Positions 1 through 64,000 of a stretch of DNA of 64,000 nucleotides are shown here, one piece after another. A program made the translations under genes and the position numbers. Source of the DNA: Bdellovibrio sp. 22V. GTDB taxonomy: Bacteria; Bdellovibrionota; Bdellovibrionia; Bdellovibrionales; Bdellovibrionaceae. The stretch lies in NCBI RefSeq assembly GCF_030169785.1, contig NZ_CP125854.1, positions 1,736,001 through 1,800,000 on the forward strand, in the 5' to 3' direction. The notes under the pieces were generated by a model. It was not told the DNA's origin and searched no databases. It saw only the letters and a program-made list of their open reading frames with translations. Positions within the stretch are counted from its first letter, which is position 1, and each line of letters begins with the position of its first letter.

Positions 1-1061
1 ATGACTTGTTTATTCTCTTTCGCTGCGTCGTCGGCGCCTTTTTTAATAATGTTTTTATCTGGAAGCATTGACCAGGAACGCGTTTGATTGGCGTTCGCAA
101 GAGATGTTCTCATTTCAAGAGCGTCTTTATTAATAATTCGAACTTTCTCTGCGTTGCAAAGCGCACCAATTTGATTGGTAAGAGCTTCATCCTTTACAGA
201 AGAACGATGGAGCGACTCGTGGACCAGTTGCTGCCGTAAACGGCTTATAACTGCTCCGGTCTCAGCCGGATCCATATTGATTTGGATCAGACCATTTTCG
301 GCTGTTTGCATTGCCGGCGTGGAAGCGTCGTTACCTTTTTTCTTACAAGTAAAAATAGGCTTAGTTGCCTCTTGAATCTGTATAATGGAGTTTTTGAAGC
401 CGATAACGGCTTTTTCGTGCTCAATCGGACCATTTTTTTCGCCGAATTTTTCAACGAACATCTTCTTGACGGTATCTCCCTCGACGCAACTTAAGAATGA
501 GTTCTTTTTATCGTCTTTGGGTGCTCTGAAAATATCCCGCACGGCCGACTCGAGGGTGCTTGCAAAAGACCCTTTCTCGTCGATTTCATAACAAGAGTTT
601 GCAATAGATTTCTCTACAGTTTTTTTAAAATTTGAATCAGAAATTTCGCTGAAAGTTTTAAGAATTTTTTCCCACTCACTTTTATGGTTTGTGGTACAAA
701 GTCTTCCATTTTCAGAAAAATTATATATTTCCTGTCGTCTATTCTGGGAATAGATAAGATAGAGGTTCCCGTTTTCTTCCAAAACCACGCGTTCCTGAAC
801 TCGTGCGCCCTGAATCTTTCGAATATGGTAATAAATCCCTTCGGCAAGATCATATCTTTCTATGATGAGACCGCCCTTTTGAATTTTCCAATATTCTAGT
901 TTCTTATCTAAGTTTGTATCGATGCGAGTGTCTTCGTAGTCTGCGTCTAATAGAGAAAAGGACGTCATTTTTTGCTGAGTGGAAAAAAATGGTGATATTG
1001 AGCTCGCTGAGCTCATTGAAGAATAAAATAGCAAAAAGAATACGACGAAACTCTTCATCCA
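1..1061 (-). CDS. Secreted protein with HExxH zinc-protease-like motif (C-terminus cut by window edge)
   Basis: Translating the minus strand from the ATG at 1061 gives 353 codons with no stop, so the gene runs off the left edge. Residues 1-20 form a signal peptide ending near SSASS. The middle is charged and Cys-containing. Near residue 285 there is LVHESLH, matching HExxH, the zinc-binding signature of many metallopeptidases, so a secreted or periplasmic zincin is the best guess. The third zinc ligand cannot be placed because the C-terminus is missing. No family recognised. It diverges from the papain-like operon at 1184, so the 120 bp between them should hold both promoters. Confidence 0.75.
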
Positions 1062-1183
1062 AAGATTTATCGGATTTTATGTAAATAAATTAGACGAGAT
1101 TTAGGTCCGGAATCAAACTAGGCTTCGGTCCAACATAAACCGAGGTTCTTTTCAAAGTACGTTATCCAAATCACAATAAAATA

Positions 1184-2290
1184 ATGAAGATACTTATCAT
1201 CATTGTTTTATTGTTTGGTGGTCATTTTGCCTATTCACTTCCCTCCATCCGTGCCTTTTCAATTATTGATAAATCTTACTCGAAGGTGACTGGTGAGCTT
1301 GAAATTAAAAATATGCCGAGGGTCGCATCTCAGGATGGACTTGGGATATGTTATGCGTTCGTGGCGGCAACTCAATTACAAGCGGAATATTGCAGGGTTT
1401 TGAGAAAAGATTGTTCGAAGTTACCGGATGAAGAACTGTTCTCGCCTCTTGATATAGCCCGGATTAAGGATTCGGGAAATATTAAGCCAGAGGAGGCGCG
1501 CTTGCGTTCTTCGTATGCGGGCTTAAATACTGAATCCGGAGGTGATCCACACAATGCAGCTATTATCGCGGGCCTTGTGGTACAAGAAACGGCTAATGAA
1601 GCGTGTATCTCTTTGGACAAAGTTCTGAGCAAAATGAATTCCAGAGGAGAAACCATCGAAGCGCAGGCCGCGATGTGGGAAAGAATGAAGAAGCACTATC
1701 TTAACTATCAAAAAAACAAGAAATGTGCCGACTGTCTTTCCGATATCTATGCAACGGCCAAAAGCGATATTGATGAAAATCTTAGCCTCACGACTTCAAA
1801 CGAAGAAATATTAAAGGCATTCGGGGAAGATAGTTACGAAAAGTTTTTAGACCAACTGCTAGGGGCCAATAAATGCAGAAGGGCTACCCAATTAGCATTC
1901 ATGGAAAATGCTGATAGTCTTGAATATAAATTTTATCCTGAAGACGAAAAGGATCCAAAAAAACTAAAAGACGCTTTTTCTCCAGATAAGTTTAAAGGGA
2001 AAATTAAAGAAGTTTTAAAAACGGGAAGACCTTTGTCTTTAGGTGCTCTTTGTGTAGGAGCAGAGTCTGCTCAAAACTGTAAACCGCAAAATAGTCATGC
2101 CGTCGTGATTTCAGGGTATCGCCAGATCTGTAATCAGGCGGGAAAATGTAGGGAATCTTTAAGAGTCGTCAACAGTTGGGGTAAGTCTTGGCAGGATCAG
2201 AATGATGGCGGATGGGTTGATGCCGATACCCTCATCTCGAGCATCAAAGTAAGCCCCCAAGTGTTGGGTTATTTCGCAGATAAAAAATAG
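1184..2290 (+). CDS. Secreted papain-like (C1-type) cysteine protease, copy 1
   Basis: A 368-residue protein with an N-terminal signal peptide (residues 1-18). Papain-clan catalytic residues are visible in order: Gln50 and Cys56 in SQDGLGICYAF (compare papain QGxCGSCWAF), His305 in NSHAVVISGY, and Asn330 in VVNSWGKSW. All are intact, so it should be an active endopeptidase exported to the periplasm or the prey. The roughly 250 residues between Cys and His are longer than in classical papains and rich in Cys and acidic residues. It heads a tight three-gene operon whose third gene (2697) is a clear paralogue. Family assignment is firm; the target is unknown. Confidence 0.88.
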   Translation: MKILIIIVLLFGGHFAYSLPSIRAFSIIDKSYSKVTGELEIKNMPRVASQDGLGICYAFVAATQLQAEYCRVLRKDCSKLPDEELFSPLDIARIKDSGNIKPEEARLRSSYAGLNTESGGDPHNAAIIAGLVVQETANEACISLDKVLSKMNSRGETIEAQAAMWERMKKHYLNYQKNKKCADCLSDIYATAKSDIDENLSLTTSNEEILKAFGEDSYEKFLDQLLGANKCRRATQLAFMENADSLEYKFYPEDEKDPKKLKDAFSPDKFKGKIKEVLKTGRPLSLGALCVGAESAQNCKPQNSHAVVISGYRQICNQAGKCRESLRVVNSWGKSWQDQNDGGWVDADTLISSIKVSPQVLGYFADKK

Positions 2291-2298
2291 GAGCCGTT

Positions 2299-2682
2299 GT
2301 GTTGATTTATCTTTTTTCTGTACTCTCGCATCTTGCATTTGCTGCAAACTCCGAAATGACTCTTCGTTATTACGTTAACAATGCTTACACCCAAGTGAAG
2401 ACTCAGAAAGTCGATCAGGTCAGAGTTAACGATGTTTGTGTAACGAAGAAAAATTGCAAAGCTTTGACGGCTGTAAAGAGTAAGCCTTTTAAAATCCAGC
2501 CAACAAAAGCTCCATTTGTAGGAAATCCGGGCGCTAATTACTGTTGGGATGCGGGCGCAAAAAATAGAGTTCTTAAGGACCAAAGTAACAACCAATATGA
2601 CTTTTGCGTTTTTGATGACGGCTCAATGGTGGATGCATGGGATTTATATAAGGCGCACTACCCGCCAAATGTAATCAAATAG
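2299..2682 (+). CDS. Small secreted protein between two papain-like proteases
   Basis: A 127-residue protein. The start is GTG at 2299, preceded by GGAGC eight bases upstream and only 8 bp after the previous stop. Residues 1-16 are a signal peptide (cut after AFA). The mature part is about 110 residues, basic, with about four cysteines that could form disulfides. No family recognised. Its place between two secreted papain-like paralogues suggests a joint role, for example as inhibitor or chaperone, as many papain-type proteases are paired with small inhibitors. That is inference from position only. Confidence 0.72.
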   Translation: MLIYLFSVLSHLAFAANSEMTLRYYVNNAYTQVKTQKVDQVRVNDVCVTKKNCKALTAVKSKPFKIQPTKAPFVGNPGANYCWDAGAKNRVLKDQSNNQYDFCVFDDGSMVDAWDLYKAHYPPNVIK

Positions 2683-2696
2683 TCGAAAGGCCGATC

Positions 2697-3773
2697 GTGC
2701 GACGGATTGTATTCGTATTAGTCACATTATTTTCCAGCGCGTCCTTTGGCAGTAATTACGGATTAATTCCGATAAGTAGTGAATATAAAGTCGTGGCAAA
2801 TTCTCAGATACAAATCGCCAATATGCCCCGGGTCAGATCTCAAGATTCAATAGGACTCTGTTACGCGTTTGTGGCGGCAACCCTTTTTGACGAAGCCAAT
2901 TGTGCTGCGAAAAAAACAATGGATTGTGCAAGCGTGCCCGATCAAGAAAAGGTTTCTCCCTTGGATATGGCGCGCTTCTCAAAAAATCTTCCGGAAAATG
3001 CAGACATCACGGATCGCTATAATTATGAGGGACTTGATATTGGTGGAAGCGAGCAGATGGCGCTTTATAACGCCATAAACTCGAGATACTTGGTAAAAGA
3101 GTCATGTGCTCCTTTTGATCAAGTCGCAAATAAAGTACCAGACGCCGTGGAAGCGCAGAAGCTAGAACTCGCTATGTGGACTAAGCTGGAAAATTCATTC
3201 AAGGCTTACAAAAAGAAAGTGAAAGAATGTGCTGGCTGTGGTCTCGAGTACGCAACGGCAAAAGCAGATCAGTTTAAAAAAGAATATAAGTTAAAAGCTT
3301 CGAATGAAGAGATCCTAGAGGCATTTGCTCAAGATACATACGGAAATTTTTTAGATCGTCTTCTGATTCCGGATGATTGTTTGGATTTAAAAAATCAATT
3401 TGCTCTTCAAGGCGACTGGGACATAGAAACTTTTCCGGAGCGCAATAAAAAAGGGACCTATGACTCTATGATCAGCAAAATCAAAGAAGTGCTAGGGCAA
3501 AAACGACCCCTCGCTTTAGGTTTCTGTGCGCAAGAACCATTAAAGGTGAAATCCAATGAAGCGTGTGGTGAATTTGGGCATGCCCTTGTTATCAAAGGAT
3601 ACCGAAAAGTTTGTAATCAAAAGAATCAGTGCCGTGATGTGCTTCAGGTTCAAAATTCGTGGGGAGAATCCTGGCAACGTGCCAATGATGACGGATGGGT
3701 TGACGCAAAAGAACTACTTAAGAGGACTTTCTATGCCTCACAAAGCCTCTCCTGGTTAAAACAGAAGCAATAA
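2697..3773 (+). CDS. Secreted papain-like (C1-type) cysteine protease, copy 2
   Basis: A 358-residue paralogue of the protein at 1184. The chosen start is GTG at 2697, which places a signal peptide at residues 1-18. Catalytic residues are Cys55 in RSQDSIGLCYAF, His295 in GHALVIKGYR and Asn320 in VQNSWGESW, all intact. Shared blocks with copy 1 include MPRV-SQD, CYAFVAAT, SPLDMAR/SPLDIAR, ASNEEIL and the DGGWVDA/DDGWVDA end. This indicates tandem duplication followed by divergence, with the 127-residue gene trapped between. It ends 27 bp before the convergent lipoprotein gene. Confidence 0.88.
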   Translation: MRRIVFVLVTLFSSASFGSNYGLIPISSEYKVVANSQIQIANMPRVRSQDSIGLCYAFVAATLFDEANCAAKKTMDCASVPDQEKVSPLDMARFSKNLPENADITDRYNYEGLDIGGSEQMALYNAINSRYLVKESCAPFDQVANKVPDAVEAQKLELAMWTKLENSFKAYKKKVKECAGCGLEYATAKADQFKKEYKLKASNEEILEAFAQDTYGNFLDRLLIPDDCLDLKNQFALQGDWDIETFPERNKKGTYDSMISKIKEVLGQKRPLALGFCAQEPLKVKSNEACGEFGHALVIKGYRKVCNQKNQCRDVLQVQNSWGESWQRANDDGWVDAKELLKRTFYASQSLSWLKQKQ

Positions 3774-3799
3774 GATCCTTGTGAGTTTCATTTTATTGC

Positions 3800-6418
3800 T
3801 TACCTGATAAACAAGCGATAAATCGTCGAAGCCTCATTTTTTTTCATTACGGCATTCATATTCATTTCGGCTTTAATATGAATAAGGTCGTCGCGAAGCT
3901 GCAAAAGCGCCGACATAGAGTCAGAGTAAATCAGCTTTGCTTCAGTGGCTTCCTCTGCAGAAGGCATTTGTATAGTCTGTCCAGCCACCTTCGCTTCATA
4001 AACCTTCTTCGTCGAATTCCACTGAATATTCCAATTGTTTTTGAAAAGAACTTTTAATCCCTTCACATCGTTTGGAATTCGAAGCTGCTGTTTGTAAGAC
4101 GCTAAAGAGAAGCGCTGATCGTAGAACTCTTTGTATAAAGCAAAAGTTATGAAGTTCTTAAATAAGAGAGCATTTTGCTGAAGAAGGCAACGCGCGTAGA
4201 TTTTAGATCCGCCATAACATTTTTGTTCTTCATTTTGTATTTGTGGAAACTCTTCATACATTAAAGGCAATAACATGTCGCCGGAACGCAAAGATTCTTG
4301 TTGAAGAGAAATATTGATGAGCTCAAGAGCTGAATCAATCAGAGCGATATCCTCAAAACCTGCATTCTCTTTAAGATTTAAAAGGTCTGCCGAACTTGCG
4401 AAGCTTTCCGCTGATCTGGAATTCCAAATATTAATAGCGGGCAAAATGGAAATCATTTTTTGTACGTTTTTGAGTACCGCAGGAGTAAAAATCTGATGTT
4501 TAAGCTGTTCGATTTCACTTTGAGCTTCGTTAATTGTTTTAATGCCTAATCCATTCGAAGCTTCAGCTGTAATTTTTTTTATAAGTCCAAAAGCATTTTC
4601 GCTAGGATTTTTAAGTAAAATACTAGGCGCATATCCGTCTGCGAATTTAAATCTTTCTAAAATATATCCAATTGAATCAGCGTAAAGAGCTTCTTCAGCT
4701 TCTACAATTTCTTTTGTAAGAGTTGTTTTATAAAGGGCAGTGGAAAAATAAGTGTCATAGTCTTTCTGACGGAAAAGATTATCATACTCCATTGAGCAGT
4801 CTGCGAGATGTCTTTTAAAATTAGATGTACTTAGAAAAGCCTTTTGCAATCCTTTTTCTTGCATTTGAGTCGATACAAACTCGCAAGACTTTAAACCTTT
4901 TTGCATAAGGTTGGAAAGGACAACTCTGTTTCCTAGAACATCGTTGTGAATCTTATCCATTTTCAGGTATAGAACTTCTGTCGACTCTCGGATTTGTGCT
5001 GACAGCTTGCTAAGCATTTCTGTTTGTATTTTAAAGCTGATTTGAACCTGTTCTGACAGTAGCTTTTGATTATCGATCACCCTGTCCAACCGCGCAATGA
5101 TCGCGCGATGTTTCGCGGCCTCAGCATTATCACCGCCACCTAACAAACCAGAAAGAGTTGCTATTCCACTGAGGTAATTTTGGTTAACGATACTTTCAAT
5201 TCCTGATTTGATAGCATTTATTTTTTCAATACCATCGGCAATATCTTGAACCGTTTTGCCATTAACACCCAAATTTTTAGCGATTGTTACTAAGTTCTGT
5301 ACACCATTGAAGTAACTTTGATAACTCTCTTCAAAGTTTATTTTTTCTTCGAGAAGCGCAATTTTTTTATCCCACTCTCCACGTTCGTTAGTATTGGGGT
5401 TCTGCTTTTTTAAATAAGCAAGTTGTTCTCGCGCAGTCATACGTGAGAATGCAAAAGTTTTCAAAAAAACGACGTCATCAGCCACTTCCTCAATTTTATG
5501 AGATTGCTTGTTCACCGCAGAGTTAATCTGATTTAACCCTTGGGATATGACATCTTGGCTTTTTATTATTTTTCTTAAAGTTGATCGCGTCTCAACTGCA
5601 AATATTTTTAAACTTTTGCCAAGGGCAAGTAATTCAGTTTTCGCGGAGTTTAAGTCCGAAGATAGATCTTTTTGCATGATTTCAAAAGCGGACTGGTGCT
5701 CAGCTAACTTTGCAATTGCTGTTCGTGCCGTCCAGCTAGATATAATGGAGCGCGCTTCAGCTCGTTCGGCCGTTGGTAAGGTGTTAAGGTCTTTTTCAGA
5801 GATCCAATTGTTGACCATGCTTTCAGCTTTGACGAGGGCTTGGTCAGGGCTGAGATGTTTTAGCGCGTTGAACTCTTTGAGTTCTTTTGCAGAAAGACTG
5901 CGCAGTTTTTCAACTAAGACTTTTGAGGCCTCTTCCTGCGCTTTCTTTTCCATTTCGCCAATGCCATATTCAAGAGCTTGATTTAGGGCTTTATTCGTAA
6001 CTTCTATGGCAATGGCCGCAGGAACAGTGACACCCATTATGGTGGCGCCGGCTGCGCTTGCGGTAAGAAGATAATCAAGCCCGTCCTTTGAGGAATTTAG
6101 AATGTTTAAATCACTCTCTATTTTCTTTTGTTCGCTTACGTAGGCTTCTTGGGCCTTAATGAGATCAGCCGTGTTCGAAGTTAATTTATGAAAACTAGGC
6201 TTTTCATCCGAAAGTGATGCAATAAATGATTTTGTTTTCAGCGGTAAATAGGAGGTATCAAGTAGATAATCTAATAGCGGATCAGATTGAATCTGTTGAT
6301 TTCCCTTTTTTGAATTGTCTTCTGGAGAAGCTGGTACTGTAACGATTGTGTTGCCTGCAGGCTGGCACGCTGACAAACAAGACGCTAAAATAGAGAGCGA
6401 AAGAAGATGTTTTCTCAT
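3800..6418 (-). CDS. Large coiled-coil-rich lipoprotein
   Basis: An approximately 872-residue protein. I prefer the ATG at 6418 (AAGGTAG lies eight bases upstream) over the GTG at 6424, which overlaps the upstream stop by 1 bp. A lipobox (CLSAC) puts the lipidated Cys at residue 18. After a Gly/Ser/Pro linker come long helical heptad-rich stretches, a small-residue hydrophobic segment near residues 120-150 (AAGATIMGVTVPAAIAI) and a second Gly-rich patch near residue 425. Helical proteins with one buried hydrophobic hairpin include alpha pore-forming toxins, but I see no diagnostic motif. It is translationally coupled to the small coiled-coil protein upstream. Confidence 0.8.
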   Translation of the reverse strand: MRKHLLSLSILASCLSACQPAGNTIVTVPASPEDNSKKGNQQIQSDPLLDYLLDTSYLPLKTKSFIASLSDEKPSFHKLTSNTADLIKAQEAYVSEQKKIESDLNILNSSKDGLDYLLTASAAGATIMGVTVPAAIAIEVTNKALNQALEYGIGEMEKKAQEEASKVLVEKLRSLSAKELKEFNALKHLSPDQALVKAESMVNNWISEKDLNTLPTAERAEARSIISSWTARTAIAKLAEHQSAFEIMQKDLSSDLNSAKTELLALGKSLKIFAVETRSTLRKIIKSQDVISQGLNQINSAVNKQSHKIEEVADDVVFLKTFAFSRMTAREQLAYLKKQNPNTNERGEWDKKIALLEEKINFEESYQSYFNGVQNLVTIAKNLGVNGKTVQDIADGIEKINAIKSGIESIVNQNYLSGIATLSGLLGGGDNAEAAKHRAIIARLDRVIDNQKLLSEQVQISFKIQTEMLSKLSAQIRESTEVLYLKMDKIHNDVLGNRVVLSNLMQKGLKSCEFVSTQMQEKGLQKAFLSTSNFKRHLADCSMEYDNLFRQKDYDTYFSTALYKTTLTKEIVEAEEALYADSIGYILERFKFADGYAPSILLKNPSENAFGLIKKITAEASNGLGIKTINEAQSEIEQLKHQIFTPAVLKNVQKMISILPAINIWNSRSAESFASSADLLNLKENAGFEDIALIDSALELINISLQQESLRSGDMLLPLMYEEFPQIQNEEQKCYGGSKIYARCLLQQNALLFKNFITFALYKEFYDQRFSLASYKQQLRIPNDVKGLKVLFKNNWNIQWNSTKKVYEAKVAGQTIQMPSAEEATEAKLIYSDSMSALLQLRDDLIHIKAEMNMNAVMKKNEASTIYRLFIR

Positions 6419-6423
6419 GGGCA

Positions 6424-6840
6424 CTACCTTTTTAGATCCGCCTTAAGTTGTTTTAATAGTGCGGATCTAAACTGAGGGTCTTGTATCATCGTCTCCATTA
6501 CATCAATTTGGCCTCTTGCGAGTTCTTGCTTATATTGCAAAAGTTGATTTTCAAGCTCTTGAATTCGAGCTGCATTGGCCTCTTGTTCTTTTTTGTAGGT
6601 TTCAGCGTCAACGAGATCTATGTAGCCCTTAGAAAAGCATCCGATGGGCGCGTCCACGGCGGTATGGTTGGCGCAAGCACGTTTAACACAGAAGGTATTT
6701 GTGCCGCCTTTGCCACCGTGGCTGGTGCACTGGTCATAGGAGGCCGAACTATTGAAAGAATAAACCAGGGTGGAAGCAGACCAAGAACGGCTTCCAGATA
6801 GTATTAATATAAACAAAATGAGTAATCTAACAACGTTCAT
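6424..6840 (-). CDS. Small secreted protein with C-terminal coiled coil
   Basis: A 138-residue protein from the ATG at 6840, chosen because GAGG lies upstream and the start opens a proper signal peptide (residues 1-21, ending SWSAS). The mature N-terminal half holds four cysteines in a small domain that probably has disulfides. The C-terminal half is a charged coiled coil with repeated Glu/Gln/Leu. It ends in the 1-4 bp overlap with the following lipoprotein gene, so the two are probably co-translated and may assemble through their coiled coils. No known family. Confidence 0.75.
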   Translation of the reverse strand: MNVVRLLILFILILSGSRSWSASTLVYSFNSSASYDQCTSHGGKGGTNTFCVKRACANHTAVDAPIGCFSKGYIDLVDAETYKKEQEANAARIQELENQLLQYKQELARGQIDVMETMIQDPQFRSALLKQLKADLKR

Positions 6841-6940
6841 TGTAACCTCAGTGATACCGCTGGATATGCAACCCAAAGACCAAATTTAAAAGGCGTATTT
6901 GCGTTATTATGAGGTCCAGTCTTAAAAATGGACAAATTTT

Positions 6941-6960
6941 GTTAGACGGTGGTGTCTAAC
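6941..6960. promoter_or_regulatory. Perfect inverted repeat upstream of guanine deaminase gene
   Basis: GTTAGAC and GTCTAAC form a perfect 7 bp dyad with a 6-base spacer, 24 bp upstream of a possible -35 box (TTGACT, 6984). It could be an operator or an RNA hairpin belonging to the divergent minus-strand operon. Function is inferred from position. Confidence 0.35.
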
Positions 6961-6983
6961 TACTTTACGGAATTAGGCCATAG

Positions 6984-7012
6984 TTGACTATCGCCACGAC
7001 TCCCGCCACTAT
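6984..7012 (+). promoter_or_regulatory. Possible promoter giving a nearly leaderless guanine deaminase mRNA
   Basis: TTGACT (6984-6989), a 17 bp spacer and CACTAT (7007-7012) resemble a sigma-70 promoter with a weak -10. Transcription would begin only a few bases before the ATG at 7022, which has no ribosome-binding site. Confidence 0.35.
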
Positions 7013-7021
7013 GTCTCCCTT

Positions 7022-7489
7022 ATGAAAAAGGAATTCATGATTAGAGCCATTGAGCTCTCTAGAAAAAACATGCAGGCAGGTGCCGGCGGTCCGTTTGGCG
7101 CTGTCATCGTTAAAGATGGCAAAGTCATTGGCGAAGGCTGGAACAAAGTGACTTCGTCCAATGACCCTACGGCTCACGCAGAAGTTGTGGCTATTCGTAA
7201 CGCCTGCGAAAACGCAAAAAATTTCAGCCTTGAAGGCGCTGAAATCTATACGAGCTGCGAACCATGTCCTATGTGTTTGTCAGCGATTTACTGGGCTCGT
7301 ATCGAGAAGATTTATTACGGCAATACCCGCAAAGATGCTGCCGATATCGACTTTGATGATGATTTCCTTTATCAAGAAATTCCCAAAGACATTAAAGACC
7401 GCAAAGTGCCAATGATCCAATGTGCTCACGCCGAAGCTTTGGACGTTTTTAGAGAGTGGCAAAGCAAACTCGATAAGGTTCCCTACTAA
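7022..7489 (+). CDS. guaD: Guanine deaminase (cytidine-deaminase-fold type)
   Basis: A 155-residue protein that hydrolyses guanine to xanthine and ammonia for purine salvage, in the cytoplasm. Zinc ligands and the proton shuttle are visible: His52 and Glu54 in TAHAEV, Cys82 and Cys85 in EPCPMC. Blocks GGPFGAVIVKDG, TSCEPCPMCLxAIYWAR and the FDDDFLY segment match the Bacillus-type GuaD closely; tRNA adenosine deaminases lack that C-terminal segment. Start is uncertain: the ATG at 7022 lacks a Shine-Dalgarno, while the ATG at 7037 has AAGGA five bases upstream. The family alignment allows either. Purine salvage fits a predator that consumes prey nucleic acids. Confidence 0.87.
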   Translation: MKKEFMIRAIELSRKNMQAGAGGPFGAVIVKDGKVIGEGWNKVTSSNDPTAHAEVVAIRNACENAKNFSLEGAEIYTSCEPCPMCLSAIYWARIEKIYYGNTRKDAADIDFDDDFLYQEIPKDIKDRKVPMIQCAHAEALDVFREWQSKLDKVPY

Positions 7490-7547
7490 AGACGAGGTTG
7501 TCCTTTCAGGACTCCTGCCCTAGGCCCTTCTTAGAGACAATAGAGGA

Positions 7548-9587
7548 ATGAAACATATGAGTTCATTCCTCTTTTTATTTTTGAGCGTTTTTCTTCTGAA
7601 TTCATGCACTCATACAGAAAAACAGATTCCGCGAGACATTGCTTCTATACAAGCAACAGGCCGTGGAATGGAAGGCATTTGGTTTCTTCAAGGAACGTCG
7701 TCCACACGGGGGCCTTACAACGGTGAACTTGAATTAAGAAAATCCAACGATGGTACTTATAACGTCATTCGCGTTATTACCTACATCAACTACTTCTTTG
7801 ATGGATTGAAGGTTCAAGAGGTTTGGACCGGAAAAGCTGTCGCTACAAACGACTCTGTGACGATCTCATATGATATTCGCCAAGGCGATTTCATCACGAA
7901 ATTGGGCTCCGAAAAAAGGCAACCTTCCGACTTTAGAAATCCGATCACCGTTTTATCTCGCTTCGTTGTGTCTCCCGCGGGACTCGCTTCGAAGTTCAGT
8001 GATAAAAAAGTTTCCGATTATACCGAGTGGATAACAACTCGAAGAGATCTTGAGGCAAAACCTCTTTGGACGAACGAAAGAAAAAATCTGGATGCCAAGG
8101 GTCCGAAAATTCCTCTTGTCGTTCGCGGAGTCATTAAGGCTTTCAAGATAGATATCGGATACGACAAAGATCCCTTGGTTAAATCTTACAAAGACCGTCC
8201 GGAATTCAAAGACGAACAGCCTTACGTCGTCTTTGATCCGACAGATTTTGAATTTTACCGACACAACAAAGATATCATTCGTGTGGTTAACAAGGTCACT
8301 GATGACATCAGCATTACGGAGTCTGTCGTAAAACGAAATGCTTATGCTCCCACTTTAGATGAGAAAGCAAAAGGCTATGATCGCAATACACGAGATTTCC
8401 ACCTCAACGAAGCGGGTATGGTATCGCATGCCGTTTTGGATGAAAGTGGCCGCTTGGTTTCTTATGCTCCAGACGGAGATTCGACGCTTTGGACAGGAAT
8501 GTATCTAGCATCGCAAGCGATGCGCTATTTACACACCAATGATACAGAAGCTTTGCAAAACGTACGCAAATCTTTGCAAGGTCTCATGACGTTGATTGAG
8601 ATCACCGGAAATTCAAAAGAGTTCGCAAGAACTCTTGCGGTTTATAATCCTGCAAATCCAATTCCGGAAAAATGGCATCGCGGGAGTGGAAAACATGCCA
8701 ACCTGATTTGGCTCGAAGGTGGAAACAACGACATGGTGAAGGGAATTCTGCATGGATTTCTTTGGGCCGCTCTTGTGATTCCAAAAACCGATACGGAAAT
8801 TTGGAATGAGCTTCGCGATAAATCGAAAAAACTTGAAGGTCTTCGCATCATTCAAGAAAAGGAACAAAACAAACCGGCGGCCCTGGGATTGGCTGCGTGG
8901 ATCAATAACGATCCATCTCTTAAAGAACGTTACGAAAGATCTTTCAACACGGTTAAAAACAAAATTGGAACCAATTTCGATACTACGTTTTATTGGCACG
9001 GATCTGCAGATTGGAGCGGCATCAATCTAAGCATGGTTGGCGACATCACGGATATTATGTTGGCTGATATTCTGGGTAACACGAACGTGCGCGACAAAAT
9101 GCGAGAGCGTTTGATGGATGCATGGGTCACGTATTCGCCGGCACGCAGACATCTTCTGACAATGGGCGCTTACACGTTCGCATATAGACACGGAACTCGC
9201 GGAGGTCATTTTCGCTCTGAAAGCAGCGATGATAAATTCCAAAAGTCTTTGGCTGAATCCGTTTGGGGTCTTCGGGAAATTCCGTATCCTCGACCCAACT
9301 TGGATGTGAGCATAGATCACTCGTTAAGACCTGACTGGTGCATGTCACCGATTCCACGACTTTTCTGGAAATCCGTCAAGAAACCGGAACCTCCGATTTA
9401 TTATTTCTATCAAGGACTTTACAGTTATCCTGTCTTTGAACTCACGGCTTTTTCTAGCGGATTTCTTTGGAAGGATCAGGCTTTCGGATTCAGCGAAGGT
9501 CATGCGAAAGGTGTTGAAAATGCGGGAGTCGATTATCTCTACGCATATTGGTTAGCGAAATACGCGGGAATTAGTAATGTTGATTAA
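7548..9587 (+). CDS. Large lipoprotein, unknown function
   Basis: A 679-residue protein. Lipobox LLNSC places the lipidated cysteine at residue 20 (Met1 start; Met4 is possible). The N-terminal third (about 30-270) is beta-rich. The middle and C-terminal part has repeated aromatic and helical blocks such as GDSTLWTGMYLASQAMRYL, HANLIWLEGGNND and YLYAYWLAKY, which remind me of alpha/alpha-toroid glycosidase-like folds, but no catalytic motif is certain. It begins an operon in which the metacaspase-like gene starts 11 bp before this stop, so expression is coupled. Probably outer-membrane anchored. Confidence 0.78.
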   Translation: MKHMSSFLFLFLSVFLLNSCTHTEKQIPRDIASIQATGRGMEGIWFLQGTSSTRGPYNGELELRKSNDGTYNVIRVITYINYFFDGLKVQEVWTGKAVATNDSVTISYDIRQGDFITKLGSEKRQPSDFRNPITVLSRFVVSPAGLASKFSDKKVSDYTEWITTRRDLEAKPLWTNERKNLDAKGPKIPLVVRGVIKAFKIDIGYDKDPLVKSYKDRPEFKDEQPYVVFDPTDFEFYRHNKDIIRVVNKVTDDISITESVVKRNAYAPTLDEKAKGYDRNTRDFHLNEAGMVSHAVLDESGRLVSYAPDGDSTLWTGMYLASQAMRYLHTNDTEALQNVRKSLQGLMTLIEITGNSKEFARTLAVYNPANPIPEKWHRGSGKHANLIWLEGGNNDMVKGILHGFLWAALVIPKTDTEIWNELRDKSKKLEGLRIIQEKEQNKPAALGLAAWINNDPSLKERYERSFNTVKNKIGTNFDTTFYWHGSADWSGINLSMVGDITDIMLADILGNTNVRDKMRERLMDAWVTYSPARRHLLTMGAYTFAYRHGTRGGHFRSESSDDKFQKSLAESVWGLREIPYPRPNLDVSIDHSLRPDWCMSPIPRLFWKSVKKPEPPIYYFYQGLYSYPVFELTAFSSGFLWKDQAFGFSEGHAKGVENAGVDYLYAYWLAKYAGISNVD

Positions 9588-10929
9588 GACTCTGGCTTTG
9601 GTCGTTTTTGTTACCAGTGTTTCCATGTCGGCACATGCAAAAAAAGTAGCCGTGTTCTTTGGCGGAGGTGGAGAACCTTCCACTCCGGGCACTATCTTTG
9701 ACGAAACTTATATGGCCTTTCAACCCTTCAATGCAGGAAGTGGTTGGTCGACGAAGTCTTATTTTAATGGCGGGCACCCGACTTCAGAAAGAATTGCGGA
9801 TGCAATGACGGGTGGAAAAAACAAACCGATGACGGCGGCGAATATGAATGCCGAAATCGCGCAGCTTAAAGACAGTATTCTAAATGGGACTTTGAAAAGT
9901 GGCGATCAGTTAATGATTACTGTGGCGACCCACGGACTTCGTAAAGGGGGAACTCCGCAAAGGTCCCACAGTGTTACGACGACGGATCAAGACTTCAACA
10001 TGGATAAACTTCTTGAGCTTCGTAATCTGGCGGAGTCCAAGGGCGTAAAACTTGCGATTCTAGATTTTTCTTGTCACTCCGGAGCGACTCTGAACCTTGC
10101 GAGTGACAAAACCTGTGTCATTTCTGCCGCTTCTGACAATGTCGGATACAACAACGGCGGGGAAATGATCGCAAAGAGTCTCGCAAAAGGAACTAATCTC
10201 GAGAAAGCTTTCCTGAAGGGGCGAAACAGAGACGGATCTTTATCTCCGGGCGCTCCGCAGATTTCAACGGATGCCGGAAAACAAGCTTACGCTGCGACAA
10301 AATTCATATCAGACTCGATGTCGACGGGAACGGCTTTGGATCACGATCTTAGAAACAATGTTTCTTGTGCGACCACGTCTTCGCCGTCGTATAAACGACT
10401 TATGCGTGATTTTAGTGCGATTGATCGTGAGACCGGACTTATGCATTACGCGGGCGTGGGCTTGGGCATTAGACAAGCCAAGCTGGAGTATGAAAAAGCG
10501 CAACTCGATAAAGCGCTTAAAGAATATCTGCAAGCAAGAAACGAAATTGCAAGAAAGCTTATCAAAGCGAATAACTCAAACAACGAGAAATGCCTCGCTG
10601 TCACCAACTACCAGCTTTGTGGGCGCTTTGAAAATTTTGAAGCCGGTTTTCTTGCTCTTCGCCAACTCGAGGCGACGGGTCGAATGGACGCAAAATCAAA
10701 AGCGGAGTATGAAGTTTATAAAAAGTTTATAAACTCTCAAGAGTACAGAGCCTGGAGTCAATCGAACGAAGAGTACGAGCGAGCCGTCGCCGATACTTCG
10801 CGAGACAGGGGCCTTTATTGGAAAGCGAACGCCGTCGCCCAAGCGGAGCGGGATATTTACAATAAACTTTATGACCACTACTCAGATAAAAGTAAAAAAC
10901 CAAATCCTTGTAGGAGCTTTCAGTTATGA
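9577..10929 (+). CDS. Secreted metacaspase-like (clan CD, C14-type) cysteine protease
   Basis: A 450-residue protein with a signal peptide (1-21, cut after SAHA). The His motif is VATHG (His119) and the Cys motif is DFSCHSG (Cys166), which matches the metacaspase/caspase signature DxCHSG. Beta-strand, then His, then strand, then Cys, spaced 47 residues, is typical of the caspase p20 fold. C-terminal residues 300-440 are helical and charged and may be a regulatory or anchoring domain. The start overlaps the lipoprotein stop by 11 bp, and the next gene overlaps this one by 4 bp. Other clan CD families such as clostripain or gingipain are the alternative. Confidence 0.8.
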   Translation: MLIKTLALVVFVTSVSMSAHAKKVAVFFGGGGEPSTPGTIFDETYMAFQPFNAGSGWSTKSYFNGGHPTSERIADAMTGGKNKPMTAANMNAEIAQLKDSILNGTLKSGDQLMITVATHGLRKGGTPQRSHSVTTTDQDFNMDKLLELRNLAESKGVKLAILDFSCHSGATLNLASDKTCVISAASDNVGYNNGGEMIAKSLAKGTNLEKAFLKGRNRDGSLSPGAPQISTDAGKQAYAATKFISDSMSTGTALDHDLRNNVSCATTSSPSYKRLMRDFSAIDRETGLMHYAGVGLGIRQAKLEYEKAQLDKALKEYLQARNEIARKLIKANNSNNEKCLAVTNYQLCGRFENFEAGFLALRQLEATGRMDAKSKAEYEVYKKFINSQEYRAWSQSNEEYERAVADTSRDRGLYWKANAVAQAERDIYNKLYDHYSDKSKKPNPCRSFQL

Positions 10930-11411
10930 ACCATATGTGGAAAAGCCTGTTAACAATGTGGATATGCCTGCTACCACTAGGCGTTTTTGCTCAGGATAAT
11001 TTTAAATGCGGCGAATATGAATTCAAAGGTGTTCTGCGCAAGATGGATGAAAAGGTTGTCCTTAAACTTTACGAAGGATCCATGAGTGAGGCTGTTCTCA
11101 CGTTGGCGTCGGATTTAGAGGAATTGGCGAGTGTTTATGTCGATAACCCTGTGACTCTCAAAGGACGTCTTTACGAGCCTGTTAAAAACTATCGTGGCCA
11201 CGTCGAATCTCTAAAGACAGCGGCGGAAATTAAGGAACTGACCTCTCCGGATAAACCCTATACAGCTCGTTTTATGAGAGACGATATCAATCGTCGTGTC
11301 CCAGATCCTCTTCATCCTGATATGGATTCTGGAATGAAGCTCGTAAAAGAGGGTTCTTGCGGCGGGCGTGAGCCCAGTGCTAATTCAAAGAAACCTGCAA
11401 AGAAAAAGTAG
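10926..11411 (+). CDS. Small secreted protein in the metacaspase operon
   Basis: A 161-residue protein starting in an ATGA overlap with the metacaspase-like gene. The signal peptide ends near GVFAQ (residue 22). The mature part starts with a compact beta-rich region (about 25-100) and ends in a Lys-rich tail (KKPAKKK). No family recognised. Tight coupling suggests it works with the two preceding exported proteins, possibly as partner or substrate of the protease. That is inference from position. Confidence 0.7.
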   Translation: MNHMWKSLLTMWICLLPLGVFAQDNFKCGEYEFKGVLRKMDEKVVLKLYEGSMSEAVLTLASDLEELASVYVDNPVTLKGRLYEPVKNYRGHVESLKTAAEIKELTSPDKPYTARFMRDDINRRVPDPLHPDMDSGMKLVKEGSCGGREPSANSKKPAKKK

Positions 11412-11449
11412 CTATTGAACCTCATAACTACATGAACTAAAAGAACCCT

Positions 11450-11962
11450 ATGAAAAAGAAAACCGGCAGAGATGCAAAAGAACTAGAAAACTTCGCCCTT
11501 GGCGAGAATCAAACAAAATATCCAGAGACGTATGCTCCGGAGGTTTTGGAAGCTTTTGACAACAAGAATCCAGGCAAGATTGCATGGACGACTTTTGTTT
11601 GTACGGAGTTCACTTCATTGTGTCCGAAGACGCGCCAACCTGATTTCGCGAAAATTTTTATCAATTACATCGCGGATAAGAAAATGGTCGAATCAAAATC
11701 TTTGAAGCTTTATCTTTTTAGTTTCCGCAATCACGGGGACTTCCACGAAGACTGTGTACAAACGATTTGTGATGACTTGGTGAAGTTGATGAAACCGAAA
11801 TACATCGAAGTAGTGGGCGAGTTCACTCCACGCGGCGGTATTGCGATCTATCCGTATGCTAGTTATTCTGTCAAAGATAAGTTCTTCCAGGATCTTTATA
11901 AGAAGCGTATGAGCGAATATGCTCCGGGTAAGTACTCCATGGAGCTTTCGAAGCTATACTAA
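11450..11962 (+). CDS. queF: NADPH-dependent 7-cyano-7-deazaguanine (preQ0) reductase
   Basis: A 170-residue cytoplasmic enzyme that reduces preQ0 to preQ1 in queuosine biosynthesis. Family hallmarks are the catalytic Cys58 in FTSLCPKT, Asp65, the SKSLKLY block (82-88) that contributes NADPH/substrate binding, and [11 protein letters not shown] (92-102) with Glu100. The length matches the short unimodular (type I) QueF. It follows the metacaspase operon after 38 bp and may share its transcript. A strong bidirectional terminator follows. No preQ1 riboswitch is visible in the short leader. Confidence 0.95.
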
Positions 11963-11965
11963 AAT

Positions 11966-12001
11966 AAAAAAGGCTGACTTAAAGAGTCAGCCCTTTTTTT
12001 T
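11966..12001. terminator. Bidirectional rho-independent terminator
   Basis: A perfect 8 bp stem, GGCTGACT/AGTCAGCC, with a short loop is flanked by an A-run on the left and an 8-base T-run on the right. It can serve queF on plus and the convergent gene at 12006 on minus. Confidence 0.88.
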
Positions 12002-12005
12002 CAGA

Positions 12006-12521
12006 TTAAAAGTTATATTCAACAAGCCCTTTTGTTACTGCGATTACTTCATCTCTATTTGTCGCATCAATGTCGATTCTTTGACCGTCAATCACGCCCT
12101 TAAAACAGCTTAAGTAAACGTGAACTCTAACAGGTTCTCCGCTTGAGGAGATGCCCTCAAGATATGTAGACTGCCAGGCCGTTCCTTGTGGAATGATGAC
12201 TGTGCCTTCTACGGGTTCGCCTGCTTTTGTTTCCGCAGAGACGCTCCACATATCGCAATAAGGTTTGGATGCATCAAATGATGTGAATAATCTTGTGTAA
12301 ATCGTTGGAGTTGTTCCGGCTCTGCTTCCGGCCTTAGCAGAGAAAACCGTCCCATTTTGATACATAAATCGGTCATGTCCTCCTGACAGAGACAACGTTA
12401 AATCCTTTGCAACTGAAGAGACCTTGTTTGTTGCTGAACCGATTTGTCCATTACCTGCGAAGCCCACAGAACCAGTTAAAAGAATCAATGCAGCCGTCGC
12501 AAAATTTTTCAAGTTTTTCAT
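12006..12521 (-). CDS. Secreted protein, unknown
   Basis: A 171-residue protein from the ATG at 12521, supported by GAGGGA upstream and a signal peptide (1-22, ending GFAGN). Longer readings would put residues before the signal. The mature part is beta-rich with two cysteines, no repeats and no recognised motif. It is divergent from the TIGR02147 gene at 12798, like two other secreted-protein genes near TIGR02147 genes in this window. Confidence 0.75.
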   Translation of the reverse strand: MKNLKNFATAALILLTGSVGFAGNGQIGSATNKVSSVAKDLTLSLSGGHDRFMYQNGTVFSAKAGSRAGTTPTIYTRLFTSFDASKPYCDMWSVSAETKAGEPVEGTVIIPQGTAWQSTYLEGISSSGEPVRVHVYLSCFKGVIDGQRIDIDATNRDEVIAVTKGLVEYNF

Positions 12522-12685
12522 AAAAACTCCCTCTGTATTGTTTAGATTTTGCGAGCACGCCAGCATGAGTTCATGAGGCAGAAACGACAAAATATGTATG
12601 CAATTTATCTAAGCAACGGGTATGCGCAGGTCCGGCATTTCTGGAATATTTAATATTCTTAAGCACTTAATGGAGAAAGGCAGCT

Positions 12686-12721
12686 ATGAAAGATGTCGTT
12701 TTTTTGGTCAAGAGGCACTAA
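12686..12721 (+). promoter_or_regulatory. Possible 11-codon upstream ORF
   Basis: An ATG at 12686 with GGAGAAAGG just upstream reads 11 codons to a TAA, about 75 bp before the TIGR02147 start. It could be a leader peptide or chance. Its ribosome site is better than that of the downstream gene. Confidence 0.25.
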
Positions 12722-12797
12722 TTGGCGCAGAAATTTGTTTGCAGTGAACAAATTGTCCACTCTTGCATTTGGGAATAAACCTTCGCAGGCTTTAAAT

Positions 12798-13637
12798 ATG
12801 AAACCAGAAGTGAAAAAGTACCTTAATGCCATTCAGTTTCTCCAGGATGTTTATCAATTTCACAAAGAAAATGACCCTCAATTCTCCTATGACGTTTGGG
12901 CGAAAGAGTTAGGTCTGAACGATAAATCCTATGTGCGAATTCTAGTGCTTGGTAAGCGCCCCCTTAATCCGAAGATATTGGCGATCTTTGCTGAAAATCT
13001 GAATTTGCCGCCGGTTGAAAAAGAATATTTCATCAACTTGGTTCACTATACCCAGAGCAAAACGCAGGCGCACAAAGAGTTATTCGGAAAAAAATTAGTG
13101 CAGATTTTGAAAACCGAATTAGATCAGCTTGAAATCGAATCGCACTTCGACTTTTTATCGAACCCCTTGCTCCCGCGCCTACAGGTCCTTTTGAGTTTCA
13201 CTGATTTAGAGCAATCGCCAAAAAACTTGGCTTGGCTTTTAAGCTGTTTCACTGACGAAGTTATTGCGGCGCTCGAGAAGTTAGAAAGCCTGCAGCTGAT
13301 TCGCAAAGAAGGTCTTCGCTATGTGACTTTAAAAAAATCTTTCAAAGTGGCTGATAACTTCGGCGACATAGGAATGAACGCTTTTTATATGAATAGTTTG
13401 GACGAAGCGAAGAAGGCGTTGTTGCTCCCCAAAGAAGTGCGTCGTGTTAAAAGCCTGTTCCTTCCGTTGACAGCGCAGGAGTTCACGGAGTTCTTAAGCA
13501 ATATGCAAAACTTCGTGAATGAGCAGCTCTTCAAATTTAATCCCGACAAATATAAAGGCCGCCGTCTTTACCAAGTTCATATGAACATCATTCCGGTCGC
13601 CAACGAGGAAATGGGTGGTATCTCCAAAGACGATTAG
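12798..13637 (+). CDS. TIGR02147 family protein (putative DNA-binding regulator), copy 1
   Basis: A 279-residue protein from the ATG at 12798 (AGG eight bases upstream). An ATG at 12693 would add 35 residues that do not fit the family. The N-terminus (about 10-65) has the family pattern: a short helix, then a lambda-repressor-like helix-turn-helix (WAKELGLNDKSYVRILVLGKR) and a NLPPVEKEYFINLVHYTQS block. The C-terminus has the conserved HMNIIPV-type strand. The family is expanded in Bdellovibrio and Fibrobacter; its function is not established, but the fold suggests transcription control. Confidence 0.85.
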   Translation: MKPEVKKYLNAIQFLQDVYQFHKENDPQFSYDVWAKELGLNDKSYVRILVLGKRPLNPKILAIFAENLNLPPVEKEYFINLVHYTQSKTQAHKELFGKKLVQILKTELDQLEIESHFDFLSNPLLPRLQVLLSFTDLEQSPKNLAWLLSCFTDEVIAALEKLESLQLIRKEGLRYVTLKKSFKVADNFGDIGMNAFYMNSLDEAKKALLLPKEVRRVKSLFLPLTAQEFTEFLSNMQNFVNEQLFKFNPDKYKGRRLYQVHMNIIPVANEEMGGISKDD

Positions 13638-13789
13638 GGTGAGAGGACACCGCCGTTACCACGCGAGTCCGGTTTCTTGTGTTTAAAGTTTTTTCACTCA
13701 AAGAGAATTTGCAAACTCTAAACCTCTCACTGTTAGATTTACACGAGATCGTTTAAGATCGCCTTTTATAAACCAAAGGTAGGTCCCCT

Positions 13790-14164
13790 ATGAAAATCGT
13801 ATCTCTTGTTATCGGTTGTCTTTTAGCTTCTGCAACTGTTCACGCAACGACTGTTAAATGCGTCTCTGACAAGAATGTTGTATTTGCTATCTCTATTGAT
13901 AAAGCCGACAACACGATCACAGTAAAACAAGACAAGCGCAGCCCTGTTGAGTTTGAAGTCTATGAAAAACTAGAAGACAAAACAGACGACGGAATTGCGA
14001 CTTATTATAGAATTAAGAGCGGTCCAACGACGAACGAACTTACATTCAGCGGTGAACTTGCGACTCTTGAAAAAGGGAACAAAGTTACGAACGCAGGTTT
14101 GACTCTTTTGAACGATCAGCTTGCAAAAACTGTTGTTGATACTGGCATCATGAACTGTAAATAA
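13790..14164 (+). CDS. Small secreted protein
   Basis: A 124-residue protein with a clear signal peptide (1-19, ending VHAT) and an AGG-type ribosome site. The mature 105 residues are beta-rich and contain two cysteines, one near each end, that could form a disulfide. No known family. Monocistronic: it is preceded by a 150 bp intergenic region with a small inverted repeat (GATCGTTTAAGATC) and followed by the opposite-strand tRNA-Ser gene. Confidence 0.75.
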   Translation: MKIVSLVIGCLLASATVHATTVKCVSDKNVVFAISIDKADNTITVKQDKRSPVEFEVYEKLEDKTDDGIATYYRIKSGPTTNELTFSGELATLEKGNKVTNAGLTLLNDQLAKTVVDTGIMNCK

Positions 14165-14186
14165 GAATCGGAGCTGCTTAAAAAAG

Positions 14187-14279
14187 TGGCGGAAAGGGCG
14201 GGATTTGAACCCGCGGTACACCTTTTGAGTGTACGAGCGTTTAGCAAACGCTTGGTTTCAGCCACTCACCCACCTTTCC
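14187..14279 (-). tRNA. tRNA-Ser (anticodon GCU)
   Basis: On the minus strand the acceptor stem GGAAAGG/CCTTTCC, the T-arm with GGTTCAAATCC, a long class-II variable arm and the anticodon stem AGCGT/ACGCT enclosing TTGCTAA give anticodon GCU, which reads AGC/AGU. Discriminator G is followed by an encoded CCA (14187-14189), then a T-run on minus. Confidence 0.95.
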
Positions 14280-14421
14280 GCGGTCGGTTTTCTCGACTGA
14301 GGATTCAAACTGCCATAGCGGGGCCCGTTAATCAAGGCTTTGACCCGACTCTTTTTGTAAATTTATCAAGAATGCTTGATTTTTCGGTGGCCGCAGTCTA
14401 TCAATACTTCTCTTTCACAGT

Positions 14422-14498
14422 GCACTCGTAGCTCAGCTGGATAGAGTACATGACTACGAATCATGTGGTCAGAGGTTCGAATCCTCTCGAGTGCACCA
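14422..14498 (+). tRNA. tRNA-Arg (anticodon ACG)
   Basis: A 77-base cloverleaf with acceptor stem GCACTCG/CGAGTGC, discriminator A and encoded CCA. The D-arm contains AGCTCAGCTGG. Anticodon stem CATGA/TCATG encloses CTACGAA. The ACG anticodon reads CGN codons after A34-to-inosine editing. A T-run follows. Confidence 0.96.
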
Positions 14499-14608
14499 TT
14501 TTTTCTCTCCGAATTTATTTCCAACAAAACAGATTATCGCCACGCAGCAAGAAGCTGATAATAATTTAATTCTTTCGATCTGATCGGCCTTTGATCTAAA
14601 TTTATTCC

Positions 14609-15064
14609 ATGAAAATGGGATTGGTAATCAAAGTTCTTATGATGGTTCTTTCGTTGGCGGCGGTTCTTTACGGTATCAAAGCCTTAAAATCTCCGAGTGT
14701 GCAGCAAAAAGCCGACGATCCGAATAGTTTCGTGGGCCTTCTCATCGGCGGCGACCAAAGAATGTTGAACTGGTGCCCTGAGGGGGTTACATCGGTTGAA
14801 CTCTACTCTGACTCGGGGGAGATTTCTCGAGTCCTTACTTCCAAACAAGATATCTCTGCCGTCTGCGAACTTATGATCGGGGGCTTTTCTATGGAGGGCG
14901 GTCAGGAGCCGGTTTATAAGCTTCGTTTGCGAGCGTTGACCGAGGGCTCCGGCAATCCCGTTTCGCTCGAACAAGCGCAAGGCACGGCCATTTTTAGAGT
15001 CAAAGGCATGCCCTTTTCTTGCCCGGGCTTAATGAAAATATTAGAACGATTCAACAGTCCGTAG
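14609..15064 (+). CDS. Single-membrane-segment protein, unknown
   Basis: A 151-residue protein. Residues 6-24 are one hydrophobic helix without a clear cleavage site, so it is probably an inner-membrane anchor with a periplasmic domain of about 120 residues containing three cysteines. No recognisable family. Sits alone between tRNA genes. Confidence 0.65.
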   Translation: MKMGLVIKVLMMVLSLAAVLYGIKALKSPSVQQKADDPNSFVGLLIGGDQRMLNWCPEGVTSVELYSDSGEISRVLTSKQDISAVCELMIGGFSMEGGQEPVYKLRLRALTEGSGNPVSLEQAQGTAIFRVKGMPFSCPGLMKILERFNSP

Positions 15065-15123
15065 TTCATGATTTTCGTTTGACAAGAAGTCGCCAAGGCC
15101 CTAATTATAGTCTCTCACCGAGT

Positions 15124-15199
15124 TCAGGAGTAGCTCAGTCGGTAGAGCAAGCGGCTGTTAACCGCTGGGTCGGGGGTTCGAGTCCCTCCTCCTGAGCCA
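15124..15199 (+). tRNA. tRNA-Asn (anticodon GUU)
   Basis: A 76-base cloverleaf with acceptor stem TCAGGAG/CTCCTGA, discriminator G and encoded CCA. Anticodon stem AGCGG/CCGCT encloses CTGTTAA, giving GUU. Confidence 0.96.
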
Positions 15200-15223
15200 A
15201 CTTTATTAGTTGTGAAAAAGAAG

Positions 15224-15254
15224 AAACCAAGTCCACAAGACTTGGTTTTTTTGT
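15224..15254 (+). terminator. Rho-independent terminator of tRNA-Asn
   Basis: A 9-10 bp stem, AAACCAAGTC/GACTTGGTTT, with loop CACAA and a T-run, 25 bp after the tRNA. Confidence 0.88.
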
Positions 15255-15431
15255 TTCGGGCTCCTGCCGTCAACCTCGTCTTATCTGTCTAACTAATTTC
15301 GTCTCAAAGTAACACAAATGGGCCGCCATAGGTTCTCAAAATCAATATATTGCAATTGAGTCATGTTTCCAGCGGCACAAGGCTTGTACTAAGGGGTCTC
15401 GGATATCTCACGTTTGTTGTTAGGAGTCCCC

Positions 15432-15938
15432 ATGCGCTTTCTTAAATTCTTACCCGTAGTCGCTTTTTGGAGCCTCACTGCTTTCGCATTTGAAGCGGGT
15501 GCAGGAGTTAAAAGCTATCGCGAATGGAAGGGCGAGAAAGTCACTTTTTCTCAAGTACGTATTAACTCTTTGAAAGCGCAAATCGACTCGAAAAAACAAG
15601 TTCGTCAGATGGCTCAAGGCATGGACCCCAATCTTGCTCATAAATCCCATTTGGAAGCCGTCGCGAGCCAAGATATTTCCGTCGAGAAACTGGAAAGAGA
15701 GCTTCGTGAGGAGCTTTATGACCTTGAAGTGGCGAAGGATCTTTCTGTGACAGACTACTTCGTGGGGTATCTAACGAAAGTCCAAGATAAGAAGTCGGCT
15801 TTCAATGAAGTGGCTGGTAAATTGACCCCCGAAGAAGTGGCGGAGTTGATGACGGCTTACGCGAACTCTGTGTTCGGAGCTCAAACCTCCGACCTGCCTG
15901 CCAGCGCCGCGAACGTGGGGAAAGACCCTCTAAAATAG
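15432..15938 (+). CDS. Secreted or periplasmic protein, unknown
   Basis: A 168-residue protein from the ATG at 15432, with AGGAG ideally spaced. The signal peptide ends around TAFAF (residue 21). The mature part is almost entirely helical and charged (residues 25-130), probably a coiled coil. No family recognised. It lies upstream of groESL but has its own ribosome site; the groESL promoter lies after it. Confidence 0.7.
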   Translation: MRFLKFLPVVAFWSLTAFAFEAGAGVKSYREWKGEKVTFSQVRINSLKAQIDSKKQVRQMAQGMDPNLAHKSHLEAVASQDISVEKLERELREELYDLEVAKDLSVTDYFVGYLTKVQDKKSAFNEVAGKLTPEEVAELMTAYANSVFGAQTSDLPASAANVGKDPLK

Positions 15939-16018
15939 ACCTCAAAATAAGTCCCTAAAATTTCTGAAATATTTCCGAATTTACTCGTCGTGTCGGAAGA
16001 AAATTTCAGCACCTGACC

Positions 16019-16047
16019 TTGACTCCTACACGGGGCAATTCATATTA
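16019..16047 (+). promoter_or_regulatory. Sigma-70-like promoter of groESL
   Basis: TTGACT (16019-16024) with a 16-17 base spacer to CATATT/ATATTA (16041-16047), about 30 bp before the groES ribosome site GGAGG. I looked for a CIRCE element (TTAGCACTC-N9-GAGTGCTAA) and did not see one, so HrcA control is not indicated here. Confidence 0.55.
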
Positions 16048-16080
16048 CCTTCGTTGTTATATAAATAAACGGAGGCACAC

Positions 16081-16383
16081 ATGGCTAAGAGTGAAATTGG
16101 CGTTCGTCCTTTGCACGACAGAATTCTTGTTCGCAGAATGGCGGAAGAAGAAAAAACCGCTGGCGGACTTTTCATCCCTGATACAGCAAAAGAAAAACCA
16201 CAAAAAGGCGAAATCATTGCGACTGGTAAAGGTCGTATCACTGAAGATGGAAAAATTCTTCCTCTTGAAGTGAAAGTTGGCGACAAAGTGCTTTTCAGCA
16301 AATACGCGGGCACTGAGTTGAAACTTGAAGGCAACGAATACCTAATGATGCGCGAAGAAGACATCTTGGGTGTTTTCAACTAA
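16081..16383 (+). CDS. groES: Co-chaperonin GroES (10 kDa)
   Basis: A 100-residue protein of full family length. It caps the GroEL chamber as a heptamer. Visible are the N-terminal [11 protein letters not shown] block, the mobile loop region ([18 protein letters not shown]) that binds GroEL, and the C-terminal [19 protein letters not shown] strong GGAGG ribosome site lies seven bases upstream. First gene of the groES-groEL operon, 39 bp before groEL. Codon use is strongly biased, as expected for high expression. Confidence 0.98.
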
Positions 16384-16410
16384 GCGAACGCTTTTAATTT
16401 AATAATTTAA

Positions 16411-18063
<1,653 letters not shown>

Positions 18064-18120
18064 GCCAGTGGCCACAGTGCTGTAGCGACGGCAGTCGCTT
18101 AAGCTGAAGTAGCATCATTA

Positions 18121-18152
18121 AAAAGCCTGGGATCAAACCCAGGCTTTTTTTA
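18121..18152 (+). terminator. Rho-independent terminator of groESL
   Basis: An 11 bp stem, AAAAGCCTGGG/CCCAGGCTTTT, with loop ATCAAA and a T-run, about 60 bp after the groEL stop. Confidence 0.92.
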
Positions 18153-18167
18153 TTTATGGAGTATCTT

Positions 18168-19028
18168 ATGCATGAAGTTTTAATTACGGGAGCTTCCTCT
18201 GGAATTGGTTACGCGCTGACAGAGTCTTTTCTGCAAAGGGGAGATGTTGTATGGGCCGGGGCGAGAAAACCAGAAACTCTTAAAGCTCCTGCAGAAAAAT
18301 ATCCCGGAAACTTGAAAGTCTTAAAACTCGATGTCACGTCGGCGACGGACATCGAATCGGCAGTACAAACAATTACGCAAAATCCTTCCGATAAAAAGTT
18401 CATTCTTGTTAATAATGCCGGTGTGGCCTTAGGCGGACCGATTGAATCCTTGCCTCTCGAAGAGTGGAAATCCTTGTTCGAAGTCAACGTGTTCGGACTT
18501 GTTTCGGTAACTAAAAATTTTTTGCCACGTCTTCGCCAAAATCGTGGGCTTGTGATTAACATTGGTTCGATCAGTGGCCGAATTTCTTCCCCTTATCTTG
18601 CCCCCTACTGCGCCAGCAAATTCGCGGTGAAAGCGATCTCGGATGCGTTAAGAAGAGAGTTGCGCTCTCACGGTGTGAATGTTGTTCTTGTCGAGCCTGG
18701 TCCCATTAAGACGGATATTTGGGATAAGTCGATTCATCACAGTAATGAGCTGAAAAAGTTTATTACAGGTGATCAGTTGAAAGTTTATGGTGAAGCCATT
18801 GAGAATTTGAATTCCGCTGTGGCGGAGGTCGCTAAGAGCGCGGTTCCTGTGTCTTGGGTCACAGACACAGTCATGAGCGCCATTAATGCGAAAAATCCGC
18901 GCGCTTACTATCTTGTGGGAAAAGGAATACGTATTCAGGCGTTCTTGGCAAAGCACCTGCCTACGAAGTGGCTCGATGCTTTGCTTTCAATGGGTTACCG
19001 CTTTCAGGCGGCTAAGAAAAAATCTTAA
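18168..19028 (+). CDS. Short-chain dehydrogenase/reductase (SDR)
   Basis: A 286-residue protein from the ATG at 18168 (GGAG six bases upstream; the ATG at 18156 is less likely). Classical SDR: nucleotide-binding TGASSGIG near residues 7-14, NNAG near 85, catalytic Ser in NIGSISG, and Tyr and Lys in YCASK. The PGPIKTD loop follows. It oxidises or reduces an alcohol/ketone substrate with NAD(P)H; substrate unknown. The C-terminal region resembles retinol-dehydrogenase-like members. Its stop overlaps the convergent outer-membrane gene by 4 bp. Confidence 0.9.
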   Translation: MHEVLITGASSGIGYALTESFLQRGDVVWAGARKPETLKAPAEKYPGNLKVLKLDVTSATDIESAVQTITQNPSDKKFILVNNAGVALGGPIESLPLEEWKSLFEVNVFGLVSVTKNFLPRLRQNRGLVINIGSISGRISSPYLAPYCASKFAVKAISDALRRELRSHGVNVVLVEPGPIKTDIWDKSIHHSNELKKFITGDQLKVYGEAIENLNSAVAEVAKSAVPVSWVTDTVMSAINAKNPRAYYLVGKGIRIQAFLAKHLPTKWLDALLSMGYRFQAAKKKS

Positions 19029-20623
19029 AACAGATACTGAACGCCACCCATGAACGTTGTCATTTTATGGCTGGCGCTGGAAGCGGGATCAGTTCTTTCT
19101 CCGGTGCCGCTAAAGTCCGTGCTGTAGTTTTCAAGCAGGATTTCGCCGCGAATTTTGAAACGCGTTTTCATTTTATAATCTACGAAGAAACTAAATGCAT
19201 TGATGCTACTGTCTTCTGAAGCTCCGCTGCTGAGATTTTCACTTACGCTTGGATTCATGTAGAAATCAAATTTACCGCCGATATCGACGGGCATTTCCTC
19301 TGACAACGGAAATTGGCCGGCGATGCTGACTAAGAAACCGCCATACTTCATCGTTGTGAAGGCTGTAGGTGTGCTGTCATCGACGTTAAAGTTTGTATTC
19401 ATGAAACCCGCGGCAACCTGAAGTTTCGGTCCGAAGAAGTCGCTGGTTAACAGGAAGTTGTAACCAAAGTTAACGCCATATTGACTCATCGACATGTTCA
19501 ATTTGCTTGGCGAAGAACCGCTCAGACCATTATCAATTTCAAAAACCGATTGGCGCAATTGCAAGCCGAAATACCATTCGGGATTAAGCCAGAGCTCGCC
19601 ACGTACCATGATGTTCGGAGCAAGGTTGCTGCTGCCGCTGATTGAGCCTGCCGTGTTTAAATTCACGTTTTGTGTGTAATTCGAAAGACCCGCGAGCAGC
19701 TCGATTTTTCCAAACTGCGGAGGCATCGTCGGCAGCCATTCTTGCGGCTCTTCACCGAAAGCGACATCTTTATCTGGACGTTGAGTGATATCCTGCAAAA
19801 CTTTTCCGGAAGGGGTTGTCACAGGAACGGAGTATTTTACAAACTCATCAGGCATCACTTTGGAGCCTACTGTGATGACACCGGGTTCTCTTTCCATTTC
19901 GATGGCGCCGAAACTCAGATACGGTTCCACCTTAAAAAGTTTCACACGCCCCAAGACTTCCTTTTCGGTGCTCACCATGAAATTCAGTTTTGGGTGACGA
20001 TTGATTTTGATAATTTGCACGACGGAAACGCGGCTATCGGGTTTTATTCCGTAAGCGCTTCCCAGATTCAAAGTGACTTGCTGCCCACGGCGGCTCAGGA
20101 TCGTCGCGCGGAAAGGCATGCGATATTTGATATTCTCAAAAAGTTTTCTGACTTCGGCTTTTACATCCGCCGTTTCAAATCCTTTGTACTCATTGAGTGA
20201 CTCTTGCAGAAGAGGCAAACCTTCGCGTCCCACAAAAAGAGTAAGAGTGATAGAAAGACCGCGAGAGCCACGTACGATTCGTGATGTCAGTGCCGCTTCG
20301 CTCTTTGCGGCTTGAAGAATTTTCTGAACGTCGCCAGGTTTTTCATCTAACGTTTCGGATTTCACTTTGACGTCTTGTGGGTAATTCGCCAAAGACCATT
20401 GTTTGTCATCGTTAAGAAGCTGGCGCAGTTCCTCTTCTACGGGGCGCGCATAAATCCCGCCGACATTGTCCGTTGTGGGCACAAGAACAATGGACTTGAT
20501 CGCCAGATCTTGGTCGACAGCGCTGACATAGACGTTCTGGGCATTAGTCTGGCCCCAAGAAGGAAGCGATATAGAAATGAAACAGGACGCGACGAAGATA
20601 AATCTCAGAGGAAATGATTTCAT
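19025..20623 (-). CDS. Outer-membrane beta-barrel protein with periplasmic N-terminal region
   Basis: A 532-residue protein. The signal peptide ends around PSWGQ (residue 25). Residues 30-280 form a soluble part containing a GSAYGIKPDSRVSVV stretch typical of small beta domains. From about residue 300 alternating aromatic/polar beta strands (GKIELLAGLSNYTQ, WYFGLQLRQSVFEI, YGVNFGYNFLL) end with terminal Phe (GGVQYLF), the usual outer-membrane assembly signal. No named family. It is head-to-head with another barrel protein at 20701. Confidence 0.75.
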   Translation of the reverse strand: MKSFPLRFIFVASCFISISLPSWGQTNAQNVYVSAVDQDLAIKSIVLVPTTDNVGGIYARPVEEELRQLLNDDKQWSLANYPQDVKVKSETLDEKPGDVQKILQAAKSEAALTSRIVRGSRGLSITLTLFVGREGLPLLQESLNEYKGFETADVKAEVRKLFENIKYRMPFRATILSRRGQQVTLNLGSAYGIKPDSRVSVVQIIKINRHPKLNFMVSTEKEVLGRVKLFKVEPYLSFGAIEMEREPGVITVGSKVMPDEFVKYSVPVTTPSGKVLQDITQRPDKDVAFGEEPQEWLPTMPPQFGKIELLAGLSNYTQNVNLNTAGSISGSSNLAPNIMVRGELWLNPEWYFGLQLRQSVFEIDNGLSGSSPSKLNMSMSQYGVNFGYNFLLTSDFFGPKLQVAAGFMNTNFNVDDSTPTAFTTMKYGGFLVSIAGQFPLSEEMPVDIGGKFDFYMNPSVSENLSSGASEDSSINAFSFFVDYKMKTRFKIRGEILLENYSTDFSGTGERTDPASSASHKMTTFMGGVQYLF

Positions 20624-20700
20624 AAAATAATTCTGCCCGCTCTCTGAAAACAGGTCAATTTGACGTCAAGTAATTCGGACCGAGAGCCGAAAGAATTTCT

Positions 20701-21906
20701 ATGAATTCATATCTTTCTTTCCTTGTGACTCTTCTTTTTTTGTTCTCGCATGCGCCAGCAATGGCACAGGTGGGTCTAGAGGGTTTTTCTTCTGGACGTT
20801 ATGAAGTACGTAAATCGAAAACAAGAAAGCTTGCCTCTGAGGGTGAGGCGGCTCCTGTCGTGACGGATTCTGACGGTCTAAAAGTTCGTACCTTGAAGCC
20901 AGAAGAATTGGCCGCTGAAGAAAAGGCGCGCCAAGAGGCGGAACGCCAAGCAAAGTTAGCTGAAGAAAAGAAAGCGGCAGAGAAAAAAGCTGCTGAGGCA
21001 AAAGCGGCTGAAAGCAAGCCGACAGCGACTGTCGTGACGACAGGTCCAGTTGTAGTGAACCCGATTCTGACAGCGCCACCGGAAGCTCCTGAGGTGCAAG
21101 AGCCTGGTTTGGGCGAGCAGGCGCAAAGTCTTTTCTCGAATGGTGCGGAAAGAATTTACGATTTCTACCGCGAGCAGATTCATCCTGATGATATTCGCAA
21201 CAATCGCGTAGAATTGGATGTGATGCCCGTTGTGACTTACAACGATTCCCAATCCAATTACTCGTTCAGGGATTATCAGAGCTATTTCAACGCGCTTAAG
21301 ATTAAAACGAATGTTTGGTTTACGCCCTTGATCGGTGTTAGTGGCCAAGTGATGTTCTCATTTGCTGCGGATGTGGATTCTCTGAACGCCGATCAATCTC
21401 GTGTCCCTGCGAAGTATGAGTTTGTTGATCTGGGATTGAACTTTAGAAAGTTCTTTGGTGTTTCCCGCAAATCAAGCTCGGTGGAGTTTTCCGTTTTGTT
21501 CAGTGACAATAAGATGAATACTCCGAGTGACAATGATTCGCACCCGCGAATTAAGTCAACAGGATTGGGTGTAGGTTTAAAGGCGCGAATTCCAACGTCG
21601 ACAAGTTATGCATGGGTTATTGGCGGAAGCTTCTTTCCTCGCTTGCAACACTCGGAGTCGGGAACAAGTATTTCTGTGACATCAGGTTCGGCTGAAGAAA
21701 GCGTTCGTTTCGGACTTGATCTTGGCGGTGAATGGAAATTCACGCGCGAAAGTCAGATGATTTGGAATCTGGGAGCCAGCACGGAAAGAAACGTCTTTGA
21801 CGGAGCAGCGTCTTTGCCCGACCCAAGTACGGGTGCAACTCCTTCCAACGTCAGCGTGACAAACTCTTTGTATATGTTCTCCCTAGGCTATCGTTGGGGA
21901 CACTAA
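20701..21906 (+). CDS. Outer-membrane beta-barrel-like protein with Ala/Lys/Glu coiled segment
   Basis: A 401-residue protein. The signal peptide ends AMAQ (residue 22). Residues 60-105 are a highly charged KAAEKKAAEAKAAE-type helix as in TolA/TonB-like spacers, then a Pro/Val stretch. From about residue 150 there are repeating amphipathic strands (VELDVMPVVTY, SVEFSVLFSDN) ending SLGYRWGH. Probably a barrel joined to a periplasm-spanning helix, perhaps contacting peptidoglycan. Function unknown. Divergent from the barrel gene at 19025, sharing a 77 bp promoter region. Confidence 0.7.
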   Translation: MNSYLSFLVTLLFLFSHAPAMAQVGLEGFSSGRYEVRKSKTRKLASEGEAAPVVTDSDGLKVRTLKPEELAAEEKARQEAERQAKLAEEKKAAEKKAAEAKAAESKPTATVVTTGPVVVNPILTAPPEAPEVQEPGLGEQAQSLFSNGAERIYDFYREQIHPDDIRNNRVELDVMPVVTYNDSQSNYSFRDYQSYFNALKIKTNVWFTPLIGVSGQVMFSFAADVDSLNADQSRVPAKYEFVDLGLNFRKFFGVSRKSSSVEFSVLFSDNKMNTPSDNDSHPRIKSTGLGVGLKARIPTSTSYAWVIGGSFFPRLQHSESGTSISVTSGSAEESVRFGLDLGGEWKFTRESQMIWNLGASTERNVFDGAASLPDPSTGATPSNVSVTNSLYMFSLGYRWGH

Positions 21907-21948
21907 AATCCTCTCATCAAAAGGATTTATCAAATCTATACTGGCGGT

Positions 21949-22341
21949 ATGAAGATTCGTTTCGCTGTTATCGACGACGCCGCCTTTCTTAGAGAACTCA
22001 TCAAAAACATTGTGACTTCCGTCGGCGGCACCTGCGTGGGCGAAGCGGCCAATGGCGACGAAGCTATCGCGCTTGTGGAATCAACACTGCCTGAGCTGGT
22101 GTTTCTCGACATGGTGATGCCGTTACGAAATGGTATTGAGACTGCCAAGGTCCTCAAAGAACTTCACCCCGACATTAAAATTATTGGTTGTTCTACAATC
22201 GACCAAGATATGTTGGTGCAGAAAGCTTACGAAGCCGGTTTCGACGACTACGTAACGAAGCCTTTCAGCAAAGAACAGATTTTAAATTCAATTTCAAAAG
22301 TATTACCGCATCTAGGAGAGTCATCACATGGAAGAACTTAA
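21949..22341 (+). CDS. CheY-like single-domain response regulator
   Basis: A 130-residue receiver domain alone. The acidic pocket is Asp9/Asp10, the phosphoacceptor Asp54 in VFLDMVMP, the switch residue Ser82/Thr83 in GCSTID and Lys104 in TKPF. No output domain, so it acts by protein interaction like CheY. No cognate kinase is adjacent; the soluble histidine kinase at 53776 is the only one in the window and there is no direct link. The following small gene starts inside this one (14 bp overlap). Confidence 0.93.
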   Translation: MKIRFAVIDDAAFLRELIKNIVTSVGGTCVGEAANGDEAIALVESTLPELVFLDMVMPLRNGIETAKVLKELHPDIKIIGCSTIDQDMLVQKAYEAGFDDYVTKPFSKEQILNSISKVLPHLGESSHGRT

Positions 22342-22588
22342 GTTCGTTGTTAAGTGTCTGTGTTTCACAATGTTGTTAGTTGTTCTAATGCAAGTGAAAG
22401 TGAGCGGAGGATCAATCGAAGCTCACACGTTTCAGTTCTTAAGAAGATCTACGGTTTCTCAATACATTCAAAGTGCAGCGGCAGGCGGAGCCATGGCTTT
22501 GCGTAATTTAGGCGGCGCTCTTAAAGATGGAGTTGCCAGCACTGTTGATGGATTTCAAGAAGGCGCTCACGAAAAGGCGATTCGCTAA
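22328..22588 (+). CDS. Small protein with one hydrophobic segment, coupled to response regulator
   Basis: An 86-residue protein. An AGGAG site precedes the ATG. The start overlaps the response-regulator stop by 14 bp, which suggests translational coupling. Residues 6-24 (VVKCLCFTMLLVVLMQV) form a membrane segment or uncleaved signal. The rest is short, with Gly/Ala-rich helix SAAAGGAMALRNLGGALKDG. Unknown function; it may be a membrane partner of the regulator. Confidence 0.65.
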   Translation: MEELKFVVKCLCFTMLLVVLMQVKVSGGSIEAHTFQFLRRSTVSQYIQSAAAGGAMALRNLGGALKDGVASTVDGFQEGAHEKAIR

Positions 22589-22605
22589 GACGGAAAAAAG
22601 GGAAA

Positions 22606-22691
22606 GGAAGAGTGACCTTGGGGGGAGAAGTCACCCTTCCTCGGAGGCATATTCAAATAATCAGGTGGAAACAGGTACCAGGTACCTTTTT
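22606..22691. terminator. Two hairpins, the second followed by a T-run
   Basis: GGAAG-GTGAC pairs with GTCAC-CTTCC (22606-22640). A second small hairpin, AGGTA-CCAGG-TACCT (22673-22687), is followed by TTTTT. They lie between the gene ending at 22588 and the convergent gene at 22696 and probably terminate the plus-strand transcript. Confidence 0.5.
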
Positions 22692-22695
22692 CTCA

Positions 22696-22896
22696 TTACT
22701 TGATACCTGATTTCGTCGACTCTTTACCCATTTGTGGAGTTGATTTCGCAACTTTCGCCACGCGTACTGGGTTCGTGTTTTTCAATAGGTCATTAGAGGA
22801 AGACGCCACTCGATGTGAGCATTTCGGGTTTGCGATCGCTGCAGAGGCAAATGCGATCACAGACATACCAATAACGGCTTTAACGACATTCTTCAT
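22696..22896 (-). CDS. Very small secreted protein
   Basis: A 66-residue protein. The signal peptide is 1-23 (ending AAIANP), then a mature basic Ser/Lys-rich peptide of about 43 residues with one Cys. GAGTGACC-type purine-rich sequence lies upstream of the ATG. No family. Located just beyond the terminator of the hit gene. Confidence 0.6.
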   Translation of the reverse strand: MKNVVKAVIGMSVIAFASAAIANPKCSHRVASSSNDLLKNTNPVRVAKVAKSTPQMGKESTKSGIK

Positions 22897-23000
22897 AGGT
22901 CACTCCTTTATAAAAAGAACTCTTCATAAAGGTTGTAATGCAGCGGGTGTGCCAGGATTTCCGTCTCAGAATGAGACAAATACGTTACATTTGGATCAAA

Positions 23001-23034
23001 ATAAAAGGGCCTTGGTTGCCCAAAGCCCTTTTAT
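23001..23034 (-). terminator. Terminator of the hit locus
   Basis: A 10 bp stem, ATAAAAGGGC/GCCCTTTTAT, is followed on the minus strand by TTTTGATC, 29 bp after the hit stop. The symmetrical stem could also act on the plus strand. Confidence 0.78.
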
Positions 23035-23062
23035 GCTTTCGATTGGAAAGAAACTAGACAGT

Positions 23063-23365
23063 TTAGCGAGTACCCTCTTTGGGAGCCCCTTCAGCACCAG
23101 GGCTTGAAGGAGATGCTGGAGACCCTTTTGGTCTATAAGTCGTATCATCGCCTAAACGCGTATGCTTCATACGAGCGATACACTCAGGGCAAGTTCCTAC
23201 AGCCGCGACGTCAGCCTCAAGAGCTTTGCCGGATCTTGCTTCATTTGGATCTTCTCCAGGATTTACTGTTCTTTTAGCATCGCCTTCTTGCGCCCAAGAA
23301 GAAGCTGTGCCGACGAAGGAAAAACCTAGTGCCAACAAAATGGAAAGAGCTACGAGTCTTTTCAT
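23063..23365 (-). CDS. hit: Host-interaction (hit) locus small secreted protein, Bd0108-like
   Basis: A 100-residue protein from the ATG at 23365, with GGAGAAGG upstream. The signal peptide ends SSWAQ. The mature part is small and probably disordered, with a CPECIAR pair of cysteines and a Ser/Pro/Gly-rich tail. The call rests on size (about 100 residues), signal peptide, and position beside an RHS-type protein at the end of a Tad/Flp operon, the arrangement of B. bacteriovorus Bd0108-Bd0109. In that species mutations here commonly give host-independent growth, and the protein is linked to pilus extrusion/retraction. A near-direct repeat sits near its 3-prime end. Confidence 0.82.
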   Translation of the reverse strand: MKRLVALSILLALGFSFVGTASSWAQEGDAKRTVNPGEDPNEARSGKALEADVAAVGTCPECIARMKHTRLGDDTTYRPKGSPASPSSPGAEGAPKEGTR

Positions 23366-23381
23366 ATAATCACCTTCTCCT

Positions 23382-25034
23382 TTATAGATACATTTCTGCG
23401 GTTGCAGGGGCAATGATATCTAGCAGGTTATTAAAAGTACTTGCAACTTGCATCGCTACAGAAGGGCCTTCTTTGCTGTCAACTTTGTTGATTTCGCCAT
23501 TGGGCTTGTAGCTCACCACGATTGTGCCTAATCCAGGACGGGTTACAATGGATGGCTTGCCGTAACGTTCTTCGTACTCGATTTTAACGACCTTCTTCGC
23601 TTGATCTGTGATCGTCGCGATACGGCCTCTGTTATCGTAAGTCATATTGATTTTCTGACCGTCGCTATTTTGCGCGAAAGTCAGGTTGCCTTTGCCATCG
23701 TATTTAAATTGAGTGGCTTTGACGGAAATCTTTTGGCCTTTTTCATTAAAGAAAGTGCTTGTAACAGAACTTACTTTTTTGATCTTAGGATCGTACTCGT
23801 AAGCCATGCGCATGTTTGGCGCCGCTTTTACTTTAACCAATCCATCTGGATAGTATTCGTAAGAAACGCGGTCAGCGTTACGGCGGATGGAAACAGGCTT
23901 ACCAAATACCTCGTGATAAGTAATGTCTGTTACGTTACCGCTGACAGTGGTCATCACACGTTGCAGGAAGTATTGTCCGTCAGCGCGTTGTTGATGCCAG
24001 AATTCATATTTATTATCCGCCATCACTTCTTTGCCGCAGGTCTTTTTTACTGTCGACCAGTAGTGATTCTTCGGATCGTTTTGCGAGAATTCGTATTTAT
24101 AGTTCTCGATACACTTATCGCGGTCAGCAAAAGCAACGACCCAGTCATTCTTCTTGTCGTACTTGATTGCTACGAATGATTTGTCTGGCCAAGAAGCCTT
24201 TGTCAAATTGTGAAGCTCATCGTACTCGTAAGTATATGTCTTCAACCAAGCGTTCTTTACAGACGCAAGGTCATCCAAGTTGGCGAATTTATATTCCGCC
24301 ATCAAGCCGTTCGGGCCTGTGATGGATTTAACTTTCTTGTTTTGGAAGTATTTGAAATTTAAACGACGGCCATTGTTATCTTGGATAGAGGCAATAACGT
24401 CTTTGTCGTAATCGAACTTCAAATAGTTGCCGTTTTTGTCGTAGATGTGAGTCATCTTTCCTTGCGGGCTGAAACGCTGAGCGCTCCCGTCTGGAAGATT
24501 ACGCGTGTAATGCGTTTTATTGAAAACAAAGTGTTCGACCTCTTTGCCGTTGGCATAGAACTTCGTGCCCTCTTTCACAGGAACACTGATTCCATATTGA
24601 GTGGCGTACTCAGAGCGAAGATTGTCGTCTTCAAGAAGTTGAGTTTTCAAATTATTGATGTAAGCCTCAGTGACGCCCACTTTTTTCTCGGCCTTCATCT
24701 TTGTAACGATTTGAGAAATTGTAGATTCAATATCTTTACGAGTGACTTCGCGAGGAGCGAAAGTAACCTCTAAACCGCCGCCGCACTCTTTGATTTTGAT
24801 ATTGCCTTCTGCATTTACTTCCATCGAAGTTTCAAAATCAGAACACCATCCAAACCCAAACATTCCATTAAAAAGAGAACGGCTGTTGTAAGTGCGAACG
24901 ATCTTCAGATCATAACCACTTCCAGGAACATCCATATCAATCCATGTATTGGAATAGTTGGCATTTTTCATATCCACAAGAGCAAAAGCTTGTGCTGAAA
25001 AAAGAAAAGCGAACGCCAAAATTGCTTTCTTCAT
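23382..25034 (-). CDS. Secreted RHS/YD-repeat protein, Bd0109-like
   Basis: A 550-residue protein. The signal peptide is 1-18 (ending AQAFA). Residues 25-85 resemble the domain that precedes RHS repeats (YNSRSLFNGMFGFGWCSDFE). From about 165 on there are recurrent YD-type units (DKNGNYLKFDYD, NNGRRLNFKY, YEYDELHNLTKASWPD, TYDNRGRIATI). No toxin-like C-terminus, and much shorter than RHS toxins, so probably a structural periplasmic or wall-associated shell. In B. bacteriovorus Bd0109 interacts with Bd0108. It lies 31 bp after tadB and 16 bp before the hit gene. Confidence 0.85.
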   Translation of the reverse strand: MKKAILAFAFLFSAQAFALVDMKNANYSNTWIDMDVPGSGYDLKIVRTYNSRSLFNGMFGFGWCSDFETSMEVNAEGNIKIKECGGGLEVTFAPREVTRKDIESTISQIVTKMKAEKKVGVTEAYINNLKTQLLEDDNLRSEYATQYGISVPVKEGTKFYANGKEVEHFVFNKTHYTRNLPDGSAQRFSPQGKMTHIYDKNGNYLKFDYDKDVIASIQDNNGRRLNFKYFQNKKVKSITGPNGLMAEYKFANLDDLASVKNAWLKTYTYEYDELHNLTKASWPDKSFVAIKYDKKNDWVVAFADRDKCIENYKYEFSQNDPKNHYWSTVKKTCGKEVMADNKYEFWHQQRADGQYFLQRVMTTVSGNVTDITYHEVFGKPVSIRRNADRVSYEYYPDGLVKVKAAPNMRMAYEYDPKIKKVSSVTSTFFNEKGQKISVKATQFKYDGKGNLTFAQNSDGQKINMTYDNRGRIATITDQAKKVVKIEYEERYGKPSIVTRPGLGTIVVSYKPNGEINKVDSKEGPSVAMQVASTFNNLLDIIAPATAEMYL

Positions 25035-25065
25035 TATAGATTACCTCTTCCTTGAAACTGACAAA

Positions 25066-25941
25066 CTACACTTTGATGGTAACAAGTTTTTTAATTATTA
25101 CGCCACCGATTATTTGGAGAGAGAGCATCACGAACAGTAACACTAGACCAAGGGTTGTGCTAAACATTGGTTTGATGAATGCCGGATCTATCACAAGAAA
25201 CACGGCCATCAAGATAAACGGAATCATGGTGACGATAATCCCTTGCATGAGACCCTGTGCGGTCAAAGCTTGAATTTTTTTCTCTACCTTTTGTCTCTCA
25301 CGAATCACCATGACGATGGTCTGGAATGTCTCTGCCAAGTTACCGCCGGTCTCTTTAAGAATATTGATCGACGTTACGAACATTTGTACGTCAGGGCGAG
25401 GAATGCGATTTCCTAAATCGTTCAAAGCGCTTTCGAAACTGTCGCCGACTTGCATTTGATAAAGTACTTGTGCGAACTCTTGGCTGATCGGGTTTCCCAT
25501 GATCTCCACGACGCGCTTCATGGATTCCTGTGGATTGGATCCGGCTTTAATACCGTTGGCCATGATTGTAAGACCGTCCACCATTTGATCTACGAAACGT
25601 GTGCAACGCTGTTCGTAAATCAAGCGCACGAGTAAAAGAGGAAGCTGCCAGCCTGCGACCGTAATAGAAGCGCCGAAGACGAAGCCCATAAGAACGTTGG
25701 GCCAGAATGCCAAGAACACCAAGGCACCCACACCAAAGCTCATCAGGAGGATAAGAATGGTGATCTTCTTTTCGTCAACGTCATTTCCCATCAAACGAAG
25801 AAGTTTGATCACTTGATCACGCTGCCCAAGGCTGCGCTTATGAAGCCATGCGATTGCTTTGTCGGCCCAAAGGATAACAAAGATAAAAACGCAGATTCCA
25901 AAAAGTGGGATCATCACCCATTCGTTAAATAAGAACTTCAT
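25066..25941 (-). CDS. tadB: Tad pilus inner-membrane platform protein (T2SSF domain, TadB-like)
   Basis: A 291-residue protein. Membrane segments are near residues 10-27, 65-105 (two helices) and 225-285 (two helices), enclosing a GspF/T2SSF cytoplasmic domain (residues 110-235; FVDQMVDGLTIMANGIKAG, GNLAETFQTIVMVIRERQ). It forms the membrane base on which the TadA ATPase acts. Tad systems usually encode two such proteins (TadB and TadC). Only one is present here: the next gene is the RHS protein. Confidence 0.9.
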   Translation of the reverse strand: MKFLFNEWVMIPLFGICVFIFVILWADKAIAWLHKRSLGQRDQVIKLLRLMGNDVDEKKITILILLMSFGVGALVFLAFWPNVLMGFVFGASITVAGWQLPLLLVRLIYEQRCTRFVDQMVDGLTIMANGIKAGSNPQESMKRVVEIMGNPISQEFAQVLYQMQVGDSFESALNDLGNRIPRPDVQMFVTSINILKETGGNLAETFQTIVMVIRERQKVEKKIQALTAQGLMQGIIVTMIPFILMAVFLVIDPAFIKPMFSTTLGLVLLFVMLSLQIIGGVIIKKLVTIKV

Positions 25942-25944
25942 CTA

Positions 25945-28161
25945 CTACCCCGATTTTTTCACCGGTGCGACTCCTGGCATTTTTGGCATAGCCGCTGCGA
26001 TAGGCGGTTTCGGCTGTGCTGCTGCCGGGTTGTTTGTATTTGGATCATTCGCAAAGATCTCACGAGGAATCACAACACCTTTATCGCTCAGCTTTTGGAT
26101 AAAGCTTGGGATTGTACCTGTTGCCTGGAAGACCCCTTGGATCTTTCTGTTTTTGTCGTAACCTGTTTCTTTGAATCTGAAGATCTCTGCCAAAGTAACA
26201 ACGTCACCTTGCATACCTGCGACTTCCGTAATGCTTAAAAGCTTACGGCTACCGTCAGAAAGACGCGAGATTTGCACGATCAAGTTGACTGCGCCGGCGA
26301 TTTGTTCACGGATCGCGCGGACAGGAAGCTCCATACCCGACATCATACAAAGCGTTTCCAGACGCGCAATACATTCACGTGGACTGTTGGCGTGAGTCGT
26401 TGTCATAGAGCCATCGTGACCTGTATTCATCGCTTGCAACATATCAAGAGCGGCGCCGTCACGGCACTCACCCACGATGATGCGGTCGGGACGCATACGC
26501 AGGGCATTTTTGATCAAGTCACGAATCGTGACTGCGTTAGTTCCTTCCATAGAAGCGGGACGTGTCTCCAGACGGACGACGTGTTCCTGCTGCAATTGCA
26601 ACTCGGCCGCGTCCTCGACGGTGATCACACGTTCATTCGAAGGAATGAATGAGGAAAGCATATTCAACAAAGAGGTTTTACCTGAACCAGTACCACCAGA
26701 GATAACAACGTTCAAACCGTTTTCCACGCAGATGCGAAGGAAGTCGATCATGTTTTTCGTTGTACTTCCGTAGTTGATGTATTTTTCAGGAGTAATACCG
26801 CCTTTTTTAAATTTACGAATCGTCAAAGCCGGTCCGTCGATCGCAAGAGGTTCAATCACGGCGTTCACACGCGATCCATCTTTCAAGCGCGCATCCACGT
26901 AAGGTGTAGAGTCGTTGATTTGACGGCCGAGAGGAGTCACGATCCTTTCAATAATACGACGAAGGTGATCATTCGATGTGAATGTCACTGGACTTAGCTG
27001 AACCTTTCCGCCTTTTTCAAGAAAGATTTTTCTGAAACCATTTACCATGATCTCTGAAACATCCGGATCGGCGAGAAGGTCTTCCAAAGGACCTAAGCCC
27101 AAAGCCTCTTCTAAAACTTCTTTGATAATTTTAGAACGCTCTTCACGCGCAAGATCAGGAGCTTCACGGTCGACAATCAGAGTGATTTCTCTTTTCGTTT
27201 TCTCGCGAACTTCTTTTTCTTTGTTCTCGTCCTGTTTGCCATCGACCAGAAGTTTTTTAAGATCGACCGTGCGGATCAATTCATTGTGCACACGGATCTT
27301 GAGCAGCGTGCGCGCATCCATCCCCGCAGTGGCTATTGCACCCGCAGTTCCGTCGGCAGCAGAGGCCGCAGCCGGTGCAGGAGGTTTGGGACGAGAAACG
27401 GTTTTAAGTCTTTGCAGAACTCCGCCCGTTAACTTACGAGCGACATCATAATAAGCCGCAGTCACCGGAGCTTTCGGCGAAGAGATTACAAAAGGCGTGT
27501 ACTTCTGCAAAGCCATCATAGATGTGGCTTCGTCTTGAGGAATAATTCCTAAGAATGGAAGCTGTAACTGATTTGAAATCGTTTGCGGCGACAATCCCGT
27601 CGGTGACGCTTTATTGATAACGAGCTGAAACATATCTTTCGGCAACGTTGCAGAAAGAAGTTCATTGATAAGACGTTGAGTCTGCGTAACGACAAGAACT
27701 TCAGGGCTGGTCACGATCATGATCGCAGTGGCTTCTTGAAGTACCGCCATCTGCGCAGGACCCAAATCAGTGCCGACGTCGACGATCACAAATTTGAAAG
27801 CACGACTGAAAAATTCCATGAGCTTGCCAAGAAGATCCGGAGAAATATTCAATGCTTCTTCAGGGCCGCGAACCGCACCCAAGTAGGCGAGACCTGACTG
27901 GTGCATCGTCACGAGAGTGTTCATCGGCTGAGAGTTGAGTGAGCCTTGGAAGTTCGCAAGTTCTTTCAAAGTTTTTTGCGGCTTCAAACCCATGATGACG
28001 TTCTGATCGCCGACGGATTTTGCGTCAGCATCAACAAGAAGCACTTGCGTGCGAAGTTCTGTCATGAGGGTGCAAGCAAGATTGGCTGCAAAGACGCTCT
28101 TTCCGACGCCGCCTTTACCGCCAACAACTGCGATGAGATTACAATTAGGATTAATAGCCAA
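25945..28161 (-). CDS. TadZ (ParA-like)-TadA (CpaF ATPase) fusion
   Basis: A 738-residue protein. Residues 1-250 are a MinD/ParA ATPase with deviant Walker A GGKGGVGKS (residues 9-17), as in CpaE/TadZ, which places the pilus machinery at a pole. A Pro/Ala linker (about 252-280) joins a CpaF/TadA-type secretion ATPase with Walker A GGTGSGKTS near residue 490, an Asp box, Walker B RIIVGECRDG and a THANSPRE His box. A second Pro-rich tail ends the protein. The two are separate genes in most Tad loci. It lies 3 bp from tadB. Confidence 0.92.
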   Translation of the reverse strand: MAINPNCNLIAVVGGKGGVGKSVFAANLACTLMTELRTQVLLVDADAKSVGDQNVIMGLKPQKTLKELANFQGSLNSQPMNTLVTMHQSGLAYLGAVRGPEEALNISPDLLGKLMEFFSRAFKFVIVDVGTDLGPAQMAVLQEATAIMIVTSPEVLVVTQTQRLINELLSATLPKDMFQLVINKASPTGLSPQTISNQLQLPFLGIIPQDEATSMMALQKYTPFVISSPKAPVTAAYYDVARKLTGGVLQRLKTVSRPKPPAPAAASAADGTAGAIATAGMDARTLLKIRVHNELIRTVDLKKLLVDGKQDENKEKEVREKTKREITLIVDREAPDLAREERSKIIKEVLEEALGLGPLEDLLADPDVSEIMVNGFRKIFLEKGGKVQLSPVTFTSNDHLRRIIERIVTPLGRQINDSTPYVDARLKDGSRVNAVIEPLAIDGPALTIRKFKKGGITPEKYINYGSTTKNMIDFLRICVENGLNVVISGGTGSGKTSLLNMLSSFIPSNERVITVEDAAELQLQQEHVVRLETRPASMEGTNAVTIRDLIKNALRMRPDRIIVGECRDGAALDMLQAMNTGHDGSMTTTHANSPRECIARLETLCMMSGMELPVRAIREQIAGAVNLIVQISRLSDGSRKLLSITEVAGMQGDVVTLAEIFRFKETGYDKNRKIQGVFQATGTIPSFIQKLSDKGVVIPREIFANDPNTNNPAAAQPKPPIAAAMPKMPGVAPVKKSG

Positions 28162-28214
28162 TGCAGACCTCCAAACGACTTATCGGCGTAAAGAGGAGGC
28201 CCGTTTACGAGATC

Positions 28215-29744
28215 TTAGTCGCGTAAACGGAACTTCTTCTTAATTTGCTCTGCTCCAGAGCTTGCAGAAGTCTTCACGATGGGGGTCACAAACACAACAA
28301 ACTGACTTTGTTGTTTGATGAAGTCTTTAGATGCATACAAACTGATGATCGGGTTCTTTTGTCCAGCTGGACGATTGTAACCCGTTGCTGTGGAGTTACG
28401 GATCAAACCGCCCACAGCCGCACTTTGACGGTCACGCACAGTCACCGTGCTCGTCATTTCATTGGCACTCGTGATCGGCGCGCCATTCGGCGTATTACCG
28501 ACCAAGCTGCTCACTTTAAACATCATCTCCATGTGCACGCTTCCGGATTTTTCACCCAAAAGAACCGGAGTGATTGCCGTCACGATACCGACTTCCGCGA
28601 AGGCAGTTCCTTGTGTTCCATCTTTTCCGATCACAGGATAAGGTTGGTTCGTCACTTGCTTGATTTCACCTTTTTTGCCGTCTTCCACGATCAAGCTTGT
28701 ACTTTCAAGAACACGCGCATGACCATGCTGTTTCGCCCAGTTCAATTTAGGCAAAAGGTTGGAAACAGTTCCCGTGATAGAACTGATCACACCACCTGGT
28801 GAGTCCCCACCGGTTTGGAAAGTCATCTGCGAGTTATCACCCAATTCCGGAGTGAACTGGAACTTAAATGCTTTTGAGTAGTCTTTGTTCAACTCAACGT
28901 AGTGAACGACGAGTTGGATCATCTTAGACGGTGGTTTTGGTGCCGCTTCCTTGATTTGGATAAGGTTGATGACACCGTCATTCGCCGGTTTACGCTTTTT
29001 GATGACACCTTTTTCTTCCGCCGCTTCAATCACGATATCCGGAAGATAGGTTTTCGCCACGATCTCGGCGCGTTTTGATTCCTCTTCGCTGTTTGCCCAG
29101 CCTTGAAGGATGATTTTATCATTCACGGCACGAACTTCGATTTCGGGATTGTTGATATCGCGAGCGATAAACTCGGCGATTTTCTTTTGCGCCAACGGAC
29201 TTAAAGTCACAAGCGAAGATGCTTGTTCGCCAAATTGTTGAACAACGTTATAAATGCGCGCCAAGTCCTTTGGTAAAAGGATCTGGCCATCGACGACAAC
29301 GCGATTGTTTACGATCTTGATGTTGATGCCTTCAATATCGCCAAGGAGGGCGCGCATTTCACGCACCACTTTGTCGAGCTTGCTTTTCTTCACGTCAATA
29401 CGATACTCAGCAACGATTTTACCATTGCGTTTGTCATGGATTGTAAGTGTCGCAAAACCTTCGCCTCTAGGTGTGAAGCGAATGACATTGAGATCTTTAG
29501 CGTAAGCCGCCGTCACGATACGACGGAAGTCACCTTTAAACTCGATACTGTCTGGAAGCGGGGGAAGCTTCTCATCTTGTTCGATTCCAAGAGTCAGGTT
29601 GATGAATTTACGAGAGCGGTAAGCACCAGTGGCTTCGTCACCCGAAGATGTCGAAGGTTCGGCCACAAGTTCTTCTTGCGCAAGGGCCACGCTTCCGCAG
29701 CAGAGGCTGATCAGCAGTCCTGCGAGTAAAAAATGTTTTCTCAT
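28215..29744 (-). CDS. cpaC: Tad/Flp pilus secretin (CpaC/RcpA)
   Basis: A 509-residue protein that forms the outer-membrane channel for the pilus. The signal peptide ends ALAQ (residue 23). Residues 45-130 are the CpaC N-terminal domain; 135-245 hold BON-like modules (VDGQILLPKDLARIYNVVQQ and IILQGWANSEEE). The secretin core from about 285 includes the VVHYVELN strand, VTNQPYPVIG and GGLIRNS near the end. It lies 31 bp downstream of cpaB and 54 bp before the TadZ-TadA gene. Confidence 0.93.
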   Translation of the reverse strand: MRKHFLLAGLLISLCCGSVALAQEELVAEPSTSSGDEATGAYRSRKFINLTLGIEQDEKLPPLPDSIEFKGDFRRIVTAAYAKDLNVIRFTPRGEGFATLTIHDKRNGKIVAEYRIDVKKSKLDKVVREMRALLGDIEGINIKIVNNRVVVDGQILLPKDLARIYNVVQQFGEQASSLVTLSPLAQKKIAEFIARDINNPEIEVRAVNDKIILQGWANSEEESKRAEIVAKTYLPDIVIEAAEEKGVIKKRKPANDGVINLIQIKEAAPKPPSKMIQLVVHYVELNKDYSKAFKFQFTPELGDNSQMTFQTGGDSPGGVISSITGTVSNLLPKLNWAKQHGHARVLESTSLIVEDGKKGEIKQVTNQPYPVIGKDGTQGTAFAEVGIVTAITPVLLGEKSGSVHMEMMFKVSSLVGNTPNGAPITSANEMTSTVTVRDRQSAAVGGLIRNSTATGYNRPAGQKNPIISLYASKDFIKQQSQFVVFVTPIVKTSASSGAEQIKKKFRLRD

Positions 29745-29774
29745 AAATCCCCCTTATTCCCCTTCTAGACCCAA

Positions 29775-30692
29775 TTACAGAGTTTGAAATCCATTGCCGC
29801 GAGGTCTTTGTGCTGGCGGAGGTGCTTGTCGTTGTTGTTGTACAGGCGGAGTATAAACTGGTCGTGGCGGCATCGCGATGGCAGGGGCCGCAGGCGCGCC
29901 ATCAAGTGCTACCACAGGTTTGCCAAGAACCGAGTCCGACGTGGAGCTGGGCATTCTTGGCGGAACTGTTCTGTCGTTTGAGTTTCGCAAAGCGAAGAAC
30001 AAGTTTCCTGGAGCGGTTGAAAGAATATAGAAAAGGTCCTGCGCCTCTTTCGGAGTCGCTTCAACCGTGATCGTCGTATATTTTGTGTCTCCCGTAAGGG
30101 CGATCTGAGTCAGATTTTTTCCCGTGGAATCCAATTCGAACATGCGCGGAATGTTGTTCACAACGCTCACGCCTGTCGCCAAAACGACAACGTCCGACAT
30201 CATCGCAAAAACTTCACGACGTTGATTCACACCTTTTCCTGTGTCGACAGCGGCGTAGATATCCACGCGATCACCAGGACGAATAAGTTTCGCAACACCA
30301 CGGACTTCATCCACGGGAATTGTCACGGCTCTTTTGCTTGGCGCCACTTGCAAAGCAATACCTGTGTCAGGGCCCGGAGTAAGAAGATTGTTCTTCACAA
30401 CCATCTGTCCTTTACGGATAGGTACTGCCGCAACGTTACCGATGATTTCATCAGGAACAGTGATTGCGTCCGGCTGAATAAAGTCAGCGGGAAGTTCTTT
30501 TGTTTCAACCATTGTATCGTAGATTGTTTGCATTTCTGCGATATCTTCTTTTGCAACCACGACACGTTTAGTGGAACCGAAGCGCTTGTCGTACTCGGCT
30601 TTCTTTTCCTGCGAATAGCTGTAGAGCAAGAACGTCGCAAAGACACCTGCTGCGATGGAAAGCCATAAGTTTCTTGTCTCATTCGATCCCAT
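29775..30692 (-). CDS. cpaB: Flp pilus assembly protein CpaB (RcpC)
   Basis: A 305-residue protein. An N-terminal membrane anchor (residues 8-26) is followed by a SAF domain (VVVAKEDIAEMQTI, RKGQMVVKNNLL) and the RcpC core (KRAVTIPVDEVRGVAKLIRPGDRVDIYA). The C-terminal 60 residues are Pro/Gln/Arg-rich and probably flexible. It works with the secretin across the periplasm. Confidence 0.93.
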   Translation of the reverse strand: MGSNETRNLWLSIAAGVFATFLLYSYSQEKKAEYDKRFGSTKRVVVAKEDIAEMQTIYDTMVETKELPADFIQPDAITVPDEIIGNVAAVPIRKGQMVVKNNLLTPGPDTGIALQVAPSKRAVTIPVDEVRGVAKLIRPGDRVDIYAAVDTGKGVNQRREVFAMMSDVVVLATGVSVVNNIPRMFELDSTGKNLTQIALTGDTKYTTITVEATPKEAQDLFYILSTAPGNLFFALRNSNDRTVPPRMPSSTSDSVLGKPVVALDGAPAAPAIAMPPRPVYTPPVQQQRQAPPPAQRPRGNGFQTL

Positions 30693-30708
30693 AAAGTCCT
30701 ACTTCTTT

Positions 30709-31197
30709 CTAAGTGCCGCACTTAGCATTTAAACAAATGCCATACGTTGTTTTGATCCAAATGGGGTTCACGCCGATGGTTTCGTTTCTGCCTTCAGGAA
30801 TTCCACGCACAGTCGAGTGAACATTTTTACTGTTCCCGACGATGTCTGCGGCTCTCTTAGGCTGAAAATTCATAAAATCAATTGTTCTGGATGATGCCAC
30901 CCAGTTGTCTCCGCCTTTGGAAGACTCTGAAACAGTTCCATGCACGCGCATGCCGACTTGGGAATACTCAATCACGTCAGCTCCGATGTTGCGGAAGTAC
31001 GTAAGATTGGAACGGTTGCGAAAGGTTTCAAAGGCATAGTTTCTTGAAGCAATCGAGTTCAAAATGCCTGTGTGAATAGCGCCAAAGAATCCCAAGGAGA
31101 AATTCACGAAAAGAACAATAATGACAAGGATGGGGATCATTTCAAAGATCGCCATCCCTTTTTCATTGCGAATGAAGGACTTACGTTTTTTTAGCAT
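30709..31197 (-). CDS. TadE-like pseudopilin
   Basis: A 162-residue protein. A short basic leader with NEKG/MAIFE gives a Gly followed by Glu at +5, the prepilin-peptidase cleavage pattern, then a hydrophobic helix (IPILVIIVLFVNFSLGFF). This is the TadE/TadF layout of minor pseudopilins. The mature domain has two cysteines near the C-terminus (GICLNAKCGT). It overlaps the preceding gene by 7 bp. Confidence 0.82.
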   Translation of the reverse strand: MLKKRKSFIRNEKGMAIFEMIPILVIIVLFVNFSLGFFGAIHTGILNSIASRNYAFETFRNRSNLTYFRNIGADVIEYSQVGMRVHGTVSESSKGGDNWVASSRTIDFMNFQPKRAADIVGNSKNVHSTVRGIPEGRNETIGVNPIWIKTTYGICLNAKCGT

Positions 31198-31841
31198 CCG
31201 TTGTCCTCCATCGGTACATACTTATTCGCGCCGGATCCGCCCAGTACCTTGTAGCGGGGGTCGAGATTTAAAATCGCTGAGTAGCGCTGTTTGATTTGCA
31301 AATCCCAACATTCTTTGAACGTGGGTTCGCGAATCAAAAGGCCTGTGACTTTAGCCGTAAAACCTTCGCCGTTAGGATCGTCACTTGTCGAACCAAGGAA
31401 GGCGATTTTTACGCTGAGGAGTTTTGGATTGTAATTAAAGCGCACGCCGACTTGAGGCACGCGATCGGCAACGACCTTGTAGTCGTTTTCAAATGTGTTG
31501 CCGTTCAATCCACCCTGACGGATATCCAGATCCGTTAAAGTGAACCAACCGCCATCTGGGTTGTTAAAGAGAGGTTTTAAAACGGCGTTATTAACTAAAG
31601 CTTTGAATTTGTCTTCGCCCATCTGCTTTTGCCTGTCTGTATCGAGGTGTCCGGCAGCGTGAGCACGCGAAGTAGAGAAGGCGATATATTGCGCCACTTC
31701 GGCCATTGAGAGCGTGAAGTTCAATGCGAATAAAACAATGCACAAGCCCGCGCTCAAGACGAGAGCAAAAATAAACTCGGCGGAAAGCATTCCGCGGGAG
31801 TTTTGCACTGGTTTAAAGATTCCGGCATTGAACCTTTTCAT
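31191..31841 (-). CDS. TadE-like pseudopilin, larger
   Basis: A 216-residue protein. The leader ends NSRG/MLSAE (Glu at +5) before a hydrophobic helix (FIFALVLSAGLCIVLFALNF), matching processed pseudopilins. The mature domain is about 170 residues with a Cys near the end and one near residue 185. Part of a run of minor pilin genes with overlaps of a few bases. Possible TadF equivalent. Confidence 0.8.
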   Translation of the reverse strand: MKRFNAGIFKPVQNSRGMLSAEFIFALVLSAGLCIVLFALNFTLSMAEVAQYIAFSTSRAHAAGHLDTDRQKQMGEDKFKALVNNAVLKPLFNNPDGGWFTLTDLDIRQGGLNGNTFENDYKVVADRVPQVGVRFNYNPKLLSVKIAFLGSTSDDPNGEGFTAKVTGLLIREPTFKECWDLQIKQRYSAILNLDPRYKVLGGSGANKYVPMEDNGC

Positions 31842-31850
31842 GCGCTCCTT

Positions 31851-32102
31851 CTAGTTGGGTTTCACGGTGAGCGAGCGGTCGATCTGATTGGGATGCAACT
31901 GACGAGCTTTGTCAGGCGTATCCCATACTCCCGCTTCGATCATTCCAGAAACTTTTTGCCATGGGCCAGCGATCATCTTTGCTAAGAACTTGCTTTCGCG
32001 AAGCTGATTTGTGGCCCAGAGAAAAACACTGATGGTGACAATCATCATAAGGACTGTCTCGATCACAAACTGACCTTTGTTATTAGATACAGCTCGTTTC
32101 AT
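31851..32102 (-). CDS. Small pseudopilin-like protein
   Basis: An 83-residue protein. NNKG/QFVIE again shows Gly at -1 and Glu at +5, followed by hydrophobic TVLMMIVTISVFLW. The soluble part is short. Probably a minor pilin. The start codon overlaps the end of the previous gene (1 bp shared at 32102). Confidence 0.75.
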   Translation of the reverse strand: MKRAVSNNKGQFVIETVLMMIVTISVFLWATNQLRESKFLAKMIAGPWQKVSGMIEAGVWDTPDKARQLHPNQIDRSLTVKPN

Positions 32103-32290
32103 CAGTTACCTGTCCATCCAATGTGATTGCCCCGTTCAGGCTTAAAGCCATCTCCTGTCGCCAATTGCTGTTCAACTCGAGCGCCCAAACGAGGACCCGA
32201 ATTGCGAAAAGCGTCCCCTGGAGCTGTCATATAAAACTTCAGCCCAATGAAAAACGCAGCAAATAGCAACAGGACGTACTCTATGGTCAT
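32102..32290 (-). CDS. Small leaderless pilin-like membrane protein
   Basis: A 62-residue protein. It begins directly with MTIEYVLLLFAAFF, which looks like the mature N-terminus of a Flp-type pilin (Glu near the front of the hydrophobic helix) but without the basic leader and Gly expected by prepilin peptidase. A GGAGG ribosome site lies six bases upstream. It could be a TadE-related accessory subunit or a decayed pilin. Confidence 0.65.
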   Translation of the reverse strand: MTIEYVLLLFAAFFIGLKFYMTAPGDAFRNSGPRLGARVEQQLATGDGFKPERGNHIGWTGN

Positions 32291-32318
32291 CCAACCTCCA
32301 AAGTGGAGTAATCAGAGA

Positions 32319-32384
32319 CTACTGAACTTGACCGATCATGCCTTGAAGCTCACTGATCTTACCGCTCACAGTCGTTTTGATTTT
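32319..32384 (-). pseudogene. C-terminal remnant resembling a Flp pilin
   Basis: A 21-codon open stretch ending in TAG at 32319 reads IKTTVSGKISELQGMIGQVQ-like C-terminal helix text, with an in-frame TAA just before it (32385-32387) and no normal start. The composition (short amphipathic Lys/Gly/Ile-rich end) and position at the head of the Tad operon, where flp usually lies, fit the tail of a Flp pilin whose N-terminal part is missing. A homopolymer-flanked inverted-repeat element begins within about 40 bp. It could also be chance. Confidence 0.45.
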
Positions 32385-32423
32385 TTATTTTAAAAAAAAA
32401 ACACAAACAAACACCACAACCAA

Positions 32424-32611
32424 ATTTTATGGGGCGTCGTGGGCCTTGGGGGCCTGTGTTTAAGGTTGATCCGAAGGGAGGCCTTTGCCGGCGCCACGAT
32501 GGCGCGAACCGCCCGGAAGGGCGGCGGCAACAGAGCCCGGACGGCGTGCCTTCCGAAGCGACCAACCTTAAACACAGGTCCTCAAGGCCCCCACCGAACC
32601 CCCATAAAAAT
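32424..32611. repeat. GC-rich imperfect inverted-repeat element with nested hairpins
   Basis: Left arm 32424-32477 and right arm 32549-32611 pair over about 55 bp; the longest perfect block is CCTGTGTTTAAGGTTG at 32453-32468, with its complement at 32562-32577. The centre contains smaller hairpins (CGCC-ACGAT-GGCG and CCGCCC-GGAA-GGGCGG). It is much richer in GC than the flanks and holds no credible gene. Likely an intergenic MITE/REP-like repeat. It separates the Tad operon from the divergent Fis-type gene. Confidence 0.75.
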
Positions 32612-32771
32612 CAAGCGCGAACCCGGAGCCAGAGAAAAGTCCAGTGTTTCAGCGGTTTTAAACTGTCTCAAAAAAAAATTGCAACTGGCCCTAAATTCTC
32701 AGCGTGATACGCCGATAGGTACAAAGTGAGTCAATTAGCACTTGTTAATGTTTCAAAAGGGGAGGACTAGA

Positions 32772-33203
32772 ATGTCACGCACAGTAATGATCGTGGTGAG
32801 CGATAACCAGGAAACGATTGAGAACACAAAGAAGTACTGGGAGAACCATGATGTGACAGTTCAAGCATATTCGTCAGCACAATGGCGCGAAGGTCTTGAT
32901 AATGCGTTTTTCAGACAACAACTTGTAGCGGGAGTTCCTGCATTGATCTCTGGCAACAGCCCAGTGAATTCAGATGTCGGTGGAAATGTTATCCAATTCC
33001 CAACAGCTACATCTTCATCAACGAGCGTACAAAAGATGGAAGAGCTAGAAGCTCATGCTATCGAAAATGCGATCGTACAATATAAAGGCAACCTCACTGA
33101 GGCGGCTAAAGCTTTGGGTATCGGTCGCGCGACTCTTTACCGCAAAGTGAAGCAATACCACATTGATCCTTCTGCAGCTCGCAAGAAGAAAGTGGCTGCT
33201 TAA
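32772..33203 (+). CDS. Fis-family helix-turn-helix DNA-binding protein
   Basis: A 143-residue protein from the ATG at 32772, chosen for the GGAGG site immediately upstream. Residues 1-85 look like a degenerate receiver-like domain (TVMIVVSDNQETIENTKKYW) without the phosphorylation residues. A low-complexity Ser/Thr linker leads to a Fis/NtrC-type HTH (residues 90-132: ENAIVQYKGNLTEAAKALG, IGRATLYRKVKQY). No AAA+ domain, so it is not a sigma-54 activator. It diverges from the Tad operon and is a natural candidate regulator of it. Confidence 0.85.
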   Translation: MSRTVMIVVSDNQETIENTKKYWENHDVTVQAYSSAQWREGLDNAFFRQQLVAGVPALISGNSPVNSDVGGNVIQFPTATSSSTSVQKMEELEAHAIENAIVQYKGNLTEAAKALGIGRATLYRKVKQYHIDPSAARKKKVAA

Positions 33204-33224
33204 GACCCTTTTGAATTGAAAACG

Positions 33225-33259
33225 AAAGACCGGGTGTGTGAGCGCTCGGTCTTTTTTTT
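33225..33259 (+). terminator. Rho-independent terminator
   Basis: Stem AAAGACCG/CGGTCTTT with inner palindrome GAGCGCTC and an 8-base T-run, just after the Fis-type gene. Confidence 0.85.
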
Positions 33260-33280
33260 CTGAATCAAAGTCATCCAGCC

Positions 33281-34486
33281 ATGAGTCGTCTGCTTGCCGT
33301 ACTTCTTGCACTAACTTGCGCTTTCGGAGCGTATCACTTCACCTTGAAGAGAGGTTTCGTAAACCCGTATCCTGTGGTTTGCGATCTTGTCGCGGAAAAA
33401 ATCTTTCTGGGCGACGAACAAATAAAAAAATGGAAGCGCACCTGCCATCGCCGAAGTCGTTTGGTGACGCCGTATTCTCCAAAAAGTCTTATCATCAAAG
33501 ATATTAATAATGTGTTGGGGCTCCTCAACGTTTCTCATCTCGAGGTCTATGACTCTTCCGAAGTGAAGAGTATCTGGAGAGGTGAAACTTTAGAGACCGG
33601 TATTGAATCCGAATTCGTGGACAGCGAGCTGGTGATTTTCAAAGTGCATCCGCAATCTCCCGCAGCGATATTAGGTCTGAAAAAAGGCGACGTCATTAAA
33701 AGCATCAAGGGTGAACAACCGAATCCTTGGGATGCCTCGACGGAAGACGGCAATTACGTTATCGAGCGCGGTGACAAAGAACTCAGCATTAAAATGAAAA
33801 CGGGCTCGTTCACTCGCTCTGAAGGTGTGAACTTTGAGAAGCTCAGCGAAAAAACGGCCGTGATTCAGATTCCGTCTTTCCGTTCGCAGTTTTTTTCTGA
33901 AGAAGAAGTGAAAAAAGTGGCAGAGCAAATCAAAGATATGAAACGTCTTGTTGTGGATTTGCGCGGAAATCCGGGTGGCAATTTTGTTGCCGGCTTAAGA
34001 TTTCTTTCGCTCTTTATTTGTGCGCCGGAAGAAATCGGCCGCTTGTCAAAACCGCGCGCGAAAGTCACGACAGTGGCAGAGCTGCCGAATGACTTGAAAG
34101 ACGAAAATCAATTAGAGGTCCTCGACGCCAACAAAGAAGTCATTTTGAAAACTTTCAAACAAGACACTTGTTATCACGGCGACGTTCGTGTTTTGGTAGA
34201 CGGGAAAACGGCTTCCGTTGCCGAGATGGTGGCGCAAGCGTTGAAAGAGTTTAAGAAGGCGCCACTGCTTGGAAGCCCAAGTCGTGGTCAACTTCTTGTC
34301 GGCGTTTGGTATCCGCTGAATGAAGTGGGTCCAGGTGTGCAGATCTCTGTGCCGGAAGCTCTCTATTTGAGTCACAAGAATTACCGGATCGAGGGACAAG
34401 GTGTGGAGTTGGATAAAGTGCTCTATTACAATCTTTCGGAAATGCAGGCGGGGATTGATTCTTGGGTGAAAAAGGCCCTCGACTAG
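33281..34486 (+). CDS. S41 (C-terminal processing) family peptidase, catalytic Lys apparently replaced
   Basis: A 401-residue protein. An N-terminal membrane anchor or signal (residues 1-20), a PDZ domain near 100-175 (SPAAILGLKKGDVIKSI), and an S41 core with VVDLRGNPGGNFVAGL near 225. The nucleophile is Ser312 in TASVAEMV. In family members such as E. coli Tsp (Ser430/Lys455) a Lys lies 25 residues on in a GxPTFGKG loop; here that position is Gln337 in GSPSRGQL. So it may be inactive or use another base. Exported, probably periplasmic. No good ribosome site is seen in front of the ATG. Confidence 0.85.
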   Translation: MSRLLAVLLALTCAFGAYHFTLKRGFVNPYPVVCDLVAEKIFLGDEQIKKWKRTCHRRSRLVTPYSPKSLIIKDINNVLGLLNVSHLEVYDSSEVKSIWRGETLETGIESEFVDSELVIFKVHPQSPAAILGLKKGDVIKSIKGEQPNPWDASTEDGNYVIERGDKELSIKMKTGSFTRSEGVNFEKLSEKTAVIQIPSFRSQFFSEEEVKKVAEQIKDMKRLVVDLRGNPGGNFVAGLRFLSLFICAPEEIGRLSKPRAKVTTVAELPNDLKDENQLEVLDANKEVILKTFKQDTCYHGDVRVLVDGKTASVAEMVAQALKEFKKAPLLGSPSRGQLLVGVWYPLNEVGPGVQISVPEALYLSHKNYRIEGQGVELDKVLYYNLSEMQAGIDSWVKKALD

Positions 34487-34651
34487 ACCTGTTAATTAGC
34501 AGATTTTTGCGCATCAAAATGAGATGATCAAATTGGTACGTCAAACATCTTTTGTTCGTCTGTTAATGTCTTTTGCAACAAAAGAGAATAGGTTAGACTT
34601 ATAAACGGCACACCCTTCGCAGTGAATGACAATATCAGCGAGGGGTTTATT

Positions 34652-35269
34652 ATGAGGAACGCAAACGTGATTGAATTTCCCAAAGCACAGTCTGTAAGAA
34701 AAAGATTGCAGGACAAAGCACAGGAACAAAAAGCCGTGCTGATTCTTTCTATCGCATCAGTTCTTATTATGACGGTTTTCCTCAATCAATGGTTGGTCCA
34801 AGGACCAGACAAATCCCTTGTCACAAACGGCAATCGTGAAATCGCCAGCTTTCAGCCGGCAAGTTTTGCGAAAGACGTGAAGTGGGAACAAGATCTTGCG
34901 AAAAAAATGGCGGCGGATAAAAACGCGATCTCGGCAGCTTTAGCGGAGTCTCCGACATTGCGTGATGAGTTGGTGTTTGGCTACCTTGAAGGCAAATACG
35001 GCATGAAGTTGTCCCAAGGGCGCATTCAAAGTCTTGAGTTCATTGATGCTCAAGCCGGTGAAACGCCGATGGCTATCGCTGACAAGGCGGAGTTTCTTAC
35101 CAAGTACTCTGAAGCCTTCGGTATGAACTTTAATGAAGTAAGCCTGGCGCAAAACTCGGACAATGAATTGATTTACAGTTTGATTTCTCCGGCAAAAGAA
35201 ATCGTCGGTCAGGCGAAATTTTTGACGGACGATCAAGGTCGAGTTCAAGCCATCAATTTCACACAATAA
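34652..35269 (+). CDS. Membrane-anchored periplasmic protein, unknown
   Basis: A 205-residue protein from the ATG at 34652 (GAGGGG upstream; the ATG at 34622 would add ten residues). A basic cytoplasmic N-terminus, one membrane helix (about 32-48, AVLILSIASVLIMTVFL) and a roughly 150-residue periplasmic domain follow. No recognised family. Possibly cotranscribed with the RDD and rhomboid genes downstream (39 bp gap). Confidence 0.65.
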   Translation: MRNANVIEFPKAQSVRKRLQDKAQEQKAVLILSIASVLIMTVFLNQWLVQGPDKSLVTNGNREIASFQPASFAKDVKWEQDLAKKMAADKNAISAALAESPTLRDELVFGYLEGKYGMKLSQGRIQSLEFIDAQAGETPMAIADKAEFLTKYSEAFGMNFNEVSLAQNSDNELIYSLISPAKEIVGQAKFLTDDQGRVQAINFTQ

Positions 35270-35308
35270 TCACTTTAGTCTTTCCTGTCCCAAGCCGATA
35301 CGATCTGT

Positions 35309-36523
35309 ATGGTATTTCCAGATCTATCGGCTCCAGAAACAAAGCCGCAAAAAAATAAAAGTGCTCATCAATCCATCGCTTCGATTTCAGACCGCTTTAT
35401 CGCGCTGATTTTGGATTTTCTGATTTTCTCGCCGATCGTGAGTTTGTTCATCGCGGGGCTGGTTCGTCAGACGAAAACCTATTTCTTGCTGAATGTGTCT
35501 TCACAGGAAGGCATGGTGGCGGCGGGGCTTGTTGTGGCCCTCATCGTTTTCTTTGTGACGTTGTTGCAGACAGTATTTCTGTATTACTGGCAAGCGACGC
35601 CAGGCCAATTGTTTTTGCAACTTAAAGTGATTGGTTATCCGCATGAGCAAGAACGTTTAACCCTCAATCAATGTCTTTTGCGTGCATTCTCGTGGTGCTT
35701 GGGCTTCTTGGCCTTTGCGGTTCCGTATCTTGAGATTGCGAGCCATCCTTTGCGTCGGGCTTTTCATGAAAGAGTTTCCGACACGATGGTTATCACTCTT
35801 AAGAAAACGGGCGATGAAGGTCCTTACCCTTTGGAGATGCGTTTCCTTTCCGCATGGATGCGCATGAGCTTTTTGTTTTTGCTGTTGTTCGGCGTCTTGG
35901 GCTTTTTCAAAACGTATCATTCATTAATGGCGGGACATTACCGCGAAGAGGACAAAGCGACCGCTTTAGCATGTAAAGAAATTAAAGAGTCAGACTCTGC
36001 GGGTACGTCACGTTTGGATGTGGCGATTGCGATGTTCTTGTTAAACGAAATTCCGGCGGAGTGTTTGGACAAAGAAGCCGAAGCGTTTTTGTGGAGCGAT
36101 TCGAAAGAAACGCGCAGCCTTGCTTATCTTGCGAAGTATATGATCGCAGACGGAAAAGCCCAGGATCAGTATTTCGATAAAGCGTGCGAGGACAGAGATG
36201 CTTCAAGCTGTGCATTGGCTCGCTATCTGGGTGAAGACGGGGAAGCCGAAGATCTCGTTGGTGTTGACAATAAACTTTTGACTGCGCGTCTTTTGCAGTC
36301 GGAAGAGAAGTTTACGAAAAGTGATTTCATCGGCAGTTTGAAACTGATTGAAGATCTGCAAAAAGTTCCGGGTTTGAAGGCTGGTTTGGAAAAACGTTTC
36401 GTGCGTTCCGTCTGGGCTTTGCGCGGCGATGAAGTTCCTACGGCAAACAGCGGCCGTATGCCAGCGAGTGCAGAGAAAGACTCTTGGATCGAAACGTTCA
36501 AAGAACGTTATGAGGTTCCATGA
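35309..36523 (+). CDS. RDD-family membrane protein with C-terminal extension
   Basis: A 404-residue protein. Residues 30-200 hold the RDD domain: four hydrophobic helices with FIALILDFLIF (Arg-Asp-like front), YYWQATPGQLFLQLKV and RRAFHERVSDTMVI. A roughly 200-residue soluble C-terminal part with scattered Cys (CLDKEAEAFLW, ACEDRDASSCALARYLG) looks like Sel1/TPR-type helical pairs. The stop overlaps the rhomboid ATG in ATGA, so the two are translationally coupled. Some RDD proteins act as sodium/proton antiporters; no direct evidence here. Confidence 0.82.
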   Translation: MVFPDLSAPETKPQKNKSAHQSIASISDRFIALILDFLIFSPIVSLFIAGLVRQTKTYFLLNVSSQEGMVAAGLVVALIVFFVTLLQTVFLYYWQATPGQLFLQLKVIGYPHEQERLTLNQCLLRAFSWCLGFLAFAVPYLEIASHPLRRAFHERVSDTMVITLKKTGDEGPYPLEMRFLSAWMRMSFLFLLLFGVLGFFKTYHSLMAGHYREEDKATALACKEIKESDSAGTSRLDVAIAMFLLNEIPAECLDKEAEAFLWSDSKETRSLAYLAKYMIADGKAQDQYFDKACEDRDASSCALARYLGEDGEAEDLVGVDNKLLTARLLQSEEKFTKSDFIGSLKLIEDLQKVPGLKAGLEKRFVRSVWALRGDEVPTANSGRMPASAEKDSWIETFKERYEVP

Positions 36524-37464
36524 TTTTACCTTGCCCTGAAAACAACTTCAAAGACTACACTCGCTATCCGTTGACAATCACGTTGGCGGTATTGAACGTG
36601 TTTATTTTTGTTTTGATTTTCAGTGGCGCAACGACCTCAGGTTTATCTTCATCATCTTTGTTGCAAAAAGACGGATTGGTTTTAACCGGGCGTCTTTATT
36701 ATCAGTATCTCCAGGATCTTCCCGCGGAAACTCTTTATGAAAAACCGCAATGGGTGCATCAGCTCAAAGCTCATAATCTGGAACATATGGGAGTTTTGGG
36801 AGCGTATGCTCTTCGTGATGCGCGGTTTTTAAGTTCCGCCGAGCAATTGATTTTTCGCGGTGACGACGTGCAAATCTCTACGTGGAAAAAAGACTTCGTC
36901 GAGTTTCGGAAAAAATATCAGCAGCAGCTTCTTTATCGTTTCGGTTTGAGTTCTTCGGAGCGAGGCCCGCTTTCCTGGCTGACCTATCAGTTTTCGCATT
37001 CGAACTGGATGCATCTTTTGTCGAACCTGGCGTTCCTTGTCTTAATCGGTGCGGCCGTTGAAGCGTTGGCGGGCAGCGGAGCTCTTCTTTTGATTTACAT
37101 GCTGGGCGGTTTAGCCGGCGGTGCCGGGTTTCTTTTAACGGAAGCGCACGGGACTGTTCCGATGGTGGGAGCTTCAGCCTCCATTAGTGCGCTCTTGGCA
37201 TTTTATTGTATTGCGGAAATCCGAACCAGAGTTCGCTTTTTGTATATTGTTTCACCTATGCCCGGGCATCATGGAGCGATTTTTTTGCCGACGCTCATGA
37301 TTGTGCCTTTGTTTTTAATCGTGGATTTGGCCAATCTCTGGTCGACGCCTGAGGGCTTAGGGAGTGGGGTCGCTTATGCTGCTCATCTCGGAGGCACTCT
37401 TTTAGGAGCATTAGCGGGGGTTCTTTACAGATGGAAGTCCTCGGCCGTTTTAACACAATCCTGA
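36520..37464 (+). CDS. Rhomboid-family intramembrane serine protease
   Basis: A 314-residue protein with about six to seven membrane segments. Catalytic Ser219 sits in GASAS (rhomboid GxS motif) and His289 in AAHLGG. HSNWMHLLSNLAFLVLIGAAVE matches the family HxxxxHxxxN block. A long insert (about residues 30-150) lies between the first helix and the core. It cleaves membrane helices of unknown substrates; the coupled RDD protein is an obvious candidate partner. Confidence 0.92.
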   Translation: MILPCPENNFKDYTRYPLTITLAVLNVFIFVLIFSGATTSGLSSSSLLQKDGLVLTGRLYYQYLQDLPAETLYEKPQWVHQLKAHNLEHMGVLGAYALRDARFLSSAEQLIFRGDDVQISTWKKDFVEFRKKYQQQLLYRFGLSSSERGPLSWLTYQFSHSNWMHLLSNLAFLVLIGAAVEALAGSGALLLIYMLGGLAGGAGFLLTEAHGTVPMVGASASISALLAFYCIAEIRTRVRFLYIVSPMPGHHGAIFLPTLMIVPLFLIVDLANLWSTPEGLGSGVAYAAHLGGTLLGALAGVLYRWKSSAVLTQS

Positions 37465-37565
37465 CATTGTATATTATATATACCCGTTGACAGAAATATT
37501 ACCGATGGGCCACATTGGCGGGCAGAGGCTGAACATCACCCCCCACAATGAAATGGCGGACCTGA

Positions 37566-38444
37566 ATGAAGCTAGAGAAGCTCATTAAGTCAGTGATTGT
37601 ATTGACAACTTTATCCCTCGCTTGTGCGGCTCAAGCTGCTCCTGCGACCCAAATGATTCCTTACTATGGGGAAGAGTTTTACCGCGATTTGAAATCGGGT
37701 ATCTCCGATAAGGATCTGCAACTCCGTTTAAAAACAGTTCTCAGAAGTTATCACCAGTCACGCGCTGGCAGCCTCGACCAAATCGTCAAAGCTTGCCAAG
37801 GTGGACAAGGGAAATGCTACGCACATCAAGCGATCGGCTACACAGCTGCAAGAGTTTTCCTTCTTGGTAACTACTATCTTGTCAAAGACGGTAACAACGG
37901 TTACGCCGTTCACGACGTTTATTGTGATACAGATCGTACACGCAATGACTTCCGCGGTTCTCCACCAGCGCCGGGAAAAATTCCAGATAACAACGTGATC
38001 AATGTTGAGCACACATGGCCGCAAAGCCATTTCACAAGAAAGCATCCGGATGATGTGCAAAAGTCTGATCTGCATCATCTTTTCCCAACGGATTCACAAT
38101 TGAACTCTATTCGTGGCAACAATATGTTCGGTGAAGTTTCTAAAGACTTGCTGGATTTGAAATGCCCGGCTTCTCGTTATGGAATTGGAACCGCAGGTTC
38201 TGAAGAGGTTTTCGAACCACCTAAGAATCATCAAGGAAACGTAGCGCGTGCGTTGTTCTACTTCTCGATTCGTTATGATCTTCCGATTGATCCTCGCGAA
38301 GAAAACGTGCTTCGCAAATGGAATCACGAAGATCCTGTGGATGAAGAAGAAATGAGAAGAAACAACGAGATCTTCAAAGTTCAAGGTAACAGAAATCCAT
38401 TCGTAGATTATCAAGAACTCGCCGACAGAATTTCCGACTTTTAG
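37566..38444 (+). CDS. Secreted endonuclease I (EndA/NucM family), copy 1
   Basis: A 292-residue protein. The signal peptide ends AQAAP (residue 24). Core motifs of the DNA/RNA non-specific EndA family: YYGEEFYRDL, EHTWPQS (catalytic His near 149), KSDLHHLFP and NSIRGNNMFGEV. It degrades nucleic acids in the periplasm or in prey. Close paralogue at 56799. Bdellovibrio secreted nucleases of this type have been linked to prey DNA digestion and biofilm turnover. A MITE-like repeat begins 3 bp after the stop. Confidence 0.95.
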   Translation: MKLEKLIKSVIVLTTLSLACAAQAAPATQMIPYYGEEFYRDLKSGISDKDLQLRLKTVLRSYHQSRAGSLDQIVKACQGGQGKCYAHQAIGYTAARVFLLGNYYLVKDGNNGYAVHDVYCDTDRTRNDFRGSPPAPGKIPDNNVINVEHTWPQSHFTRKHPDDVQKSDLHHLFPTDSQLNSIRGNNMFGEVSKDLLDLKCPASRYGIGTAGSEEVFEPPKNHQGNVARALFYFSIRYDLPIDPREENVLRKWNHEDPVDEEEMRRNNEIFKVQGNRNPFVDYQELADRISDF

Positions 38445-38446
38445 TC

Positions 38447-38568
38447 GGCTGGTGAAAAAGGCCCATCCGACTTCGTTGGAGGACTTCGGTCCTCCTCCGG
38501 CGTACTTGGAGTACGCCTGCGTGCGGGCCGAAATCATCCGCCTCGCATCTGAACCTTTTTGACCAGCC
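38447..38568. repeat. MITE-like intergenic repeat with 15 bp terminal inverted repeats
   Basis: The ends GGCTGGTGAAAAAGG and CCTTTTTGACCAGCC pair at 14 of 15 positions. Inside are GGCCC/GGGCC pairing and two hairpins, GGAGGAC-TTCG-GTCCTCC and GGCGTACT-TGG-AGTACGCC. I recall similar elements with GGCTGTTGAAAAAG-type ends and a GCGTACT/AGTACGC core between genes in several deltaproteobacterial genomes, though I cannot check this here. No ORF. Confidence 0.72.
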
Positions 38569-38591
38569 TTCGAACATAATAAAAAAATTCG

Positions 38592-38617
38592 CTTAAAAAG
38601 CGGGCGCTTTTCTTTAG
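38592..38617 (+). terminator. Weak terminator-like hairpin
   Basis: AAAAGC-GGGC-GCTTTT followed by CTTT, just after the repeat element. May end endA transcription. Confidence 0.4.
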
Positions 38618-38683
38618 CATTTTAAAAATCTTAAAAAATCTGAAATTAGTCTCTTGCATTCCAGTTTTTGTTATGCTGCAATC

Positions 38684-38793
38684 ATTTTTACGGGAGGGGT
38701 GATACCAAGGAAGGTCTCGGGGAGCATGATGTTCTCACCTCTATTTTAATTTTACTTAAGAAAGGCCGGTAGAAATACCGGCCTTTTTCTTTT
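38684..38793 (+). ncRNA. Candidate small RNA (about 110 nt)
   Basis: An extended -10 (TG-T-TATGCT, 38669-38677) precedes about 80 bases without a credible gene, ending in a strong terminator. The body can fold: GAGGGGTGA (38694-38702) opposite TCACCTC (38735-38741), with ACC/GGT inside. It contains GGGAGGGG followed by a possible 16-codon GTG-started ORF, so a leader peptide is the alternative. It lies 130 bp before the hydrolase gene at 38928. No known RNA family recognised. Confidence 0.45.
38761..38793 (+). terminator. Strong rho-independent terminator
   Basis: An 11 bp perfect stem, AAAGGCCGGTA/TACCGGCCTTT, with loop GAAA and a T-run. No gene ends nearby, so it implies a short transcript upstream. 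Confidence 0.9.
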
Positions 38794-38927
38794 CCCGAAA
38801 ATCATCAGACATTCGTCGGAAACGAGCTGTACTAAAAACTAAATATTTTGTTTATAAACTCACACTTGTTGAATTTGCATGCAAAAGTGCCAACCTTCTT
38901 TGAGTAACGACAACAAAGGAGTGTTGA

Positions 38928-39827
38928 ATGAAGTTTTTAATGGTTCTCATTGTAAGCGCGTTCGCTTCGCTGAGTTTCGCCGGCGGTTTTCAGCCGACGC
39001 GTATTATGAATATCAATGGTTTAAATATTGCGGCCTACGAGAGTTCGGGTCAGAAAGGGCCGGGCATTTTGCTGATTCACGGGAATACGTCGGCAGCGCG
39101 GTCGTATGAACGAGTTCTAAAATCCACCTACGCGCGTAAGCATCGTATGGTGGCTATCGATTTGCCGGGCTACGGTCTTTCCGACAATGCTCCTCAATAC
39201 AATATGCAGCTCTTTAAAAGCACGATTGCGGAAGCCGCTCGCCAATTGAATGTCGATCACGGAGTTCTTGTCGGATGGAGCCTGGGAGGAGATATGGCTT
39301 TTCAAACGATGGGCGAATTACCAAATCTAAAAGGTGTTTTCGTGTTTGGAACGGTGCCAGTGGGAAATGCGCCGGGGCTTCCGCCGGCATTCTTAACGCC
39401 TGAAGAGTCTTATGCCGGCGCGGCTGTGGGGTACGGTGTGGTTGCAAACTTAAGCGCCCCGCAAGTCACGGATTATGTGACCGCGTTTTTTAAGCCGAAC
39501 TATGCTCCGATCCCACAGTTCTTTTTTGATATGGGACTTCGTACAGATCCGGGAACTCGTGCGGCGGTTTTAAATGTCGTTATCGGCGCCGATCCTGATT
39601 TTTCTGACGAAGTGCAACTGGTGAAAAACATGTCGATCCCTTTGGCTATCGTACATGCCGAACAAGATGCGTTTACTCGCTATGAATACTTAACGGGACT
39701 AGCTCCGGAGCTGCCGACATTGTGGCGAAATCAGATCGTCACTGTGCCTAACGCGGGCCACGCGATTCACTGGGAGCAGCCCAAACGGTTTATCAAACTT
39801 TTGAAGCGTTTTATCGCGGATCTATAA
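38928..39827 (+). CDS. Secreted alpha/beta hydrolase
   Basis: A 299-residue protein. The signal peptide ends SFAGG (residue 18). Oxyanion HGN near residue 50, nucleophile Ser in GWSLGG near 112, Asp in EQDAFT near 245, His in NAGHAIHWEQP near 283: a complete catalytic triad in standard order. Substrate unknown (an esterase or lipase-like role is likely). GGAG-type site upstream. Followed by a terminator shared with the convergent ogt gene. Confidence 0.9.
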   Translation: MKFLMVLIVSAFASLSFAGGFQPTRIMNINGLNIAAYESSGQKGPGILLIHGNTSAARSYERVLKSTYARKHRMVAIDLPGYGLSDNAPQYNMQLFKSTIAEAARQLNVDHGVLVGWSLGGDMAFQTMGELPNLKGVFVFGTVPVGNAPGLPPAFLTPEESYAGAAVGYGVVANLSAPQVTDYVTAFFKPNYAPIPQFFFDMGLRTDPGTRAAVLNVVIGADPDFSDEVQLVKNMSIPLAIVHAEQDAFTRYEYLTGLAPELPTLWRNQIVTVPNAGHAIHWEQPKRFIKLLKRFIADL

Positions 39828-39837
39828 ACAAAGCCAC

Positions 39838-39865
39838 AAGCCGCGGCACCGTCTGCGGCTTTTTA
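39838..39865. terminator. Terminator between hydrolase and ogt
   Basis: Stem AAGCCGC/GCGGCTT with a 10-base loop and a T-run on plus. It overlaps the last bases of the convergent ogt gene. Confidence 0.7.
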
Positions 39866-40354
39866 TCTGGCTGAGATCTGTTTTTCCAATTCAAGCAGCC
39901 GGGTTTTAATCGGAAGACCGCCGGCATAGCCTCCTAACGTTCCATTCGACGCAATCACGCGGTGACAGGGTACAATGATAGACAATGGATTCCTGCCGTT
40001 TGCGGTTCCCACAGCACGGATGCCGTTGGTTTTTACTTTCGCGGCGACGTCTTTATAGGAAAGTGTTTTTCCATAGGGAATCTTACAGAGTTCCCGCCAA
40101 ACGCGCTTCTGAAATTCAGTGCCTTGAATGTCCAGAGCCACCGTAAAGCTTTGTCGCTGTCCGTTTAGGAACTCGTTGAGTTCTTGCACGGCTTGCGCAA
40201 GAAAGCGCGCCGGTGCGGAATCTTCGCTTAAGGAAGACAGCATTTCTACTTTTTGTTTTTTCCAAAGAACGCACTGCAAGCCTTGTTCAGAGGCGACGAG
40301 AAAAAGAGGACCGATGATGGAGTCCATTTTCCATTGTGCTTGAAGTGATTTCAT
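39863..40354 (-). CDS. ogt: Methylated-DNA-protein-cysteine methyltransferase
   Basis: A 163-residue suicide DNA-repair protein that removes methyl groups from O6-methylguanine. Active-site Cys130 is in IIVPCHRV; the upstream AVGTANGRNPL helix and VWRELCKIPYGKTLSY DNA-binding region are typical. The start overlaps the preceding ada-alkA gene by 4 bp, forming an alkylation-damage operon. Confidence 0.95.
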   Translation of the reverse strand: MKSLQAQWKMDSIIGPLFLVASEQGLQCVLWKKQKVEMLSSLSEDSAPARFLAQAVQELNEFLNGQRQSFTVALDIQGTEFQKRVWRELCKIPYGKTLSYKDVAAKVKTNGIRAVGTANGRNPLSIIVPCHRVIASNGTLGGYAGGLPIKTRLLELEKQISAR

Positions 40355-41793
40355 TTTCTTTTTCCTTTCGTTTTCTTCAAATCTTCAGAATAGACCCGCC
40401 AAAAAAGAGCCGCGACGTAACCACGCCAAGGACTCATTTTGGACAGGCTTTCGGCCGAGTGCAGTTCTAAAGCTCTTGCTAAGATTAAATCAGTCGCCGG
40501 AAACGTATCGGTATGTCTTAAAACCTTGAGCGCCATGTAGTTGGCGGTCCACGGTCCGATCCCGCGAATTTGCATAACCTTTTTTACAAACTCCTCGACA
40601 TCCTGGGTGGGTTCTAACGAGATCTTTTTATCATGAACAGCCCGGGCAAAATCCACCAGCGTCTGGCGCCGAATGTTGGTGGTTTTTAAACTCTGCAGGT
40701 TCGCGTTTAAAATATCTTGCGGAGAAGGAAAAAGTTTAATGGACTTTCCCTCTGTTTGCAGACCCGAATCCTGGCCTGCGATTTCAATAAGATCATGCAC
40801 TAAGGCCCGGCCTCTTTCGACGCTCACAAGTTGCCCAAGGATGGCGGAAACCGCGATCTCAAAAGCGTCCCAGCCTGAAGGCAGACGAATTCCGGGATAA
40901 CGCTTCAGAAGTTTTTTAACCTGCGGATCCGCTTCAAGAGCATTGGCGATAATCAGCGGATCCGAATCCAAATCAAAAAGATTTCGTACACGCGAAATCA
41001 CAGCGTGAATGATCGATGTGTCGGGAAAGTCAATTTCGACATCGACCACGTTTCTTTCCGCGCCGTGAGAAATGGCGACAACTCCCACTTTGCCGCCCAT
41101 GGAAAGCACGCGATGCATTTTTCCGTCTTTAAACCATTCAAGATCTCCGACCCGATGATTGGTGTAAGATTTTAAGAGGCCTTCAAAATCAAAAGGAGGT
41201 CGGTAGGGAAGAGAGATTTTAAGAACTTCTTTGCTTGCAATTTTATTGCGGCGGATGTCCCGCGGCGCTTTTTTAAAACGCTCTTTGAAGGCGTCATTGA
41301 AACGTCGAATGGAGGCAAAGCCAGCTGCGAAGGCGATTTCGTGAAACGGAAGATTTGTTTCCACAATCAGTTTTCGGGCTAAGTTCAATCTGTTTTCAAA
41401 AGACAGTTGTTTTGGCGTTTTGCCAATTTCATCGACGAACAAACGTCTTAAATGCCGGGCCGAGACGCCGAAAAGATCCGCGAATTTATCTTCGTTAAAC
41501 TCCATGAGTTCTTGGGAATGCAAAACTTTGACGGCTCTTTGCACGATGGCGGAAGTTCCAATCCAAGCAGGGGATTGCGGCGCGCTTTCAGGGCGGCAAC
41601 GCAGGCAAGGACGATAGCCCACGCGCTCCGCATGAAGATGGGTAGAGAAAAATTCGACATTCTCGCGCTTCGGTTTCGCGGGGCAGATCGGACGACAGTA
41701 AATTCCGGTCGTTTTGACGCCAATAAAAAATTTGCCGTCAAAACGGGGATCGCGCGCGAGCATGGCTTGATAATAAATATCGTTTTTCTTCAT
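40351..41793 (-). CDS. Ada-AraC-AlkA fusion: methyl-sensing regulator and 3-methyladenine DNA glycosylase
   Basis: A 480-residue protein from the ATG at 41793 (a TTG at 41811 would add six residues). Residues 1-75 are the Ada zinc domain with Cys33, Cys37, Cys63 and Cys66 (Ada Cys38, 42, 69, 72), where the first accepts methyl from phosphotriesters. Residues 85-185 are a two-HTH AraC domain (FAAGFASIRRFNDAFKERFKKAP). Residues 195-475 are AlkA-N plus HhH-GPD, with GIGPWTANYM and the catalytic Asp in FPATDL. It couples sensing of methylation to base excision and probably activates its own operon. Confidence 0.94.
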   Translation of the reverse strand: MKKNDIYYQAMLARDPRFDGKFFIGVKTTGIYCRPICPAKPKRENVEFFSTHLHAERVGYRPCLRCRPESAPQSPAWIGTSAIVQRAVKVLHSQELMEFNEDKFADLFGVSARHLRRLFVDEIGKTPKQLSFENRLNLARKLIVETNLPFHEIAFAAGFASIRRFNDAFKERFKKAPRDIRRNKIASKEVLKISLPYRPPFDFEGLLKSYTNHRVGDLEWFKDGKMHRVLSMGGKVGVVAISHGAERNVVDVEIDFPDTSIIHAVISRVRNLFDLDSDPLIIANALEADPQVKKLLKRYPGIRLPSGWDAFEIAVSAILGQLVSVERGRALVHDLIEIAGQDSGLQTEGKSIKLFPSPQDILNANLQSLKTTNIRRQTLVDFARAVHDKKISLEPTQDVEEFVKKVMQIRGIGPWTANYMALKVLRHTDTFPATDLILARALELHSAESLSKMSPWRGYVAALFWRVYSEDLKKTKGKRK

Positions 41794-41817
41794 GCTCGCA
41801 GGATAACACAAAACCCG

Positions 41818-42978
41818 CTATTGTATGGCCATTTTCGGACATGGTCGTTTAGCTTCGGCGACCGCGATAACGACGCTGGCGACGGTGATAAGACCTGCAG
41901 CCCACGGTATGGCATTTAACCCGCCGCCATGATCAAGCACCAGACCTCCGACCCAGGCACCCAAGGCGTTGCCGACGTTGAAAGCGGCGATATTCAGAGC
42001 GGAGGCCAGTGTCGGAGCTTCCTGAGCTACATCCAAAGCTCGCATTTGCAAAGGCGGAACGGTCGCAAAGCCTGTAAAGCCTAAAAGTGCCACAAGAACC
42101 ACAACACCGATTTGACTGTGGCTCAAAAAACCAAAGGCAAAAAGAACTGCGGCTAGGGCCACAAGGCTTCCGACAAGAGTCGGCATAAGTTTTTTGTCGG
42201 CGGCTTTTCCGCCCACGATATTTCCGAAAATAAGTCCCACGCCAAAGAGCAGAAGAATCGGCGAGATCGCGCTTTCTGAAAATCCCGAAACTTTCGTAAG
42301 AATTGGAGCAATATAAGTAAAGACGGCAAAAACACCTGCGAAACCAAGCATCGTCAGAACGAGACTGGTAAGAACTTGCGGTTTTAAGACGGTGCGCAAC
42401 TCGCTGGCGAAATTCACCGCGTTGTTCTCACCTTTATCGCGCGGAACAAAGAAGGCTAAAGCCGCGAATGCCAAAGGTCCAATGGCAGTGACCGCCCAAA
42501 ATGTCGAGCGCCAGCCGAAAGCTTGGCCAAGCCATGTACCAAAGGGAACTCCTAAAATGTTGGCGATGGTCAATCCTGTGAACATCAAGGCAATCGCGGA
42601 CGCTTTTTGATTTGGTTTCACAAGACTGGTGGCAACGATCGAACCGATACCAAAGAAAGTCCCATGCGCGAAAGAGGTAATCACGCGAGCGACCATCAAC
42701 ACAGTGTAATTCGGTGCCAGCGCACAGATAAGATTGCCTAGCGTGAAAATCAGCATCAAGACCATTAAAGAACTTTTGCGCGGAAGACGTGCGGAAAGCA
42801 GTGACAAAAGCGGAGCGCCCACAGCAACACCCAAGGCATAACCGCTGACTAAAAGCCCTGCGGCCGAAAGACTGACTCCAAGATCCGCGCTCATTTGCGG
42901 CAGAAGTCCCATAATGACGAATTCCGTGGTTCCGATTCCAAAAGCTCCGATCATCAGAGCGTATATAGCTAAAGGCAT
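41818..42978 (-). CDS. MFS exporter of the AraJ/DHA1 type
   Basis: A 386-residue protein with about 12 predicted membrane helices. GIGTTEFVIMGLLPQ in helix 1 and the loop motif (ARLPRKSSLMVL) are typical of the arabinose-efflux/AraJ-type drug:H+ antiporter-1 group. Substrate unknown. The start is divergent from the LysR regulator at 43068, which probably controls it. Ends 25 bp from the Ada-AlkA gene on the same strand. Confidence 0.9.
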   Translation of the reverse strand: MPLAIYALMIGAFGIGTTEFVIMGLLPQMSADLGVSLSAAGLLVSGYALGVAVGAPLLSLLSARLPRKSSLMVLMLIFTLGNLICALAPNYTVLMVARVITSFAHGTFFGIGSIVATSLVKPNQKASAIALMFTGLTIANILGVPFGTWLGQAFGWRSTFWAVTAIGPLAFAALAFFVPRDKGENNAVNFASELRTVLKPQVLTSLVLTMLGFAGVFAVFTYIAPILTKVSGFSESAISPILLLFGVGLIFGNIVGGKAADKKLMPTLVGSLVALAAVLFAFGFLSHSQIGVVVLVALLGFTGFATVPPLQMRALDVAQEAPTLASALNIAAFNVGNALGAWVGGLVLDHGGGLNAIPWAAGLITVASVVIAVAEAKRPCPKMAIQ

Positions 42979-43067
42979 AAAGCCTCCTTTATGAGGCTCA
43001 ATATAACACTGGAACCCTTGCTGATTGAGTCACGAAATGGCAAATTATAGTTGATTTGGAGTCAATA

Positions 43068-43955
43068 ATGAAAACGACGATAGATGAGCTACAGACACTG
43101 ATCACGATCATTGATAAGGGTTCCATCACGGCGGCTTCCGAGGAGCTTAATCAAACAGCTTCGGGCATCAGTAGGACTCTTGCGCGTTTGGAAAAAAAGC
43201 TTGGGGTGACTCTTCTCCGTCGGACGACGCGCAAATTAGATCTTACTGCCGAAGGAGAAACTTTTTTAAAGCAAGCGCGGGAAATTATTCAGTCGCTTGA
43301 AAATGCGGAAGAATCCGTTAAATCAAAGGGGACTCCTTCCGGAGTCTTAAGAATTGATTCCGCTTCCCCTTTCGTGCTGCACGCAATAACGCCTTATCTT
43401 GAAGAGTTCACAGAACTTTATCCGCAAGTGAGTCTGGAGCTCTTCAGCAGTGAGCGCTACATTGATCTTCTTGAGAACCGTATTGATGTGGCGTTTCGTA
43501 TCGGCAACTTGCGCGACTCCTCATTGCATGCGGTTTCATTGGGCGCCAGCAAAAGGCGTCTTTACGCCAGTCCGAAATATTTGAAGAAACATGGCACCCC
43601 TAAGAGCGTCGAGGATTTGCAAAATCATCACTTGCTCGGTTTTACGGACCCGCGCGAACTTAATCACTGGCCTTTGCGCTTTGGTGGAGGCACGTCTTAC
43701 GCCGTCAAACCTACGACGGCCGCATCGAGTGGCGAAACGATTTTGCATTTGGCAAGAAACGGGGTCGGCATTGCCTGCCTTTCAGACTTTATGACAAAGG
43801 TGGATCGCGATGCGGGAACTTTAACCCAGATTCTGCAAGGCGCGACAGTGGACGTGCGTGAAGCCATTCATGCGGTCTACTATAAAAATACACAGCTTTC
43901 TCATCGAGCGCAGGTCTTTATCAAATTTATTAAAAGTAAGTTGAAGGACATTTAA
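43068..43955 (+). CDS. LysR-family transcription regulator
   Basis: A 295-residue protein from the ATG at 43068 with GGAG spaced eight bases. N-terminal winged HTH (residues 5-62: GSITAASEELNQTASGISRTLARLEKKLG), then a periplasmic-binding-protein-like effector domain (90-290). Divergent from the MFS exporter, so probably regulates it in response to its substrate. The 89 bp between the starts is the likely binding region. Confidence 0.93.
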   Translation: MKTTIDELQTLITIIDKGSITAASEELNQTASGISRTLARLEKKLGVTLLRRTTRKLDLTAEGETFLKQAREIIQSLENAEESVKSKGTPSGVLRIDSASPFVLHAITPYLEEFTELYPQVSLELFSSERYIDLLENRIDVAFRIGNLRDSSLHAVSLGASKRRLYASPKYLKKHGTPKSVEDLQNHHLLGFTDPRELNHWPLRFGGGTSYAVKPTTAASSGETILHLARNGVGIACLSDFMTKVDRDAGTLTQILQGATVDVREAIHAVYYKNTQLSHRAQVFIKFIKSKLKDI

Positions 43956-43959
43956 AGAA

Positions 43960-43982
43960 GGGCATAGCCTGGGGCTATGCCC
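43960..43982 (+). promoter_or_regulatory. Hairpin enclosing the start codon of the family-X polymerase gene
   Basis: GGGCATAGCC and GGCTATGCCC form a perfect 10 bp stem with a 3-base loop (43970-43972). The ATG at 43977 is inside the right arm. Without a T-run it is not a normal terminator for the LysR gene, but it would hide the start codon in the mRNA. Confidence 0.6.
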
Positions 43983-45692
43983 GTGCAAAATATCGAAGTC
44001 GCCCAGACATTCAGTCAATTGGCAGATCTTCTTGAAATTCAAGGAGAGAATCCATTTCGTATTCGTGCCTATCGAACCGCGGCCGCTGTTCTTATTGAAC
44101 TTCCGCAAAACGTTTCGGACATTGTCGCGAGTCATGGAAAACTCTATGAAGTGCCGGGAATAGGAAAAGACCTGGCTTCGAAGATTGAAGAGATTGTGCA
44201 AACAGGACATCTTAAAGTGTTAGACGATGTCGAGGCGCATACCCCGAAAGTTTTGCTCGAAATGCTAAAGCTTCCGCGCATGGGACCGAAGCGGGTTAAG
44301 CTGCTCTACGAAAAGCTGGGCATTCAAACTTTGGAAGAGCTGCAGCAGGCGGCCGAGAGCAAAAAAATTCTGAAAGTAAAAGGTTTCGGCGAAAAAACGC
44401 GGCTCGAAATTCTTGAAGGCATTGAAAAACTGCAAAAAGAAGAAAAGCGCAAATGGAGTCTTTACGAGGCCGAGGAAGTTGCGCAACATCTTTGCGATTA
44501 TCTTGCGCAAGCACCAGGCTTGCTGAAAATGACCGTGGCGGGGAGTTTAAGAAGAAGAAAAGAAGAAGTCGCCGATCTTGATATCGTAGTGACGGCGCAA
44601 AACCCCTCGGCGGTGATGGATCATTTTTTACGCTATGAAAGAGTTGGCAAAATGATTTCCAAAGGCAGCACGCGGTCGACTGTGAACTTGCGCACGGGCT
44701 TTCAAGTGGATTTGCGCGTGGTGGCCGATGAAAGTTACGGGGCGGCTTTGTTATATTTTACGGGATCGAAAGCTCATAACATCGCCTTGCGGGCGATGGC
44801 GCAGAAACGAAAATTAAAAATCAATGAGTACGGTGTTTTCAAAGGTGATAAAGCCGTAACCTCAGCGACGGAAGAAGGCATCTATGAGTTGCTGAAACTT
44901 CCTTATATTGAGCCGGAGCTGCGCGAAAATCGCGGCGAAGTGGAAGCCGCGATAAAAGGAACCCTGCCGGATCTTATTCGTTACAAAGATATTCGCGGCG
45001 ATTTGCATCTTTACTCCTCCGCGAGTCTTGGCAAAGGCTCTATTAACGACATCGCGTTGGCTGCGCAAGACCTAGGTTACTCCTATATCGGGATTTCAGA
45101 TGTCGCGGCGAAGCTCATTACAAAAACCAGTAAAAGAGCTTTTCTGAAACAGATTGAAGAAATTGATAAACTGAACGACCAGTGGAAAGATTTTAAAATT
45201 CTAAAATCTTTAGAAGTCGAAATTCTGGAAAATGGCCGTTTGGAAATCTCTGACGAAATTTTGGCGATGCTCGATTACACGGTCTGTTCCTTAAAATCTC
45301 AGTTGCAGCTCGAGACAGGGAAACAGACGGAGCGTATTTTACGTGCGATGGAAAATCCTCATTTTAAAATATTGGCGCATCCTACGGGAAAACTTGTCGG
45401 CCGTCCTGCGATATTCAAAATGGACGTTGAAAAAGTCATGAAGACCGCACAACAGTCGAATAAAATTCTGGAATTGAACTGTCAGCCCGACCGAATGGAT
45501 CCTGCCGACAGTCATTGTCGAATGGCCAAGGACTTGGGTGTCAAAATGATGATTTCTACTGCGGCAGCGAGTGTCGAACAATTGACGCTGATGAAGTATG
45601 GAATTGGGCAGGCGCGAAGGGGATGGCTCGAAAGAGACGACGTCGTTAATACGTTGTCTCTTGCAAAACTCCTGAAGCTTCTTCAGGCTTAA
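43977..45692 (+). CDS. polX: Family-X DNA polymerase (PolX type) with degenerate PHP domain
   Basis: A 571-residue protein, normal PolX length. Residues 1-100 hold helix-hairpin-helix DNA binding; the polymerase core has GSLRRR near 190 and the catalytic pair in DLDIVV, third Asp in FQVDLRV near 244. The C-terminal PHP nuclease domain (from about 340) lacks expected metal ligands: DLHLYS instead of D-x-HxH, SDVAA instead of TDHS, CSLKS instead of ASIHS, and STAAAS instead of TDAH. AHPTGKL is kept. So gap-filling repair synthesis is likely but 3-prime exonuclease activity doubtful. Confidence 0.92.
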   Translation: MPVQNIEVAQTFSQLADLLEIQGENPFRIRAYRTAAAVLIELPQNVSDIVASHGKLYEVPGIGKDLASKIEEIVQTGHLKVLDDVEAHTPKVLLEMLKLPRMGPKRVKLLYEKLGIQTLEELQQAAESKKILKVKGFGEKTRLEILEGIEKLQKEEKRKWSLYEAEEVAQHLCDYLAQAPGLLKMTVAGSLRRRKEEVADLDIVVTAQNPSAVMDHFLRYERVGKMISKGSTRSTVNLRTGFQVDLRVVADESYGAALLYFTGSKAHNIALRAMAQKRKLKINEYGVFKGDKAVTSATEEGIYELLKLPYIEPELRENRGEVEAAIKGTLPDLIRYKDIRGDLHLYSSASLGKGSINDIALAAQDLGYSYIGISDVAAKLITKTSKRAFLKQIEEIDKLNDQWKDFKILKSLEVEILENGRLEISDEILAMLDYTVCSLKSQLQLETGKQTERILRAMENPHFKILAHPTGKLVGRPAIFKMDVEKVMKTAQQSNKILELNCQPDRMDPADSHCRMAKDLGVKMMISTAAASVEQLTLMKYGIGQARRGWLERDDVVNTLSLAKLLKLLQA

Positions 45693-45696
45693 AACG

Positions 45697-46353
45697 TCAG
45701 TGCGGGTGAATGCCGTTCGAGTGCGGTCTTTCCGTTGGATAGTCTTTTGCCAAAACTTCCGAGCGTTCTTTAAGATAGGGCCCGATGATTTGGCGGCCTT
45801 GGGTCGCCAGTGGTGCGTTCCAGTCGTGAAACCATTCAACAATCATTGCGAAGGTTGTGTTCGGAACGGCTCCGGCTTGAATCAAACGCATCACGGCTGT
45901 TTCGTGCTCTTCTTTGGACTGGCCACCGACGGCATCCACGACGAAACAAACTTCATAGTCATCTTTAAGTGCATCGACAACGGGAAAGGCCAAACAGATC
46001 TCCGTCCAAAGAGCGCAAAAAATCAGTCTTTTCTTGCCGGTGTCTTTGACGGCTTTAAGAAAGTTTTTATCTTCCCAGGCGTTCATGGTTGTGCGGTCAA
46101 TGACGGGATGATTCGGCAGAAGCTGTTCCAGCGAAGGAATCGTCGGGTGGTTCACGCCTTTTGCAACTCCCACTGTGCTAAGCACGACAGGAATATTAAA
46201 CGCCAGCGCCGCTTTCGTAAGCGCGCCTACGTTAAGTTCAACAAGCTTTGGATCGGTAGAGCGTAAGGCGCGAAACATTTCCGGTTGATAGTCGATTAAA
46301 ATAAGAGCGCAGTCTTTGGAATCCCAAATGCCTTTTGTTTTTGCCACGGTCAT
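45697..46353 (-). CDS. Isochorismatase-like hydrolase (YcaC-like)
   Basis: A 218-residue protein. Asp in LILIDYQPEMF near residue 20 and Cys in ALWTEICLAF near 118 mark the catalytic pair of the cysteine-hydrolase superfamily. The AVGGQSKEEHETAV block and length fit YcaC-type members. Substrate unknown. Convergent with polX, ending 5 bp from it. Confidence 0.88.
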   Translation of the reverse strand: MTVAKTKGIWDSKDCALILIDYQPEMFRALRSTDPKLVELNVGALTKAALAFNIPVVLSTVGVAKGVNHPTIPSLEQLLPNHPVIDRTTMNAWEDKNFLKAVKDTGKKRLIFCALWTEICLAFPVVDALKDDYEVCFVVDAVGGQSKEEHETAVMRLIQAGAVPNTTFAMIVEWFHDWNAPLATQGRQIIGPYLKERSEVLAKDYPTERPHSNGIHPH

Positions 46354-46375
46354 CTCCTGTTACCGTCACTATCCA

Positions 46376-46407
46376 TCAAAAAGAAAAGCCCGTCTAACGA
46401 CGGGCTT
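46376..46407 (-). terminator. Terminator of the zincin lipoprotein gene
   Basis: Stem AAGCCCGTC/GACGGGCTT with loop TAAC and, on the minus strand, a TTCTTTTT tail. It lies downstream of the gene at 46434. Confidence 0.85.
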
Positions 46408-46433
46408 AAAATACAAAGTCTTTTAAAATCTAA

Positions 46434-47519
46434 CTAGCAGCGTGGACCGCCGGAACAAGACAGAGTTGCGCCGGTTTCATCCATTTTAAAATAGTTTTTA
46501 ACCCGCGACGCATTGTCGAAATGTTGCATGCCATTTTCTTCTGGCATGTGACAAATCCAGTTAAGAGCAGCCTTGGCTTTGTCTGCTTTAACGCTGGAAT
46601 CTTTTTCGTTAGCCAAATACGCGTTTAAAACACGGTATCCGATGATATCGGCTTGGGTTTCATCTTTGATTTTGTCAAGAGTCGTCGCCGCGCTTGTGAT
46701 GGCACCGTTGTCAGCCGTCACGCAAGACAGAGCTTTTGCATCGGCTTGATAACCGCGGAATTGCAGCTGATGCGCCAACTCATGACCTAGCTGCATAACT
46801 AATCTTGTGATGCGCTCTTCTTTGCTCTTTCCGGCACTGAGTAAAAGATTTCCCGGACATACAAAGATCACTCCGTTAGGACCGCCCTGGGGAAGAAGTG
46901 ACATCGCCAACTTGCCCAGTCCGTCCGTTCCGCATGCCGTGCTCATCTGAATTTTGACGAGATCTTTTCTGAGATATTCCGTTTCAAAAGTTTCGCTGAC
47001 AGTTTGAAAAACCGTCGTGTTGATAGCGCCAATCAGATTGTAACGTCCATCTTCGTCCATTTTTTCTTTTTCAATAACATTCAGTAAAAGTTTGCGAGCG
47101 ATCTCGCCGGCCTCTTTAAGATCTTCATCATAATTATAAATCGAGCGATATTCTTGGTCTGCGAGGATAAGAAGTCTGTCTTGAGCCGCAGACCTTTCTG
47201 GTGATTGCCCAAATGCTTTTATAAAGGCTTCTGCGGATCCGTCAAAATTTTCAGGAAGATTTTTTTCTTTTTTCAAAAGCTCAAGGGCCCTTTGGCGGCC
47301 TTCTCTCATGAGGGATTCCGCGACAGAGGATACTTTTTCCCCGCAAATGATTTCGGCGGGCTTTTCGCAAATTTCAAAAGATTTTCCGTCGGGAGTATTC
47401 GCGGCTTGAGCTGTTTTATGTTTTCCTTTTTCACGAATTTTTTGCGCGAATTCGGAATCCTTTTCGGCGCAGGCACTCAAACCTAAGCTGATCGCGAGAA
47501 TAAGGCTGAATTTCTTCAT
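46434..47519 (-). CDS. Lipoprotein with HExxH zinc-metalloprotease motif (M48-like)
   Basis: A 361-residue protein from the ATG at 47519, with GGAG upstream. Lipobox LSAC puts the lipid Cys at residue 17. The zinc motif is HELAH (His246), in the context GHELAHQLQFRG. A downstream helix with DIIGYRVLNAY (residues about 292-302) could supply the third ligand, as in M48-type peptidases, though the ligand itself is not certain. Two Cys pairs at the ends. Outer-membrane or inner-membrane lipid-anchored protease. Confidence 0.78.
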   Translation of the reverse strand: MKKFSLILAISLGLSACAEKDSEFAQKIREKGKHKTAQAANTPDGKSFEICEKPAEIICGEKVSSVAESLMREGRQRALELLKKEKNLPENFDGSAEAFIKAFGQSPERSAAQDRLLILADQEYRSIYNYDEDLKEAGEIARKLLLNVIEKEKMDEDGRYNLIGAINTTVFQTVSETFETEYLRKDLVKIQMSTACGTDGLGKLAMSLLPQGGPNGVIFVCPGNLLLSAGKSKEERITRLVMQLGHELAHQLQFRGYQADAKALSCVTADNGAITSAATTLDKIKDETQADIIGYRVLNAYLANEKDSSVKADKAKAALNWICHMPEENGMQHFDNASRVKNYFKMDETGATLSCSGGPRC

Positions 47520-47699
47520 AAAAGGCTCCTTCGTGTTTCCGTCCCGCATTGCTGTCTCACAACGAGACGCAGGGGCCGCTACGCAAGGCAGAAGTGTGCA
47601 AGAAGTGACTTCAGACGAAAAAGGTCATTCGTGCGAAGTCTCTAATGCGTTCTACAGCACTTTTGCGGTGCTGAGCCTTTTTAAATGCAATCGATAAGC

Positions 47700-49910
47700 C
47701 TAGCGTTCTTTTAAAGACAAGGTGACCTGCGGAGGCTTTTCAGTGTCGCCTTTGCTGCCAGCCAGAAGATAAGCCCGCTCGGTATTGATATTATTTTTCG
47801 CAAGCAATGACATCACGACATTGCCGCGGGAAAGCGCCAAAGCTTTCAGCTGGTCTTCTGGAATGACGACTGTGGCGAGCAGCTTTTTTTCCAGGGCTGA
47901 AGCAAGACCGCTCTCGTCTTCACCATGAGCCGCTGCGTAGTCTTTGTAAAAGGTCTTCAGTTCTTCTTTTGGCAAAAGATCCTTCGCTAAAGAACGGATT
48001 GCCTTGGAACGATCGCCTTTTTTATCGAGCATTTTATTTATTTCTATTTGCTGTAACGCTTCGATATCCTGCTGTTCGTATTTGCCCTGAATCTCGACGG
48101 CTAATTGTGGACGCTCTTGCAGAGCTTGCGCCACCTTTTGAATTTTTTCTTCCTCAGTTTTAAGCAAAATCGGCGTGCCCGGTTCGAAGAGAATAAATTG
48201 AAGATCTTTTCCGCCGCCGACAAGACTTGCGATAAAATCAAATGGAGCAGCGACGATATTAATGACCATGTTTTTAAGCGCGGTCCAAACAAGATTGCCT
48301 AACGAGAACGACGGCGAATTCACGTCACCTTCGACGGGCAGTTGAAACTTGATTTGCCCTTTACGATCTTTCATCAAAGCCAGACCTAATTTGACGGGCC
48401 AGTTTGTTGAATTCTCGCTTTTAACTTTATCCCCGAGTGTAAACTGATCCAGCATCACGCGGTTTTGGCCTCGGATGCGATTGTTGACAAGGGTGTAATT
48501 GATATCGAGGAACATTTTACCTTGATTGATCTCATAGCCGGCAAAACGACCCGCGTAAGGAGTAAACGTTGTGAGTTCGATATTGTGAAAATTTGCTTTG
48601 AAATCAAGGGAAGGTTTTTTCGTTCCCGGAATAAGATAACCATCGCCCTTGAATTTTCCGAAAGCTTCCACTTTTCCGGATAAATCTGTTTTGATCTTTT
48701 GCGTAAGATCTTCTGAAAGAGGTCCCAGCGTACCGGAAAAGCCGTGAACTTTCGCTGCAAAATTAGGACGGATTTGTTGGTCCGCGAAGTCAATGACACC
48801 GTCTGTGAAAACGACCTTGGAAATCAAATAAGAAAAAGCGGTGGACTTTTTGTCAGGCTCCTGCGCCGTTGTTGCTGATATCGCGTTCGCAGCCGTCGGT
48901 GCTGCGGGATTTTTTAAAAAGGAGCGGTAGTTAAGCGTGCCGTCTTTTCTAAGGATGATAGCCGTCTTGAATTTATCAAGCCGCACTTCGTTTATACTGA
49001 GTTTCATCGGTTTTGTGGCGGCACTGATTGTTCTTAAGCCCAAGGTCTGCCAAGAAAGTACGGGTTTCTCGACATTTTGTTGGAGCAAACTAAAATCATG
49101 AACCGTTGAATTTCCATCGAAACTTAAAGCACCCTGTTCATATTTGATTTTTCCGTCAAGATCGAACGCGCCCGTGCGCAAACTTAACAAAGTTCGATCC
49201 GACAAGTAAGCCGTTAAAAAATCCATCGGAAAGGATTTCACCTCCAAATCAACATGGGCCGAGAGCGGTTTCATCTTCAGACTGCCGCTGATATTAAGAT
49301 GACCTTTTTCTCCCACCGCAATGGAAAGACTTTTAAGAGACGTCTGCGATCCCAGCGAGGTGCTGATGTTCGTTGCTGTTAAGCTGAGAGGTCCGAGGGG
49401 CAACGCCAACGGAATCTCGTGTGTATAGTCACGAACATCCAGAGTGCTATTGGCGATTTTGACGTTTTGAAGAGTGAGAATCCACTCCGTATTGCCTTCG
49501 GGCTCAGGCTCTTCTGGTTCTGGCGCGGGTGCAAGCGCCCAGTTTATAGAGCCGTCCTTGAAAACAATAAATTGTCCTTCGGCTGAGTCGAGTTCAACGC
49601 CTCTAAGACGAATTTCTTTTTTGAGAAGGGGATAGACGGTCAGATTCACGTAGAATTTTTTAAGCAGCAAACGATCACGGATGTCTGCACCGGTTTGTTT
49701 TGCGGGAATCTTGAAATCCGAGAGCGTGAGTTCGAAAGTATAGGGATTAAAACTTAGATCGCCTATGCGAGGCTCGACACCGAGTTTACTCTGCACCTGT
49801 TTAGCAATCTGTTTTTCTATAATAAAAGGAACTAAGAAAAATCCAAGAAGGGAGTACGCCACCAAAATGCCGACGCAGGAGTAAATAATCTTCTTCGTTA
49901 ACGCAGTCAT
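47700..49910 (-). CDS. DUF748-domain protein (AsmA-like)
   Basis: A 736-residue protein. An N-terminal membrane helix (residues 7-30), then the DUF748 pattern: repeated beta-rich blocks (GDLSFNPYTFELTLSDF, LTLQNVKIANSTLDVRDY) and a large VEGDVNSPSFSLG-type C-terminal region. Proteins of this group are AsmA/Tam/YhdP-like envelope proteins thought to help lipid or outer-membrane-protein transport. Ends with a short charged helix tail. Single gene, flanked by a possible hairpin (GCTGACTT/AAGTCAGC, 49959-49977) that also overlaps the end of the ccdA-like gene. Confidence 0.85.
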   Translation of the reverse strand: MTALTKKIIYSCVGILVAYSLLGFFLVPFIIEKQIAKQVQSKLGVEPRIGDLSFNPYTFELTLSDFKIPAKQTGADIRDRLLLKKFYVNLTVYPLLKKEIRLRGVELDSAEGQFIVFKDGSINWALAPAPEPEEPEPEGNTEWILTLQNVKIANSTLDVRDYTHEIPLALPLGPLSLTATNISTSLGSQTSLKSLSIAVGEKGHLNISGSLKMKPLSAHVDLEVKSFPMDFLTAYLSDRTLLSLRTGAFDLDGKIKYEQGALSFDGNSTVHDFSLLQQNVEKPVLSWQTLGLRTISAATKPMKLSINEVRLDKFKTAIILRKDGTLNYRSFLKNPAAPTAANAISATTAQEPDKKSTAFSYLISKVVFTDGVIDFADQQIRPNFAAKVHGFSGTLGPLSEDLTQKIKTDLSGKVEAFGKFKGDGYLIPGTKKPSLDFKANFHNIELTTFTPYAGRFAGYEINQGKMFLDINYTLVNNRIRGQNRVMLDQFTLGDKVKSENSTNWPVKLGLALMKDRKGQIKFQLPVEGDVNSPSFSLGNLVWTALKNMVINIVAAPFDFIASLVGGGKDLQFILFEPGTPILLKTEEEKIQKVAQALQERPQLAVEIQGKYEQQDIEALQQIEINKMLDKKGDRSKAIRSLAKDLLPKEELKTFYKDYAAAHGEDESGLASALEKKLLATVVIPEDQLKALALSRGNVVMSLLAKNNINTERAYLLAGSKGDTEKPPQVTLSLKER

Positions 49911-49964
49911 TCCCCATTTAAACTGCGTCTTATTTAAAGTTCAAGAAATAAGCCGGGAGCTGAC

Positions 49965-51116
49965 TTAACAAGTCAGCCCGTTTCCTGACCCTTTTGCGGG
50001 GTCACAACTTTCTCCTTCTTTGATAGGCAAAGGCGGTGTTGGCTCTTGGTGGGCCGCATTTAAGCAAGCCATCTTCGGCAAAGCATCGATGGCTTTGCGC
50101 AGATTTATTTCACTTTGATAGCCCACGGTGTGCGCGATCTCTTCACCGGTTGGCGCAATCAAACTCAGAGTCGGTACAGCCCTTACATTAAACTTACTCG
50201 CGATCCTTTGGTTTTCAGGATGAGCGACGTTGATACGCACGACTTGAAAAGAACTCGAAGTACATTCTTTTTCAATACGCGGCAGAAATGCTTCCATCTG
50301 ATGGCAAATAGGGCAGGTGTCCGTATGAAAGAAAAGAAGTTTGCTGGCACTCATCGGCAGTTGCTCTAAAGTCGTTGTTCCTTGAGGAGTCACAAAGCTG
50401 ATCTGCGCATGTTCGTTATCTTGCGTTGTCGTCGACGGAAGATTGATTTGCGTAAGGATAAGTCCGGCGACGACGATCAAGCCGTAACCTGTCGCCCTTT
50501 CGATGCGCGGAAGAAATTTTTTAAGCTTATTGAATTGACCTTGGACTAAGTCACCGCCCATCGCCAAAGCCAAAAAAGGCATGACGATTCCTAAAGCGAA
50601 ACTTCCCATCAAAGAAACACTTTCAAGGAGTGAGCGGTCTTTCGTTGCAACGTATGTAAGAACTCCGCCAAGGATCGGGCCCACGCAAGGAGTCCAAGCT
50701 AATCCAAAGGTGGCGCCGAACAGAAAGCCATGCAACGAACGGGGAATATACTTACGAAGATCCGGAATGTATGCGGAGCGATTCAGCCACGACATGAAAC
50801 GAGAGCCGTCGCTGTTTTGAAATGCCATGCCGCTCATTTTTAAACCATAAAGAAAAATAACGGCGGCGGAAGCGATCAATAACGGAACTTTGGCATTCCC
50901 TAAAAAGTCCCTGACAAAGGGAAGACTCAGGCCCATTAGAGTAAATGTAAAAATGAAACCCAAAGAAAATAAAAGTGTCGATTGAACGCGTGCAAAGCGG
51001 TTTGCAGATCCCGCCATCAGATAATTGGCGGCAATGATCGGCACCATGGGCAGAACACAAGGTGAAAAGAAAGTCAGCAGGCCGGCGCCGAAGACACCCA
51101 AGAAGCTCATGTCCAT
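49965..51116 (-). CDS. CcdA/DsbD-like thiol-electron transporter fused to thioredoxin
   Basis: A 383-residue protein. Residues 1-225 have six or so membrane helices with paired cysteines in FSPCVLP and WTPCVGP, the CcdA/DsbD core that moves electrons from the cytoplasm across the membrane. Residues 250-345 are a periplasmic thioredoxin domain with TCPICHQM. The C-terminal tail carries more cysteines (MACLNA, GESCDP, LTC). It resembles the gamma-plus-beta part of DsbD. It lies 16 bp after the ArsR-rhodanese gene and is probably controlled by it. Confidence 0.9.
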   Translation of the reverse strand: MDMSFLGVFGAGLLTFFSPCVLPMVPIIAANYLMAGSANRFARVQSTLLFSLGFIFTFTLMGLSLPFVRDFLGNAKVPLLIASAAVIFLYGLKMSGMAFQNSDGSRFMSWLNRSAYIPDLRKYIPRSLHGFLFGATFGLAWTPCVGPILGGVLTYVATKDRSLLESVSLMGSFALGIVMPFLALAMGGDLVQGQFNKLKKFLPRIERATGYGLIVVAGLILTQINLPSTTTQDNEHAQISFVTPQGTTTLEQLPMSASKLLFFHTDTCPICHQMEAFLPRIEKECTSSSFQVVRINVAHPENQRIASKFNVRAVPTLSLIAPTGEEIAHTVGYQSEINLRKAIDALPKMACLNAAHQEPTPPLPIKEGESCDPAKGSGNGLTC

Positions 51117-51132
51117 TTTTTATCTCCTTACG

Positions 51133-51777
51133 TTAGTAAAGCTTTTCAATCTCGTACGACATTTCGCGCAGGCGATAGGCTTTGTAGCCGTGCTTGCGCA
51201 GAGTTTCGACAACGGGATTTGCAAGGCTGCAATATCGTCCGCGGCAAAAAACAAAAATCGTTTTGCTTTTGGGAATAGCACTCAAATGTTTTTTTATTTG
51301 CGCCGAGGGAATGTGCAGAGCTTCTTTAAGAGGCGTGCCCTGCGCATCATCTAAATCACGAACGTCTAAGAAGGTCGCTTTTCCGGCCTTCACCATTTTC
51401 CAGATGGCGGAAAGATTCATATCCGTGCAAAGCTCCTGCGGGCAAAGCAGTTCTTCATCTTGTTGAATCTGCGGGTTCAGAGTGAAAGCCAGTTTTTGCA
51501 ACGTCAGCCACATCTCTAGAACCTGCTCATTGGCGAGGCTGTACACTCGCGAGACACCTTGTTTTTCACAGCGTAAAATTCCGGCCCGCAACATCTTTTG
51601 CAGGTGTTGGGACGTATTGGCGACGGATTCCAGAGTTTTGGCGCTGATCGATTCAACGGTACTGGGACTGTTGGCCAGTGTTTGCAGGATACGCAAACGA
51701 ATAGGCGAAGCGACTGCCTGGGAAACTAAACTAAGATTGTCATAAACTCGGGCTCTTACGGCGATTGATGAATCCAT
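51133..51777 (-). CDS. ArsR-type regulator fused to a rhodanese domain
   Basis: A 214-residue protein. Residues 10-95 form an ArsR winged helix (IRLRILQTLANSPSTVESIS, NTSQHLQKMLRAGILRCEKQG). Residues 120-210 form a rhodanese domain with active-site Cys in VFCRGRYCS near 185. The combination suggests sensing of reactive sulfur or persulfide. It forms an operon with the CcdA-thioredoxin fusion, which points to thiol redox homeostasis. Confidence 0.9.
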   Translation of the reverse strand: MDSSIAVRARVYDNLSLVSQAVASPIRLRILQTLANSPSTVESISAKTLESVANTSQHLQKMLRAGILRCEKQGVSRVYSLANEQVLEMWLTLQKLAFTLNPQIQQDEELLCPQELCTDMNLSAIWKMVKAGKATFLDVRDLDDAQGTPLKEALHIPSAQIKKHLSAIPKSKTIFVFCRGRYCSLANPVVETLRKHGYKAYRLREMSYEIEKLY

Positions 51778-51949
51778 TACTCAAGTATTCAATAAAATTA
51801 TTGAATAAGCAACCAGCAAATTTTGATGAATATTTTGTGTGTGAAATCAGAGCTTTAGGCCGAGCGTTTGTTTTTTGCCGGCAGCAAAAGCCGCGTTTGC
51901 CAGTCTTTAGGCGCCGGGAAACAATGAGCTCACCAGGAAGGAGCTTCGT

Positions 51950-52924
51950 TTGGTTGCAAAGAAAGTCGAAGCACGCATAGAACTTGTCACCGACAATGAT
52001 TATCTTGACGTTCTTCTGCGTTTGTTAGGTCAGGCGCGGAAAGAGATTGATGTCATGGCGTACTCGTTTGCGATTGGCAGCGCGGCAGGCAAGTTGAATA
52101 AATTTACAGCGCCGTTTCAAATAGCGCAAAAGTTGGTCGATCTAAAAAAAGAAAAGTCATTAAACATCCGCGTTTTTCTGGAAGCGGTCCGTTCGACTTC
52201 CGATAGAAACTTTGTCACGGCCCGCTTTTTGGAAGAGGCCGGGATTGTTGTCGAGTTCGGGGCGACACACGCAAAGGGATTTTGCATTGACCGCGCCCAA
52301 GTGCTTTTTGGTTCGACGAATCTAACCCAGCAGTCCATTGTGAAGAACTATGAAGCCAATTTGCTTATCGACGATAAAAAAGTCGCCAAAGAATTTCATC
52401 GCTATTTCCAACATCTTTGGGAGGGCGGGGGACATGGTGAAGTCGACTTAGAAAGACCCCTGCTGGCCGACGGCGCTTTTAAAGATGTGCTGGTAGGAAT
52501 GATCAATTCCGCGCGCAAGTCTTTAGAGTTTTCGATTTATTTTTTCGATCACAAAGAAATCCGCGATGCTTTTATTAAGGCGCACGAGCGGGGTGTGAAA
52601 ATAAAAGGCTTTGGTCATTATCACACCAGTTTTGCGCTGGGATACGTCTATCGCACGCGCAGAACTATTGAGACTCTGCGAAGGGCGGGAATCAGGGAGC
52701 TGTATTTTACGCCGGCAAGCTTTTTTGCTCACTCAAAGTATCTGATCAAAGATGGTCGTGAAGTTTTGTTGGGAACAGGCAACTGGCTGAAGGAAGACGT
52801 TGAGATCCATCCGCAGCTCTCCATTTATCTTGAGAATCCGAAGTTAAGCAAAGAACTCTCAAAGCATTTAGAGCGACAGATGGCTCGGTCCTCGGCGGCG
52901 GAAAGCCAGCCAAGAACTCTTTGA
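51950..52924 (+). CDS. Phospholipase D-superfamily protein with two HKD motifs
   Basis: A 324-residue protein. Start TTG at 51950 follows a strong AGGAAGGAG site. The first motif, His107-Lys109-Asp114 (HAKGFCID), is followed by GSTNLTQQS; the second (HSKYLIKD near 246) by GTGNW. So it is a two-active-site PLD: nuclease, phospholipase or transphosphatidylase. No signal peptide, so it is probably cytoplasmic, making a nuclease role plausible. Confidence 0.85.
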   Translation: MVAKKVEARIELVTDNDYLDVLLRLLGQARKEIDVMAYSFAIGSAAGKLNKFTAPFQIAQKLVDLKKEKSLNIRVFLEAVRSTSDRNFVTARFLEEAGIVVEFGATHAKGFCIDRAQVLFGSTNLTQQSIVKNYEANLLIDDKKVAKEFHRYFQHLWEGGGHGEVDLERPLLADGAFKDVLVGMINSARKSLEFSIYFFDHKEIRDAFIKAHERGVKIKGFGHYHTSFALGYVYRTRRTIETLRRAGIRELYFTPASFFAHSKYLIKDGREVLLGTGNWLKEDVEIHPQLSIYLENPKLSKELSKHLERQMARSSAAESQPRTL

Positions 52925-52925
52925 G

Positions 52926-53147
52926 TTAAATTTTATGTCTATGAAGAATAAGTCCGTGTGTTGGATCGTACGGCGAAACACCGACGCTGACGCGGTCACC
53001 AACGACAACTTTAATATTAAAGCGTTTCATTTTTCCGCAAAGGCGAGCCTTTACTTCAATGCCGTTTTCCAGATTGATGGAGTACATTCCACCGCCGGAA
53101 AGATCAGTGACTTTACCTTCCATTTTTACGAGATCATCTTTGGCCAT
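52926..53147 (-). CDS. infA: Translation initiation factor IF-1
   Basis: A 73-residue protein, full length for IF-1. The S1-type OB fold is visible: KMEGKVTDLSGGGMYSINLENG, then GKMKRFNIKVVVGDRVSV. It binds the ribosomal A site during initiation. Close to the RRM protein at 53204, both minus strand. Confidence 0.94.
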   Translation of the reverse strand: MAKDDLVKMEGKVTDLSGGGMYSINLENGIEVKARLCGKMKRFNIKVVVGDRVSVGVSPYDPTHGLILHRHKI

Positions 53148-53203
53148 AAAGCCTCCTCTGCTTTGAAGTGAAGCCGTCTCAAATGAGACGGCGGGGCATC
53201 GGC

Positions 53204-53506
53204 TTAGTACGCGCGGCGAGGACTAAAGCTGCCACGGCGATTTCCGCCGCTGCGGTTTTCTTGTGGTTTCGCCTCGGAAATATTCATGGCGCGACCGGAA
53301 AGCTCCATACCGTTAAGTTTTTGAAGAGCGGCTTGAGCTTCGCTGTCAGAGGACATTTCAACAAAAGCAAAACCTTTGCTGCGTCCTGTATCGCGATCCA
53401 TAATAACGTTTGCAGATATGATAGATCCAAATTCAGCAAAAACGTCAGTAAGTTGATCCGAGTCGACGTTGAAAGAGAGATTGCCTACGTATAATTTTTT
53501 TCCCAT
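53204..53506 (-). CDS. RNA-binding protein with one RRM domain
   Basis: A 100-residue protein from the ATG at 53506, with AAGGAGG at ideal distance. RNP2 is KKLYVGNLSF (3-12), RNP1 is GRSKGFAFVEM (about 43-53). The C-terminus is Arg/Gly/Asn-rich (RSGGNRRGSFSPRR). Bacterial RRM proteins of this type are RNA chaperones often induced by cold. It lies about 57 bp upstream of infA on the same strand and could be cotranscribed. Confidence 0.95.
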   Translation of the reverse strand: MGKKLYVGNLSFNVDSDQLTDVFAEFGSIISANVIMDRDTGRSKGFAFVEMSSDSEAQAALQKLNGMELSGRAMNISEAKPQENRSGGNRRGSFSPRRAY

Positions 53507-53649
53507 GTGTGCCTCCTTGAAAGCTGGGTGCCATTCGCAGAAGACAAAAGGACATCTAATGAAGAATGAGAACGACAAGTAGGGAGAGTAGAACACAGTC
53601 GCCTCTAAATAGATACCTCCGAATTCTATTTCTTTGATTTCGAGATGAG

Positions 53650-53665
53650 ATCGAGCACGCTCGAT
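53650..53665. promoter_or_regulatory. Perfect palindrome between RRM gene and kinase gene
   Basis: ATCGAGC-AC-GCTCGAT, a 7 bp dyad in a roughly 270 bp intergenic region between divergent genes. Otherwise I see no gene in that region. Possible operator. Confidence 0.3.
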
Positions 53666-53775
53666 TTGAGTGTTCGTTTACGAAAAAAGAGGGACTTAAA
53701 AGCGAGGTTGTGAGTCCTGACATGATTTTTGTCAAAGAGTATTCCTCCCGCGCCAGGAATGCGAAAAGATAAAGT

Positions 53776-54912
53776 ATGGAAAAAAGCTTGGAATCCGAAG
53801 ATAAAAAAACCGCGGAGTCCTTCAAGGACTCCATCAAGGCACGTTGGATAAAGGCCGTACATGAGCAGAGTGGTGGAGAACAGCGAAATATTTCTCCAGT
53901 CACTTTGGATTCCATGGATGTTTTCCTGGATAATTTGATGTCGCAACTCGGTCCTGAATTTCGTGATCATCGCAAGGCCTTCAATTCAGATATGGCACAA
54001 AGATACGGTCGCGGAAGAGCCGGCGTCGCCGGTTATCTTCTGCCGCAGTTTTTCAAGGAATACAGTTTGCTTCGTCAAGCGATCAATGCCGAGCTTTATG
54101 CCCGCGGCAAGCTGACGTACAAGACTCGCAACATTGTTGATCAAGCGATTGACTCCACTGTGTCGGAGGCCGCAACCGAATTTGCGACGGCGAAGCAAGA
54201 GCATACACAAGAAGCGCTGACGAAGGCGGAGATCAGCAACCGGGATCTTGAGCAGTTTGCTGGGGTCGCAGCACACGATTTGAAGTCCCCTTTGGCGACG
54301 ATCTCGGGATATCTGGATCTGCTCGATGAAGAACTGCGAAACATACCTGAATCACCAGGGCTGGAGTACGTGGAGTTCATGAGTAAAGCGTTAGAGCGCA
54401 TGCGCAATTTGATTGAAAGACTTTTAGAATACGCTCGTCTCACAACGAAGGTGAAGGCATTTCAAAAAGTCGATTTAAATCACGTGGTGCAGCGGACTTT
54501 GGAAAATCTGCAAAGTTCGCTTCATGAGACGCGGACGCGTATCGATGTTTCGCCTCTTCCGCAGGTATTGGGTGATGTGGATTTGCTGGGCCAGGTTTTT
54601 CAGAATCTTTTTGCGAACGCGATCAAGTTTCGAAGTGAAAAACCTCTTGTGATCACGGTCCGTGTCGACGGCGATATCAACCCTGCGGAGTGGCGTTTCT
54701 CGGTCAGCGATAACGGTTTGGGATTTGACCCGAAACAGAAAGAAAATATCTTTGGTCTTTATACGACTTTGCATTCAGGAAAAAACTATCAAGGAGCGGG
54801 GATCGGTTTGGCGACTTGCCGTAAGGTCGTCGAAAATCACGGCGGAAAAATATGGGCCGAGTCGGAGCCTGGCAAAGGCTCCCACTTTTATTTTACGATT
54901 CCTAAAATTTAG
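53776..54912 (+). CDS. Soluble sensor histidine kinase with RsbRD-like N-terminal domain
   Basis: A 378-residue protein with no membrane segment. Residues 15-135 form an all-helical RsbRD/globin-like sensing domain. HisKA has His167 in AAHDLKSP. HATPase_c shows N box NAIKFR near 277, G1 DNGLGFD near 315, and G2 GAGIGLA near 340. No receiver attached. The ribosome site is weak. The stop overlaps the convergent mntP by 4 bp. A partner regulator is not adjacent. Confidence 0.93.
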   Translation: MEKSLESEDKKTAESFKDSIKARWIKAVHEQSGGEQRNISPVTLDSMDVFLDNLMSQLGPEFRDHRKAFNSDMAQRYGRGRAGVAGYLLPQFFKEYSLLRQAINAELYARGKLTYKTRNIVDQAIDSTVSEAATEFATAKQEHTQEALTKAEISNRDLEQFAGVAAHDLKSPLATISGYLDLLDEELRNIPESPGLEYVEFMSKALERMRNLIERLLEYARLTTKVKAFQKVDLNHVVQRTLENLQSSLHETRTRIDVSPLPQVLGDVDLLGQVFQNLFANAIKFRSEKPLVITVRVDGDINPAEWRFSVSDNGLGFDPKQKENIFGLYTTLHSGKNYQGAGIGLATCRKVVENHGGKIWAESEPGKGSHFYFTIPKI

Positions 54913-55466
54913 ATCTTTAACATTTGTACAGCCATGATTCCTAAAACGACGGCGCCTGCAAGTGTGAAGAGAGGCCCGAATTTACTTGAAAGTTTCCGCG
55001 CAAGATAAAGACCCACGAGAGTCGCGGCAAAAGCCCAAAAGCCAATCGAGAACAAGTAGGGACCAATTTCCTTGTGGGCAATTCCTAAACTGACTCCCAC
55101 GCCAAAGGCATCCAAGCTTGTCGCGAAAGAGACCAATAAAACTTTTGTGAAACTGTGAAAGTCCAGCATCTCGCTTGCATTTTCTTGAGATCGAAGCGCC
55201 GTGATTCCTTCGATAGCCATGTGAACGGCGACCAGACCGAGGAGGCCGAAAGCAATCCAATGATCGACCGACGAAATAAGACTGATGATGTGAGCGCCCG
55301 CTAGGAAACCAACTAATGTGGCCAGGGTTTCAGCACCTCCGGAGCAGAGGGCGAACTTCAAGGCATCTTTGCGTTTAAACGGACGACTGCCCATCGCGAC
55401 GGCAGCAGAAAACGAGTCAGCGCTAAGAACCAAGCCTAAGAAAAGTACTTCGGAAAAACCCCACAT
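54909..55466 (-). CDS. mntP: Manganese efflux pump MntP
   Basis: A 185-residue protein from the ATG at 55466, the normal length; longer frames read into the riboswitch. Six membrane helices with the family's paired repeats: LSADSFSAAVAMG and TSLDAFGVGVSLG, whose Asp residues bind Mn. It exports Mn2+ when cytoplasmic manganese is high. A yybP-ykoY riboswitch lies directly upstream, giving metal control. Confidence 0.95.
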   Translation of the reverse strand: MWGFSEVLFLGLVLSADSFSAAVAMGSRPFKRKDALKFALCSGGAETLATLVGFLAGAHIISLISSVDHWIAFGLLGLVAVHMAIEGITALRSQENASEMLDFHSFTKVLLVSFATSLDAFGVGVSLGIAHKEIGPYLFSIGFWAFAATLVGLYLARKLSSKFGPLFTLAGAVVLGIMAVQMLKI

Positions 55467-55555
55467 AAAAAAATCCTTTTGTATTTTTGCCGTGGGTCTT
55501 TTGCGGAAATGAGACAACACGGCGTTATTTAACACCAGTGTCAGTCTCATCAACA

Positions 55556-55645
55556 AGATAGGATTCTTGCGGGTTAGCCGGGGCTTTATTCCCATTATGT
55601 CGACCAAGCCTTCAGCTTTGCGCTGAACGATTACTCCCTAACGAT
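55556..55645 (-). ncRNA. yybP-ykoY manganese riboswitch upstream of mntP
   Basis: On the minus strand TTAGGGAGTAA (55641-55632) is the conserved GGGAGTA side, GGTCGACATAA (about 55605-55595) matches the GxTTGACATA block, and GCAAGAATCC (55570-55561) matches the conserved AGCAAGACC side. TAGG and CCTA (55640-55637 with 55562-55559) form the closing stem. A further hairpin, ATGAGAC/GTCTCAT, lies between it and mntP and may be the expression platform. The family senses Mn2+ and typically controls mntP. Confidence 0.88.
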
Positions 55646-55684
55646 GCGCTCAAATTAGCGCCTCGCAGGCGTTTTCGTCAAGGC

Positions 55685-56506
55685 TTACTTTTTTAGTTTT
55701 TTGGTATCGGCCACACAGAATAGCGTGTCGGAGGCAAACAGAACCATCGTCGGAGTCTTCGTGTTCTTCTCAAGAGCTTCGAGTCTGTCGTGCATATCCG
55801 AGAAGATTTCAAAAGCTTTCTTTTCTGTCTGATCATCGAGGGTGTAGGTGCACATGAACGCTTTTGCAGGCATAAACGTTTTTGGAGCCGCGCACATTTC
55901 TGCCGCCAGCTTTAAGCCCATTCTCACGCGCATAAAACCGTCTTGCGAGGGGTAAAGAACTCCTTGAAAGTTTTCCGGAGCCACTTCGTTTTTCTGTAAC
56001 GACGCGAGAACTTCTTCGATCTCTTTCAATGTGACCTTCGGATCCATCAACTGCTCTTTGATCCAATGAGCATCGTCTTGGTATTCGGGCAGAAGGCGCA
56101 TCGTTTGAATCGTCATGCTTAGCGCGCTGGCGTACACACTGCGTTCGACTTTGATTTCTTCCGCAGATGGGAAATACGCGCCCTGATGAATGCGAAGGAT
56201 CTTGAGAATGTCTTCAAAGAAGGAAGACATCTCTTTGTCCTCCATCATATTTTGACAGGCCATGAAAACAAAATAACTTTTTTCACTGCGTGAAAGTTCG
56301 AAGGCTTTAGCGACATTGGCCAGCTTGTCGATGGCGAGATGGCGTTCTCCATCCAACACCATTTTCATAAAGGATTTTGAGATGCCAATTTTTTTTGCCA
56401 AGAATTCCAGCGACATTTTTTTATAAGTGGACTTAAGAAAGATGAATTTATCGTGAAGAAACTCGCGGTATTCTCGGTATTCGTAGATGCTCGTCATGTC
56501 TGTCAT
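55685..56506 (-). CDS. TIGR02147 family protein (putative regulator), copy 2
   Basis: A 273-residue protein from the ATG at 56506 (or 56497; neither has a strong ribosome site). N-terminal IYEYREYREFLHDKFIFLK and HTH (MSLEFLAKKIGISKSFMKMVLDGERHL) match the family, then the KSYFVFMACQN block and a C-terminal helical-plus-strand domain. Divergent from the EndA gene at 56799, sharing a 292 bp region. Confidence 0.85.
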   Translation of the reverse strand: MTDMTSIYEYREYREFLHDKFIFLKSTYKKMSLEFLAKKIGISKSFMKMVLDGERHLAIDKLANVAKAFELSRSEKSYFVFMACQNMMEDKEMSSFFEDILKILRIHQGAYFPSAEEIKVERSVYASALSMTIQTMRLLPEYQDDAHWIKEQLMDPKVTLKEIEEVLASLQKNEVAPENFQGVLYPSQDGFMRVRMGLKLAAEMCAAPKTFMPAKAFMCTYTLDDQTEKKAFEIFSDMHDRLEALEKNTKTPTMVLFASDTLFCVADTKKLKK

Positions 56507-56688
56507 TCTTTGATGGTAAAATGACTGTCCCTGCGCAACAATCGCGAAGAAAAATGCCAAGCCTTTGGGCTGAGTTTCCGTCAATGTCTGGTTATAACAG
56601 ATCATGACAGAATATTTTCGGTGGCACTCCGAGGTTCTGTTTGCGCCGCACAAAAACATCAGTTTTATGACAAGACGGCAGTTTATTC

Positions 56689-56704
56689 TTGCAACCTTGC
56701 AACA
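56689..56704. promoter_or_regulatory. Tandem 8 bp repeat in the TIGR02147-endA intergenic region
   Basis: CTTGCAAC occurs twice without a gap, about 95 bp before endA copy 2 and 183 bp before the regulator. Otherwise this 292 bp region holds no gene and I see no clear promoter. It could be a binding site. Confidence 0.35.
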
Positions 56705-56798
56705 ATCCAAGGAATAACTTTTAGGAGTTTCCGTATAAGCTGCGAATATGGCGTGGCGTTTCTACAAGGCACCAAGAAATGCCTGACTATGGAGGGGT

Positions 56799-57656
56799 AT
56801 GAAGACTGTAGCGTCTCTTTTCGTTCTGATGTTTGCGAGCCTGTGTTCGGCGGCTCAAGTTTCTCAACAAATTCCATACTACGGAGAGCAATTCTATCAA
56901 GACCTCTCTGCCGGTATTAGCGACGACGAGCTAAAAACAACCATCAAAAAAGTTTTGCGCAGTTATCACCTTAAAACCAACGGCGGCCTTGATCAAATCG
57001 TGAATGCTTGTAGCGGCAGCAACTGTTACTCTCACATCTCTTTAGGTTACGATCGCGCGCGTATTTTCATGATGGGCGTATATTACCTTATTGATCATGG
57101 CGGCGGCGAATACGGCGTTTTTGACGTTTACTGTAACAAAGAAAAAACGACGAAAGACTTTCCAAACGGAAATGGCCCCGGTCCTCGCGTGATCCCTGAC
57201 GGCAATATTCTGAACACTGAGCACACGTGGCCCCAAAGCCGCTTCTCGGGCCGTTTTGACAAAGGCATGCAAAAGTCCGATTTGCACCACTTGTATCCTA
57301 CTGACAATCACATGAACTCCGTCCGCGGCAACAATCCGTTCGGCGAAGTCGTTAAAGATTCTAAGATCCTGGACTGCCGCGAATCACGTACAGGTAAAGC
57401 AGCCAGTGGCGGCGCTGAAGTGTTCGAGCCACCGCAAAATCACAAAGGCAATGTTGCCAGAGCGATTTTCTATTTCTCTGTTCGTTACGATCTTCCAGTT
57501 GATTCCCGCCAAGAGGCCACTCTACGCAAATGGAATCAAGAAGATCCCGTTGATGAAGAAGAAGTTCGTCGCAATGACTTCATCCAAGAAGTCCAAGGAA
57601 ATCGCAATCCTTTCGTCGACTATCCAGAGCTTATTGACAGCTTAGGAGATTTCTAA
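56799..57656 (+). CDS. Secreted endonuclease I (EndA/NucM family), copy 2
   Basis: A 285-residue paralogue of the protein at 37566. GGAGG precedes the ATG. The signal peptide ends SAAQV (residue 20). EHTWPQS, KSDLHHLYP, NSVRGNNPFGE and the C-terminal RKWNQEDPVDEEEVRRN and NRNPFVDYPE blocks are all conserved with copy 1, so both should be active nucleases. The stop overlaps the convergent DUF502 gene by 4 bp. Confidence 0.95.
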   Translation: MKTVASLFVLMFASLCSAAQVSQQIPYYGEQFYQDLSAGISDDELKTTIKKVLRSYHLKTNGGLDQIVNACSGSNCYSHISLGYDRARIFMMGVYYLIDHGGGEYGVFDVYCNKEKTTKDFPNGNGPGPRVIPDGNILNTEHTWPQSRFSGRFDKGMQKSDLHHLYPTDNHMNSVRGNNPFGEVVKDSKILDCRESRTGKAASGGAEVFEPPQNHKGNVARAIFYFSVRYDLPVDSRQEATLRKWNQEDPVDEEEVRRNDFIQEVQGNRNPFVDYPELIDSLGDF

Positions 57657-58345
57657 GGCGTCGCTTCAGGCGGTCGTATCGGCGGAGCTTCGGCAGAGGA
57701 CGAAGCTTCCGTATCCAAGCGATCGCTTTTTTGCAATAGCGGGCTTGTCTGCGTGGAATCCAGTATCTTGGACGTTCCCACGCCCCATCTTGAAAAAACC
57801 TTCGCCATAGCGAGTGCAGGGACGGGTAAGACCCGAACGTCTGTCTTAGGAACGATACACAGGGATCCGCTCAGTGTTGATGGCACGCTCGGAACAAAGA
57901 TCACAACATGATCCTCGCCGTATTTTTCGACGATATAGACAAATGTATTCATTTCATCGCCACGAATAAGAAGAGCCGGCTGAAACAACACATTGTCTTT
58001 GTCGGATGGAATGAGCCTTTCGGAAAATTCTTTTAACGTGCGGTAAATTGGAAGGTGGCCAAGGGTGCGGTCTTCAAGCCAATGACCGAAGCTCTGACCC
58101 CAACGGGTTTGCGCGATAAGACCGACAAGCATCGAAAACATCAAAAGAACAATCAGCGTAAGAATTTCTGTCGCGATATAACGATCAATAAAAGCTTGCG
58201 GGAAAATCGCCTTAGCAAGGGGCGCGATCGAGGTGCTGAGCGCTTGAAAAAGCCTTTGTAAGATAAGCGCAATAAGTGCGAGCGGCAAAACGACACCCGC
58301 CGCTGCGCTGAAGGTCGATTTTATAAATTTGCCGAGCGTTTTCAT
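57653..58345 (-). CDS. DUF502 membrane protein
   Basis: A 230-residue protein. Two membrane helices (residues about 10-32 and 55-78) with the DUF502 blocks VLLPLALI, LIAQTRWGQ, HLPIYRTLKEF and VIFVPSVPSTLSGSL. The C-terminus is a Ser/Pro/Ala-rich tail. Family function is not known. It may be cotranscribed with the upstream solute-binding gene (15 bp gap). Confidence 0.85.
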   Translation of the reverse strand: MKTLGKFIKSTFSAAAGVVLPLALIALILQRLFQALSTSIAPLAKAIFPQAFIDRYIATEILTLIVLLMFSMLVGLIAQTRWGQSFGHWLEDRTLGHLPIYRTLKEFSERLIPSDKDNVLFQPALLIRGDEMNTFVYIVEKYGEDHVVIFVPSVPSTLSGSLCIVPKTDVRVLPVPALAMAKVFSRWGVGTSKILDSTQTSPLLQKSDRLDTEASSSAEAPPIRPPEATP

Positions 58346-58360
58346 GGCACCTCTGCATCT

Positions 58361-59137
58361 TTAAATCTCTTCGTTCTGAAGCCGGTATTGCATTTTCAAT
58401 CTATCAACGATCTCTTTTTCTCTTTTTAGAAATGAATTGAATTCCTGCAAAACATCAGTTCGCTCTATCGTCGAGAGATGATAGTAGGACTTGATATGAG
58501 GAAGCTTCTTTGCCAGCACCAAACGGTCAGCGGATTTGATTTCTTGTTTTAAATAGTAATCTGCAACAACAGGATTCAAATAGACGCCTTGTATTCTTTG
58601 GCTCAGCACCATTTTTAAAAGTCCGACGACGTCATTATGTTCGTAAACTTTGATTTTTTTCTGGGCGATCGCGGTTTGATACTGAGCGGGCGTAAATCCT
58701 TTGATGATTCCAAATGAGTGCAGCTCTTCCATGGTGATATCTTTGTTTTCTTTTCTGACGACAATGCCATCGGTGTAGGCGGTGATGGGGTCACTGAAAA
58801 CGACTTTATGCTTTTTCTGTGCGTCTTCATTCCAGTAATAATTATTGGGATAAAGAAAATCCGTACTTCTTTCATCAAGAAAGATTTTAAACATCCGGGC
58901 AACCGGGACGGCTCGGTATTCAAAAGTGTAGCCTTTTGTTTTCGCAAACGCTTCTAAAAGTGAATAACCAAAGCCGGTGAACTTGCCATCTTTAAAACCC
59001 GTGTGCGGCAGATAATCGTAATTGCCGACTCCGATAATGAAAAAGTTTTCTCCGCGAGTCAGTTTTTTAGGTTCGGCGGCGAAAAGCGGGCTGGCAAATC
59101 CCGCCATGAAAAAAATCAGCAAAGTCCATTTCAACAC
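58361..59137 (-). CDS. Periplasmic solute-binding protein (family 3-like)
   Basis: A 258-residue protein. The signal peptide ends LFAAEP (residue 20). Its layout (YDYLPHTGFKDGKFTGFGYSLLEAF, then PVARMFKIF and a TDGIVVRK strand) matches family-3 amino-acid-type binding proteins or transporter-less sensors. No permease genes are next to it, so it may act alone or with a distant ABC transporter. Ten bases from the subtilisin gene. Confidence 0.8.
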   Translation of the reverse strand: MLKWTLLIFFMAGFASPLFAAEPKKLTRGENFFIIGVGNYDYLPHTGFKDGKFTGFGYSLLEAFAKTKGYTFEYRAVPVARMFKIFLDERSTDFLYPNNYYWNEDAQKKHKVVFSDPITAYTDGIVVRKENKDITMEELHSFGIIKGFTPAQYQTAIAQKKIKVYEHNDVVGLLKMVLSQRIQGVYLNPVVADYYLKQEIKSADRLVLAKKLPHIKSYYHLSTIERTDVLQEFNSFLKREKEIVDRLKMQYRLQNEEI

Positions 59138-59146
59138 GGGCTCATC

Positions 59147-60766
59147 CTACTCCCAAGCAACTTTTGTTATGTCAAAACCGTAGTCGGTGACAGTGTCATC
59201 TGACGTAAACACAACCTTTACGTAATCTCCCGCAATGGGAAGAGAGTAAAGGGCGCGGTTATGTCCAAAAATCTCACCTACTTTCTTTCCATTCTTATCA
59301 AAGAATTCCAGCTTGTCGAGATCCACCTCTGTATCTAGATTGGAAAAATAGACCGACATTCTTTTGGCACCTGGAATGGAAATGATGAATTCCTGGCGAG
59401 TGTTATTTGCATAGGGATGTGCGGACGAAAATTTAAAGACGCTTGTATTCCAATACCGAGGATCGTCGGGGTCGGGAGAGGTTGTTGCATTTTGCAAAGC
59501 CGCCGGAGCATAAGCTAGACCTCGGCGGATTCTTGCTCCTCCCAAAAGATTTTTGGTGGTGCTCATAATCCGGCTGCGAACCGTCGTGTTTTTCATCGTA
59601 GGATTTTTACTTAACAAAAGAACGGCGATCCCTGAAACGTGCGGCACCGCCATGGACGTTCCTGACAAAACGGCATAGCCGCCATAAATATCGGTGGAAA
59701 GAATGTTCTCTCCGGGAGCGGCCACGTCGACGGTGTATCTGCCGTAGTTCGAAAAATCGGACAGACGACCCCGATTGTTCATAGCACCGACCGTAATAAT
59801 ATTTGCAACCGGGTAGCTTGCGGGATACTCGGGAATCACGTCGTTATCCGATGAATCATTTCCGGCAGAGGCGACGAAAACGCCGCCCGCTTGATTTGTC
59901 ATTTCAATGGCTTGTTTCAAATTTTCGGAGTAGCCACTTCCTCCCCAAGAATTGGAATAGATTTTAGCACCCATTTTCTGCGCATAGTGAAGCGCTTTAA
60001 TGGCGCCATCCACATATCCTTCACCGCGATCATTTAAAAATTTGACGGGGAGAATGCGCACATGCCAAGCCGTACCGACCACACCTCGTCCGTCAAACCC
60101 CAAGGCTCCGATTGTTCCGGCGACATGAGTTCCATGGCCAAAGTCATCCAAAGGTTCACCAGTCGGTTTGGCGGCATCTTCGAAGTTGGCGCCATAGATG
60201 TCATCGACAATGCCATTGGCGTCATCGTCAACGCCTTCTTTGCCTGCAAACTCTTTGGGGTTCACCCACATGTTTTCTTGTAGATCAGCATGAAAGTATT
60301 CAACTCCCGAGTCGATAACCGCCACAAGAATATTTTTGGATCCTGTTGTCAGATCCCAGGCCTTCAAAGCACCGATATCCATCCCGCGCACACCCAAGGT
60401 GCGATCAGCATCCGCCTGACCGTAGTTGTGATAGCCCCATTGCTGCGGGAGCATCGGATCATCCGGAGTCCTGTGAGCAAAAACTTTGTAGTTCGGCTCC
60501 GCGTTTTCAACGAACGGATTTTCGCGTAAAGCTTTCAGAGCCGCGGTTCTGTCTTCAAAGATCGCTCGCTTTACAACAACAATGTTTTGTTCCGGAATGA
60601 GCGTCTTAATGGATGAATGCAGTTGCGCACTTACAACCGTCGGTGATGTTTTAATAACCGAGACGCGTTTTTTCAATTTTACCAGGAATTCTCCGGGCGC
60701 CATTTCGGGTTCACTTGCAAAAACTTGTGATGAAAATAAAAGAAAGAACAAGCCCCATTTCTTCAT
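59147..60766 (-). CDS. Secreted subtilisin-like serine protease (S8)
   Basis: A 539-residue protein from the ATG at 60766 (the signal peptide begins there; longer frames are upstream noise; AGGAG precedes). The signal ends VFASE. Residues 22-85 are an I9-type propeptide. Catalytic Asp152 in AVIDSGVE, His211 in FGHGTH, oxyanion Asn in ASAGND, Ser371 in SGTSMAVPH. The C-terminal roughly 100 residues are a beta-rich pre-peptidase-like domain. Likely exported and self-processed, used on prey proteins. Confidence 0.93.
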   Translation of the reverse strand: MKKWGLFFLLFSSQVFASEPEMAPGEFLVKLKKRVSVIKTSPTVVSAQLHSSIKTLIPEQNIVVVKRAIFEDRTAALKALRENPFVENAEPNYKVFAHRTPDDPMLPQQWGYHNYGQADADRTLGVRGMDIGALKAWDLTTGSKNILVAVIDSGVEYFHADLQENMWVNPKEFAGKEGVDDDANGIVDDIYGANFEDAAKPTGEPLDDFGHGTHVAGTIGALGFDGRGVVGTAWHVRILPVKFLNDRGEGYVDGAIKALHYAQKMGAKIYSNSWGGSGYSENLKQAIEMTNQAGGVFVASAGNDSSDNDVIPEYPASYPVANIITVGAMNNRGRLSDFSNYGRYTVDVAAPGENILSTDIYGGYAVLSGTSMAVPHVSGIAVLLLSKNPTMKNTTVRSRIMSTTKNLLGGARIRRGLAYAPAALQNATTSPDPDDPRYWNTSVFKFSSAHPYANNTRQEFIISIPGAKRMSVYFSNLDTEVDLDKLEFFDKNGKKVGEIFGHNRALYSLPIAGDYVKVVFTSDDTVTDYGFDITKVAWE

Positions 60767-60898
60767 AAGAACTCCTCTTGATGCAGAAATGGTAGCTCGC
60801 CGCCACGAATGCGAAAACACGTCCTTCAACATGAGTGTGCTATAAATCACCTACATTTGCGGCGTGGGTGCGCGTAAGGTTTTTGAGGGAGGATTCAC

Positions 60899-61180
60899 AT
60901 GAAAGCTCAAGCGGCAAAATCTCTGGTTAGAAAAGAAAAGGCGCACGTGGGAGCATCTAAAGCGGCCACAAAAAAATTGTCAGGCGGGCCTGGTCCCGGC
61001 CTCAAAAGAAGTATTGAATCTGAAGTGGAGGCAATGACTCAGCCTCGGCAAAGAAAGGCGCCTAAGAGCGCGCAAAGCCAAACGCACCATCGCAAGAAAG
61101 GGACATCGCAGAATCCCGAGCGCAGTCAAGAGCGCCGCGAGCGCAATGTCGAATCAGGTAAGACACGAGTGAAGCACTGA
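60899..61180 (+). CDS. Small highly basic protein
   Basis: A 93-residue protein with a GGGAGG site seven bases before the ATG. Very rich in Lys, Arg, Ser and Gln with hardly any hydrophobic residues; it ends KTRVKH. No signal peptide and no fold evident. Could bind nucleic acid, like small histone- or ribosome-associated proteins, but no family is recognised. Low codon complexity makes the call moderate. Confidence 0.55.
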   Translation: MKAQAAKSLVRKEKAHVGASKAATKKLSGGPGPGLKRSIESEVEAMTQPRQRKAPKSAQSQTHHRKKGTSQNPERSQERRERNVESGKTRVKH

Positions 61181-61312
61181 TGAACTCCTGAAGCAGAATC
61201 ACGGAAGTAAGTCCTGTTCGAAAATTATCCGCAAACATCTCTTCACTGGATTGCGGATTCGTAGATTGACCGAAATCTTTTCCTGAATCTGAATAAGAAA
61301 TGGGAGGCATTA

Positions 61313-61990
61313 ATGCTATCATTTCTTATTTCAATATTCTTCCTTACGGGTGCGCAAGCAGCAGCGCCGTCATCATGTACTTCTGTTCGTGAAACAAAAA
61401 TGGGAACGTACTTACAGCGCACGTGGATCGAAAGTTCAGGTGTCTGTGCGCTTTCCGTTTCTCCAGCGGATGGATACAAAGACATGGTCTATCGCGATTA
61501 TACGTTGTCGAGCGATGGCATGTTTATGGTCTTCAATCTTTACGGAAATGAAGGCGAATTCGGCGTACGCGATTTCTTTATGTTTCCCCGCACGGGTGAA
61601 CTCAGCTACGAGTGGAAAGAAGACACGCAGGAGATTTATTTAAAACACGTTACCGGAGCGATTTTTAAATTCGATGCACGGGATGCCAAACTTAAAAGTA
61701 TCTCGGATGCCACAGTCCAAGTTTCTGACCACGTTCTGCGAACCAACCGCGGGGGCGTTGAGATCGTGCAATACGGCGGTCTTCTTGTTGATGTCGGTTT
61801 TGCTTTAAATAAAGATCCCGGAGAAAACCGCGAAGGACTGGCCTTGCTGAAAAAAGACAAGGGTCAATGCAAGCTTAAGAATAAAAACTTATTTGCATAC
61901 CCGAGCGATGGCGACGTGGTCTTTCGTCATAAGAATGACGCCGCCTTTTTTACTTATTTAAAGTCCGTGTGCCCCGGGCTAAAGCTGTAA
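61313..61990 (+). CDS. Secreted protein, unknown
   Basis: A 225-residue protein. GGGAGG lies six bases before the ATG. The signal peptide ends TGAQAA (residue 16). The mature part is beta-rich with several Cys. No recognised family. Convergent with the 201-residue secreted gene. Confidence 0.7.
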   Translation: MLSFLISIFFLTGAQAAAPSSCTSVRETKMGTYLQRTWIESSGVCALSVSPADGYKDMVYRDYTLSSDGMFMVFNLYGNEGEFGVRDFFMFPRTGELSYEWKEDTQEIYLKHVTGAIFKFDARDAKLKSISDATVQVSDHVLRTNRGGVEIVQYGGLLVDVGFALNKDPGENREGLALLKKDKGQCKLKNKNLFAYPSDGDVVFRHKNDAAFFTYLKSVCPGLKL

Positions 61991-62014
61991 AATGAAATTA
62001 GAAAGAGCCTTCGC

Positions 62015-62620
62015 TTAAAGAAGGCTCAGAAGTTCGGCAAAGGATTTCTTTTCGCGTGCGATATCGACGGTGTGAATCTTAAGATTGATTTTGCGAACAA
62101 GAAAAGCGTTGGATTCAGGGTGCTCTTCCAGCAAGTCACGATAGATCAATTCGTGAAGCAAGAGCGCCGCTTTTTGATCTTCATCAAGATTGTTCCAAAC
62201 CACCGGGTTGATCCAGTATTTTTGCTCACCAAAACGTGTCTCGTTGATTTGCACGATGCCGATTCTTTCACGGCAATGTTTAAACGGAAGAACCACGGTG
62301 CCCTTGTCGGCAGGACTGTAAAGATCCAGCTCCGGCATCCAAATGATCTGCGACTTCCACTCTTTCAGCCACGCCGTGTACTTTTGCGATTTTCCCGCAT
62401 CGACAAGGCTGATACGCGAAATTAGATCCGCAGCCTTCGCCAGGTAAGAACGTTTTGAAGAGTAGTGGATCGCAAAGCCCTGCGCTTCACCTTCCATGAT
62501 TTCCAAAGTTTTGGGACGGGCGTCGAGGCATTGCACCGTGTATCCGCCGTTTCTAACGACGTATTGGGCGAATGCTGGGAAACTGATAAACAGAACCAAT
62601 ACAAATAAAGACGGTTTCAT
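62015..62620 (-). CDS. Secreted partner protein of a TIGR02147 regulator
   Basis: A 201-residue protein. The signal peptide ends AFAQY (residue 18). Near residue 153 there is LLLHELIYRDLL, a His-Glu-x3-Arg pattern I associate loosely with a Bdellovibrio family of secreted proteins; it is not the HExxH of zincins. The start follows the TAA of the TIGR02147 gene directly, so the two are in one operon. Confidence 0.7.
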   Translation of the reverse strand: MKPSLFVLVLFISFPAFAQYVVRNGGYTVQCLDARPKTLEIMEGEAQGFAIHYSSKRSYLAKAADLISRISLVDAGKSQKYTAWLKEWKSQIIWMPELDLYSPADKGTVVLPFKHCRERIGIVQINETRFGEQKYWINPVVWNNLDEDQKAALLLHELIYRDLLEEHPESNAFLVRKINLKIHTVDIAREKKSFAELLSLL

Positions 62621-63379
62621 TTATTTTTCCTTTCCGGTATGCGCGGGAACGAGTTGAATTCCCAGCGAATAAATCTCAGTTCTTTCCCCTTGAGAGAGCT
62701 TCGTATAAACCTTTTTCCAGCACTTTTCGATTTCTTTTTTGGCTTGAGGAAGGTTTTTAGGGTTGATAGCCATGGTCATGTAAACCATCTCGCGCTTATT
62801 CGTCGCGACCTCGGCGAAAACGCTCTTAGTGCGGTCTAAAGCGTCTTTATGGAATCTCTGGATGTCAAAGTTGGGAATTTCGCTTTCCGTGCTAAGACTG
62901 CGCAGGCTCTTGTTAAGAGCACCGTCGTCGTTTTTCTCTAGAATTCCCATTTTCACGAATTTATTGATGACGTTTTCGATGTGCTCTTCGGAAAGTCCCG
63001 TTTTTTTTGCAACAGAAGCGATGTCGAGATTGTCGATAGAAAGATCCATGGCCGCGAGAACCAGAAAGAACTCAGTGCCGGAAATTTCCGCAAACTCATT
63101 TTTAGTAAGAACCTTTTCAATGGACTGAGTCGCCTTCTTGCGGGCTTTTTCAGAATCAAAATAGCGGTACGCCGTCGTCACGTCATCGGGCGCCAGGCGA
63201 AGAGCCGTGATGAGTTTTTCTAAATTCTTCACCGTAAGGCCGCGTTTACCCGTCAGGATCTCGGAAAGATGTCCTGGAGAGATATTGGATTTCTGCGCCA
63301 GAGCCCGGAGTGAGAAACGCGGGTTCGTCACTTTGATGGCGTTAAACTTGGATAGTAAAAATTGATTCAACGTTTTCAT
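62621..63379 (-). CDS. TIGR02147 family protein (putative regulator), copy 3
   Basis: A 252-residue protein. N-terminal FLLSKFNAIKVTNPRFSLRALAQ, then the HTH SNISPGHLSEILTGKRGL, and a family C-terminal domain with MVYMTMAINPKNLPQAKKEIE. It ends in a stop immediately before the secreted partner gene. The 100 bp upstream region contains repeated GTTGCAATG/CATTCAACG-like words that may be an operator. Confidence 0.87.
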   Translation of the reverse strand: MKTLNQFLLSKFNAIKVTNPRFSLRALAQKSNISPGHLSEILTGKRGLTVKNLEKLITALRLAPDDVTTAYRYFDSEKARKKATQSIEKVLTKNEFAEISGTEFFLVLAAMDLSIDNLDIASVAKKTGLSEEHIENVINKFVKMGILEKNDDGALNKSLRSLSTESEIPNFDIQRFHKDALDRTKSVFAEVATNKREMVYMTMAINPKNLPQAKKEIEKCWKKVYTKLSQGERTEIYSLGIQLVPAHTGKEK

Positions 63380-63494
63380 ACAGTCGTTGCGAATGTATTA
63401 GAACGTAGCGCCTCTTTACAATGTTAAATTTCACATTCAACGATGTTGCAATGTTTCCGCCCGGGCAAAGTGTTCGATTTTTTCATGAGAACGG

Positions 63495-64000
63495 CTAGTT
63501 TTGGCTTAATTTCCTCGCCTCTTCACGAATCCAATCGATATGGAATTGTACGGTGATATAAGCGCCGCGATCGATACAAAGATTGCGCTCCTCTAAAGGA
63601 ACTTCCGGATTGAAAAAAGTTCGCGAAGCCACGCCAACGACATAGGATTTGTCCTCCATCACAAGAATGGCCGGGCCTCCAGAATCGCCTTGGCAGAAGC
63701 CTTTGCCTTGGTTCTGAGAAACAATAAAAGAAGGCGCCAAAGGATCATACGCAACCACATCTAAGTTCGTTGTGCGCAGAATGCCCGTATAGCCCTTATA
63801 AGCGGGACGACCGTCCATTCGGCCATAGCCGGCAGCTTGAACTTGCACAAGGTTTAAAGACGGCTCTTTCTCTGGCAGATTCAAAATCTCAATATTTTCT
63901 GGAAGAGGCTTCTCGAGAAGTACTAAAGCAAGGTCCGAGTTCTTATTGCCCGCTATATATTCAGGGTGAACGACAACCCGGATGGCGCGCAAACTGACTT
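63495..64000 (-). CDS. Trypsin-like (S1) serine protease, N-terminus cut by window edge
   Basis: The frame stays open to the right edge, so the real start is outside; the visible part is 168 residues. Catalytic Asp is in NSDLALVLLE, Ser in GFCQGDSGGPA. The His of the triad lies beyond the window. Cysteines pair typically around the Ser loop. The C-terminal helix IDWIREEARKL is standard for S1. Presumably exported, but the signal peptide is not visible. Confidence 0.88.
   Translation of the reverse strand, partial: VSLRAIRVVVHPEYIAGNKNSDLALVLLEKPLPENIEILNLPEKEPSLNLVQVQAAGYGRMDGRPAYKGYTGILRTTNLDVVAYDPLAPSFIVSQNQGKGFCQGDSGGPAILVMEDKSYVVGVASRTFFNPEVPLEERNLCIDRGAYITVQFHIDWIREEARKLSQN

Follow-up and report, generated by a model that had tools for sequence, protein, structure and literature searches.

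The pilin gene flp1 is broken in the deposited chromosome of Bdellovibrio sp. 22V, whereas the organism itself very probably carries it unbroken: we regard it as highly likely that its truncation is an assembly error and that segments were put together out of order when the deposited chromosome was assembled. The stretch of DNA analysed here, called the window, comprises 64,000 nucleotides (contig positions 1736001–1800000 of a single-contig genome of 3.60 Mb), and between window positions 32319 and 32611 it holds, as a sequence-only reading of this DNA had proposed, only the 3' tail of the gene. What speaks for misassembly is the presence of both gene halves, their exact overlaps, the garbled ends and the contiguity of the locus in relatives. 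The finding averts a false claim of a Bdellovibrio without a pilin that strain HD100 needs for predation, and it marks this single-contig assembly as one in which several joins are wrong.

Table 1. Features around the split flp1 gene (window positions unless a contig position is indicated)
Feature	Position	Strand	Remarks
Tad operon	25066..32290	-	TadB-like T2SSF, fused ParA/T2SSE, secretin, RcpC/CpaB, pseudopilin-like proteins, flp2
flp2	32102..32290	-	trimmed Flp pilin, 62-aa ORF; tblastn orthologues in nine relatives checked
flp1 C-terminal tail	32319..32384	-	assigned as 3' end of split flp1; 21 codons and TAG
Probable homopolymer-garbled continuation of flp1	32385..32424	-	putative assembly scar at the join; homopolymer scan, shuffles
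Dispersed hairpin repeat, 185 bp	32425..32609	+	self-complementary arms; model match 32467-32566; upstream of the Fis-like gene
FliA-type promoter of the Fis-like gene	32691..32717	+	CTAAA-N16-CCGATA; consensus PMC3627812
Fis-family HTH gene	32772..33203	+	first gene of the segment that probably adjoins wrongly
Further hairpin-family copies	contig 88001, 1111079, 1178364, 1412654, 2564110, 3431392, 3431707		also in other genomes

The tail and its stop are present on the minus strand, as had been described, with 21 open codons, KIKTTVSGKISELQGMIGQVQ (32322–32384), preceded by an in-frame TAA and closed by TAG (32319–32321). By itself it matches no Pfam family. Its 5' end of about 30 bp is an exact overlap with a piece at contig 1829635–1829664 (the 30 bases common to both are AAATCAAAACGACTGTGAGCGGTAAGATCA); because of this DNA identity and because the tail takes the operon position of flp1 in relatives, it is, on sequence grounds, the C-terminus of the Tad-locus pilin Flp1, and the pilin identity suggested earlier holds.

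Searching the whole genome for the Flp family led to contig 1829.6 kb, on the same strand and 61 kb off, and so did the tail used as query. There, outside the window (contig 1829635–1829831), lies the 5' part of flp1 with its ATG, pilin motif and FliA-type promoter, so that the search of the genome for another flp, which the sequence-only reading had proposed, turned up the missing part with its Flp1_like domain. The ORF starts MKKFKNFSKKLLKNKSGQGATEYILLLVVVVALVLMFKDQIKTTVSGKIT, and the piece (GQGATEYILLLVVVVALV) carries the Flp motif (G-X4-E-Y and a hydrophobic helix) near its N-terminus and scores 38.1 bits against PF16982 Flp1_like (cut-off 33.5). It forms an open frame of 73 codons that keeps the first ~50 residues of Flp1, and its promoter, TAAAG-N16-CCGATA, differs little from the FliA consensus that has been reported for promoters of the attack phase (PMC3627812). 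When the two pieces are overlapped via the 30 bp, they give a Flp1 of 60 amino acids, near the length found in relatives. With the 5' part in the genome and the break coinciding with an assembly scar, the earlier suggestion that the strain lacks its local major pilin is not borne out, and a strain without the flp1 pilin is very probably not what this is.

The Tad gene content listed in the sequence-only reading (T2SSF, fused ParA/T2SSE, secretin, RcpC and pseudopilin-like proteins) was found in full. Its pilin inventory was right in counting flp1 only as a tail and missed flp2, one complete local pilin gene and the first complete gene of the operon, downstream of the flp1 tail, which matches orthologues of the Tad-locus gene of that name in B. 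bacteriovorus (PMC5430801). Directly upstream of flp2 and tad as deposited there is only the 3' tail, the 5' part standing beyond a join that we judge false; a scan of the minus strand from 32280 to 32800 gave no FliA-type site, and so none upstream of flp2. In relatives the locus is continuous, as the alignment with related genomes proposed earlier confirmed: flp1 and tad are contiguous in G006, G026 and the other loci examined, and N-terminal matches to flp1 occur in 23 of 23 genus relatives, matches which taken alone are no proof of an intact 3' end in each genome. The contig stretches 1720766–1768290 and 1829654–1851165, which flank the split gene, are largely collinear with G006 bases 63787–106105 and 106217–129830, respectively, and are neighbours in that genome.

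At the other side of the break (contig 1829634/5) the 5' piece of flp1 abuts antisense sequence of the MoxR/bat operon, and batA is cut there. The operon is contiguous in relatives, comparison with which places its other half at contig bases from 82 upward, that is, at the contig start, so that one breakpoint coincides with the start of the contig. One half of batA is at 1829634 and the other runs from base 98 of the 3.6-Mb contig; joined via a 20-bp overlap, they give a BatA/VWA protein of 336 amino acids. Contig bases 1–97, which start TATTTTTATTATATTATT and end GGGGGTTTTTTTTTTTAAAAAAAAAAAAAAAA, reproduce the correct batA continuation with homopolymer corruption (local score 59, shuffle maximum 47; anchored score 39.5, shuffle maximum 27). 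The T/A homopolymer zone reported beside the flp1 tail is there as well, and it looks like the same type of corruption, in this case of flp1, although less clearly than for batA: its 40 nt alone do not match flp1 significantly (61 of 1000 shuffles reach the score), and 90 nt anchored on the repeat do (2 of 1000). In a homopolymer-collapse scan of ~347 kb, which took in 240 kb surrounding the window together with the contig's first 100 kb and final 6.6 kb, the three worst 60-mers lay at 1669545, 31 and 1768375; the one at 1768375 is the tract beside the flp1 tail, which ranks third. A low-quality, corrupted copy of the true continuation is accordingly seen at bases 1–97 and more weakly beside the tail, and exact short overlaps of matching ends are found for flp1 (30 bp) and batA (20 bp). 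Garbled tracts and end copies of this kind are what one would expect where contig ends have been joined with no gap symbols between them, and therefore we take the truncation of flp1 to be an artefact. Elsewhere on the contig, a homopolymer-garbled tract at 1669545–1669640 destroys the C-terminal part of hsp33 and is another assembly scar, and the last 21 bases (3601611–3601631) are an inverted copy of 1870756–1870776.

The assembly would then contain three segments, S1–S3, with a false join, one of several, at window position ~32424. S1 (contig 1 to ~1768424) would end inside flp1 in error-ridden sequence; S2 (~1768425–1829634), beginning with the hairpin and the Fis-like gene of another locus, would have been placed next; and S3 (from 1829635) would open with the genuine 5' part of flp1. 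The true order would be S1–S3 at flp1 and S2–S1 at batA, with flp1 in the cell an intact gene of 60 codons directly upstream of flp2 and tad under its own FliA-type promoter, and with the hairpin, upstream of the Fis-like gene, a dispersed-repeat copy like any other. This segment order and an intact flp1 in the living strain are what we infer as most likely. Against misassembly stand the clean join between flp1 and batA at 1829634/5 and the fact that neighbouring synteny breaks are partly real, block order differing between species. A flagellin cluster at the contig end would sit beside the Fis-like gene if the two were linked, an arrangement not seen in relatives, and that link was dropped as unsupported by them.

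A real rearrangement would account for the same layout if a 61-kb block, from the Fis-like gene to the MoxR/bat operon, had moved into flp1 and parted it from tad, leaving a 73-aa pilin variant with a new C-terminus expressed from its own promoter and the tad genes under another promoter. Gene order in the genus is fluid, the block is bounded by chromosomal genes of two loci that lie far apart in G006, and the 5' piece does remain open for 73 codons with the first ~50 residues of Flp1 kept; yet this account needs a breakpoint within ~100 bp of the contig start, must accommodate, at both ends of S1, corrupted versions of the proper continuation, and leaves flp2 with no FliA-type promoter upstream on the minus strand, though flp1 and flp2 are needed for predation in HD100 (PMC5430801). 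We consider it quite improbable. A 61-kb mobile island with target duplication was rejected, since the ends are chromosomal genes of two distant loci and one boundary lies at the contig start; a search of a plasmid collection gave no match. Nor do we give any real credence to a locus ancestrally without a major pilin in which the tail is a chance frame: a tail of only 21 codons with no Pfam match by itself would suit it, but the exact 30-bp identity with flp1 and the positional match to flp1 in relatives go against it.

The sequence-only reading had instead raised the idea that a hairpin element took the place of the 5' part of flp1 by inserting there. The inverted repeat of roughly 190 bp on which this was built exists (185 bp), with arms at 32425–32471 and 32560–32609 that are 87–90% complementary and a fold of -121 kcal/mol (z = -9), far beyond chance, and it lies ~40 bp from the tail. 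The 5' part, however, is elsewhere in the genome and not lost, and in G020, G005 and G001, where tad is elsewhere, the hairpin core is found ahead of this same Fis-like gene and in the orientation seen here; because the core keeps that position, the hairpin belongs on the Fis-like gene's side of the join. In G006 the 5.8-kb block of this gene is found at 1.17 Mb, a long way from tad, which is at 0.1 Mb. With the hairpin native to the Fis-like locus, insertion into flp1 is ruled out for practical purposes, and we think it extremely unlikely as the cause of the break. Taken as a whole, the earlier reading stood in identifying the tail as Flp1, broken as deposited, and failed in naming the hairpin as the cause and in holding the pilin lost.

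The hairpin belongs to a real, genus-wide repeat family, and nothing else in this analysis has any novelty. Scoring with a covariance model, which took in at most 67 candidates per genome, gave at least 11 matches in the own genome and at least 1–30 per genome in 22 of 23 genus relatives; outside the genus, two further genera of the family yielded a few matches and the rest of the order one weak match. Some copies are arranged as inverted (-/+) pairs, 244–374 bp apart. Rfam yielded only sub-threshold matches at the hairpin, none at gathering score, and an Rfam identity was dropped. A non-exhaustive comparison of HD100 APsRNA coordinates (attack-phase small RNAs) with the element positions in G006, taken as HD100, gave no match.

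Between copies (n=50) the arms are barely more similar than chance (54%, against 51% when shuffled), and the core is 79% similar. A MAFFT alignment of full elements misaligned the variable arms, which were tested by partner swapping instead: in 49 of 50 copies the left arm paired best with the right arm of its own copy, with mean pairing energies of -53 kcal/mol for own and -18 kcal/mol for swapped partners. In the core, double changes occur in 19 of 24 pairs and make up 157 cells, compared with 46 in shuffles; one-sided changes, G-U among them, account for only 7 cells. These copies were retrieved using a single core as query, and many of them share ancestry. In the arms G-U mismatches (43) are not above A-C mismatches (52), counts to which conserved internal loops contribute. 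Because double Watson-Crick changes greatly outnumber G-U intermediates, the pattern suggests that pairing may be kept at the DNA level (as a cruciform, or in single-strand transposition or template switching) and not as RNA, a reading we offer as a lead rather than a demonstration. Literature searches found no description of the family, and we propose, tentatively and with more doubt than conviction, an undescribed Bdellovibrio family with a conserved multi-hairpin core and copy-specific arms, near-perfectly complementary within each copy, whose pairing is kept at the DNA level. In any case it is a testable system for the origin and persistence of palindromic repeats.

The window also contains a second multi-copy element (~38442–38575), with matches of ~71–81% identity at many places in the own genome and in relatives, beside which the stretch ~38626–38793 is 91% identical in two relatives. 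A purine riboswitch at 56711–56809 scores above the Rfam gathering score.

Set against REP/BIME-type palindromic repeats (PMC2817692), the hairpin family is likewise a many-copy set of dispersed intergenic palindromes, some in inverted pairs, although its 11 own matches, and the at least 1–30 per Bdellovibrio genome where it is present, are fewer than the more than 100 that REPs usually reach. It differs from REP/BIME repeats in its length of ~185 bp and in the long copy-specific arms around a conserved multi-hairpin core of ~100 nt. The Flp1 described here resembles that of the B. bacteriovorus Tad locus (flp1, bd0119; PMC5430801) in its operon position upstream of flp2, in an N-terminal GQGATEY followed by a hydrophobic stretch, in its FliA-type promoter and, once the pieces are overlapped, in its 60 residues; unlike bd0119, flp1 as deposited here lies in two pieces 61 kb apart, which we ascribe to misassembly.
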